Below, piece after piece: positions 1 through 43,417 of a DNA stretch of 43,417 bases. Each line of letters begins with the position of its first letter. Within the stretch, counting starts at the first letter, position 1. A program made the translations under genes and the position numbers. A model generated the notes under the pieces. It saw nothing but the letters and a program-made list of their open reading frames with translations, was not told the origin of the DNA and did no database searches. The DNA comes from Akkermansia muciniphila (GTDB taxonomy: Bacteria; Verrucomicrobiota; Verrucomicrobiia; Limisphaerales; F1-80-MAGS106): NCBI GenBank assembly GCA_945865375.1, contig CAMBEJ010000026.1, forward strand, positions 1 to 43,417, written 5' to 3'.

Positions 1-228
1 CCACCAGCGCCTCCTGGCTCAACATGGTCGAGCGCTTCTTTCGGGACCTGACCACCAAACGTTTGCGCCGGGGTGTCTTTCGCAGCCTGCCTGAGTTGGT
101 CAAAGCCATCACCGCCTACCTGGGAAACTATAATGCGAATCCTACCCCCCTTTGTCTGGACAGCCACGGCCTCCGATATCCTCGCCAAGGTCAAACGTGC
201 GCGAAGGAAGCTTCATACTCTTCTCTAA
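1..228 (+). pseudogene. IS630-family transposase, C-terminal fragment with frameshift
   Basis: The first frame reads TSASWLNMVERFFRDLT, then continues to NYNANPTP. This is the C-terminal part of the DDE catalytic domain of IS630-type transposases, including the region around the last acidic residue. After NPTP the reading frame is lost at a run of six C (145-150). One base out of phase the protein continues as FVWTATASDILAKVKRARRK to a TAA at 226-228, which is the expected C-terminus. So the remnant carries a one-base insertion in the C run, unless the frame is restored by slippage. The 5' part lies outside the window. No clear terminal inverted repeat was recognised downstream. The family is recognised from motif memory; the frameshift is read directly. 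Confidence 0.8.
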
Positions 229-331
229 ATGCGGTGCACTACACTAGCTCGTCACCACACACTGCCGGATGTTGATTTTCCGGCCGCTTTTGGTTCGCTG
301 CGAACCGACCGCACACCGATACCGACTGGAG

Positions 332-577
332 TCAACGAAAAATCCAAAGCAACATCGGGTGAAGAATGTACGCTACGATCAGCAGGAGAATCAGCGGCGT
401 GAAGTCCAGCAAGGTGGGCGGGGAGTTGCCGACTGAGATTGGCTTGATGATCCGACGCATGGGAATCAGAAACACCTCGTAAATCTTGTCCAAAAACTTG
501 ACCACCCCGTGGGCCTTCGGTGCTCCGACCCAGCTCAAGATAACGCGGGCAAGCAGGCCAAGCATGAAAGCCCGCAT
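332..577 (-). CDS. YggT family membrane protein
   Basis: This gene encodes an 81-residue protein with a hydrophobic segment ending in ILSW near residue 15, then the motif IPMRRIIKP, then DFTPLILLLIVAYIL as a second membrane helix. These are hallmarks of the YggT/YCF19 family, small inner-membrane proteins linked to cell division, osmotic tolerance or photosystem assembly in other organisms; the biochemical role is not settled. The ORF stays open upstream to 802, but that extension runs into the IS4 remnant and is not YggT-like. The ATG at 577 is preceded by GGTGATC, a seven-base match to the anti-Shine-Dalgarno sequence with about 5 bases of spacing, so I start there. The N-terminal helix is short for the family, so truncation by the neighbouring transposon is possible. 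Confidence 0.75.
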   Translation of the reverse strand: MRAFMLGLLARVILSWVGAPKAHGVVKFLDKIYEVFLIPMRRIIKPISVGNSPPTLLDFTPLILLLIVAYILHPMLLWIFR

Positions 578-743
578 AATCAGATCACCAGAGTCGGAAT
601 AGACTTCACTGGCGTCCCACGGAGGCACGGGACTTGAGTGAACCGATGGTTTTTCGGAACGAATCGTCGGTCTGGGACCGAAACGAGCTAAAAGATTTCT
701 TGATGTCGTCAGCGTTATGGCCGGTGGCTGTCCCACAGTTTTT

Positions 744-1320
744 TCAGTGCAACCCGGGCAAATAGGCCTGTTCGGGCGTGCCCAGGAAGCGCCCGCCGCC
801 ACCGGCTATCCCACAGCCTTCGAGCAGGCCGCGCCACTCCCATCGCTGCCAGAGGGCCGCTCGCAGGAGCGTGAAGAGTCGGGTGAAGCTGTGGCCCCAC
901 TGGCTCAGGAAGGCGCAGAAGCGCAGCAGCAGATACACCAGCAGCGCGGTCCAAACCTGCCAGCGCACGGCGTTGGCGTTGTGCGCGAGGAAGTCGGCCA
1001 GTTGGAGCGTCTGTTTGAGTTCCTTGAAGAACACCTCGATGCTCCAGCGGCAGCGATAGAGGTCGGCGATGGTCTGGGCGCTCCATGCCAGGTTGCTGGT
1101 CAGGAACACCATTTCACGCAGTTCCCCGTCCACCTCCACCTTGGCCACGACCCGGCGCAGTGGGACCGGATAAGCTTTCTTGGAGTCCGGACTGGTCAAC
1201 TGGATCAGATCGTCACGCAGGATCTGGCCCTCGGGGCCGTCTTGAAACTTGCGCACGACCCGGCCGGCACTGGAAGTTGGCCTTGGCAGGGTTGCTTTTG
1301 GCCTCGCCTCGGTCTGAAGG
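744..1320 (-). pseudogene. IS4-family transposase remnant
   Basis: The frame 744-1256 contains YRCRWSIEVFFKELK, a perfect Y-(2)-R-(3)-E-(6)-K signature of IS4-family transposases that carries the third catalytic acidic residue. It is followed by the usual WQVWTALLVYLLLRF hydrophobic stretch and a proline-glycine C-terminus. Reading upstream in a different frame (1257-1320) gives DRGEAKSNPAKANF, which looks like the preceding part of the same protein. The gene therefore appears frameshifted near 1257 as well as lacking its N-terminal half with the first two catalytic Asp residues. It cannot encode an active enzyme. The element's right end probably lies around 700-740, just upstream of the YggT gene. 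No exact terminal repeats could be fixed. Confidence 0.8.
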
Positions 1321-1374
1321 TGGTGACGTTCGGATCCCTTTTCACCGACCGCTCACACGGGTTGAAGCGTTCGA

Positions 1375-1402
1375 TTGACATTTCGCGTCTGCTGAGTAAT
1401 AT
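1375..1402 (+). promoter_or_regulatory. Strong sigma70-type promoter
   Basis: A perfect -35 box TTGACA (1375-1380) and a near-consensus -10 box TAATAT (1397-1402) are separated by 16 bases. Transcription would be expected to start near 1409, only about 6 bases before the ATG at 1415, so the mRNA would be almost leaderless. The promoter lies directly at the edge of the IS4 remnant, so it may be an outward-reading transposon promoter. Spacing and boxes are read directly; activity is inferred. Confidence 0.5.
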
Positions 1403-1414
1403 CAGAACAAATAA

Positions 1415-2335
1415 ATGAGAGGACTAGGTGTATCGCTTCTCGTTCTTGTGCCCACCGGCAATCCCGCCCTCGGGGACGTGCTCACCTTGAGAGGGGGCCA
1501 AGTCATTGTTGGAACGATTCAATCTCAGGGTGCGGATCGTTACAAGTTCCAGCGGAGCACGAACACCTTTTCCTACCCTCTTGCGACGGTTACGTTCAGC
1601 TACGAGGCTCGGCCAAAAAGCGGATTGAGTGCGGTGGCGAGATTGCCATCGTGGGGGGAGGTGGTTGAGCGCGCTGGATCTCAAACATGGGGCACCTCGG
1701 TGAAACACATTCCGGCCACAGTCGTTGACAAGGGAATCTTTCCGAACGTGCCCTACTTGTCGTTTCGTTGCGGTCTGGACTACGAGATCAACGTTTACGG
1801 GGACCCCGAGCTACCATCAGGCATCGAGATCGGTTGCTACCGGAGCTTGCTCCAAAAGACGGAGGCAAAAGAGAATTGCGTAGCGCTGATTGCTGAACTC
1901 ATGCAGCGCGACGACCTGAGAGAAGGGGTCAAGAGCGCCAAACGAAACAAGGATTTGATCGAAATCAAGGAGTGGACGATTGAAGTGTCACCACCCGGAG
2001 GCTCGGATTCATACGCCGGTTGGTGGGTGTCCGTGTATTCGGAGAATGTTCTGGATTCACAAAGAGCTTCTGCACAGGAGATGGCAAATCTATCGGTGGC
2101 GCGCTCACAGCTCACAAATAGTGGCGATGGGGCCTCAGGTTGGTCCTCCCAAGACCTCCGATTTGCTCGCCCTCATGCGGCCCCTGTCGCAACCCAGCCT
2201 GCGCTCATAGTTCAGCAGGTGGCACCGGTCACGGGCAGCACAGCATCCTCATACTCTGGTGCAGGGCGCGTTTATGTCAGCGGTTACACACGGAAAGATG
2301 GAACCTACGTGCATTCGCACTCACGACGGCGCTGA
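1415..2335 (+). CDS. Putative exported hypothetical protein
   Basis: This is a 306-residue protein of unknown function. The N-terminus (MRGLGVSLLVLVPTG) resembles a short signal peptide, followed by LTLRGGQVIVGTI, a pattern common at the start of secreted verrucomicrobial/planctomycete proteins that describe a 'key-gets-value' beta-strand pair. Residues about 150-220 are charged and helical. The tail is low in hydrophobic residues and ends in VYVSGYTRKDGTYVHSHSRR, a GYxRKDGTYV motif seen at the ends of many small bacterial proteins. An in-frame TAA sits immediately before the ATG, so the start cannot be further upstream. There is no Shine-Dalgarno sequence, consistent with the near-leaderless promoter at 1375-1402. 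The short signal peptide may mean the gene was trimmed by the adjacent IS4 remnant. Confidence 0.6.
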   Translation: MRGLGVSLLVLVPTGNPALGDVLTLRGGQVIVGTIQSQGADRYKFQRSTNTFSYPLATVTFSYEARPKSGLSAVARLPSWGEVVERAGSQTWGTSVKHIPATVVDKGIFPNVPYLSFRCGLDYEINVYGDPELPSGIEIGCYRSLLQKTEAKENCVALIAELMQRDDLREGVKSAKRNKDLIEIKEWTIEVSPPGGSDSYAGWWVSVYSENVLDSQRASAQEMANLSVARSQLTNSGDGASGWSSQDLRFARPHAAPVATQPALIVQQVAPVTGSTASSYSGAGRVYVSGYTRKDGTYVHSHSRRR

Positions 2336-2355
2336 TTCGACTTTGGCGAGACGCT

Positions 2356-2610
2356 ATGGGCTTCTACTACCGCAAATCCGTCAGAGTCGGTCCCTTCCGC
2401 ATCAATCTGAGCAAATCTGGTGTCGGGGTATCCACTGGCGTTCCGGGCTTCCGAACGGGTGTTAACAGCCGTGGTCGTCGTTATTCGACTTTCTCTCTGC
2501 CCGGAACTGGTGTCGGCTACACGGCGACGAGCAAGGGAAGCGGTTGCGTGTTGGTTTTATGCGCTCTGCTGTTGTTGAGCGGGCTTACCGGAAAGGTATT
2601 TTTATGGTGA
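2356..2610 (+). CDS. DUF4236 domain-containing protein
   Basis: This 84-residue protein starts MGFYYRKSVRVGPFRINLSK and continues GVGVSTGVPGFRTG, the conserved pattern of DUF4236 (a short beta-rich N-terminal domain of unknown function). It ends with a hydrophobic segment (VLVLCALLLLSGL) that probably spans the membrane. The reading frame is open upstream to 2140, but that part overlaps the preceding gene in another frame; the conserved domain starts exactly at the ATG at 2356. The stop codon overlaps the next start (ATGGTGA), which suggests translational coupling. Confidence 0.75.
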   Translation: MGFYYRKSVRVGPFRINLSKSGVGVSTGVPGFRTGVNSRGRRYSTFSLPGTGVGYTATSKGSGCVLVLCALLLLSGLTGKVFLW

Positions 2611-2897
2611 TTTGGAAGCGAACACTGAGGACCTCTTCCTCTGAACGATTCTTGGGTCAGAAAGATGGTCAGGACGCGATTGCTGTTGACCTCCATTTCC
2701 TTGGAGACGGAACGGTGGCGGGCACCGTCATCATGCTCGAAACGGCGGGACTAAATGAGCCCGACATTCCCAAACTGCTCGCCAGCTTGGATGAGGATTT
2801 CTTGCCTGGAGTGGATTTGAGTTCGGGCAATTTGACTTTCACCGTGGTCACAGGTCGCCTAGTCGGAAATTACGAAGCCTGCAAAGTTGAGCAATAG
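2604..2897 (+). CDS. Small hypothetical protein coupled to DUF4236 gene
   Basis: This is a 97-residue protein of unknown function starting MVIWKRTLRTSS. It is rich in beta-type patterns (AIAVDLHFLGDGTVAGTVIM, LTFTVVTGRLVG) and has no signal peptide or membrane segment. I use the ATG at 2604 because GGAAAGG lies about 7 bases upstream and because it overlaps the DUF4236 stop codon. The longer ORF from 2544 would overlap the DUF4236 coding region more deeply without a ribosome-binding site. No family was recognised. Confidence 0.6.
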   Translation: MVIWKRTLRTSSSERFLGQKDGQDAIAVDLHFLGDGTVAGTVIMLETAGLNEPDIPKLLASLDEDFLPGVDLSSGNLTFTVVTGRLVGNYEACKVEQ

Positions 2898-3032
2898 GCG
2901 TGAACTTGAGCTCTCCCTCCATTTGGAATTGACAAGGAAACCATAAACGCAAATCAGTCCTGAGACTAAAACGCTAGCAGAACAGAAAGTGAGGACTGTC
3001 ACACGCACAACCAAAAATATGATAGGAACAGA

Positions 3033-3251
3033 ATGACAACCACAGAGAAAATCCCGACACGAAAGTGCATCTCGGCATTTCCTCACCTCGCTGCATTTAC
3101 ATCTCCCTTCGTGTTCGACGAACTACACGAGCACGAGATTGTTCGCGCGGGCTGGGTTTCTTGCAGATCATGCAACTGCAAAGGATACACCAAGAGCGGC
3201 GACGGAAGCACTTGCGGAACTTGCAGCCACCACTATAGCCAGCACAGGTGA
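3033..3251 (+). CDS. Small zinc-ribbon-like protein
   Basis: A 72-residue protein whose C-terminal half reads CRSCNCKGYTKSGDGSTC followed by GTCSHHYSQHR. Four to five cysteines and three histidines are arranged as a C-x2-C-x-C ... C-x2-C-x-H-H-x3-H cluster, so a structural zinc site is likely. The start ATG is preceded by AGGAACAG at good spacing. The gene is isolated between the DUF4236 pair and the broken RluA-type gene. Its function is unknown; a nucleic-acid or protein-binding role would be a guess based only on the zinc-ribbon pattern. Confidence 0.5.
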   Translation: MTTTEKIPTRKCISAFPHLAAFTSPFVFDELHEHEIVRAGWVSCRSCNCKGYTKSGDGSTCGTCSHHYSQHR

Positions 3252-3254
3252 GTT

Positions 3255-3437
3255 TTAGAAGAGGTTTGCAAGTTCTGGCGGCAAGGGGGATTCAAACTGT
3301 AGATCCTTGCCCGTGATCGGGTGGCGGAATTTCAACAACCAGGTGTGAAGGCCAAGCCACTTAGCGGGGTCCGTGTGAGCGGAGTATTTCCGGTCCCCGA
3401 TGATGGGGCAGCCAATCTCCGCAAGCTGCACCTTGTC
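3255..3437 (-). pseudogene. RluA-type pseudouridine synthase, C-terminal remnant
   Basis: The frame encodes KVQLAEIGCPIIGDRKY, then LGLHTWLLKFRHPITGKD and FESPLPPELANLF. This is the C-terminal end of RluA/RsuA-type pseudouridine synthases: the usual (R/K)VQLA-x-x-G-x-P-(I/L)-x-GD-x-x-Y block followed by the LHA-x-x-L-x-F-x-HP block. Everything upstream, including the catalytic HRLD motif, is missing because the IS21 end begins near 3434. The first residues of the open frame (MICPPVAGFDLHGD) are transposon sequence. The remnant would not be catalytic. Confidence 0.8.
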
Positions 3438-3442
3438 ACCGT

Positions 3443-3485
3443 GCAGATCAAAACCGGCCACAGGTGGGCAGATCAAAACCGGCCA
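3443..3485. repeat. Duplicated IS21 terminal motif
   Basis: Two identical 18-base copies of GCAGATCAAAACCGGCCA lie at 3443-3460 and 3468-3485, separated by 7 bases. They are the internal repeats of the IS21 end and probable transposase-binding sites. Confidence 0.75.
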
Positions 3486-3576
3486 GTCTGAGGCGGGAGA
3501 TTCATAACTGTTTTCTGGATGGGTTCAAGCTTGGGTTGGCGGCGAGTTAAAACGAGCCGGGGGCGGCTGCGAGCCC

Positions 3577-4032
3577 TCAGCTCGCGCCCCCGGCGGTCGC
3601 AGGTTCGTTGGACTTCCTTGTGGCCTTGGGTTCGGGCGGTGGCGGCAGCGAGTCTTTGACGCGGTAGCTGCGCCCGGTAATGGCCAGGGTGATGGCGTGA
3701 TGCAGAAACCGATCCAGGATTGCCCCGGCGGTGGGCACGTCGCTCAGGAGCTTGCCCCAGTCTTCGAGCGGCCGGTTGCTGGTCATGATCGTCGAGCGGT
3801 TTTCGTAGCGGCGCATGACCACTTCCAGCAGATACTCGCCGGATTGTTTGGGCAGCGCCTTGAGTCCCATGTCGTCGATGATGACCAGGTCGGGCTTCAA
3901 GTAGCGGCGCAGCGTCTTGTCCTGCTGCTTGAAGGCTTCGTCCTTCATGAAGTCGCGCACCAGATCGAAGATGGAGCGGTAGAGGACTTCCTTGCCCTGC
4001 TTGATCGCCTCGTAGCCCAGCGCGACATCCAT
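3577..4032 (-). pseudogene. istB: istB, IS21 transposition helper ATPase, 5'-truncated
   Basis: The frame contains ALGYEAIKQGKEVLYRS, the Walker B segment DLVIIDDMGLKALP, sensor-type IMTSNRPLEDWGKLL and the C-terminal ITGRSYRVKDS. These are all diagnostic of IstB/DnaA-like AAA+ helpers of IS21. The N-terminal domain and the Walker A loop, which should lie directly before ALGYEA, are missing. The residues encoded upstream of about 4030 are unrelated sequence, so the nominal start near 4113 is not meaningful. Family length is about 250 residues; about 150 remain. It cannot bind ATP normally and is non-functional. Confidence 0.85.
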
Positions 4033-4116
4033 CTCAGCGGCCTTTGGCTGGTGGCTGAGAAATGGGTGGATCAAGAAAACTGCCCCTTCTGATTCCCCGA
4101 ATAACCTCGCCAACGA

Positions 4117-4695
4117 GGTTCTTCGCTGTTTTGAGTGGAATGTAAGGGTTGCGGAGTTGGGATGACCCGAGAGGGTTGAAGGAACTTAACCAGGGGCAAA
4201 CGAGTCCGCGAGTGCCGCCCCTGGATCCCAGCCCCAACGCCAGTCGCCCCCTCCTTCGCCAAGGCTTCCGCCTTCGCTGAAGCTACGGTGGACGGGACGG
4301 CGGGCAGGCCCTCCTTCGCCAAGGCTTCCGCCTTCGCTGAAGCTACGGTGGACGGGACGGCGGGCAGGCCCTCCTTCGTCAAGGCTTCCGCTTTCGCTGA
4401 AGCTACGGTGGACGGGACGGCGGGCAGGCCGGAGGGCCGATGGATTGGGTCTTAGAAACCAACCCGAGGAATACCGTGAGTTGTTGAATGGAAACCGTGT
4501 GATTATTGATGCACCTGACTTTTGGTGAACCCTGCTCCAACACCCTTTTAGGGCGTGAATCCAATTCCAAAACCGACCAGGTGCCGCGCTCGCGGACTCG
4601 CTTGCGCCTGGCTAACATCTCCGACCCTTCCAGGGCAAAAGGCGCTCTCAAAGCCTCAAGAAAGCGGGTCATTCCACTCAAAACAGCGAAGAACC
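4117..4695. repeat. Composite inverted-repeat island
   Basis: No gene is evident between 4114 and 4899. The outer 26-base arm GGTTCTTCGCTGTTTTGAGT... at 4117-4142 is repeated exactly, inverted, at 4670-4695. Just inside, a 35-base module at 4190-4224, itself a hairpin (CCAGGGGC / GCCCCTGG), has an inverted relative at 4577-4611 (CCAGG / CCTGG ends). The two share the exact 12-mer CGAGTCCGCGAG. Three 60-bp tandem units lie between them. The layout suggests a non-autonomous, MITE-like or REP-like intergenic element. The remainder, 4696-4899, shows nothing recognisable beyond weak hairpins. Confidence 0.65.
4251..4430. repeat. Three tandem 60-bp repeats
   Basis: Exactly three 60-base units (4251-4310, 4311-4370, 4371-4430). 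Units 1 and 2 are identical; unit 3 differs at two positions (C to T at 4379 and 4392). Each unit holds two small hairpins, CCTTCGCCAAGG and CTTCGCTGAAG, followed by the G-rich GGACGGGACGGCGGGC. It can be translated without stops on the minus strand, but this is an effect of the 60-base (20-codon) period. Confidence 0.9.
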
Positions 4696-4899
4696 GCCAA
4701 CGACTCCGTAACATGTTGGCATTCCAGCGTTCTCCCCACCCGCGTGGGAATGGTCCGCTTTCATGTGCTCTGGGCCAGCCAGCACAACAGGGCTAAACCT
4801 TTGAAAAGACTGGGCGATAAGCGGAAAACCCGCTGGAAAACCGTCTGTTCCTTCGGTTTGTTTTAGGAGCGTGGACAGGGAATGCCATCGGCCTTTCGG

Positions 4900-5691
4900 T
4901 CACTGCCCCAAAGGGCGAATCCAAATGTTGCGGAAACGCACCGGGTTGCCGTGCTCGTAGAGTTCTATAGCCCCCTTTGGAGGATGCGGCTTGTTGTAAT
5001 TGCCAAGCGCGCGGTAAGGAGTGTTCCCGTACAGTTCCTTTCGATGATGCACGACCACGCCGTTATGCAGCACGGTCAAGTAAGCTTTTTTCGTCAATTT
5101 TCCATTGTCATCCCACAATGGGGATTCAAAAATAATGTCGTAAGTCTGCCAAGTGCCTGGTGGCCTCGAGGCGTTCATCAGAGGAGGCGCTTGACCGTAA
5201 ATAGCGGCGCACTGGCCATCGGCGTAGGTCACGTTTTCGTAAGAGTCAAGAACCTGAATCTCGTAGCGCCCAAAGATGTTCACTCCATTGTTGCCGCGTC
5301 CCTGCCCTGAACCTTCCACTTTCGAGGGCGTCGCAAATTCGATGTGCAATTGGAAGTCGCCGAACTCGTCCCGAGTGCGAATCCGCCCGGTGCTTGTCGT
5401 TTCCATGAAGCCGCTTTCGAGCTTCCACTGGACATCGCCTTTCTCACCCTGCCATTTCGAGAAATTCTTTCCATCAAAAAGAACCACGGCGTCAGAGGGG
5501 GCTGTGGCCTCGTCACTGAACCGTGAGCCAGCAGCAATGATTGGCGGCTTGGGACGGTTCGGATCATGCACGTGCCACTTGCCATCAGGCTGTAGCGGCG
5601 TGTCGGTATAGCCCTCCGCAGCCAACACTTGAGAATGCAGGGCGAGTGTCAAAAGGACGATCAAAGCGGCTGTGTGATTCGGTTTTTTCAT
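4900..5691 (-). CDS. Exported DUF1080 protein (3-keto-disaccharide hydrolase-like)
   Basis: This 263-residue protein has a signal peptide (MKKPNHTAALIVLLTLALHS, cleavage near LAAEG). A single DUF1080 domain occupies roughly residues 65-262: VVLFDGKNFSKWQ at the start, then FGDFQLHIEFATP, a GNNGVNIFGRYEIQVLDS block, and the C-terminal GAIELYEHGNPVRFRNIWIR. DUF1080 is a concanavalin-like beta-sandwich. Characterised members hydrolyse 3-keto-disaccharides or bind polysaccharides, and the family is greatly expanded in Planctomycetota and Verrucomicrobiota. The substrate cannot be told from sequence. It is a single gene, divergent from the DUF455/ATP-grasp gene across the GATTAC repeat. No convincing terminator was found. 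Confidence 0.88.
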   Translation of the reverse strand: MKKPNHTAALIVLLTLALHSQVLAAEGYTDTPLQPDGKWHVHDPNRPKPPIIAAGSRFSDEATAPSDAVVLFDGKNFSKWQGEKGDVQWKLESGFMETTSTGRIRTRDEFGDFQLHIEFATPSKVEGSGQGRGNNGVNIFGRYEIQVLDSYENVTYADGQCAAIYGQAPPLMNASRPPGTWQTYDIIFESPLWDDNGKLTKKAYLTVLHNGVVVHHRKELYGNTPYRALGNYNKPHPPKGAIELYEHGNPVRFRNIWIRPLGQ

Positions 5692-5919
5692 ATCCGCGAA
5701 AAGCTACCCGATGATTTGTTTTCCAACCACCCCCACTATGAGAGTCCTCGTGGAAAAGGCAACACCGCAGTCGGTCACATCGACGATTCGAAAGTTTGAC
5801 AAATCGACACCAGAACTCCGCCACGTGGGGAGGCATGGACCAGGTCGCAACAGGCTCTGATATCAGCCCCACCCAACACTCCGATAATGCCAAAATGCGG
5901 ATCGTTGCCGCTCGGATAG

Positions 5920-6061
5920 GATTACGATTACGATTACGATTACGATTACGATTACGATTACGATTACGATTACGATTACGATTACGATTACGATTACGAT
6001 TACGATTACGATTACGATTACGATTACGATTACGATTACGATTACGATTACGATTACGATT
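5920..6061. repeat. (GATTAC)n hexanucleotide tandem array, about 23.7 copies
   Basis: From 5920 to 6061 the sequence is an uninterrupted GATTAC repeat of 142 bases with no mismatch. It lies in the 531-base region between the divergent DUF1080 gene (start 5691) and the DUF455/ATP-grasp gene (start 6223), about 230 and 160 bases from the two starts. Because the period is six, every frame is open, giving spurious (LR)n and (NR)n ORFs. The rest of this intergenic region, 5692-5919 and 6062-6222, shows no gene or clear promoter. Confidence 0.97.
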
Positions 6062-6222
6062 GGGAGCGGGGAATTGGAGTGGCTCGAGCTTCAGCCTAAA
6101 CACGGTCATCTTACTGAGTTCAGACAGCGGGAGAACCCGAAACACCTCTTTTCGGATTCCGGGTTGCTTTCGGCCCGATTCTGCGGTTGCTCCTTGAAGG
6201 GTTTGTCGCGCAAGATTGAGGC

Positions 6223-8346
6223 ATGGACCTTCGTGAATTTGCGGAGCAAGTGTTGTTCGCGACCACGCTCGAAGAAAAGCTGCGATGTCCCGAGGCGATT
6301 GAGGACGCACAGCCTGGCAAATCTCTTGGATCAGCGCCTCCGATGCCCGGGCGCCCCATCGGCTTAGCTTTCAAACCGAGCGGCTCCGGAAAATCCGATT
6401 TCCCCAGATTGCATCGCCTCGACCAGGAAGCGGAGCGAGGCCGGCTGCTCCACTTCTTTGCAAACCACGAATTGCTGGCCACAGAGCTGATGGCGCTCGT
6501 GTTGCTGCGGTTCCCGGAGGCCCCATCGGCTTTCCGAAAAGGAGTTCTGGAAACGCTCAAGGACGAACAGATCCACACCCGCCTCTACCTGGATCGGATG
6601 AGGGAGTGCGGCACCGAGTTCGGCAGCATCCCTGTCAGTGGATATTTCTGGAGGGCCGTGTCCCCGATGGAAACGCCCATGGACTACGTGGCCGGGCTGA
6701 GCCTCACATTTGAGCAAGCAAACCTCGATTTTTGCCGTCACTTTGCCAGGGAATTCCAGTCCGTTGGCGACACGGAAACAGCACGGTTGCTGGACACTAT
6801 CTATCGTGACGAGATCGCGCACGTCGCTCATGGATTAAAATGGTTCCGGCGGTGGAAGAATCCCGATCAAACTGATTGGGAGGCCTTTTGTCAGCAGTTG
6901 AAATACCCGCTCTCCCCAAACAGAGCCAAGGGCGCACCATTGAACGTCGAGGGGCGCCAGGCCGCTGGAATGGAGCCCGATTTCATCGAGAATCTCGCCG
7001 TTTTCTCTCAGTCCAAGGGCCGCACGCCCCGAGTCTATGTTTTCAACCCCTTTACAGAGGAGCACATCGCAAAAGGCGCCCGATTCACACCCGTTCGCGC
7101 ACAGTCGATTCTCGCGCGTGATCTCGAGAATCTGCCGCAGTTTCTTTGCAGGCAAGACGACATCGTCCTGGTGAACAACCTGCCATCGGCCGGATTCTTG
7201 AACTCCATCCAGCAAGCGGGATTTCCATTGCCAGAGTTTGCTCAAGTCCAGGGTTGCGCGGAACCAAGCAGCCCACTCGCGCTCAGAAAACTGGGAGGCT
7301 TGCGCCCTTGGGCCTGGGGGCCGGACAGTCTGAAACTGTTTGGCCCCTTGGCGTCAAACCTGACCGACGACAATACGCTGAGGCTTCCTGCGTATCATGA
7401 GGGAATCGCGGCGCTCTACTCAAAAACGTGGAGCGCGGCCTTTTTTCGGCGGCTCCTGAAGACGATGGAAGCGCCTCCCTGGTTATGCACGGAACAGGAG
7501 GCCGGCATCGTGGCGGACACAATGGATGAGGCTCTCAAAGCGATTGCCTCCATTCGCGGACGTGGGCATCACCGGGTCGTTGTGAAGGAATCGTTCGGGC
7601 TGGCCGGCCACAACATGATTCGGTTGTGGGAACCGGAGCTGCTGACCACTCACCGGGCCTGGATCGAGCGCGGTTTGGGGAACGGCCACCCGCTCGTCAT
7701 CGAACCCTGGCTCGATCGGGTGCTGGATTTTTCTGTTCAGTTGGAGATGGAACCTTGTGGACTCAAACGAGTCGGATTTACGGGTTTGCGGAACGATTTG
7801 CGGGGACAGTTCCAAGCCAACTGGGCCGAACCGAATCATGAAAAGTGTGTCCCAAACCAAGTCCTGAAGCTGCTCCGCGCCCCCAGCATCGATCCCGGGA
7901 ATATCCACATCTTCTACAAGCAGGTTGTCTCATTCCTCGAGGTTGAGTTCCGCAGCGCCGGATTCCTGGGGCCGGTTGGAATCGACGCCTTCGTCTACAG
8001 AACGCCCCTTGGCGACTGCCGTCTCAAGCCGGTCGTGGAGATTAACCCACGCTACACGATGGGCCGCTTGACGCTTGAGTTGATGAAGCAGGTTTGCCCA
8101 GGTTCCACAGGAGTTTTCAAGTTGACGAGCCGGGCGGCGCTGCGATCGGAAGGCTTCGAATCCTTCGTCGTGTTTGCCAAGAACGCGGCGGAACGGTTTC
8201 CCATCACCTTCGCAGGCCACCCGCGACCTCGGCTCAGTGAGGGGCTCGTGGTCCTGAACGATCCCACCCGCGCTGAGGGATTTCTAGCAACATTCCGAGT
8301 GGGTAAGGGTCCGGGCTCAGGCCATGATGTGGAACGGTGGATTTGA
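6223..8346 (+). CDS. DUF455 ferritin-like domain fused to ATP-grasp domain
   Basis: This is a 707-residue cytoplasmic protein with two parts. Residues 1-215 form a DUF455 ferritin-like helical domain. It begins MDLREFAEQVLFATTLEEKL and keeps candidate di-metal ligands: E83 and E88 in HELLATE, E115 and H118 in DEQIH, E164 in FEQAN, E197 and H200 in DEIAH. Residues about 270-645 are an ATP-grasp-like domain with nucleotide lysine K455 in VVVKESFG, hinge E494 in VIEPW, and metal-binding D588 and E606/N608/R610 in VVEINPRYTMG. DUF455 proteins are usually stand-alone, about 270 residues. ATP-grasp enzymes ligate a carboxylate to an amine or thiol, so the fusion could couple a metal-oxidase reaction with a ligation; that is inference. 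The gene is monocistronic. Confidence 0.82.
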   Translation: MDLREFAEQVLFATTLEEKLRCPEAIEDAQPGKSLGSAPPMPGRPIGLAFKPSGSGKSDFPRLHRLDQEAERGRLLHFFANHELLATELMALVLLRFPEAPSAFRKGVLETLKDEQIHTRLYLDRMRECGTEFGSIPVSGYFWRAVSPMETPMDYVAGLSLTFEQANLDFCRHFAREFQSVGDTETARLLDTIYRDEIAHVAHGLKWFRRWKNPDQTDWEAFCQQLKYPLSPNRAKGAPLNVEGRQAAGMEPDFIENLAVFSQSKGRTPRVYVFNPFTEEHIAKGARFTPVRAQSILARDLENLPQFLCRQDDIVLVNNLPSAGFLNSIQQAGFPLPEFAQVQGCAEPSSPLALRKLGGLRPWAWGPDSLKLFGPLASNLTDDNTLRLPAYHEGIAALYSKTWSAAFFRRLLKTMEAPPWLCTEQEAGIVADTMDEALKAIASIRGRGHHRVVVKESFGLAGHNMIRLWEPELLTTHRAWIERGLGNGHPLVIEPWLDRVLDFSVQLEMEPCGLKRVGFTGLRNDLRGQFQANWAEPNHEKCVPNQVLKLLRAPSIDPGNIHIFYKQVVSFLEVEFRSAGFLGPVGIDAFVYRTPLGDCRLKPVVEINPRYTMGRLTLELMKQVCPGSTGVFKLTSRAALRSEGFESFVVFAKNAAERFPITFAGHPRPRLSEGLVVLNDPTRAEGFLATFRVGKGPGSGHDVERWI

Positions 8347-8537
8347 ATTGAGGCTGTGTGACGCGCATGCAGTTCACAGAACTGTGAGAGGCGCCGTGGC
8401 GAACCCCGCCTGCTGATTTCGTATTGACCACCTCGGAGGGTCCAACCTATTGTCATGGAACAAGAAAGGAAGGAATTCAAAACCGCCATGTCGCTTCTGA
8501 CTGCGTCACTGAGGCGGTCGAGTACCTCTTAGCCCTT

Positions 8538-10244
8538 ATGAACATCGCCAAAGCCCTTCGATACACCTTGCGCTGCTTGCTCTGCACAGGCGCGCTCGTG
8601 ACAGCGACGCCTGCACGGGCTGTCGTACCCGAACACACGGTTAAAAATGGCGCGGTGTCCATCAAGGGAGTAGGCCAGGACAATCCGATCCTCTACGACA
8701 ACGACTGGTGGTTCGACGTCTTGGACAAAGATTACCTCTGGGCCCAGGCCAGTCTCGGCCACGCCAATCTGCGCGGAAACATCGTTTCGCGCGACATGTG
8801 GGAGTGGCAGAATGGCTACGTTTACAGGATGCAAGACTCGGTGGAGGACGCAGGAAAAGCCCTCAAACTCGCACGCGACTCCGGCCTTAAGAACATCCCG
8901 GATCTGACCCTCGGCTCCGACCGCGTCCTGCTGCGCCCGGACAGCGGACGTATCGAGGACACTGCTCCTCAGCCCACCGACGGCAGCCGGCTCATCGTGG
9001 CGGAAGCGGAGAAGGCTTCGCCGGAGAAACCGTTGCTCGTGTTTTCCGGTGGTCCGTTGAGCACCGTGGCCAATGCGCTGCTCACGAACCCCGAAATTGG
9101 GCCCAACCTCGTGGTGTTCAATCTGATGGTCGCTGGCGGTTACAACGGCAACGACGCCTGGGCCACCTATGTCGTCGCCAAAAAGACGCGGCTCGTCGAT
9201 TGGGCGACCGGAGCGTTTTGGGACAAGAACTCGATCTTCACCGCGACGGATTTCGAGGGGCTGCCAAAGAATCCTTTTTTTGATGACATGCGCGAATTCA
9301 TCAAGTCAGAACTGGGCCAGGCCAACCAACTCGGCGACGGCGCGGCGCTCGTCTGGCTCTGGCGGAACGACTGCTGGGCCGGTGCGAAGCTCCGGCGAGC
9401 CGTCTGGCACGGAAAGAATGTGAGCTTCGTTGAGGTGAAATCCGGGGAGCCTGCGGACGTGCTCGACATTCCCAAAAAGTCTACCCGCTTGAAAGCCAGC
9501 CGCGAGGAGTTCCTTCGCGTGATTAGCAACTCGACTTTATTCCCGGCCGGGCCGGTGGAGAGAAATTATTATGAACTCCGCCTCTACACAGTGACGTCGG
9601 ACAAGATGGATGGCCTGCTGGAACGTTTCCGCGACACGGTGGAGCCGGTGCGGCTCAAGCACCGCATTTCGACGGTCGGCTACTGGGTCGCGCCTAGCAC
9701 CACCCTTGGGGCGATGTTCGTTTATCTGATGGCATCGGCGAGCAAGGACGAGCTGCAGAAGCACGAGAAGGAGTTTGGCGCGGACGCGCAGTTCAAAGAG
9801 GGCTATGCCGCCTCGAGCAAAAAGCATGGTAAGACGGTCGATCACATTTCCTCGATCCCACTCGCCGTGGACGCGACGGCGAAGTTTGATTTTGACTCCG
9901 GCCAGAAACCGCGGGCCTTTGATCTTCGGATTTACTCCGTGTTGCCGGGCAAGCTCGCCACCTTCCGTGATCGTTGGCGTGACCACGCGGTGCCGATCTA
10001 CGAGCGGCATGGATTGCACAGCGTCGGCTGGTGGGTTGCAGAGAAAAAGGGCTCCGATGGTAATGATCAGTTCATCTGCCTGCTGGCAGGTGAGAACATC
10101 CCGGCGATTCAGAAGTCGATCAGTGAATTCCACCAGGATGCCCAGTGGATCAGCGTTGAAAAGCAGACCGAAGCTAGCGGCAAGCTGCGTTTCGGTGTCA
10201 AAGCCTACAAGCTCACGCCAACGGACTTTTCTCCTCTCAAATGA
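8538..10244 (+). CDS. Exported nucleoside-hydrolase-like protein with two NIPSNAP domains
   Basis: This is a 568-residue protein. I use the ATG at 8538 because it begins a signal peptide (MNIAKALRYTLRCLLCTGAL, cleavage near ARA-VV); the open frame from 8424 adds unrelated residues. The N-terminal half (about residues 45-330) has DNDWWFDVLDKDYLWAQA, a LLVFSGGPLSTVANAL strand-loop and repeated WATG/W elements, reminiscent of the inosine-uridine nucleoside hydrolase fold; the match is weak. The C-terminal part holds two NIPSNAP (dimeric alpha-beta barrel) domains, starting at YYELRLYTV and at AFDLRIYSVL. NIPSNAP proteins often sit in secreted catabolic systems of this phylum. The 3' end overlaps that of the convergent ankyrin gene by 40 bases. 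Confidence 0.75.
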   Translation: MNIAKALRYTLRCLLCTGALVTATPARAVVPEHTVKNGAVSIKGVGQDNPILYDNDWWFDVLDKDYLWAQASLGHANLRGNIVSRDMWEWQNGYVYRMQDSVEDAGKALKLARDSGLKNIPDLTLGSDRVLLRPDSGRIEDTAPQPTDGSRLIVAEAEKASPEKPLLVFSGGPLSTVANALLTNPEIGPNLVVFNLMVAGGYNGNDAWATYVVAKKTRLVDWATGAFWDKNSIFTATDFEGLPKNPFFDDMREFIKSELGQANQLGDGAALVWLWRNDCWAGAKLRRAVWHGKNVSFVEVKSGEPADVLDIPKKSTRLKASREEFLRVISNSTLFPAGPVERNYYELRLYTVTSDKMDGLLERFRDTVEPVRLKHRISTVGYWVAPSTTLGAMFVYLMASASKDELQKHEKEFGADAQFKEGYAASSKKHGKTVDHISSIPLAVDATAKFDFDSGQKPRAFDLRIYSVLPGKLATFRDRWRDHAVPIYERHGLHSVGWWVAEKKGSDGNDQFICLLAGENIPAIQKSISEFHQDAQWISVEKQTEASGKLRFGVKAYKLTPTDFSPLK

Positions 10245-11479
10245 AACCCGTGCAATGGGTGGTCGGTTAGAATCGATGCCCTCTCATAACTGGTCACCAG
10301 CCCCCACCCGCTGCCCTGGCGCCTGTGGATGAGGGTCGTTCCCCCGCGCAACAGCCCGTTGATCCCGAAGCGAGTGCCGTTCGCCATTTTTTCCACATAG
10401 GGCACCATCCAACCCAAGCCGGCGGCCTCGAGGCGTCCAGCATTCGACGGCTCGGCTAGGAAGTCATCGGGGCTCAAGGCCGATGCGCCACCGCTATCTT
10501 CCTCCCCCAACAGAAGAGGACGCTCGAAGTCCGTCGTGTTGATTTCGAACGTCAGCGCCCGACTTGAGATGTAGTCGATGCGCTCGATACCCTGGATGCG
10601 CGCCTCGTTGAACCATCGTGGGAAGGGACCTTTGTGGCGCGTATCAATGGCAGCAATGCCTCTGATGAGTGTCGGGTCTGCGGTTTTCGCCGCGTCCAGC
10701 AGGTCACCGCAGGCACGGACGTCGGCGGGCTGGAGCGTGGCACCGCAGGTCAGGAGCAGGCGGCACATGCGCCAGTTCGACGCCTGGAGCGCCTCCATGA
10801 GCGGAGTGGGGCCGGCTGCGTAACGTTCGTTCACCGAAACGCCCTCCTTGATCACTCGCTCGACGGACCGCGTGTCATCATCGCCGTCCCCGCAGGGGAA
10901 GCGAGCGAGCATGTGCAGCGCGCTCCGCCCGGTCGTTGCATCCGTGCCGCCGTACGCCCCGTGGTTCAGCAGCAACCGGATCAGGTCCCCTCGACCTAGC
11001 TTATCAGCGAGCGTGAGCGGCACTTGGCAGCCGATCTCGCGCGTGTTCGGTTCGGATCCGTGCTCAAGGAGATAACGGGTCGCAGCGAGCTGTCCAGCCT
11101 TCACTGCCTCCGCGAGGGGCACGCAGGCGCTGGTGCCGCACCGGTCCATCATCACTCCGGCGCGGAGCCGCGCGGCCAACTCGGGGAGATCGCCCGCCCG
11201 AGCTGCGGCGCAGACCAGCTCGAGTTTCTCATGCTCTCCAGGAACCTCCATCTTGATTGTTGAAAGCAGGAGCTCCGTCTCCTCGGCACTAAGATGTAGC
11301 GTCGTGCCAAGACGGTGCCAGACCCGGGTTCCAGGGACATAGAGGTTTGCGAGCCATTCCTCGACCACCTCGGCTGCGATCGTGAGCCCTTCATCCTGCA
11401 AACCCTTGACCACGCCGATCACGCCGAGCCCCCGCTTGTCGAGGATCATTCCAAGTGCTGTTCCCCATTCGTGTCGCAT
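10205..11479 (-). CDS. Ankyrin-repeat protein with N-terminal HTH-like region
   Basis: A 424-residue protein. Residues about 10-75 (IGVVKGLQDEGLTIAAEVVEE through HRLGTTLHLS) resemble an XRE-type helix-turn-helix domain. From about 90 to 265 come ankyrin-like repeats: LVCAAARAGDLPELAARLRAG, PLAEAVKAGQLAATRYLLEHG, PLTLADKLGRGDLIRLLLNHG, SALHMLARF, and PLMEALQASNWRMCRLLL. The C-terminal 130 residues are of unknown type. Ankyrin repeats mediate protein contacts; fusion to an HTH would suggest a regulator, but the HTH call is uncertain. The start could instead be the ATG at 11449, and no ribosome-binding site is decisive. The gene is divergent from the phosphate operon. Confidence 0.75.
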   Translation of the reverse strand: MRHEWGTALGMILDKRGLGVIGVVKGLQDEGLTIAAEVVEEWLANLYVPGTRVWHRLGTTLHLSAEETELLLSTIKMEVPGEHEKLELVCAAARAGDLPELAARLRAGVMMDRCGTSACVPLAEAVKAGQLAATRYLLEHGSEPNTREIGCQVPLTLADKLGRGDLIRLLLNHGAYGGTDATTGRSALHMLARFPCGDGDDDTRSVERVIKEGVSVNERYAAGPTPLMEALQASNWRMCRLLLTCGATLQPADVRACGDLLDAAKTADPTLIRGIAAIDTRHKGPFPRWFNEARIQGIERIDYISSRALTFEINTTDFERPLLLGEEDSGGASALSPDDFLAEPSNAGRLEAAGLGWMVPYVEKMANGTRFGINGLLRGGTTLIHRRQGSGWGLVTSYERASILTDHPLHGFHLRGEKSVGVSL

Positions 11480-11609
11480 TCAAACTTGAGTTCGATGTTT
11501 AGACGGTAGTGGACGGTACACTCGAATCATGATCGGATCAAGGCGGCCGTCTGAACTTGCCTTGCTTTTGGTCCTGGACAACAGGAAGGACCTTGCCGAG
11601 GCGAGAAGA

Positions 11610-11631
11610 TTGTTTCACAATTGTAACAGAA
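11610..11631. promoter_or_regulatory. Imperfect palindrome upstream of the phosphate operon
   Basis: A 22-base imperfect palindrome centred on CACAATTGTAAC lies about 50 bases upstream of the phoU-fusion start. Its half-sites match at 8 of 11 positions. Read on the minus strand it contains CTGTTACA, which faintly resembles a PHO-box half-site. An operator or PhoB-type site is a guess from position only. Confidence 0.3.
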
Positions 11632-11681
11632 GCGACATATTTAGGCAACCCGCGTCCGGCAAAGTATTTATTAAACTCGTT

Positions 11682-12779
11682 ATGGCCACTCACTACGAAG
11701 AATCCTTGCAGCGCGATGTGGAACGTATCCGCAGCAGAGTGAAGGAAATGGCGGACCTGGCCGCCGGGGCGCTTGACGCCTGTTTGCGCGGGCTGATCGA
11801 GCGCAACCGGCAGCTCGGCTACTCGGTCATCTTGCGCGACCACCGTATCGACGCCCTCGAAAAGGAGATCGACCGGCTCTGTCTCGAATTCATTGTGCGT
11901 CAGCTCCCGGTGGCCAAGCACCTTCGCTTCGCCTACGTCACGATCAAGATCAACCAGGAGATCGAGCGCATCGGTGACTATGCGGAGAGCATCGCGCGCC
12001 AGATTCTCAAGGTCACCAACTTCGACTTTTCCATTCTGTTGGATCGCTACCGGCAGATCGCCGGGCTGGCCATCCCGATGTTCCGCGACGCGGTAAAGGC
12101 CTACCTGACCGAGGATGTCGACTTAGCGCGTCGGCTCCAGGTCGTGGAAGAAGAAGTGGATGACCTCAAGAACGTGATCAACGCGGAACTCTTCCAGCTC
12201 CGGCAGGAAAACAAAATTCCGCTCGAAGCGCTCACCTCGCTGATGACGGTTGCTCGCCGCTTCGAGCGCGTTTCCGACCAGGCGAAAAACATCTGCGAGG
12301 AGACGCTCTACATGATCACCGGCGAATACCAGAAGCACGCTGGCGGCGACACATGGCGAGTGTTGTTCATCGACGAGCACAACGCCTGTCGCAGCCCGAT
12401 GGCTGAGGGCATCGCCAACTCGTTGAGCCAGCCAAAGTTCATCTTCGCCAGCGCGGGACTCGACCCCAAACCCGTGGACCCGGCAACGGTGTCGTTTCTG
12501 AAGGAAAAAACCATTGATATCTCCCGTATCGCAGCGCGCGCTGTTGAAGCCGTGCCAAATCTGGAGAACTACCAGATCATTGTGGCGCTGGCCAAGGATG
12601 CCAGGAGGGCCTTCCCTCTGAAGACCAAGTGCATCTGCCTGGACTGGAGCATTCCCGATCCCTCCAAGGCTTCAGGATCGCCCGCAGAAGTGAAGAAAGT
12701 TTACGAGGAAGCCTACCAGAATCTGCAAATGCAGATTCAAGACCTCGCCGAAGGCATCCTTGGTGACAAGATCGATTAA
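11682..12779 (+). CDS. phoU: PhoU fused to a catalytically altered LMW-phosphatase/ArsC-like domain
   Basis: This is a 365-residue protein. Residues 1-215 are a PhoU domain with both three-helix repeats, each with its metal-cluster motif: ERIGDYAESIA (E94, D99) and ERVSDQAKNI (E195, D199). PhoU represses the phosphate regulon and restrains the Pst transporter. Residues 225-365 are a low-molecular-weight phosphatase/arsenate-reductase-like domain (VLFIDEHNACRSPMAEG). In active members the loop begins with the nucleophilic Cys (C-x5-R), but here that position is Asp (D231). The loop Arg (R237), Ser238 and the downstream general-acid element WSIPDP are kept. It probably binds an oxyanion without catalysis. 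The start at 11682 gives the usual PhoU N-terminus; the open frame upstream is unrelated. First gene of the operon. Confidence 0.9.
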   Translation: MATHYEESLQRDVERIRSRVKEMADLAAGALDACLRGLIERNRQLGYSVILRDHRIDALEKEIDRLCLEFIVRQLPVAKHLRFAYVTIKINQEIERIGDYAESIARQILKVTNFDFSILLDRYRQIAGLAIPMFRDAVKAYLTEDVDLARRLQVVEEEVDDLKNVINAELFQLRQENKIPLEALTSLMTVARRFERVSDQAKNICEETLYMITGEYQKHAGGDTWRVLFIDEHNACRSPMAEGIANSLSQPKFIFASAGLDPKPVDPATVSFLKEKTIDISRIAARAVEAVPNLENYQIIVALAKDARRAFPLKTKCICLDWSIPDPSKASGSPAEVKKVYEEAYQNLQMQIQDLAEGILGDKID

Positions 12780-12794
12780 CCAAAACAAGAACGA

Positions 12795-13721
12795 ATGATG
12801 ACCAAAAAGCACCAACTCCAATGGGGCGTCCGCGTGGGAGCTGTCGCAGCAATAGCTGCCGGACTTGCTCTGAGCGGCTGCGGAAAAAAAGAAGAGGCCA
12901 GCGCAGACGGCGTCAAGCCCGTCGGCAAAATCACCTCCATCCAAAACATCGGTTCCGACACGATGGTCAACCTCGCCCAAGCCTGGGCCGAGGGGTACCA
13001 CAAGGTTGATCCCTCCGTGTCGGTAGAAGTTTCTGGCGGCGGCTCCGGCATCGGCGTCGCCGCCCTGATCAACGGCACCTGCGAGATCGCCAACTCCAGC
13101 CGGGCGCTGGAGCCCGATGAAGTCACGAAAGCCAAGGCCAGGCACGGCCATGATCCGAAGGAACACCTCGTGGGCTGGGACGCTCTGGCCATTTACGTGC
13201 ACCCCAGCAATCCGATCACCGAAATCTCCGTCGAGGAGTTGAGTGAAATCTACAAGGAAGGCGGGAAGATCGACAAGTGGTCGCAGGTCGGAGTCACCCT
13301 TCCAGGCGGTGATGAAATGATCCGCGTGAGCCGCCAGAACAACTCAGGAACCTACCACTACTTTCGCGAGATGGTGGTGGGCAAAAAGAGCGACATGAAG
13401 CTAGGCTCCCGCGATATGAATGGCTCGAAGGACGTGGTGGAACTCGTTTCCCGCACACCGAATTCTATTGGTTACAGCGGCCTGGGCTACAAAACCGCCA
13501 AAGTGAAGGTGATCAAGGTTTCCAAGAAGAAAGGGGATCCGCACGTCGAACCGAGCATTGCCACGACTTGGGACAAGTCCTATCCCATCGCTCGCCCGAT
13601 GTTCATGTACACGCCGGGCCAGCCTGAGCCACATGTGCAGAAGTATCTCGATTGGATCCTGACCGACGCCGGCCAGAAGGTCGTCGAGGAGAGTGGCTAC
13701 GTGCCGTTGCAGAAGAAGTAA
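12795..13721 (+). CDS. pstS: PstS, phosphate-binding lipoprotein
   Basis: This 308-residue protein has a lipoprotein signal peptide with the lipobox LSGC near residue 29 (GLALSGCGKKEE), followed by a PBP-like domain. It starts with the family motif NIGSDTMVNLAQAWAEGY, then VSGGGSGIGVAALINGTCEI and the C-terminal NNSGTYHYFREMVVG segment that closes around phosphate. It would capture periplasmic phosphate and deliver it to PstCA. Two in-frame ATGs (12795 and 12798) begin the gene, 15 bases after the phoU-fusion stop. The length is typical. Confidence 0.93.
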   Translation: MMTKKHQLQWGVRVGAVAAIAAGLALSGCGKKEEASADGVKPVGKITSIQNIGSDTMVNLAQAWAEGYHKVDPSVSVEVSGGGSGIGVAALINGTCEIANSSRALEPDEVTKAKARHGHDPKEHLVGWDALAIYVHPSNPITEISVEELSEIYKEGGKIDKWSQVGVTLPGGDEMIRVSRQNNSGTYHYFREMVVGKKSDMKLGSRDMNGSKDVVELVSRTPNSIGYSGLGYKTAKVKVIKVSKKKGDPHVEPSIATTWDKSYPIARPMFMYTPGQPEPHVQKYLDWILTDAGQKVVEESGYVPLQKK

Positions 13722-13788
13722 CATCTTCGCCGCTCCCCGATTTGACGTCCTGTTGTCGCGGAATTGGCCATCTCTTGACGTCCGCACG

Positions 13789-14796
13789 ATGGAAACAATC
13801 GAGACAAATCAACCTTCGTCATCCGCCGTGCTGACGCCTGCGACCGCACCCAAGCGCGGTCGACGCAGCGCTGCCGCTGTCTTGGGCGAACGGTGCATCG
13901 AAGGGCTGATCCGTCTCTGCGGCATCAGTGCCATCGTCTTTGTCTTCGCCATTTTTTTCTTCGTCTTTCGCGAAGGAGCACCGATTCTGTTCGGCGGCGG
14001 CACGGGGGGGCATGGCGTGACGGAGCCGGGGGCGGCCAAGCCCTCGTTCGATCTGGCCAAGTTCCTCTTCACAAAGACGTGGTATCCCACCTCCCTCAAC
14101 ACCCCGCGCTACGGCATTGGCGCGCTCATAATAGGCACGTTCAGCGTCACTTTGCTCGCCATGGTGATCGCCGTGCCTTTCGGTCTCGGTGCGGCGGTGT
14201 TCCTCTCCGAGTTCTGCGGCAAGAAGGTCAGGGAGACGCTCAAGATCACTATTGAACTGCTCGCCGCGATCCCCAGCGTGGTATGGGGTTTTATCGGCCT
14301 CACGGTGATGAACGTCGTCATCCAAAAAGTGTTCAAAGTCCAGGTCGGTTTGAACGTGCTCAACGCCGCCATTCTGCTCGCGTTGATGAGCGTGCCCATC
14401 ATCGTCAGCATCGGTGAAGACGCGCTCAAGGCCGTGCCCGATTCCTACCGCGAAGCCGGCATTGCGATGGGCTGCACACGCTGGCAGCTCGTCTGGCGTG
14501 TGCTCCTGCCCGCAGCGAAGAATGGGTTGTTGGCCGCCGTGCTGCTGGGCGTCGGCCGCGCGGTTGGAGAGACCATGGCGGTGCTCATGGCCACCGGCCA
14601 TTCCGTCAACATCCCGCACAGCATCTTCGACTCAGTCCGCACGCTCACCGCGACGATCGCCGCCGAACTGGGCGAGACCGCCGAGGGCTCCGACCATTAT
14701 CGCGTGCTGTTTCTTATCGGCATCCTGCTCTTCACCATCACGTTCATCGTGAATCTCCTGGCCGACTTTGCGGTAAAAGGTATTCGCAAGAAGTGA
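13789..14796 (+). CDS. pstC: PstC, phosphate ABC transporter permease
   Basis: A 335-residue integral membrane protein. A polar, basic N-terminal tail of about 35 residues leads into the first helix (LCGISAIVFVFAIFFFVF). The family block PSVVWGFIGLTVMN and the cytoplasmic EAA loop EAGIAMGCTRWQLVWRVLLP, which contacts the ATPase, are intact, as is GVGRAVGETMAVLMATG. The ATG at 13789 is chosen because residues encoded upstream overlap the pstS 3' end. The gene ends four bases into the pstA GTG start, so the two are coupled. Confidence 0.93.
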   Translation: METIETNQPSSSAVLTPATAPKRGRRSAAAVLGERCIEGLIRLCGISAIVFVFAIFFFVFREGAPILFGGGTGGHGVTEPGAAKPSFDLAKFLFTKTWYPTSLNTPRYGIGALIIGTFSVTLLAMVIAVPFGLGAAVFLSEFCGKKVRETLKITIELLAAIPSVVWGFIGLTVMNVVIQKVFKVQVGLNVLNAAILLALMSVPIIVSIGEDALKAVPDSYREAGIAMGCTRWQLVWRVLLPAAKNGLLAAVLLGVGRAVGETMAVLMATGHSVNIPHSIFDSVRTLTATIAAELGETAEGSDHYRVLFLIGILLFTITFIVNLLADFAVKGIRKK

Positions 14797-15716
14797 CACC
14801 CATGAGCGTACCCGCATCCAGCACGGCCGGCCTCTTCACGGAGACGCCTTTCATCCGAAAAAAGCGACGCACCGAGAGGCTCGCCCAGTGCCTCTTCGGC
14901 GCGATGGCACTGGCGATGGTCATCCCGCTGCTGCTGATCCTCGGCTACCTCGTTTTCAAGGCCGCGCCGCTTCTCTCCTGGGACTTCCTCACCACCAACC
15001 CGACCAACGGCATGAGGAAAGGCGGCATTTGGTCCGCGTTGCTCGGGACGGTCTATCTGGTCGTCATCTCGCTCTGCATCTCGGCTCCGATCGGCGTGCT
15101 GGCGGCGGTGTACCTCAACGAATACGCCAAGGATAACTGGTTCACCCGCATCGTGAATCTCTCCGTCGTGAATCTCGCGGGCGTGCCTAGCATTGTTCAC
15201 GCGCTGTTTGGCCTCGGCGCTTTTGTTCTCTTTGCCCGCCTTGACCGCTCGATCCTCGCAGCCTCCCTCACGCTCGCCATCATGACGATGCCCGTCATCA
15301 TCGCCTCGACCAAGGAAGCGTTGGCCTCCGTGCCGGTGAGCTTCCGCGAAGCATGCTGGAACGTCGGCGCCACGCGATGGCAGACCATCAAGGCCATCGT
15401 CCTGCCCAATTCCATCAGCGGCATCCTGACGGGCGTCATCCTCCAAGTTAGCCGCACAGCCGGCGAAACCGCCCCGATCATGTTCACCGGCGCCGTTTTC
15501 TACCGGAACATTCCCGAGGGAAACGTGTTCGCCTACGGCATCAAGGATCAGTGCATGGCCCTCTCGATGCACCTCTACACCGTCACCACCCAGGTCACCA
15601 ATGCGCCCGAAGCCCTGCCCTACGCCATCGCGGTCACGCTCCTCGGCACCGTCCTGCTGGTCAATGCCACGGCCATTGTCTTCCGTGTCTGGCTGAGAAA
15701 TCGAAAGAAATGGTGA
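14793..15716 (+). CDS. pstA: PstA, phosphate ABC transporter permease
   Basis: This 307-residue membrane protein has six predicted helices and the conserved segments NLSVVNLAGVPSIVHALFGL, EACWNVGATRWQTIKAIVLP (EAA loop for the ATPase) and QVSRTAGETAPIMFTGA. It pairs with PstC to form the phosphate channel. The start is probably the GTG at 14793, which overlaps the pstC stop as GTGA; an ATG at 14802 is the alternative. About 115 bases separate it from pstB1. This gap contains a CATCCGTGTCCATTC-type segment of the kind seen in other intergenic regions of this window and no terminator. Confidence 0.92.
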   Translation: MTPMSVPASSTAGLFTETPFIRKKRRTERLAQCLFGAMALAMVIPLLLILGYLVFKAAPLLSWDFLTTNPTNGMRKGGIWSALLGTVYLVVISLCISAPIGVLAAVYLNEYAKDNWFTRIVNLSVVNLAGVPSIVHALFGLGAFVLFARLDRSILAASLTLAIMTMPVIIASTKEALASVPVSFREACWNVGATRWQTIKAIVLPNSISGILTGVILQVSRTAGETAPIMFTGAVFYRNIPEGNVFAYGIKDQCMALSMHLYTVTTQVTNAPEALPYAIAVTLLGTVLLVNATAIVFRVWLRNRKKW

Positions 15717-15831
15717 TGGACCTTCAACCCAGCATGAACACGAATTCACGCCGATGGGGATGGAACCGAGTGCGCTCAGCTTTGGAATCCGATTCGTGTC
15801 CATCCGTGTCCATTCCTAGTTTCTCCTCTGA

Positions 15832-16593
15832 ATGACTCAGCCGAAAAAAATCGACGTCCAGAACCTGCGCCTCAGCTACGGGCCGAAAGAGGTCATCCAC
15901 GGCATCTCCTTTCACATCGAGCCAAACGAAATCATCGGCATCATCGGCCCGGCGCAGAGCGGCAAGACATCGTTGCTCCGCTGCATCAACCGGACAATTG
16001 ATTTCACGGCCAGCGCGAAAGTCAGTGGATCCATCAAGGTGGACGGCGAGGACGTGGTGACGACGCGCAACGTTTATGAATTGCGCCGGAAGATTGGCAT
16101 GGTTGCCCCGCTGCCCGTCGGCCTGCCTTTGAGCATCTACGACAATGTCGCCTTCGCCCCGCGCACCTCGGGCATGAACAACAGGTCAGACCTCGATGGT
16201 CTTGTGGAAAAATGCCTCCGCCAGGCCGCGCTTTGGAACGAAGTCAAGGACCGCCTCGATTCCCTCGGCACCAAGTTGAGCGGCGGTCAGCAACAACGCC
16301 TCACCATCGCCCGCGCGCTGTCGCATCAGCCGGAGATTCTCTGCCTCGACGAATTCAGCATCGCCATCGATCCTGTGACGACGATGCGCATCGAGGACGT
16401 GCTCAAGGAGCTCAAGCGAGAGATGACCATCATCCTTGTGACCAACCTCGTGCAACAAGCCCGCCGGCTCGCCGCGCGCACCCTGTTCCTGTGGAACGGC
16501 GAGATCATCGAACTGGATACGACCGACGTCATATTCAGCGAGCGGGCGAAGGATCCGCGCACGCGCGATTATGTGAACGGGATTTTCGGATGA
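15832..16593 (+). CDS. pstB: PstB1, phosphate ABC ATPase with degenerate Q- and H-loops
   Basis: This 253-residue ABC ATPase most resembles PstB (SIYDNVAFAPR, SGGQQQRLTIARAL). The A-loop Tyr16, Walker A GPAQSGKT (39-46), signature LSGGQ (149-153) and Walker B with catalytic Glu (ILCLDE, D173/E174) are intact. Two catalytic switches are lost. The Q-loop, GMVFQ in the family, reads GMVAP (Pro93). The H-loop, VTHNM in the family, reads VTNLV (Asn205). The nucleotide site built on this subunit's Walker motifs should therefore bind but not turn over ATP well. The stop codon overlaps the pstB2 start (ATGA), indicating paired synthesis. No sign of frameshift; the frame is clean throughout. Confidence 0.92.
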   Translation: MTQPKKIDVQNLRLSYGPKEVIHGISFHIEPNEIIGIIGPAQSGKTSLLRCINRTIDFTASAKVSGSIKVDGEDVVTTRNVYELRRKIGMVAPLPVGLPLSIYDNVAFAPRTSGMNNRSDLDGLVEKCLRQAALWNEVKDRLDSLGTKLSGGQQQRLTIARALSHQPEILCLDEFSIAIDPVTTMRIEDVLKELKREMTIILVTNLVQQARRLAARTLFLWNGEIIELDTTDVIFSERAKDPRTRDYVNGIFG

Positions 16594-17393
16594 CCACGGA
16601 CACCCTCACCCCATCCAGTGCCGCCGCCGGTGTTGATTACGGAATCACCACCCGCGACCTGAACCTCTGGTACGCCAAGTTTCAGGCGCTAAAAGGCATC
16701 ACCGTCAACATTCAGAAGGGCATCATCACCTCGCTCATCGGCCCCTCCGGCTGCGGCAAGACGACGCTCTTGCGCTGCTTCAACCGCGTGAACGAGCGCT
16801 ACGGCTACGTCACGACAAAGGGTGAAATCAAGCTGCTCGGCAAGAACATCTACGACGAGGACGTCTCCCTCATCGAATTGCGTAAAAGCGTTGGGATGGT
16901 TTTCCAGCGTCCCAACCCGCTGCCCCTTTCCGTTTACGAAAATGTCGTCTTCGGCCTGCGCATTCATGACGACAAAGGGCTGAAGAAATCTGACCGCGAC
17001 GACGCCGTGGAGAAGGCGCTGACCGAAGTGGGACTCTGGAATGATCTCAAGGACCGCCTCGACGAAAAGGCCATCACGCTCCAGCTCGAACAGCAGCAGA
17101 AGCTCTGCATCGCCCGCCTGCTCCCTTTGAAGCCAGAGATCATCCTGATGGACGAGCCGTGCTCCGCGCTGGACGTGAGCGGCACGCGCGCCATCGAGGA
17201 ACTCATGTTCGCCCTCAAGGGCCGCTACACCATCGTCATCGTCACGCACAACATGGCGCAGGCGCGCCGATCCAGCGACGAATGCATCTTCATGCTCATG
17301 GGAGAACTCGTGGAGCACAGCCGCACCACGGATCTTTTCATCACCCCAAAGAACCGGAAGACCGCCGAATACATCGAAGGCCGCTACGGTTGA
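16590..17393 (+). CDS. pstB: PstB2, phosphate ABC ATPase with degenerate signature motif
   Basis: This 267-residue PstB-type ATPase has A-loop Tyr28, Walker A GPSGCGKT (51-58), Q-loop Gln106 in GMVFQRPNPLPLSVYENV, Walker B ILMDEP (D188/E189), D-loop SALD and H-loop His220 (VTHNMAQ), all canonical. The ABC signature, LSGGQQQR in the family, is LQLEQQQK here (164-171), losing the Ser and both Gly that contact the gamma-phosphate. The defect is the mirror image of PstB1's. I start at the ATG 16590 overlapping the pstB1 stop; the frame upstream is a shadow of pstB1. It is the last gene of the operon. Confidence 0.92.
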   Translation: MTTDTLTPSSAAAGVDYGITTRDLNLWYAKFQALKGITVNIQKGIITSLIGPSGCGKTTLLRCFNRVNERYGYVTTKGEIKLLGKNIYDEDVSLIELRKSVGMVFQRPNPLPLSVYENVVFGLRIHDDKGLKKSDRDDAVEKALTEVGLWNDLKDRLDEKAITLQLEQQQKLCIARLLPLKPEIILMDEPCSALDVSGTRAIEELMFALKGRYTIVIVTHNMAQARRSSDECIFMLMGELVEHSRTTDLFITPKNRKTAEYIEGRYG

Positions 17394-17468
17394 GCCCTGA
17401 AGCGAGGCCGGTGGCCCGTCAGTCCGACAGTTCCGCGCACGCGCACTCCGGGCTATTTTACCAGCTAT

Positions 17469-17601
17469 CACTACAGCGACACTTCATCCGAGAATTCAAC
17501 TACGGATGACACGGATGACACGGATGGGAGGGAATCCACCCTCATCTTATCCGTGCAATCCCTGCAATCCGTGGTCAATTTCCAAAAGTGTCGCTGTAGT
17601 G
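17469..17601. repeat. Intergenic inverted-repeat element with CGGATGACA repeats
   Basis: The 311-base gap after pstB2 holds a 16-base inverted repeat, CACTACAGCGACACTT at 17469-17484 and its exact complement at 17586-17601. Between the arms lie short direct repeats (CGGATGACA twice, then CGGATGGGA) and ATCCGTG / AATCCGTGG copies. This matches the style of dispersed, non-coding intergenic repeats found between operons of this phylum. It is too far apart for a simple terminator. The remaining bases up to 17704 show nothing recognisable. Confidence 0.6.
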
Positions 17602-17704
17602 CTATGACAAAACACAAAGGGACGGACAAAGTATCGAGAGGCTGATTCAATCGGAGGGGAGGCTGATGGCCGAGACGGATCCGTGGTTAAGCGGTGCTGA
17701 CGGC

Positions 17705-19138
17705 TCAAACTAGAAGCTTGGTCACCACTTGGCCATGGACATCTGTCAGTCGGAAATCCCGGCCCTGGAATCGGTGGGAGAGCTTTTCGTGGTTGAACCC
17801 CAGAAGATGCAGCAAGGTCGCATGCAGATCGTGAACATGCACGGGATCCTGAGTGGCGTTGAACCCAAACGCATCGGATTCCCCCAACGTGATACCCGAT
17901 TTGATACCTCCTCCCGCCAGCCACATCGTGAAGCAATTCGGATGATGATCCCGCCCGTCGTCGCCTCCCTGAACCATGGGTGTTCGACCAAATTCACCGC
18001 CCCAGATGACCAGTGTATCCTCCAACATTCCCCGCTGCTTGAGATCCTTGATAAGAGCGGCGCTTGCCTGGTCCGTGTCTCGGCAATTCCTGGCAATGTC
18101 CTTTGAGAGGTTTCCATGCTGATCCCAGGCCTCGTGAAAAATTTGCACGAACCGGACGCCTCGCTCCACCAGGCGCCTCGCTAGCAAGCAGCTTGTCGCA
18201 AACGATCCCCTGCCCGGCTCCGCTCCATACAGATCCAAAATGTGCTTAGGTTCACGTGCTAAGTCCATCAACTCGGGCGCGCTTGACTGCATTCTATAGG
18301 CCATTTCGTACGAAGTGATCCGTGTGGCGATCTCCGGGTCACCGACCAGGCCGAGTCTTTCTTGGTTCAGCCGCTTGAGGGTGGCTAGCGAGTCGCGCTG
18401 AATAAAATCGTCCACGCCCCTCGGGTTCGAAAGATACAACACCGGATCCCCTGTGTTGCGGAAAGCCACGCCCTGATGAACGGTTGGCAAAAAGCCGCAG
18501 CCCCAGTTGGAGGCTCCTCCGCTCGTGCCGTTGACGCCCGTGTTGAACACCACATAGGATGGCAACGAACTAGACTCACTGCCCAGGCCATAAGTGCTCC
18601 ACGCCCCAAAGCTGGGTCTTCCAAATTGCGTGCTGCCCGTGTTCATCAGGATTTGAGCCGGCGCGTGGTTGAAGGCGTGAGTGTGCATCGACTTCACGAT
18701 GGCGACGTCGTCGGCGATTGTGGAGAGGTGCGGGAGGAGCTCGGACAATTCAGCACCCGACTGTCCATGGCGCTGAAACTTGAACTTTGGACCCAGCAGC
18801 GAAGAGTTCGGGTTGATGAAAGCGGAGCGGTATCCTTTGAGCAGCTCGGCTGGAGGGAGTTTGCCATTCCACTTCGTCAACTCCGGTTTGTAGTCGAAAA
18901 GCTCGAGATGGCTCGGAGCACCCGCCATAAAGAGAAAAATCACGCGCTTGGCTTTCGGAGCAAAATGAGGGCGTTTCGGGGCAAGAGGATCGGCTGATGG
19001 AGTTGGGGCTGCCAGGGCTGACTCTCGCAACAGCGAGCCGAGCGCGATGGCTCCGAGCCCCACACCGCACTCCTTGAAAAACCAGCGGCGAGTCACCTGT
19101 GCTCGATGTTCGCGGACTACTTGCTCGGTTCGGGTCAT
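17705..19138 (-). CDS. DUF1501 exported protein (sulfatase-like fold)
   Basis: This is a 477-residue DUF1501 protein with a twin-arginine signal ([19 protein letters not shown]), so it is exported folded. The family landmarks are present: [21 protein letters not shown] near the N-terminus, [47 protein letters not shown], the [19 protein letters not shown] block and the C-terminal tail [11 protein letters not shown]1501 has an alkaline-phosphatase/sulfatase-like fold and is nearly always encoded with a DUF1549/DUF1553 protein. The physiological reaction is unknown. The ATG at 19138 lies four bases after the DUF1549/1553 stop, so both belong to one operon. The open frame up to 19252 overlaps that gene and is not coding. 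Confidence 0.92.
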
Positions 19139-19142
19139 GGCA

Positions 19143-22109
19143 TCATTCCTTCGTGACAGCTTCGTCGAGGTTGAGCAGAACTCGCGAAAGAACCGTGTAG
19201 GCCGCGAGCTCTGATGGCGTGGTGCCTTTGGGAAGATTGGGCGACGGCGCATTGGTGCCCGTCGCCAACTCCAGGATGTTCACCCAACCCTGCCCGAGGT
19301 GCACGCGTTGGCGAGACAGCAAGCCAAGCAGCTCCTTCTTTTCATTCGGCGTTGGCGAACGGGAAACCACCCGTCGGAAGGCGTATTGGACGCGCTCCGA
19401 CTCCGTCCGTCCGCCTTGCTCCAAAGTGCGCATCGCAAGGGCCTGGGCGCACTCCACAAAAAGTGTTTCGTTCAACGATGTCAGCGCCTGAAGCGGGGTG
19501 TTCGAGCGGACGCGGCGCACGCATGCCGAGTCTCCGTTGGGCGTGTCGAACGTTTGCAACATGGGGTAAGGAGTCGAGCGTCGGCGGAAAGTGTACAGCG
19601 CCCGGCGATAGCGATCGGAGCCGGTTTCGTCTTTCCATGGAAAAGCCATGTAGCTGCTGGGTGGCACGAAAAGGAAAGCGGGTGCGGGGGCGTAGATCGA
19701 AGGCCCTCCCAGGTTCGTATTTAAAAGACCGCTCGCGGCGAGCGCGACATCGCGCACGATCTCTCCATCGACTCTCAACCGCGACGCGCGCGCGATCAAA
19801 CCGTTGAACGGATCTTTGGCGTAAAGTTCCGAGCTCACCCGGCTGCTTTGCCGGTAGGCCGAGCTGTTCACGATCAATCGGTGGATATGTTTCACCGACC
19901 ATGGGCTCACGGTGGAGGAGATTTCTGCCGTCCCAGGAACTCTAAAAACGGGCTCCATGAATTCGCACGCCAGCCAATCAAGCAGTTCTGGATGGCTTGG
20001 GACGTCGGCCTGAACGCCGAAGTCCTCCGAGGTCGCGACGATGCCCGAACCAAAATAGGACTGCCAGACGCGATTGACAAAGACACGCGCCGTCGTCGGG
20101 GCTTTATTGTCCACAAACCACCGCGCAAGCCTCAAACGCGAAGGCTCCTTTGTGTTCCCCATCGGATGGAGGAAAGCGGGCACCCCAGGGTCAACCATTT
20201 TGCCCGGCTGAAGCCAGTCGCCGCGCTTCAATACCGCCGTCTTCCTCGATTCGGGCCGGGCGCTCAGGGCCAGGGTCTGACCGCTCCGCTCAGGGTACTG
20301 CTTCCAGAGCGCATCGATGCGGTTGTTCAATTCCACAAACGCAGGAACTGTGGTTCGCCAATAGCTGAACACTATTGATGCCTGGTCGGGCGTCCTGCTT
20401 TGTCGCGGGATCGACAAGAGCTGGCGCACCTGACTTGGCACCGGATCCGCCGCGGGACTCCCGGCCGAGGTAACCGAGAGGCGGAAACGGCCCACTTCGT
20501 CGTTGCATGAGAGATCGAAACGCAACTCAGTACCGCCTGGATAACCCAGGTTGGTGGCGACTTGAAACACCGCCTTCCGATCCGAGTTGCGCCGTCCCGG
20601 GCCGGCGTCGAGTGTCCACGCGGTCTTCAGACTGCCGTCGATCGCAAACTTCACGGGTCCTGCAAATTCCCTTTCTTTCTCCTTGTCTGGGTCACCGGAA
20701 GGCTGCTGAGCCTGTTGAAAATCGACGGTGGCGGAGGAAAATGTGACCTGAGCCAGGTTGGTAGCACTCCCGGCTGGCGCTGCTTTCAACGTCAGCTCTC
20801 GCAGCTCGAACATTCCGTTGGGGCCGCGGCCAGGCCCTCGCATCGGCAGGTTGCCGTCGGTCAACACCTCGAGCCGCACCCCCGTGATATTCGTCAAAGT
20901 TGTTTTTGTTTTCACGAACCATGTGCCTCCATTGAAGCGGTGGCCGCCGGCGAGGAGCGATTGGTCGTTCTGAAGCTGCAATTTAGAGAGGCCGTCTGGC
21001 GCCCCGTATTCGTGAGGTTCTAGCACCGTCCACAGCGGCAGGTTCATCTGAGCGGACGATTCCCATGCCGCCAGTCGCTCCGGCCAGTCCGGGAACTGGC
21101 GTTGAATGTCCCGTTCCACACTCTTGATCTCACTCAACACCCGATCACGACCCGACAGTTGGTCGGCGGTGTAAACGGGTGCGGTCAGTTCATCCGCATC
21201 GTTGAAGAAGGCAAACAACCGGTAGTAATCCTCCTGCGTCAGAGGATCATACTTGTGGTTGTGGCATTGGGCGCACTGAATCGTCAGCCCCAACACGCCT
21301 TTGCCCACAGCCTCCATCCGGTCGAACATCGCATCCATCCGAAACTGCTCGGGGTCTATCGCACCCTCCTCGTTGATCATGGAGTTACGCAAAAAGCCTG
21401 TGGCGATGAGATCCTCCTGTGTGGAGCCGGACAGCAGGTCGCCCGCAAATTGTTGAATGATGAACCGGTCGTAAGGCACGTCACGATTCAGCGAATCCAC
21501 CACCCAGTCTCGGTAATGCCACATCTCACGGGCGCGGTCCTTCTCGTAGCCATTCGAGTCGGCGTAGCGCGCCGCGTCAAGCCACTGGCGGGCCCATCGC
21601 TCACCGAAATGCGGAGAGTTGAGCAAACGCTCGACCTGCCTCTCATATGCGTGCTTCGACCGATCCTCGAGAAACGCATCGACCTCCGCGAGCGTCGGGG
21701 GAAGTCCGATCAAGTCCAGCGAAAGACGACGCAGCAGTCGAATCTTATCAGCCTCTGGGGATGGACGGAGCGCCTCCCTTTTCAGCCTCGCCAGAATGAA
21801 GTTATCGACGGGGGTTCGCGGCCATCCTGCAGTGGTGGCCGGAGGAACGGGCGGGCGCACTGGACTCTTGAACGCCCAATGGTCTCGTTTTGTGGAAGAA
21901 TGCGCTGCAGCACTTTCTGACAAGGGGCCCACCGAACGAGCCGTGCCAGCCGACGGAACATCCGCGCTCCCGGAAGCGGCTAACCCGTCTGAGCAAGCAC
22001 AGGCCGCGCAGAGCCACACCAGGACAGCCAAGCCAGCCCAGGGTGTTGGGCGGAACTTGCGAGGAATCCCGAAATGCGGGGGCTGCGCGTTCTGGCACCT
22101 AGGTCTCAT
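19143..22109 (-). CDS. DUF1549/DUF1553 (PSD1) exported protein without PSCyt1
   Basis: This 988-residue protein has a hydrophobic signal region ([16 protein letters not shown]). DUF1549 spans about residues 95-310: [43 protein letters not shown], and [12 protein letters not shown], which is a CxxCH heme-type motif. A variable middle region (about 350-600) is followed by DUF1553 (about 650-930): [39 protein letters not shown], and [15 protein letters not shown]. Many relatives carry an N-terminal PSCyt1 domain with CxxCH; this one does not. It is exported, partnered with the downstream DUF1501 protein, and of unknown substrate; sulfated polysaccharide breakdown is commonly suggested for the family. 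Confidence 0.92.
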
Positions 22110-22423
22110 GCATCGAAGTCTATACGATTTTCAGCGCTCCGCTATCATGAAAGCAAAACATTCCTGGGGGCTGACTGTGAGTCGTTGCCTCGCTTCGAAG
22201 GTCAAAATGAGAACTGCCACTTTCGCTGTGGGCTTATGGAAAAAAGGTTGTCATCCTGTTTGGATGATCGGATTGAAATACTTTGCGATTGTGGGTTCGG
22301 CAGCGACCCCATCCGCCGACAAGGAGAGCCCACTTGCACTCGGCAACCCGGCCGGTGCCTCAACCACCGTTCTCCCGCACAACGGGGCGTGGACTCATCC
22401 GTTTTTCCGGATTTAACCCAGCC
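22110..22423. other. Divergent intergenic region
   Basis: The 314 bases between the divergent DUF1549/1553 and MFS genes contain only unconvincing short open frames, the longest about 90 codons from an ATG at 22147. Promoters for both genes must lie here, but no clear -35/-10 pair could be chosen. Confidence 0.4.
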
Positions 22424-23662
22424 ATGAACTCGACGAACAATCCCTTGCTCCGGTATGCGTGGTTCGTGGTCGCGCTGCTCTGGCCGGTCGCTCTGTTGAA
22501 TTATCTGGACCGGCAGATGCTCGCGTCGATGAAATCCTCGCTCATGGCCGATATCCCGGACATCGGCAGCGACGCGAACTGGGGAAAAATGCTGGGCCAG
22601 TTCAAGTGGGTCTATGCGTTCTGCAGTCCGATCGGCGGTTACATCGCCGACCGGTTCAGCAGGCGTTTCACGATCTGCGCCAGTCTTTTCGCCTGGTCGG
22701 CAGTGACTTGGGCGACAGGCCATGTGACGACTTACGATGGCCTGTTGCTCACCCGTTCGCTCATGGGCATCAGCGAGGCCTTTTACATCCCGGCAGCTCT
22801 TTCTCTCATCGCGAGTTTTCACATAGGCGACACCCGCTCACGCGCGGTGGGTCTGCATCAAATGGCCATCTACACCGGCGTGATCGTTGGCGGGTTCAGC
22901 GGTTACGTGGCGGATACCCCGAGCCTGAGCTGGCGCTTCGCCTTCGACGCGTGCGGCATTTTCGGAATTCTTTATGCTATCCCGCTGCTGTGGTTGCTCC
23001 GCGATGCGCCTCAGTCCCCGGGAGCCTCGAAAGCGCCAGGAATCACGGTAGCGCAATCGGCACGCGAACTCCTATGGAACGGGTCGTTCATCCTGCTCGT
23101 CCTCTACTTCACGCTACCCGCGTTGGCGGGCTGGGTTGTTCGCGACTGGATGCCAGCGATTCTCAAGCAACAGTTCAACATCGCCCAAGGGCCTGCCGGC
23201 GTGGCCGCAACAAGCTCCTGGCAGGTGGCGGCGATCGTGGGAGCCTTGGGCGGAGGCTGGCTGGCGGATCGGTGGATGAAGCGTGATGATCGCGGACGCA
23301 TTTTCGTCAGCGCAATCGGCATGGCCCTAATTGTCCCGGCAATATTCGGCGTAGGAAACGCAGGAACTCTGTCGGTCGCCATCGGCTTCCTGGTTCTGTT
23401 CGGTCTAGGCTGGGGCTTCTTCGATTGCAACAACATGCCCATACTCTGCCAGATCGTGCGACCTGAGGTGCGCGCGACTGGCTACGGCGTCATGAACCTC
23501 GTCAGCATCAGTTGCGGCGGACTTGCGGACTGGGGCTTTGGAATTCTCCGCGATCGACAGGTCCCTCTCAACGCTTCCTTCAGCGTCTTCGCCGGCGCGG
23601 CCATCATCTCGATCGTGCTCGTCTTGCTCATCAGACCACGGAACACCGAAACTTCTTCGTGA
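22424..23662 (+). CDS. MFS transporter, anion:cation symporter (ACS)-like
   Basis: A 412-residue protein with 12 predicted helices. The N-terminal block LNYLDRQMLASMKSSL, then QFKWVYAFCSPIGGYIADRF with the cytoplasmic GGYIADRFSRR loop between helices 2 and 3, LTRSLMGISEAFYIPAAL in helix 4 and the matching GGGWLADRWMKRDDRGR in the second half, are typical of the ACS (hexuronate/phthalate/glycerate-type) branch of the major facilitator superfamily. The substrate cannot be named; an organic acid or sugar acid would fit. The ATG at 22424 is used because the open frame upstream encodes only non-hydrophobic filler. The neighbouring exported DUF1549/DUF1501 operon suggests uptake of products made in the periplasm. 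Confidence 0.85.
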   Translation: MNSTNNPLLRYAWFVVALLWPVALLNYLDRQMLASMKSSLMADIPDIGSDANWGKMLGQFKWVYAFCSPIGGYIADRFSRRFTICASLFAWSAVTWATGHVTTYDGLLLTRSLMGISEAFYIPAALSLIASFHIGDTRSRAVGLHQMAIYTGVIVGGFSGYVADTPSLSWRFAFDACGIFGILYAIPLLWLLRDAPQSPGASKAPGITVAQSARELLWNGSFILLVLYFTLPALAGWVVRDWMPAILKQQFNIAQGPAGVAATSSWQVAAIVGALGGGWLADRWMKRDDRGRIFVSAIGMALIVPAIFGVGNAGTLSVAIGFLVLFGLGWGFFDCNNMPILCQIVRPEVRATGYGVMNLVSISCGGLADWGFGILRDRQVPLNASFSVFAGAAIISIVLVLLIRPRNTETSS

Positions 23663-23915
23663 TCCATCGGGCCCATGATCGCGCTCAACCTCAACATTGC
23701 AGCCCCCACATGGCTCAGGCTTCACCGGTCTCCCACTGGATTCGGGAATTCCCGTGAACATTGTTTCGCGTCTTGATGAGTATCCACTCCTAGGGGGCAT
23801 CGAATCTCCATGTGTCGTCTTCGGTCAATTGGTGGGCATTTTTCTTGTCCCAACGCGTCCGAGTGGTCACAGTTAATGTGGCTGTGAAAAAGTAAATTCT
23901 TGTGACTAAACCCCT

Positions 23916-26900
23916 ATGAGTCGTTCGCTCCATTTAGTGATGGCCTTGATCTTGGGCACCCTGATCACATCTGACTCCCTGTCGGCAGGTGGTGCGGAGG
24001 CACGGCTGCTGCGCTTCCCCGCCATTCACGGCGACCAGATCGTGTTCGGCTACGCGGGGAATCTCTACACGGTGACAGCGCGGGGCGGCCTCGCGAGACG
24101 GTTGACCAGCGACGAGCGGAGCTACGAAATGTTCCCGCGCTTCTCGCCCGACGGAAAGCTCATCGCGTTCACAGCGCAATACGATGGCAACACGGAGGTC
24201 TATGTTATGCCCGCGGACGGCGGCGAACCCCGGCGGCTGACCTACACCGCCACGCTGGAGCGCGACGATGTCTCCGACCGGATGGGGCCCAACAACATCG
24301 TCATGACTTGGCGCGACAACGACAGCATCGTTTACCGCTCCCGACGCACGCACTGGAACCCGTTCAAGGGCGAGCTCACCATTGCGAAGCTGGCGGGAGG
24401 AATCCCGGAGACGCTTCCCCTGCCCCGCGGCGGTTGGTGCAGCTTTTCGCCTGATGGCAAGCAGATGGCTTACAATCGCGTCTTCCGTGAATTCCGGACG
24501 TGGAAGCGCTATCGTGGCGGACAGGCGGATGAGATCTGGCTCTACGATTTCGAGACCAAAGCGACCACACCGCTGACCGACAACCTCGCCCAGGACATCT
24601 TCCCCATGTGGCGGGGCAGCCAGATTTATTTCGTGTCCGAACGCGATTCTAACAGGCAGGCCAACCTGTTCGTCTACGACCTGAACTCAAAGCAAACCCG
24701 ACAGCTCACACACTTCACGGAGTTCGCCGTGAAGTTTCCATCGCTCGGCGATGCCGCCATCGTCTTTGAGAATGGCGGGTTTATCCATCGCTTCGACCTC
24801 GCCACGGAAAAAGCCTTGAAAGTCGCCATCGAAATCAAAGAAGACCTCGCGATCGGCCGTGGCGGCATGAAGGATGTGAGTCAGGAGAGCACTTCCTACG
24901 ATATCGCATGGGACGGCGCGCGCGCGATCATCGGGGCGCGGGGCGATGTCTTCTCCGTGCCGGCCAAAAATGGCCTAACACGCAATCTGACCCAGACGCC
25001 GGGGGTCCACGAGCGCGGTGCCGCGTGGTCGCCCGATGGGCGGTGGATCGCGTTCGTCAGCGATCAATCGGGCGAGGACGAAATCTGGATGCGCCCCCAA
25101 GACGGCGGCGGCGTGGCTCGACAGCTCACCACCGGAGCCGACACCTACAAATATTCGCCCCTGTGGTCGCCCGATGCCAAACGCATTGCGTGGTCCGATA
25201 AGAAAAATCGGCTGCAGTTCCTGGAAGTGGAGTCGAAGGAGATCACCCTGATCAGCCAGTCCGACGCTTGGGAAATCCACGACTTCTCCTGGGCGCCGGA
25301 CAGCCGGTGGATGGCCTTCACGAAACCCGAACCACGCCGAGTGGCGAATATCCACCTCTACAGCCTCCAGGACAAGAAAACAGTCCCGGTCACCGATGGT
25401 TGGTTCTCGGTGAATTCGCCTGAGTTCAGCCGCGATGGACACTATCTTTTCTTTATTTCTGAGCGCTCGTTCAAGCCCTCATTTAGCGGCACTGAATGGA
25501 ATCACGCCTACACGGACATGGAGCGCATTTATTTCGTCACCCTGGCCAAGGACACCAAGTCGCCGCTGGCCCCAAAGTCGGACGAGGTGAAGATCAAGGA
25601 CGACGCGAAGGATGCGAAACCCAAGGAGGCTCCGCCCGATGTCAAAGCTGCCGGCGATGATTCGGAGAAGGTCAAGACCAAGGTGGAAGAGAAAAACGAG
25701 GGCGACAAGAAATCCGACGAGCAGAAAAAGGACAAAAAGATCACGGTCAAAGTCGACGCCGAAGGCCTTGCGCAGCGCATCGCCGTCCTGCCGCCGGATG
25801 CGTCCAGCTATGGAGGGCTCACGTCGGTCGGCGAAAAGTTGTATTACCTAAAAAAGGGCAAGCTCCACTTCTTCGATCTGGAGAAGGAAAAGGACACCGA
25901 GCTGGGCGAGGTCGCTGGCTATCGAGTCTCAGCCGATGAGAAAAAGATGCTGGTGAAAACGGGGAGCGATTTTGCGATCATCGATTTGCCGACCAGCAAA
26001 CTCGACACGGCGGAAAAGAAGCTGAACATGTCTGACCTCAAGGTAACCCTCGATCGACACGCGGAGTGGAACCAGATTCACACCGAGTGCTGGCGGCAAA
26101 TGCGAGACTTTTTCTACCCACCGAACATGAATGGCGTGGACTGGCCCGCTATGCGCCAGCGCTACGAACCCCTCCTCGCCCACGTTCAGCACCGCGCCGA
26201 CCTCACCTACGTCATTGGCGAGATGATCGGCGAGCTGAACGCCGGCCATTGTTATGTGGGCGGCGGGGACTACCCGAAGCCAGAGCGCATTCCGCTCGGC
26301 CTCTTGGGCGCCCGCATCGGACGCGACGTCAGCGGCTACTACCGGATCGCCCGCATCCTGCGCGGCCAGAACTGGGACAAGGCCTACCGCTCGCCCCTGA
26401 CTGAGATTGGCGTCAACGTGAAGGAAGGCGAGTTCATCATCGCGGTCAACGGTCATTCAACGAAGGGCATGACGGATCTCTATGCGTCCCTCGTGGGCGC
26501 GGCGGGAAAGCAAGTCCGTCTCAAGATGAACGCCGAGCCCAAGGAGGAGGGCGCGCGCGAGGAGACCGTGATCCCCACGGCCGACGAGCAGCCCCTCTAC
26601 TATCTAAACTGGGTTCTCGGAAACATCGAGGCCGTGGAAAAGGCAACGGACGGAAAAGTGGGCTACGTCCATGTGCCCGACATGGGGGTGCCCGGTCTGA
26701 ACGAGTTCGTGAAGTTCTATTATCCGCAGCTTCACAAAGAGGCGCTCATCGTCGATTGCCGCGGGAACGGCGGCGGGAACGTCTCGCCCATGATCATCGA
26801 ACGCCTCCGCCGGGAACCCGCTATGTGGACTGTCGCTCGCAACGGCAACGTCAACGTCGACCCGAGCGGCCAGGTGCTTGGACCCAAAGTGCTGTTGCTC

Positions 26901-27260
26901 GATCAGCACTCCGCCAGCGACGGCGACATCGTCGGCTACCGGTTTCGGAAGCACAAGCTCGGCCCGATCATCGGCCAGCGTTCCTGGGGCGGCGTCGTGG
27001 GGATTCGAGGAAGCCTGCCGTTGCTCGACGGCGGCACGCTGACTCGCCCTGAGTTCAGCCGTTTTGATCTGGAGGCCAGGGAATGGATCATGGAAGGCGT
27101 GGGCGTGGAGCCGGACATCGTTGTGGACAACGATCCGGCTCGCGAGTTCGCCGGCATCGATGACCAGCTCAACCGCGCCATCGAGGAGATCAAGAAGGCG
27201 CTCGCCCAGAACCCTGTCAAGATTCCGCAGCCCCCGCCTTTCCCGGACAAAGCCAAATAG
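23916..27260 (+). CDS. Tricorn protease homologue, exported (S41 family)
   Basis: This 1114-residue protein has a signal peptide (MSRSLHLVMALILGTLITSD, cleavage near LSA). The N-terminal half is beta-propeller repeats in the TolB/WD40-like style (PRFSPDGKLIAFTAQYDGNT, AAWSPDGRWIAFVSDQSGED). A lysine/glutamate-rich linker, residues about 555-610, precedes the second part, which contains the core-1/PDZ/core-2 protease module. Candidate catalytic residues are H778 in GELNAGHCYVGGGD and S1001 in ASDGDIVGYRF, followed by GQRSWGGVVGIRG. Tricorn degrades oligopeptides from larger proteases. Here the signal peptide puts it in the periplasm or outside. It stands alone. No terminator was recognised. 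Confidence 0.9.
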   Translation: MSRSLHLVMALILGTLITSDSLSAGGAEARLLRFPAIHGDQIVFGYAGNLYTVTARGGLARRLTSDERSYEMFPRFSPDGKLIAFTAQYDGNTEVYVMPADGGEPRRLTYTATLERDDVSDRMGPNNIVMTWRDNDSIVYRSRRTHWNPFKGELTIAKLAGGIPETLPLPRGGWCSFSPDGKQMAYNRVFREFRTWKRYRGGQADEIWLYDFETKATTPLTDNLAQDIFPMWRGSQIYFVSERDSNRQANLFVYDLNSKQTRQLTHFTEFAVKFPSLGDAAIVFENGGFIHRFDLATEKALKVAIEIKEDLAIGRGGMKDVSQESTSYDIAWDGARAIIGARGDVFSVPAKNGLTRNLTQTPGVHERGAAWSPDGRWIAFVSDQSGEDEIWMRPQDGGGVARQLTTGADTYKYSPLWSPDAKRIAWSDKKNRLQFLEVESKEITLISQSDAWEIHDFSWAPDSRWMAFTKPEPRRVANIHLYSLQDKKTVPVTDGWFSVNSPEFSRDGHYLFFISERSFKPSFSGTEWNHAYTDMERIYFVTLAKDTKSPLAPKSDEVKIKDDAKDAKPKEAPPDVKAAGDDSEKVKTKVEEKNEGDKKSDEQKKDKKITVKVDAEGLAQRIAVLPPDASSYGGLTSVGEKLYYLKKGKLHFFDLEKEKDTELGEVAGYRVSADEKKMLVKTGSDFAIIDLPTSKLDTAEKKLNMSDLKVTLDRHAEWNQIHTECWRQMRDFFYPPNMNGVDWPAMRQRYEPLLAHVQHRADLTYVIGEMIGELNAGHCYVGGGDYPKPERIPLGLLGARIGRDVSGYYRIARILRGQNWDKAYRSPLTEIGVNVKEGEFIIAVNGHSTKGMTDLYASLVGAAGKQVRLKMNAEPKEEGAREETVIPTADEQPLYYLNWVLGNIEAVEKATDGKVGYVHVPDMGVPGLNEFVKFYYPQLHKEALIVDCRGNGGGNVSPMIIERLRREPAMWTVARNGNVNVDPSGQVLGPKVLLLDQHSASDGDIVGYRFRKHKLGPIIGQRSWGGVVGIRGSLPLLDGGTLTRPEFSRFDLEAREWIMEGVGVEPDIVVDNDPAREFAGIDDQLNRAIEEIKKALAQNPVKIPQPPPFPDKAK

Positions 27261-27347
27261 ATCCTCAGACCCTATCGCCAGCGGCCGCGACAAAGCGGAA
27301 GCCGCGACGGAGTGGGGTGATGGAAAATTATGGGTCCGTCGGGCTGG

Positions 27348-27663
27348 AGATCGGACAACCAAGTGAATTGGGTTGTTCTTCAGAATTCCTGCAGCATCGG
27401 CCGCACGCCGGGCAAATGATGTGATCCTGCCGCATGACAAGGTCTCGCGTCGGCACGCCTTGATCCATGCACAGGAGCATGGCCGGTTCTGTTTCGTCTT
27501 CCGCATGGAGAAGCTGGCCGGCTCGCTGCACGCGCTGCACCTCAACCTTTTGTTGAGCGCGGAAGCCCGCAGGGCTTTGGAGAATGAGTTTACATGGATC
27601 GAGGCTGGCCGTCATCCCTTGCCAGGATTCGATGGCGATTTCTCGTTCTGCGTCCCTCGTTGA
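27348..27663 (+). pseudogene. FHA-domain fragment, frameshifted
   Basis: One frame gives WVVLQNSCSIGRTPGK and then a stop. One base out of phase the sequence continues NDVILPHDKVSRRHALIHAQ. Together they form the core of an FHA phosphothreonine-binding domain (IGR-x3-NDV-x-L-x4-VSRRHA), split by a single extra base near 27415. Downstream, the expected GSxNGT region is not recognisable. No ribosome-binding site or full-length gene is present, so this is a decayed fragment. The frameshift is seen directly; the family assignment rests on the strong VSRRHA core. Confidence 0.55.
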
Positions 27664-27684
27664 TCTCAAAGTGAGACTCCGCGC

Positions 27685-28614
27685 CTAGCGTTTGGACATT
27701 TTGGCCCCCGCAGCTTCCAAAATTCTGCGTTCACGATCTGTGAGACTGTGGATGCCATGCGCAGAAATTTTGTCCAGTATTGGGTCCACTTCACGGCTAA
27801 TGAATTCGGCCTGCGGGAGGTCTTCTGAGGGTTCTGGAGGAGCCTTTTTCCATACCTCGGTCGCCGTGACGCGAGTGCTCACCAACTGCCGCTTTCGGGA
27901 TGTGAACCGAAAGCGCTGAAAAGCGAACCAGTTGGGGCTGTCGCCGCTCATCCATCTGGTGAAGAAAAATCCGACTAGCAAGCCGCCCAAATGTGCCGCA
28001 TGCGCCACCTCGCTGGTGGGGTCCAACATCCCGACCACAGCAATCGCAAGGCCGATGACAAGAAGATATTTTGCTCGGATCGACAATGGGATCAAAAAGG
28101 CGACGAGCATCGTGATGGTCTCATCCCAGTGGAGAACCGCGAAGGCCGCCATCAAGCCGAACAAACCACCGGACGCACCCACGACCTCACCTGGTGAGAA
28201 ATGAGTGTCAAAAACGTTCACCATCAACACTTGCAGAAGGCCTCCACCCACTCCCGAGATGATAAAAAGCTTCCAAAATCGACGGGATCCGAGCGCCTGC
28301 TCTACGGGTGGTCCCACAAAATACAGCGAAAGGCAGTTCAAAAATAAATGCATGGGACTCCCATGCAAAAACTGGAAGGTGAACACCTGCCAGACCCACC
28401 TGAAAACGCTGGATACCCATTCGCTCGCGATGAAGCTGGGGTAAAGGGCAAGGGAGTCCAACCCTACTCGACCGACCCGATCGGAAGAGAGATGTTGGAG
28501 CAACTCGATGCGTTGAACCACGTATACCGTAACCAGCGTCATGATCAGAATAACACTCTGGGACCATCTCGTCTCAGACGGAGGTCGGCGCATGTAAGGT
28601 CGATCATCCAACAT
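27685..28614 (-). CDS. Rhomboid-family intramembrane serine protease
   Basis: A 309-residue membrane protein. The rhomboid core spans residues about 18-220: the helix-2 motif HGSPMHLFLNCLSLYFVG (H84, H89, N93), the catalytic GASG loop with S148 (VVGASGGLFGLMA), and the catalytic H208 in AHAAHLGGLLVG. It would cleave transmembrane helices in the cytoplasmic membrane. The C-terminal 85 residues are soluble and end with VDPILDKISAHGIHSLTDRE and RRILEAAG, a short helical tail often found on bacteroidete and verrucomicrobial rhomboids. The start could be 21 bases inward, at MRRPPSE. Confidence 0.92.
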   Translation of the reverse strand: MLDDRPYMRRPPSETRWSQSVILIMTLVTVYVVQRIELLQHLSSDRVGRVGLDSLALYPSFIASEWVSSVFRWVWQVFTFQFLHGSPMHLFLNCLSLYFVGPPVEQALGSRRFWKLFIISGVGGGLLQVLMVNVFDTHFSPGEVVGASGGLFGLMAAFAVLHWDETITMLVAFLIPLSIRAKYLLVIGLAIAVVGMLDPTSEVAHAAHLGGLLVGFFFTRWMSGDSPNWFAFQRFRFTSRKRQLVSTRVTATEVWKKAPPEPSEDLPQAEFISREVDPILDKISAHGIHSLTDRERRILEAAGAKMSKR

Positions 28615-28686
28615 CGTGGCTGCAAGCTAATCTCCGTCTCATGTCTTTTCAACCCACATCTTGGCATTCCGTCGATTAAAAGCGGC

Positions 28687-29634
28687 TCAGACCCCAAAGG
28701 CTTTCCTCAACATTTCCAGACTCCGTGCAACGCCCACATCGGCAGGGATCTTCCCCTCAAACTCCAGCGAAACATAGCCCGAATACCCCACATCAGATAG
28801 GATTTTGGCGATGCGCTTGTAGTCTAATTCGAGCGTGTACCACTCCCCTCCTCCATAATACGTCTTGGCCTGCACAAATACCGTTTTGGGCGCGATCATC
28901 TCCAGTTTTTCATACGGGTTCTCGAGAAAATTGCCGGTGTCCATCAAGACCCCCAACCAAGGCGATTGGATGGCGTTGACGATCCTCAACAAGCCCCGTG
29001 GAGTTCGAGTCAACCCCCAATGATTTTCAAGAGCCAAAATCACACCGCTTTCCTCAGCCTTGGAAAGACATTTCTCGATGCAATCGATGGACCACTTGAA
29101 TCCTTCGTCCTCGGTGTGACCGGGCAGCACCGACTCCTCGCCGCGCGCTTCCATGAGCTTGTCAAAGGAAGCAATAGTGTTCCACCTCCCAGCATTCAGC
29201 CGAATGCAGGGAATGCCCATCTGCGACGCGATCTCGATGCAGCGCAACGTGTGGTCGATGTTCTTCTGTCGCTCCTCCTTGCTGGGGTCCACGAAATCCT
29301 GGTGGATCGATAGAGCCATCAAATCGACCCCATTTGTGAACGCGTGGCGTTTGAGCCTTTGTAGATACCAACGATCTTCGCTGTCCAGTTGACGATGCAA
29401 CACGTCCACGCCTTGGACCCCCAATTCGCTGCATTTGTCGATGACCGTTCCTACAGAAACCTTGGGGTCACGAAAATGCCAATAGGAGTAGGTGGACACC
29501 GCCAGCTTCACCCGGCTCGGCTTGGGGCTGATCGAGGCGCTTGCCGCGGAACCCTTGCCTGCCAGTGAAACGGAAGCCGCGCCCGCAAGGGCGGAACCAA
29601 AAAAAGATCGCCTGGAAAATTTCATAAGCTTCAT
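28687..29634 (-). CDS. Tat-exported sugar phosphate isomerase/epimerase-like TIM barrel
   Basis: A 315-residue protein with a twin-arginine signal (FSRRSFFGSALAGAASVSLA), then a xylose-isomerase-like AP_endonuc_2 barrel. Candidate metal ligands are the Glu in VILALENHWGL, the Asp in GVLMDTGNF and the Glu in YVSLEFEGKIP at strands 5, 6 and 8. The segments HRQLDSEDRWYLQRLKRHAF and IRLNAGRWN fit the family. Exported members are common in this phylum and act on sugars or inositol-like compounds; the reaction is unknown. The start could also be the second ATG (29625, MKFSRRSFF). It is about 100 bases downstream of the carbonic anhydrase gene on the same strand. Confidence 0.85.
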   Translation of the reverse strand: MKLMKFSRRSFFGSALAGAASVSLAGKGSAASASISPKPSRVKLAVSTYSYWHFRDPKVSVGTVIDKCSELGVQGVDVLHRQLDSEDRWYLQRLKRHAFTNGVDLMALSIHQDFVDPSKEERQKNIDHTLRCIEIASQMGIPCIRLNAGRWNTIASFDKLMEARGEESVLPGHTEDEGFKWSIDCIEKCLSKAEESGVILALENHWGLTRTPRGLLRIVNAIQSPWLGVLMDTGNFLENPYEKLEMIAPKTVFVQAKTYYGGGEWYTLELDYKRIAKILSDVGYSGYVSLEFEGKIPADVGVARSLEMLRKAFGV

Positions 29635-29737
29635 ATTACGTTTTATTCCAGCAGTTTCAACACCGGAGCTGATTCCATGTTGCTTTGAGGTCTTTTGGAG
29701 TCGTCCTCAGCCCATCCATACCCCATGGCTCTTCCGC

Positions 29738-30853
29738 CTATTTCTCCGTGTCCAAACGGAATCTTTTGACGGCCTTCAACCTTGGCGGCAGCGGAATGGA
29801 GTGTCCTGGAACACCCTGCCCTTCGCTTGCAACCTCCTTCAAAGACTTCCACTCTCCCCCTCCCTCCATCTGGATTATGGTCGCTTCCTCCACCCGGCCT
29901 TCGTCGAGCCAGGTGAACAGCTTCTCAGAGGAAACTGGCCCGTAAACTCGTTTGTCCGCACCTAAGATTCTGAACCTCCGGTGTTTGTCCAACCGCAACC
30001 GCCACTGAGCGATGAGGTCACCTGTATCACGCGAGAAGGGCTTGGAAGCCTCGGCGGAAGAAGCCGCCTCATGAGAGCGTGAGACAGAACGATCCGTCAC
30101 CGGGCTGCTCACAGCGTGGTCTCCGATTGTTCCAGAGGTGGACTCCGAGAAACCCGTGTGGTGCCCAATTTCGGCGGTGGCGGACGGCGAAGGTTGTGAC
30201 TCCATGGGGCTGCGAGCCCCGGCGTCTTGGTTCCCAATGGATTCAAACGTGGATCTCTGTCGAACTGGAGAGAGGGTTGTCTCCACAGGACGCGAGCTAG
30301 TCGCTAGGCCCAGAGCTTGGTATCCATCCACCACCCAGCTCAGCCGCTTCGATTCCACGTCGAGCAGCAACCCATGCACAGGCATCTGACGTCCAATCAA
30401 TGGACTTTGACGGATCGTCTCAACCGCCTTCAACACGTTCTGGCGTTCGCTGGCAAAGAGTCCAAAGTATTCATTGAGGTTATCCGGCAGGTCAGAACGC
30501 GCGACCCCAAGCTTTTGAAACCGCTGAGTCAAATCAAGGACCGTCGTCTTGCAGATCAAACAATCGGTGTGTCCAATCACCGCAATTTCTTTAGCGCCCT
30601 TCACGGCACAGGCGAGGGCGATGGACCGCAGAGTGCTGCTCAAAGGACTTGTGACGATGTTTCCGGCGTTCCGCAGCCAGATCAAACGTTCCTCCGGGAT
30701 CCTCATCAGTTCAGGGATGAGCCCGTTCAGCCGAGCGTCGATGCACGTCAGAACAGCTACGGGCAGAACCGCCTCAAAGTCCTCGACAGAAACAGAACCC
30801 TCATCCCCGTGGACTCGGGAACCTGCAATGACAAGGGTCTCGAATAGTTTCAT
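29738..30853 (-). CDS. Beta-carbonic anhydrase-like domain fused to GYF_2-like domain
   Basis: This 371-residue protein starts with a beta-class carbonic anhydrase domain (residues about 1-185). The zinc ligands C37 (TCIDARL, with the Asp39-Arg41 dyad), H95 and C98 (GHTDCLIC) are kept, along with RNAGNIVTSPLSSTLRS. The usual Gly after HTDC is Leu. Residues about 190-295 form a Ser/Thr/Pro-rich linker. Residues about 300-350 (VYGPVSSEKLFTWLDEGRV, then ATIIQMEGGGEWKSL) match the GYF_2 pattern, a small protein-interaction domain. Carbonic anhydrase interconverts CO2 and bicarbonate. No signal peptide is present, so it is cytoplasmic. The tail may recruit it to a partner. Confidence 0.85.
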   Translation of the reverse strand: MKLFETLVIAGSRVHGDEGSVSVEDFEAVLPVAVLTCIDARLNGLIPELMRIPEERLIWLRNAGNIVTSPLSSTLRSIALACAVKGAKEIAVIGHTDCLICKTTVLDLTQRFQKLGVARSDLPDNLNEYFGLFASERQNVLKAVETIRQSPLIGRQMPVHGLLLDVESKRLSWVVDGYQALGLATSSRPVETTLSPVRQRSTFESIGNQDAGARSPMESQPSPSATAEIGHHTGFSESTSGTIGDHAVSSPVTDRSVSRSHEAASSAEASKPFSRDTGDLIAQWRLRLDKHRRFRILGADKRVYGPVSSEKLFTWLDEGRVEEATIIQMEGGGEWKSLKEVASEGQGVPGHSIPLPPRLKAVKRFRLDTEK

Positions 30854-31069
30854 GGATGTCTACCCGGCCGATCAGCTCCGAGGGAATGGAACAAGGAGGC
30901 CATAAATCGGGCTGATGGCACCCCACCAACGCTTTGCTCCGCAGCGGGCTCTTCCAGATCGCAGCGAGTGGGACATTGGTGGGGATGAGGGACACATCGA
31001 GCGCCTAGCCTGCACGAACATGCCGCAGCCCGGAAGGCCCGGCACCAAAACCGGTCGATCGCTGGAATG

Positions 31070-32608
31070 TTAGCTCTTGGGCGGGTCATTCGATTGTCCC
31101 ATGTCGGATTCCATGGCGTTCCTCAAAGCAGGCACCTGCTTGAGAAGCTTTTCAAACTTCACCCCAGTCAAACTTTCAAGGACCGGTGGAAGCTGGCTGA
31201 TGATCTGCGTGATGTCACCGGTCAGCTTGCTGGCACCTCCTCCGGGTCCGGAACCGCTGTTGATGATGACAATCTTCTCCGTCTTGGATAGGGGTTCACT
31301 GATTCTTCCGGCGATGTCGGGCAGCACGCGCACGATCATTTCCACCACCGCCGCCTCATTATACTGTTTGAAAGCCTCCGCTTTAAGCCTCATGGCCTCA
31401 GCAGTCGCCCGGCCCTGCGCCTGGATGATGTCCGCCTCCGCAAGACCCTTGGCCTTGTTCGCCTCAGCTTCCGCCACGCCCGTCGCTTTGGTCACATCAG
31501 CCGCGGCAAAGCCTGTGGCTTTGGTCGCTGCGGCGGCACCGCTGGCCTCCGCCTCCAATTGGAACCGGCGGGCGTTCGCAAGGGTCTCAACCTTGTAACG
31601 TTCCGCATCCGCCGGCTTCTGAACGTTGGCCTCCAGCTCCCGTTGTTTCCTTTGGATTTCTTGTTGCTGAAGCTCAATCTGCTTCTGCTTCTCGATGATG
31701 CTGACCTGAACCTCTTCAGCCTTTACCAACTGGCCCGTCTTGAACTTCTGCAGGTCATACGCCAGATCTGCCTCCGCCTTTCTCAGATTCACAGAGGCCT
31801 GATATTGGGCCACGTTGCTTTGGTAATCCCGCTGCGCCTCGGCAATCTTCGTATCCGCAGCGAATTTGGCTTCCTGTCCCGCCTGCTGCGCCAAGGCCGA
31901 TCGGATGATAGCGTCCCTGTCAGCCTCGGCTTGCGCGATTTGCGCATCTCGCTTCACCTGCGCAATCCGTGGCTTTCCCAGCGCCTCCAGATAACCTTGT
32001 CCATCCCGAATGTCGCGAATCGTGAAGCTGACGATCCCCAACCCCATGTTCGCCATGTCTCCAGCCGCCACCTCCTGCACCTTCGACGCAAACGCGTCTC
32101 GGTTCTGATAAATCTCCTCGACCGTCATCGTCCCCAGAATCGCCCGCAAATGCCCCTCCAATGTCTGCATCGCGATGTTCTTGATTTCATCCCGGCCTTT
32201 GCTCAGAAACTGCTCCGCTGAAGTGGCAATCGAAACGTCGTCGCCCTTCACCTTGATTTGCGCCACCCCATCGACCCGGACAGGAACCCCTTTGCTGGTG
32301 TAAACCTCGGGTGTTTGAACATCGATGGTCAACAGCTCCAGCGAGAGCAAATCCACCTTTTCGATGACTGGAAAAACAAAGGTTCCACCGCCTTTGACGA
32401 TCCGGAAACCACGCACCCTCGCCGTTCCGTCGGGATCCGCGTAATGATACTGTCGCCCCGACACCACAAGCACTTCGTTCGGGCCGACTTTCGTGTAGCG
32501 ACTCGCCCAAACTGCCGCGAAAACGAAAACCACCACCACGATTCCCACCACCGCCAAAGCGGCAAAACCCCACCCGGCTATCCCCTGGGCAAACATTATC
32601 GGTATCAT
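31070..32608 (-). CDS. Flotillin (SPFH/band-7 family)
   Basis: A 512-residue membrane-anchored scaffold protein. The N-terminal helix (FAALAVVGIVVVVFVFAAVW) is followed by an SPFH domain (about 40-220; YTKVGPNEVLVVSGRQ, LEGHLRAILGTMTVEEIYQN). A long Ala/Glu-rich coiled coil (about 230-430) holds repeating AxxxxAKGxAEAxA units. The C-terminus is NEAAVVEMIVRVLPDIAGRI plus a Gly-rich stretch, as in FloT/YqiK. Flotillins organise functional membrane microdomains and recruit proteases and transporters. The NfeD-like gene lies 47 bases upstream, the same pairing as YuaF-YuaG in Bacillus. Confidence 0.93.
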   Translation of the reverse strand: MIPIMFAQGIAGWGFAALAVVGIVVVVFVFAAVWASRYTKVGPNEVLVVSGRQYHYADPDGTARVRGFRIVKGGGTFVFPVIEKVDLLSLELLTIDVQTPEVYTSKGVPVRVDGVAQIKVKGDDVSIATSAEQFLSKGRDEIKNIAMQTLEGHLRAILGTMTVEEIYQNRDAFASKVQEVAAGDMANMGLGIVSFTIRDIRDGQGYLEALGKPRIAQVKRDAQIAQAEADRDAIIRSALAQQAGQEAKFAADTKIAEAQRDYQSNVAQYQASVNLRKAEADLAYDLQKFKTGQLVKAEEVQVSIIEKQKQIELQQQEIQRKQRELEANVQKPADAERYKVETLANARRFQLEAEASGAAAATKATGFAAADVTKATGVAEAEANKAKGLAEADIIQAQGRATAEAMRLKAEAFKQYNEAAVVEMIVRVLPDIAGRISEPLSKTEKIVIINSGSGPGGGASKLTGDITQIISQLPPVLESLTGVKFEKLLKQVPALRNAMESDMGQSNDPPKS

Positions 32609-32655
32609 ATGCTGAATCTCTCTTTACAGGACGATGACTCCCGGTTCCGCAATGG

Positions 32656-33219
32656 CTAGCCGGCGCTGACAAAAAATTGAGTGCCTATCACCCGGCTGAT
32701 CTTCACCGTTTGTCCCGCTAGAATCGGAACCCCCATCTCAGCACGCGCGGGAGCCGTGTAACGCGTCCCAAGTTGCACATAAGCAATTTCCCCAACCCCA
32801 TTTTCAGGGATCGGCGTCAGGATAGTCGCCGCAACACCCACGAGTGTCGCCACCCGCGATTCACTTGAACTTTGCGTTTTGCGGAACACCGTCCGAAACA
32901 TGCAGAACACGCCGAACGCCACGCCAAAGGCGCCGAGGACCGAAAGCGGGGCGCTGACAATGGCACTTCTGGTGGCTTCAAACTTGGAGAAAATCATACC
33001 AAGCCCGCCAAAAGCTGTGATGAAAGAGGCGATCGTGGCGGGGCTTAGCGCCGAAAATCCCGGCACGTCGTTCACCGAAAATCCGGCTTCGGCATGGCCG
33101 CCGGCACCCACACCTGAGCCAATATCATGCCCCCCAAAAACATCCGCGGTGAACGCGCTCACAATCGAGAACAACAGGCCCACGCCAAAACAAACAAGGT
33201 AAATGAGAAATAAATCCAT
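32656..33219 (-). CDS. NfeD-like (YuaF/DUF1449-type) membrane protein
   Basis: A 187-residue protein, assigned from its position before a flotillin gene and its layout: a hydrophobic N-terminal helix (MDLFLIYLVCFGVGLLFSIV), two further helices around residues 60-115 (TIASFITAFGGLGMIFSK, LSVLGAFGVAFGVFCMF), and a C-terminal beta-barrel-like (OB fold) region with GEIAYVQLGTRYTAPARAE and GQTVKISRVIGTQFFV. The ATG at 33219 has GGATGG just upstream; the ATG at 33240 has none. NfeD proteins anchor or regulate flotillins. Confidence 0.8.
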   Translation of the reverse strand: MDLFLIYLVCFGVGLLFSIVSAFTADVFGGHDIGSGVGAGGHAEAGFSVNDVPGFSALSPATIASFITAFGGLGMIFSKFEATRSAIVSAPLSVLGAFGVAFGVFCMFRTVFRKTQSSSESRVATLVGVAATILTPIPENGVGEIAYVQLGTRYTAPARAEMGVPILAGQTVKISRVIGTQFFVSAG

Positions 33220-33354
33220 AACCCATCCGATTGAACTCATCTATCAGACCAAACATTGGGCGTGACTGCAAGCCGTTTCCGCGACAGATTCACGTGCTCT
33301 GTCGGATCTCGGCGATACGGTTTACGCTTGAATCAAGTGCGGTTGTTTGCGGTT

Positions 33355-35322
33355 TCACTCGACCAGATCCAGCAACCGATCGTCGCGGGCACGGAGCAAC
33401 TCAACGATGCGTTCATGAACCAGTCCCCCCTTCTGATCGAGCAGCAGATGACTGGCACCGACTTCGTTCGGCTTGGGCTTCCACCGGCTGACCAGTCCAT
33501 CGCGAACCCTGTTTCGATCCGCAGCCAGCCCGATGAAATCAAACTCCACATGTTCGTAACCCGGGATTTGTCGAAGGGCGACAAAACTCAGATAACGGAC
33601 CGCTGGGTAGGGATCGTCAAGCAACCCGGACAGATAAAGGGCAAGCCAGTTCTCACCCGATGCCTTTCGAGCATCCGCATTCCCTGCGTTCCCCGCGATG
33701 AGAGCTCGCTGGGCGACGTCACCCTTTAACATCAAGAGCACCGCCAACGACACATCATGGTGCTCAGGTGGCAGACTCGGCATGGGCTTTCTGGTCCACG
33801 CAGCCAGGTTCGTCGCGGTCCAGGACAAGGCCTTGTCCAAATGACACAGATTGCAAGCATTCGGACGTCCCGTTTCCAACGTGGATTGAGCGGATGGACT
33901 GTCGATATAATGGTTTCGGACCACTTTCAGCAGCCCATAGGTGGCGTGCGGCATGTGGCAGCTATAGCACTGGCTTCCACTCGACTGCGGGCTGTGGTGC
34001 GTGTGCGCGGAGAGTTCCCTGCCGATGCCGGGGTGACACTGAAGGCATGCCTGATTCCCTCTCATTCCCTTGGCCAGTTGATCATCAGGCTGGCTGGAGT
34101 GCATGGAGTGGCACGACAGACAGGTCATGCCGCCGCTCACATGGCAGGCTGATTCGATAAGGCCGCTATATTCTCGACCGGTGACGCGGATCATGCCGTC
34201 GGACCAAAAAATATTGGCCATGAATTGCGCGTTGGTCGTGACTTCTTCAGGGATACGGGCATCCTTGTGACGCTTTGGGTGCCGGAGGAGCGGCGTCGCA
34301 GCTTCTAACTCCGCGCCGGGTCGAAACGTGAAGCCTGAATGCAAATAATTATCGATCTCAGGAATAAACTTCATCGCGTGACACTGGCCGCAGACTTCCG
34401 TCGAAGCATGGGGAGGGAGGACGTTCGGGTTAATGATGGAGGAGGCGGGCCCGGATCGTGCGTGTTGCGAGTAGCGTCGGACCGGGTTCCGATTTGCTTC
34501 CGCATGCTTCTCGCCGGGGCCATGACAGGCTTCGCATGAGATCCCCAGGTCTGCCGCCATGGATTCGATGAGTCCTGTCTTCGGATCGCGGTTAGGGATC
34601 CCGCCGGTGGTGTGGCATTGAATGCAGTTCACGTTCCATATTTGATTCGGTGAATCCGCGACGGGGTCGCGGATGAACGTGTCCTTGCGCGGAACCCAGC
34701 GTTTTTCTTCAACAAGCCAGACCAGGGGGAATCCGAACTGGAGATTCCCGTGTTTGCTGGCCACCCAGTAAGCCTGAAATCGGTGCGAACCAGTCGTCAG
34801 CCCAATTTGCTTCCAAAGACGGGGTGCCTGAGCCGGATCTTGCAGCGTGTAGCCCGGCCACCCGGCTTTGGCCCGGGCTTGGTCATGCGTCCAATCTGGA
34901 TCCGCCATCTCAGCCCAGAATTCGCCGCCCCGTCGCTGCAAGCGGATTCGGTGTCCGTCCACTTCGAAATCGTGGTCCTTGAAATCTCCGAGAACGCTTT
35001 GGGGTGTTGCGTACTGGGTCATGCGACGGTGAAATGAATCGTGCCAGCTCTTGTATTGACCGGGGTGGCAAGCGGCGCATTGATCGCTGGAGACATATCC
35101 CGGGTTGCCGCCGGTCTTGGGGATTTTTCCCTGCCGCGAAATGATCAGCGCACCTTGCGAGGCCGATGCCGCATCACGCTTCCACGCCACAAAAGCGCAG
35201 AGGGCAATACCTCCGAACAGGAACCCACGAATCCGCCAATCTCGTCGAGCCTCCCGAAGGAGAACCCAACAAGAAATCAGCGCGACCGCGCCAAAAAGCA
35301 GCCATTCCAAGCCCTTGCTCAT
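33355..35322 (-). CDS. Membrane-anchored octaheme cytochrome c with HEAT-like tail
   Basis: This 655-residue protein has two N-terminal helices (residues 5-22 and 33-47) and then eight CxxCH heme-binding motifs, at C82, C233, C263, C311, C401, C426, C452 and C490. Features such as CAACHPGQYKSWHDSFH and SCEACHGPGEKH resemble cytochrome c554/multiheme c proteins of the 'tetratricopeptide/c554' type. The C-terminal 150 residues lack heme sites and are helical with a HEAT-like look (LSGLLDDPYPAVRYLSFVAL). It would carry electrons at the outer face of the membrane; the donor and acceptor are not known. Its ATG overlaps the upstream membrane-protein stop (ATGA), so the two are co-translated. Confidence 0.9.
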   Translation of the reverse strand: MSKGLEWLLFGAVALISCWVLLREARRDWRIRGFLFGGIALCAFVAWKRDAASASQGALIISRQGKIPKTGGNPGYVSSDQCAACHPGQYKSWHDSFHRRMTQYATPQSVLGDFKDHDFEVDGHRIRLQRRGGEFWAEMADPDWTHDQARAKAGWPGYTLQDPAQAPRLWKQIGLTTGSHRFQAYWVASKHGNLQFGFPLVWLVEEKRWVPRKDTFIRDPVADSPNQIWNVNCIQCHTTGGIPNRDPKTGLIESMAADLGISCEACHGPGEKHAEANRNPVRRYSQHARSGPASSIINPNVLPPHASTEVCGQCHAMKFIPEIDNYLHSGFTFRPGAELEAATPLLRHPKRHKDARIPEEVTTNAQFMANIFWSDGMIRVTGREYSGLIESACHVSGGMTCLSCHSMHSSQPDDQLAKGMRGNQACLQCHPGIGRELSAHTHHSPQSSGSQCYSCHMPHATYGLLKVVRNHYIDSPSAQSTLETGRPNACNLCHLDKALSWTATNLAAWTRKPMPSLPPEHHDVSLAVLLMLKGDVAQRALIAGNAGNADARKASGENWLALYLSGLLDDPYPAVRYLSFVALRQIPGYEHVEFDFIGLAADRNRVRDGLVSRWKPKPNEVGASHLLLDQKGGLVHERIVELLRARDDRLLDLVE

Positions 35323-35894
35323 TCCATCGAACCTCCAGCATGCCTTCCCCGTTTATCCTCGGCCCGATCACGGCTTCCGGCCAACGCTGTCATCGCCACG
35401 GACACCAGGAGCAGGAAGGCCCCTGCGGGGACGAGCACAATTGGAAATCCTGGATCACCCCCGCGGATGTTGATTCCGCCGAGGAAAAAGCCTGAAGGCA
35501 GGAGGACGCTAGCGCCGATGAGGCATCCCGACGCTAGGCGGCGGCGTCCGGGATCCCAGTTGGAATAGAGACTGACTGAGAAACCGAACCCAAGATTGAG
35601 CATAGCCAGCAAAGCCCCATGAGCGTGCGCTAACGTCCACATCAACCTCCGGGTGGATTGGGAGGGATTGAGATAGGCACCGATCTTGAATCCGTGCAGC
35701 CCTTCGAGAGCAATCCCGAGCGAGAGGAAGACCAGCAGCGTCCACCAACCGAAACGCAAATGACGCCGGACGACCATGGCAGCGCCAGGGTCGTCCCTGG
35801 CAATGGAAGGCTTCGTGGCCACCGACTCGGACTTCGGCTTCGGGCTCTTCATCGGCGGGGTGTGGAATGCATTCACACAATCTTGCAAATGCAA
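35319..35894 (-). CDS. Small polytopic membrane protein preceding the octaheme cytochrome
   Basis: A 191-residue (or 177-residue) protein with four predicted membrane helices (WWTLLVFLSLGIAL, AHAHGALLAMLNLGFGFSVS, LASGCLIGASVLLPSGFFLG, and FPIVLVPAGAFLLLVSVAM). Conserved-looking His residues in the AHAHG helix could ligate heme, but this is speculative. The open frame begins with TTG at 35894, inside a direct repeat; the ATG at 35852 (MKSPKPKS) is the more usual start, and neither has a good ribosome-binding site. The stop overlaps the cytochrome start, so a joint role in electron transfer is likely. No family was recognised. Confidence 0.65.
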   Translation of the reverse strand: MHLQDCVNAFHTPPMKSPKPKSESVATKPSIARDDPGAAMVVRRHLRFGWWTLLVFLSLGIALEGLHGFKIGAYLNPSQSTRRLMWTLAHAHGALLAMLNLGFGFSVSLYSNWDPGRRRLASGCLIGASVLLPSGFFLGGINIRGGDPGFPIVLVPAGAFLLLVSVAMTALAGSRDRAEDKRGRHAGGSME

Positions 35895-35906
35895 TCTTGC
35901 AAATGC
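35879..35906. repeat. 14-bp direct repeat
   Basis: AATCTTGCAAATGC occurs twice in tandem at 35879-35906, overlapping the possible TTG start of the membrane-protein gene. It could be an operator or a simple slippage duplication. Confidence 0.6.
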
Positions 35907-36020
35907 GTTGAGTAGTTTTCAAGTCTTGTTATACTCCGGTTTCTTAATGGCTAGCCAACAATATTTGAAATTTTAACCACGGACTTGGACATGAGGACTA
36001 ACCGCGGAAGGAGGACCGAA

Positions 36021-36119
36021 ATGGAACCGACGGAGACAGTCCAACGAATGCAAAGCGGACTTATTCGGTCCCTTTCCGGTGTTGTTTCGGTGGTTCACAT
36101 GCTGAGAGATACATCATAG
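36021..36119 (+). CDS. Possible 32-residue small ORF
   Basis: In the 348-base gap between the cytochrome locus and the second PSCyt1 gene, an ATG at 36021 is preceded by AAGGAGG with 6-7 bases of spacing, a near-perfect ribosome-binding site. The frame runs 32 codons to a TAG (MEPTETVQRMQSGLIRSL...). It resembles no known peptide and may be part of a dispersed intergenic repeat instead of a gene. Nothing else was seen in 35907-36242. Confidence 0.2.
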   Translation: MEPTETVQRMQSGLIRSLSGVVSVVHMLRDTS

Positions 36120-36242
36120 AGATTTGATGAGTAAGAATCTGAAGCCCACAAAGAAAACCGGCGTGCCGACGCTTAATAACTTGCGGAGCCCCACGAACCC
36201 AAATTCCTATCAGTTTGTTGGCCGGGGTGTCACGATGCATTC

Positions 36243-39239
36243 ATGAACCTCGTCCACAGCATTGCATTCGCCTTTTGCTTGCTCGCGCTGGCCTCCAAGC
36301 CTCGCGCTGCGAGCTCGATTCCCTCCGAGCAACTCCAATTCTTCGAGCAGAAGATTCGCCCCGTGCTCGTTGAACATTGCTACGAGTGCCACAGCGCGCA
36401 GGCGAAGAAAGTCAAGAGCGGCCTGCTGCTCGACACCCAGGGCGGATGGCAAAAAGGGGGCGATGCAGGCGAACCAGCCATCCGGCCGGGCGACACCCAA
36501 ACAAGTCTCCTGCTCCGCGCCGTGCGGCATGATGATCCCGATCTCACCATGCCGCCGAAGAAGCCGAAGCTCTCCGACGCCCTCATCGCAGACCTGACCG
36601 CATGGGTGAAAATGGGCGCACCCGATCCGCGCGACGGCGCGAGTGAGGCTCGGCGTGGCGATAAATCGTGGTGGTCGTTGCAACCACTCTCCCGCCCCGA
36701 TCCACCGAGCGCCGCAGGCATGACCGAAGCGTGGTCGGGGAGCGCCATTGACCGTTTCATTTTCGCGAAGCTCGCCCTGAATGGTTTGAAACCCAGTCCC
36801 CCAGCCGGCCGCCGCGCCCTTATTCGCCGCGTCTCCTACGATTTGACGGGCCTGCCACCCTCGCCGGAGGAAGTCGAAACGTTCCAACGCGACACCCATC
36901 CGCTTGCTTACGAAAAGCTCGTGGATCGTCTGCTGAGTTCGCCGCACTACGGCGAGCGATGGGGGCGGCACTGGCTGGATGTCGTCCGGTTCGGCGAGAG
37001 CCGCGGCTTCGAGCGCAACGAAATCATCCTCAACGCCTGGCCGTTTCGGGATTACGTGATTCGTTCCTTCAACGACGACAAGCCCTTCAATCAGTTGATT
37101 GTCGAACATCTCGCGGGCGACGTCGTGGGCAAGGAACGTCCCGATGTCGAAATCGGCGTGGCGTTCCTCACAATCGGACCCTATGATGACGTGGGCAATG
37201 GAGACGCCGTGGCCGCCGCGAACACGCGTGCCGCGACGGTGGATGACATCGTGAGCACCACGGGCGCCGCGTTTCTCGGACTGACTGTGGGCTGCGCGCG
37301 TTGTCACAACCACAAATTTGATCCGGTGCCGACGGAGGATTATTACCGGCTGAAAGCGGCGTTCGACGGCGTGTCGCACGGTCCGCGATCTCTGGCCACC
37401 GCCGCGGAACGGCAGCGCTACGACGCGGCCATGAAACCGCTGAACGAACGGCGCGCGCACATTTCGGAGAAGAAATCGAATCTCGAGAAAGCCGTCGTGG
37501 AACGTTCTGCCTCTCAAGTCGGGGAGGAAAAACTTCTCCGCCCTCCACCTAGCGCGCATCTCACGGAGGAGAAATTCACCCCGATTGCCGCCCGGCACGC
37601 GCGGTTGACGGCGCTTTCGCATTCGGGCAATCCGAAATCCGGTGTGGGCGGGCGCATGGATGAATTCGAGGTGTGGACCTCGGGCGTGGCTCCTCGCAAT
37701 GTCGCGCTCGCGAGCCACGGCGGCAAGGCTATCGGAGCGGCTGGCAATGTGGCCAAGGATTTTGACGGTGCCTACAGCGTCGATCTGGTCACCGACGGCA
37801 AGTTCAGCGCACGTTGGTTCATCGGCAGTCCCGCCGTGCTCACCATCACTTTTGCGCAGACCGAGACCATTGACCGCGTCGTTTTCTCCCACGATCGGGT
37901 CACGCTCTCGGACACGCCGATCGAAGGCCTCGGCCCTTCAGTGACCGAGTATGAACTGCACGTTTCCCTGGACGGTCAGTCCTGGATCAAGATCGCCGAT
38001 TCCTCCGACCGCAAACCGTTCAATGAAGAACTCGCGCGCGAACGCAAGCTGCGCGCCGCGACCGTGGATGAACGCGCCCAAGTCGCCGAATTCGACCGGC
38101 AACTCGCTGAGATTGATCGGGAAACACGCCAAGTTCCGCCGCTCAGCTCGGTGTGGGTCGGGACTTTTTCCCAGCCGAAGCAGCGCACGGTCGTCTTCAA
38201 AGGCGGCGATCCGATGAAACCCGGCGACGCGGTCCAGCCCGCCAGTTTGAGCGTACTCGATCACGTCGCCAAATCCTACGAACTTGCGGGCGATGCCCCT
38301 GAATCCGAGCGCCGCCTGGCGCTGGCGCGCTGGCTGGCGAGCGACGAAAACCCGTTGACCGCGCGCGTGCTCGCGAATCGAGTGTGGCAGCACCATTTTG
38401 GCGTTGGCATCGTCGATACGCCAAGCGATTTCGGATTCCTCGGCGGCAGGCCCACACACCCCGAGTTGCTCGATTGGCTTGCGCGCCGGTTGCAGCACCA
38501 TGAATGGCGACTCAAGCCCTTGCACCGAGAGATTCTGTTGTCTCAGACATACCAGCAGGCGTCTGGAGAAAGTGATCCGTCGCAAGGAAAGCGCGATGAG
38601 ACGACCGGAAAAGCAACTTCTGGCCGATTGACCACTGTTTCACTGATTCCTTATGACTCCACGAATCAGAAGCGAGCTCGCAATCTCGACGCCGCCTCTC
38701 GACTACTCTGGCGCTTCCCGCCCCGCCGCCTGACCGCCGAAGAGGTGCGCGACACCCTTCTGGCAGTCTCGGGTAAATTGGATCGCCGCCCTGGCGGGCC
38801 GGGCTTCCGGCTCTACGAATACAAACAGGACAACGTCGCCACCTATGTGCCGCTCCCCGAGCACGGCCCGGGGACCTACCGCCGCGCCGTGTATCACCAC
38901 AACGCGCGCGCCTCGGTCGTGGACATCCTGTCCGATTTCGATCTGCCGGACAACGCCTTCGCCGCGCCGAAGCGGGCCGACACCACAAACCCACTCCAGA
39001 CTCTCACCATGCTGAACCACCGCTTCGTGATCGACATGGCCACCGCTTTGAACGAACGCGCCGCACGCGAAGCCGGCAACGACTCGACCGCACAAATCCG
39101 CCGCGCCTTTGCCGTCGCCTTCCAACGCGAGCCAACTGAAAGAGAATTGACGGCGGCAATGACGGTGACTCGAGCACACGGCTCGGCTGCCGTTTACCGA
39201 GCGCTGTTGAATGCAAATGAATTGATTTACATCGAGTGA
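36243..39239 (+). CDS. PSCyt1-DUF1549-DUF1553 exported protein with discoidin-like insert
   Basis: This 998-residue protein has a signal peptide (MNLVHSIAFAFCLLALASKP). PSCyt1 spans about residues 25-125 with a CYECH heme motif (EHCYECHSAQAKKVKSGLLL) and MPPKKPKLS. DUF1549 spans about 165-385 (YDLTGLPPSPEEVE, HYGERWGRHWLDVVRFGESR, and CARCHNHKFDPV, a second CxxCH). A middle part (about 460-580) reads like an F5/8-type-C sugar-binding fold (RMDEFEVWTSG, LVTDGKFSARWFIG). DUF1553 follows at about 690-970 (RRLALARWLASDENPLTARV, RRLTAEEVRDTLLAVSG). It is followed 43 bases later by its DUF1501 partner. Its extra PSCyt1 and insert distinguish it from the 19143-22109 copy. Confidence 0.92.
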   Translation: MNLVHSIAFAFCLLALASKPRAASSIPSEQLQFFEQKIRPVLVEHCYECHSAQAKKVKSGLLLDTQGGWQKGGDAGEPAIRPGDTQTSLLLRAVRHDDPDLTMPPKKPKLSDALIADLTAWVKMGAPDPRDGASEARRGDKSWWSLQPLSRPDPPSAAGMTEAWSGSAIDRFIFAKLALNGLKPSPPAGRRALIRRVSYDLTGLPPSPEEVETFQRDTHPLAYEKLVDRLLSSPHYGERWGRHWLDVVRFGESRGFERNEIILNAWPFRDYVIRSFNDDKPFNQLIVEHLAGDVVGKERPDVEIGVAFLTIGPYDDVGNGDAVAAANTRAATVDDIVSTTGAAFLGLTVGCARCHNHKFDPVPTEDYYRLKAAFDGVSHGPRSLATAAERQRYDAAMKPLNERRAHISEKKSNLEKAVVERSASQVGEEKLLRPPPSAHLTEEKFTPIAARHARLTALSHSGNPKSGVGGRMDEFEVWTSGVAPRNVALASHGGKAIGAAGNVAKDFDGAYSVDLVTDGKFSARWFIGSPAVLTITFAQTETIDRVVFSHDRVTLSDTPIEGLGPSVTEYELHVSLDGQSWIKIADSSDRKPFNEELARERKLRAATVDERAQVAEFDRQLAEIDRETRQVPPLSSVWVGTFSQPKQRTVVFKGGDPMKPGDAVQPASLSVLDHVAKSYELAGDAPESERRLALARWLASDENPLTARVLANRVWQHHFGVGIVDTPSDFGFLGGRPTHPELLDWLARRLQHHEWRLKPLHREILLSQTYQQASGESDPSQGKRDETTGKATSGRLTTVSLIPYDSTNQKRARNLDAASRLLWRFPPRRLTAEEVRDTLLAVSGKLDRRPGGPGFRLYEYKQDNVATYVPLPEHGPGTYRRAVYHHNARASVVDILSDFDLPDNAFAAPKRADTTNPLQTLTMLNHRFVIDMATALNERAAREAGNDSTAQIRRAFAVAFQREPTERELTAAMTVTRAHGSAAVYRALLNANELIYIE

Positions 39240-39282
39240 ACTCCCAGATATCGCAATGATTCCTTGAAAACCCTTTGACAGC

Positions 39283-40734
39283 ATGAACACAGAACCCGCA
39301 TCCCTTGATCTCACGCGGCGGCACTTCCTGTCGCAAATCACCACCGGCTTCACAGGCGTGGCTCTGACCCATCTTCTCGCGGAGGACATGCTTGGGCGCG
39401 CGCTGGCGGCGAGCGGACCGGCGCGGTTGCCAGGGCAGACGCACTTTTCTCCCAGGGCGAAACAGGTGTTGCAGATTTTTTGTCCGGGCGCGGCATCGCA
39501 TCTGGATCTATGGGATTACAAGCCGGAACTCCAAAAGCGCGACGGCCAGCCGCTGCCAGGCGAGGAGAACTTCTCGAGTTTCCAAGGCAAGAACGGGCCT
39601 TTGATGAAGTCGCCGTGGCCCTTCATCCCGACGGGACAGAGCGGCAAGAGAATCTCCTCAATGCTGCCGAACATCGCGCAACACGTGGACGACATGGCGT
39701 TCATCCACTCGATGACTTCGCGCACGAATACGCACGGACCTGGCTGCGTCTTCATGAACTCGTGCTTCACGCGCGAGGGTTTTCCCACAGCCGGAGCGTG
39801 GGTGAGCCACGCACTCGGGAGCTTGAATCAAAACCTACCGACATTCGTGGCCATGCAGGATGTGCGCGGCGAACCGCCAAACGGCAAGGCGAATTGGTCC
39901 AATGGCTTCCTCTCTGCGCAACATCAGGCGGTGACGATGGCCGCGCAGCAGCCGTTGCGCAACCTGCGTCGGCCAGCTTGGGTCAGCCAGACGGGGGAGA
40001 CCGCGACGCGCGACTTCCTCTCCTTCATTAATTCCGAACACGCGGACCGGCATCCGGGCGAGAGCGAGTTGCGGGCGCGCATGGCCGCCTACGAGCTGGC
40101 CGCGCGTATGCAACTGGCCGCGCCCGAGGTGAGCGACTTGTCGCGCGAGCCTGAGCACGTCCGCAAGCTTTACGGCTCCGACGACGCCAACCCGCTCAAG
40201 GCCGCCTACGCGAAGAATTGCCTGCTCGCCCGGCGTTTCTTGGAGCAAGGCGTGCGTTACGTCAGCCTTTATTGCGCCTCCCGAGCATCGTCAGTGGACG
40301 GCTTGTTGAATTGGGACGCGCACAAAACGTTGAAGGCCGATTACGAACGGCATTGCCCGATTTTCGATCAGCCCACCGCCGCGCTGCTCACCGACCTCAA
40401 GCAACGGGGGCTGCTCAACGATGTGCTAGTCATCTGGACGACGGAGTTTGGCCGAATGCCGACCCGCCAAGCTTCCACACAAGGTCGAGACCACAATCCC
40501 GACGCGTTCACCACCTGGATGATGGGCGCGGGGATCAAAGGCGGCGTGAGCTTCGGAGCGACGGATGAGTTTGGCCGCCGCTCCGTGCAGGACGTATGCA
40601 CCGCCTACGATTTTTACGCGACCGTGCTACACCTGCTCGGGCTCAACCACGAGAAAGTCACCTACTACCACAACGGCGCCGAACGCCGCCTGACGGATGT
40701 TCATGGCCATGTGATTCAAGACCTGCTGGCCTGA
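39283..40734 (+). CDS. DUF1501 exported protein
   Basis: A 483-residue DUF1501 protein with a twin-arginine signal (LTRRHFLSQITTGFTGVALT). The landmarks are RAKQVLQIFCPGAASHLDLWDYKP, SMLPNIAQHVDDMAFIHSMT, GVRYVSLYCASRASSVDGLL, the metal-site-like TTEFGRMPTRQAS and QGRDHNPDAFTTWMMGAGIK, and the C-terminal LTDVHGHVIQDLLA. The reaction is unknown and the fold is sulfatase-like. It is downstream of the PSCyt1-DUF1549-DUF1553 gene and directly followed (about 90 bases) by the GH36-like gene, so the three probably form one polysaccharide-use operon. Confidence 0.92.
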   Translation: MNTEPASLDLTRRHFLSQITTGFTGVALTHLLAEDMLGRALAASGPARLPGQTHFSPRAKQVLQIFCPGAASHLDLWDYKPELQKRDGQPLPGEENFSSFQGKNGPLMKSPWPFIPTGQSGKRISSMLPNIAQHVDDMAFIHSMTSRTNTHGPGCVFMNSCFTREGFPTAGAWVSHALGSLNQNLPTFVAMQDVRGEPPNGKANWSNGFLSAQHQAVTMAAQQPLRNLRRPAWVSQTGETATRDFLSFINSEHADRHPGESELRARMAAYELAARMQLAAPEVSDLSREPEHVRKLYGSDDANPLKAAYAKNCLLARRFLEQGVRYVSLYCASRASSVDGLLNWDAHKTLKADYERHCPIFDQPTAALLTDLKQRGLLNDVLVIWTTEFGRMPTRQASTQGRDHNPDAFTTWMMGAGIKGGVSFGATDEFGRRSVQDVCTAYDFYATVLHLLGLNHEKVTYYHNGAERRLTDVHGHVIQDLLA

Positions 40735-40825
40735 CCCGTGCCGCCACACTCGAAGTCACCGTGCTCTTGACGCCCATGCCGCAGTTGGAGGACCGTGCGG
40801 GGACGATGCACATGCGAATCAAGCT

Positions 40826-43045
40826 ATGAAACTGAACCACTTCTCGCTTCCATTGCTCTTTGCGCTCCTGAGTCTTGGCACCTCGCTCAGCTTGGCCCAA
40901 AACTCCGCGTTACCAATGGTCCCCAAGGCGCGAACCCCTTTGACGGCCACGAAAACCGATTGGTTGCTCGATGCGGGCTCGTTTACGGCGGGTGTGTTCC
41001 GAGGCGAAGCAACCGACGAGATCGTCATGCAAAACGGTCTTCTCCGGCGCACCTTCAAATTAGCTCCCAACGCAGCCACGATCGGCCTCGACAATTTGAT
41101 GACAGGTTCGACGGTGCTGCGCGCGGTGCAACCGGAGGCCACTGTGACGATTGACTCTCAGGAGTTCAAGGTCGGCGGTCTGCAGGGCCAGCCGAATCAC
41201 GCCTATCTGCTCCCAGAGTGGACGGTGAAACTCGAAAACGATCCCGGCGCGTTTCAATTCGTCGGCTACACTGCTGGCAAACCGGAAGCGCCCTTCATCT
41301 GGAAACGCAAACGTCACAGCGCCGATCTGCCATGGCCACCGCCGGGCGCAGCCCTCGCCCTGAGTTTTCGGGGCCCGAACGAAGCGACACGAGGCATCAC
41401 CGTCACAGTGCACCACGAAGTTTACGACGGCCTGCCAGTGTGGGGCAAATGGCTCACGGTGAGCAACGGGACCGCGCGCGCCATCATGCTCGACCGCTTC
41501 ACCAGCGAGCGCCTCGCTGCCGTGGAAGCTGAGTCAGCGGTTGACGAACGCCTCGACCTCGCCTGGCGCACGCCATCGATCACAGTGCTCAGCGACTACA
41601 TGTTCAAGGGCATGGACATCGTGACCGGCAATCAGGTGGCTTCGTGGCGTAGCGATCCGGAATTCAAGACGCAGGTGAGCTATGCCCGAAAAACCCCGTG
41701 TCTGTTGGTTTGCGAGCCGCCCATTGGCCCGGGATTGCGGTTGGCGCCTGGTGAGACGTTCACCAGTTTTCGCACATGGCTGGTGGTGCATGACTCGACG
41801 GACCGCGAGCGGCAAGGATTGTTCATCCGGCATGCCCATCGTGCCCTCGCCCCGTGGTCCACGGAAAGTCCCGTGATGATGCACGTTCGCAACGCGGACA
41901 CGGCATCTTTCCGCAGCGCGGTGGATCAATGCGCCGAAGTCGGTTTTGAGATGATCATCTACACGTTCGGCAGCGGGTTGAACGTGGAAAATGAAGATCC
42001 AGCAACCATCGCGAGGGTGAAGGCGGACGTCGATTATGCCCACGGCAAGGGCATCGAAGTGGGTGCTTACTCGCTGTTCAGCAGCCGACGCATCGACGAC
42101 GACAACGACGTGATCAACCCAAAAACCGGCAAGCCGGGCGGTGCCAACTTCGGCAATGCACCGTGCTTCGGAAGCGTGTGGGGCACGAACTACCTGCGAA
42201 AGCTCACCCACTTCCTGGCGCAGACCGGCCTCGACCTCCTGGAGCATGACGGCCCGTATCCTGGGGACATCTGCGCCTCAACCAACCATCCCGGCCATCG
42301 CGGCGAGGCGGATTCGCAATGGGTGAACTGGCGGATGAGCGCAGCCCTCTACACCTGGTGCCGTGAGCGCGGGATTTACATCAACCAGCCTGATTACTAT
42401 TTCTTCGCCGGAGGCAACAAGACGGCGATGGGTTACCGCGAGGACAACTGGTCGCTGCCGCGCGCGCAACAACTGATTCACGCGCGACAAAATATTTTCG
42501 ACGGCACCTGGACGAAGCCCCAGACTGCCGGCTGGATGTTCGTCCCGCTCACGGAGTACCAGGGAGGGGGTGCCGCAGCCACGATCGAGCCGTTGCGTGA
42601 ACACCTGGACACTTACGAAGGGCAACTCGCCAACACATTCGGTTCCGGCGTGCAGGCCTGCTGGCGCGGCCCGAGGCTCTACGATTCGGACGAAACCAAG
42701 GCGCTCGTCAAAAAGTGGGTGACTTGGTTCAAGGACCGCCGCGGTATATTAGAGAGCGACATCATTCATGGCCGACGGGCGGACGGGCGCGACATTGACT
42801 ACTTGCTGCATGTCAACCCGCACATCAAGCAACGCGGGCTCGTGGTGATTCACAACCCGCTCACCCTCCCTGTCGAACGCAAGGTCACGTTGCCACTCTA
42901 CTACACGGGTCTTATCAACGCCGCGCTCGTTCGCGAGCAGAACGGGAAGCCGAAACGCTACCAGCTGGACCGCGCATTTAACGTGCTCGTGCCGGTGAAG
43001 GTTCCCGCTGGCGGACGCATTTGGCTGACCATTGAAGCACCCTGA
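40826..43045 (+). CDS. Exported GH36/GH27-like glycosidase (alpha-galactosidase type)
   Basis: This 739-residue protein has a signal peptide (MKLNHFSLPLLFALLSLGTS, cleavage near LAQ). The first ~370 residues form a beta-sandwich like the N-terminal domain of GH36 enzymes (RRTFKLAPNAATIGLDNLMT). The middle is a TIM barrel with IYTFGSGLNVENEDPATIAR, KGIEVGAYSLFSSRR and LDLLEHDGPYPGDICA; D475 in this segment sits where clan GH-D enzymes carry the nucleophile. The C-terminal ~100 residues form a small beta-domain. The usual GH36 WxDxxR/KWD signatures are not obvious, so the substrate and even activity are inferred. It is the last gene of the second PSD1 cluster. Confidence 0.7.
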   Translation: MKLNHFSLPLLFALLSLGTSLSLAQNSALPMVPKARTPLTATKTDWLLDAGSFTAGVFRGEATDEIVMQNGLLRRTFKLAPNAATIGLDNLMTGSTVLRAVQPEATVTIDSQEFKVGGLQGQPNHAYLLPEWTVKLENDPGAFQFVGYTAGKPEAPFIWKRKRHSADLPWPPPGAALALSFRGPNEATRGITVTVHHEVYDGLPVWGKWLTVSNGTARAIMLDRFTSERLAAVEAESAVDERLDLAWRTPSITVLSDYMFKGMDIVTGNQVASWRSDPEFKTQVSYARKTPCLLVCEPPIGPGLRLAPGETFTSFRTWLVVHDSTDRERQGLFIRHAHRALAPWSTESPVMMHVRNADTASFRSAVDQCAEVGFEMIIYTFGSGLNVENEDPATIARVKADVDYAHGKGIEVGAYSLFSSRRIDDDNDVINPKTGKPGGANFGNAPCFGSVWGTNYLRKLTHFLAQTGLDLLEHDGPYPGDICASTNHPGHRGEADSQWVNWRMSAALYTWCRERGIYINQPDYYFFAGGNKTAMGYREDNWSLPRAQQLIHARQNIFDGTWTKPQTAGWMFVPLTEYQGGGAAATIEPLREHLDTYEGQLANTFGSGVQACWRGPRLYDSDETKALVKKWVTWFKDRRGILESDIIHGRRADGRDIDYLLHVNPHIKQRGLVVIHNPLTLPVERKVTLPLYYTGLINAALVREQNGKPKRYQLDRAFNVLVPVKVPAGGRIWLTIEAP

Positions 43046-43417
43046 AGCCCGCGCTCATCCCTCACTTTTTCGCCACTCGAAGACACAGGGGAATTAGCCC
43101 ACGAATCCCGAGAATGGACGCAAATCTGAACGCTGAAACAGGGAACGTTGTTCTCATCATGGGAAACTATCCACGTGCAGTCGCATGACTCTCGGGCCAT
43201 TCCGTGGCGAGGCCAGAGGCTCCCGTCACCAGCAGGCTCTGAACTCGGTAAAACGACCCTGCTTAGCCCTGCGCTTGCCCCATAAAAGTGTCGCACCGAA
43301 TGGTTCATCGTTTTGTGGATTGAGCGGCCCTGTCGAGCTTTATGATTTCAACCATGTCGGAAAAGCGGGAGTAGCCCTTCCATAGCGCCTCGAATCCCGG
43401 CACCCTATCGCACTTGC
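43046..43417. other. Gene-free right end of window
   Basis: No gene, repeat or terminator could be supported in the final 372 bases. Short open frames on both strands lack ribosome-binding sites and recognisable domains. Confidence 0.4.

Follow-up and report, generated by a model that had tools for sequence, protein, structure and literature searches.

The window analyzed here, a stretch of 43,417 nucleotides whose host phylum we take to be Verrucomicrobiota, encodes a predicted Pst phosphate importer in which the PhoU protein is fused to an arsenate reductase-like domain with aspartate in place of the nucleophilic cysteine (hereinafter ArsC*), and in which two adjacent PstB ATPases show complementary losses of their conserved motifs. 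The explanation that we favor for the whole, with a probability of roughly 0.55 on the strength of the sequence comparisons, is that the two ATPases form an asymmetric heterodimer and that the dead ArsC* domain serves as a docking or regulatory module.

The fusion gene stands at the head of the operon on the forward strand (11682–12779; 365 amino acids). The longest open reading frame runs from 11529 to 12779; because homologues align from 11682, we place the probable start at the ATG in that position rather than at 11529. Searches with Pfam and NCBIfam profiles recovered the PhoU family TIGR02135 (150.5 bits against a cut-off of 130.25; residues 60–266 of the longest frame) and, C-terminal to it, PF01451 (LMWPc; 49.2 bits against 23.2; residues 278–398); no HAD or receiver family was matched anywhere in the fusion protein with these profiles. 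The best ArsC family for the C-terminal domain is TIGR02691 (59.5 bits, under its equivalog cut-off of 174.3), and the nearest solved relatives of this part by sequence are glutaredoxin- and thioredoxin-dependent arsenate reductases. An AlphaFold2 model built from 40 aligned fusions (pLDDT 92, pTM 0.66) has a strand at residues 225–231 followed by a loop and then a helix at 237–247, and in Foldseek comparisons its PhoU part matched 1t72 (TM 0.94–0.96 by target) and its ArsC part 8p6m and 1jl3 (TM ≤0.88 by target). The PhoU domain spans 11697–12341 (residues 6–220 of the protein) and the ArsC* domain about 12354–12776 (residues 225–365). A preliminary description had assigned the latter to 12350–12779: the domain is indeed there, but with these slightly narrower limits, frame 1 from 12350 being non-coding. 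A scan of genome contigs retrieved one close relative, the closest named record being a metagenome-assembled genome labelled Akkermansia (89–90% identical); a plasmid search yielded no record covering 80% of the query and, among the matches listed, PhoU only. Divergent from the operon lies a gene for an ankyrin-repeat protein (10205–11479, reverse strand).

Read in the frame of 11682, the active-site loop is RVLFIDEHNACRSP, with FIDEHNACRSP at 12366–12398 and an aspartate codon, GAC, at 12372–12374. An ungapped alignment to a solved ArsC (KVMFVCKRNSCRSQ), in which FVCKRNSCRSQ faces FIDEHNACRSP, puts this residue, Asp231, at the position of the nucleophilic cysteine; profiles and alignment thus bear out the earlier recognition of a PhoU fused to an ArsC/phosphatase-like domain without its nucleophile. 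Tabulating the residue over the complete fusions of the phylum revealed that aspartate is by no means confined to the window: it occupies the position in 38 of 42, with glutamate in 2, glycine in 2 and cysteine in none (the 42 comprise the 40 rows of our alignment, with 36 Asp, 2 Glu, 2 Gly and no Cys, and the loci L239 and L240, both with Asp). The 41 other complete fusions rule out an isolated mutation or assembly error at this position. In the standalone ArsC/LMWP domains from the window's order, the cysteine is present in 24/24 instances. Elsewhere in the loop, the 40-row alignment has Asn234 in 35, Cys236 in 33 and Ser238 in 37 rows, and in the acid loop, WSIPDP (12645–12662), Trp322 is invariant (40/40), with Asp326 and Pro327 in 35 and 37 rows, respectively.

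These data, combined with pairwise dN/dS values of 0.03–0.23 that resemble those of the PhoU part, identify a conserved pseudo-enzyme domain under selection, which is almost certainly dead and yet maintained. Had a fused arsenate reductase died and simply been left to drift, one might expect the somewhat lower conservation of ArsC* relative to PhoU (mean majority identity of 0.60 vs 0.68 in the 40-row alignment) and the existence of a truncated copy (L241); such a relic is nevertheless very improbable in view of the dN/dS values, the invariant core positions and the retention of the domain in 42 complete fusions from several families and two classes. Equally hard to credit, and if anything more so, is a redox switch acting via Cys236: this residue is common enough for the part, but it is missing in seven members, and no second cysteine column exceeds 16/40. 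The redox cysteine pair of thioredoxin-type ArsC is absent, Cys236 being the sole majority cysteine and the next column (16/40) lying at position 319; moreover, Cys236 is the second cysteine of the loop, beside the arginine, and not a C-x5-R nucleophile. Asp231 (36/40) and Asp326 (35/40) are among the best-kept polar residues, as they would be if the former, with the latter, acted as a nucleophile or metal ligand in another chemistry of the aspartyl phosphate or receiver-like kind. We consider this improbable, as the loop surroundings and the fold are still those of ArsC, no HAD or receiver family is matched, and two members have glycine and two glutamate at position 231. These same four exceptions weaken the case for a strict need for aspartate.

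The preliminary description had read the domain as a possible phosphate/arsenate sensor attached to PhoU, noting the retention of the oxyanion-binding arginine and the WSIPDP acid loop. Both are present in the window's protein, as are the loop asparagine and serine, and a dead domain whose loop amides and Arg237 (12390–12392) still bound phosphate or arsenate, and which reported this to PhoU or PstB, would fit well with the recurrence of catalytically intact PhoU-ArsC fusions in pst operons across the phylum, an ArsR-ArsC gene being present in three of the four. Across the fusions, however, Arg237 is kept in only 26/40 vs 36/40 for Asp231; it is therefore the aspartate loop, rather than an oxyanion pocket, that constitutes the conserved property, and the sensor in its original form is not supported. 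A carboxylate in the anion pocket would, in addition, be electrostatically unfavorable to an oxyanion. We accordingly regard oxyanion sensing as rather unlikely for the family, and as a possible reading especially for the members that keep the arginine, the window's included.

Of 97 genomes from the same genus and order, 27 have the fusion, which extends to further families of the class and to a second class of the phylum. In a tree of the ArsC-like domains, the Asp-type versions form one clade apart from the standalone domains (support 100/99), on a long branch; they thus represent a single lineage, and the asymmetric ATPase accompanies them in every complete operon. Their separation from the standalone domains gives no support to a standalone ArsC gene found beside a canonical phoU (L066) as their source. 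We also recovered PhoU-ArsC fusions with an intact cysteine in four operons from the class of genome G490 (L235, 3636–9623; L236, 8186–14140; L237, 6831–15171; L238, 3014–10552). These resemble the ArsC* fusion in their two-domain architecture, their association with pst operons and their phylum, but differ in keeping the cysteine, in accompanying a single canonical PstB and in lying at the tail of the operon, often with an ArsR-ArsC gene upstream: in three of the four, an ArsR-type HTH fused to ArsC is encoded at the operon head. Their ArsC domains branch at three or more points among the active domains, indicating at least three separate origins, so that the joining of PhoU to ArsC is recurrent; for the same reason, a common origin with the Asp-type fusions is not supported. 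The active versions with ArsR-ArsC apparently belong to arsenate-linked phosphate operons, a general link between arsenic and phosphate genes being known from arsenic islands (PMC3834237). Their repeated emergence in canonical pst operons speaks in favor of some arsenate or phosphate link for the ArsC* fusion as well.

Downstream of the fusion gene, all on the forward strand, follow pstS for the phosphate-binding protein (12795–13721; TIGR02136, 250.8 bits against a cut-off of 206.6), the permease genes pstC (13789–14796, the longest frame starting at 13693; TIGR02138, 270 against 196.45) and pstA (14793–15716; TIGR00974, 256.6 against 193.45), and the ATPase genes pstB1 (15832–16593) and pstB2 (16590–17393), a single operon that we predict to specify a Pst phosphate importer. 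The order phoU-ArsC*, pstS, pstC, pstA, pstB1, pstB2 holds in 37/37 complete loci (23 and 13 loci from two sets, plus L240), so that the position of the fusion at the operon head, proposed for the window at the outset, is general. One locus (L241, 9356–10210) has a truncated Asp-type fusion in frame with the C-terminal half of PstB2, the intervening genes being missing through either deletion or misassembly.

The two PstB proteins both score under the equivalog cut-off (325 and 275 bits vs 343.2) because of complementary motif losses. PstB1 has an intact signature (LSGGQQQR, 16276–16299), retains the Walker A lysine (GPAQSGKT) and the catalytic glutamate (LDEFSIAID), and has lost the glutamine of the Q-loop (VAPLPVGLP, 16102–16128) and the histidine of the H-loop, which is replaced by asparagine (VTNL, 16438–16449). 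PstB2, conversely, has intact Walker A, Q-loop, Walker B and H-loop motifs (GPSGCGKT, VFQRPNPLP, DEPCSALD and VTHN) with a degenerate signature, LQLEQQQK (17079–17102). Suspected from the window alone to be atypical, these ATPases proved to be systematically so: 43 pairs display strong complementary degeneracy, with VxPLPVGLP lacking the glutamine and VTNL in place of VTHN in PstB1, and LQLEQ (also LLLEQ or LQLDQ) instead of LSGGQ in PstB2. A milder form characterizes 11 more pairs (L132–L142), where VFALP and VTNN in PstB1 are complemented by LPxDQ in PstB2; these come from other families of the phylum and are accompanied by a plain PhoU. The losses are complementary in every pair, and the single PstBs of canonical pstSCAB-phoU operons, examined likewise, have the motifs. 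In a PstB tree, for which the program warned of long branches meeting, the strong and mild PstB1 proteins group in one clade (100/100) and the strong and mild PstB2 proteins in another (100/97); one duplication therefore suffices for all the pairs.

Five operons possess the asymmetric pair without the fusion. Three of these (L128, L130 and L131) combine a strong pair with a plain PhoU at the operon tail, and the remaining two also have a strong pair, accompanied in L186 by a divergent plain PhoU and in L187 by no PhoU within the stretch read. The ArsC* domain is thus not required for the transporter, and either the ATPases became asymmetric before the fusion arose or their asymmetry does not depend on it. 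The L186 operon (6408–9297) contains three tandem pstB-like genes, the third of which has GPAGGGKS and GMVTPMPNPLP, with neither a signature nor an H-loop detectable by a simple pattern.

In ABC ATPases, an ATP site joins two subunits: one contributes the Walker A and B motifs with the Q- and H-loops, its partner the signature (PMC7756269). Adjacency and complementarity suggest an obligate PstB1–PstB2 heterodimer beneath PstC and PstA; its single consensus site would consist of the PstB2 Walker A/B motifs, Q-loop and H-loop together with the PstB1 LSGGQ. The other, made of the PstB1 core and the PstB2 LQLEQ and hence with losses on either side, would bind ATP with poor turnover, as in the degenerate-site exporters; since PstB1 keeps the Walker A lysine and the catalytic glutamate, this second site may retain some activity. 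An asymmetric Pst importer with one hydrolyzing site is thus probable judging from the motifs. As for ArsC*, the alignment and predicted secondary structure make it most likely that Asp231 fills the anion pocket and fixes the loop as if it were occupied, a carboxylate there presumably repelling an anion or taking its place. The domain would then perform no chemistry and would act as a docking or regulatory module that lets the transporter's own PhoU engage the asymmetric ATPase and throttle uptake. Such a docking or gating role is a conjecture about which we have some doubt. Still more tentatively, the operon may define a distinct class of Pst importers, with an obligate asymmetric heterodimer and one hydrolyzing site, in which a PhoU with a dead, self-occupied ArsC docks on one half of the ATPase and governs the uptake of phosphate and perhaps arsenate.

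The window's assembly (93.6% complete) has this PstB pair as its sole one, the next ABC match to PstB reaching 161 bits, and it yielded no second PstS above the cut-off. Likewise, at E≤1e-70 the asymmetric pair is the sole PstB match in G003, G038, G054, G076 and G083, each at least 90% complete; many other fusion genomes also have a canonical PstB. Another contig of the window's genome (L059) codes for a second, plain PhoU (9752–10429). The next genes, up to 12398, encode a phoB-like regulator, whose best family is PhoB at 255 bits, and a kinase resembling PhoR/PnpS at 365 bits; both score under their cut-offs, and the stretch read has no pst transporter genes. This plain PhoU next to PhoB-PhoR would serve the two-component signal. 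In one locus (L057), the fusion operon is immediately preceded by phoB-phoR, and a link between the fusion PhoU and Pho signaling may therefore exist there. Open reading frames beside L149 and L070 that we considered as response regulators were dismissed as lying on the wrong strand or in the wrong frame.

Comparison with known proteins sets these features in relief. Like typical PhoU (TIGR02135; 1t72, 4q25), the fusion has two PhoU repeats, scores above the equivalog cut-off and belongs to a pst operon, but it differs in its C-terminal pseudo-ArsC, its location at the operon head and not the tail, and the second plain PhoU beside PhoB-PhoR. ArsC* shares with ArsC and LMW-PTP (TIGR02691, PF01451; 1jl3, 8p6m) the fold, the P-loop frame (Asn, Ser and often Arg) and the DP acid loop; in contrast to them, it has exchanged Cys for Asp in 38/42 cases, lacks the redox cysteine pair, is part of a PhoU protein and falls under the ArsC equivalog cut-offs. 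Two adjacent pstB genes are also found in Enterococcus faecalis (PstB1/PstB2; PMC12096839) and Bacillus subtilis (PstBA/PstBB; PMC11466899). The E. faecalis proteins have non-overlapping functions (PMC12096839), but that pair is different because both of its copies keep their motifs, whereas the losses in the window-type pair are complementary and fixed. Closer in this respect are degenerate-site ABC exporters such as TAP and Pdr5, in which one subunit loses ATP-core residues and its partner the signature, the Pdr5 version of which, LNVEQ, resembles the LQLEQ of PstB2 (PMC7756269); the window-type Pst differs in being a phosphate importer that keeps the Walker B glutamate and loses the Q-loop glutamine. 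The importers RbsA and NupO also have a degenerate ATP site (PMC11466899), but with both domains in one chain, other substrates and other residues lost. In full-text searches of open-access papers, we found neither a PhoU-LMWP/ArsC fusion nor an asymmetric PstB pair; an LMWP fusion from Methylacidiphilum (PMC2474590) was set aside as a precedent, its partners, serine hydroxymethyltransferase and RpiB, being unrelated.

Textbooks present Pst as the high-affinity phosphate pump, and a symmetric PstB dimer is assumed to drive it; the coupling of PstB to the Pho response through PhoU is still far from well understood. Across many families of a single phylum, Pst is apparently lopsided, and canonical and mildly degenerate relatives survive as intermediates, so that one can test how degenerate ATP sites arose and what they are for in an importer whose substrate is small and easy to measure. 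The union of PhoU with a pseudo-enzyme, alongside a two-faced ATPase, offers a natural asymmetric case for studying PhoU-PstB coupling, and the recurrence of PhoU-ArsC fusions suggests that the choice of phosphate over arsenate, or the reverse, is made directly. If our reading is true, these systems would be the importer counterpart of the degenerate-site exporters, with a pseudo-enzyme as their regulator.
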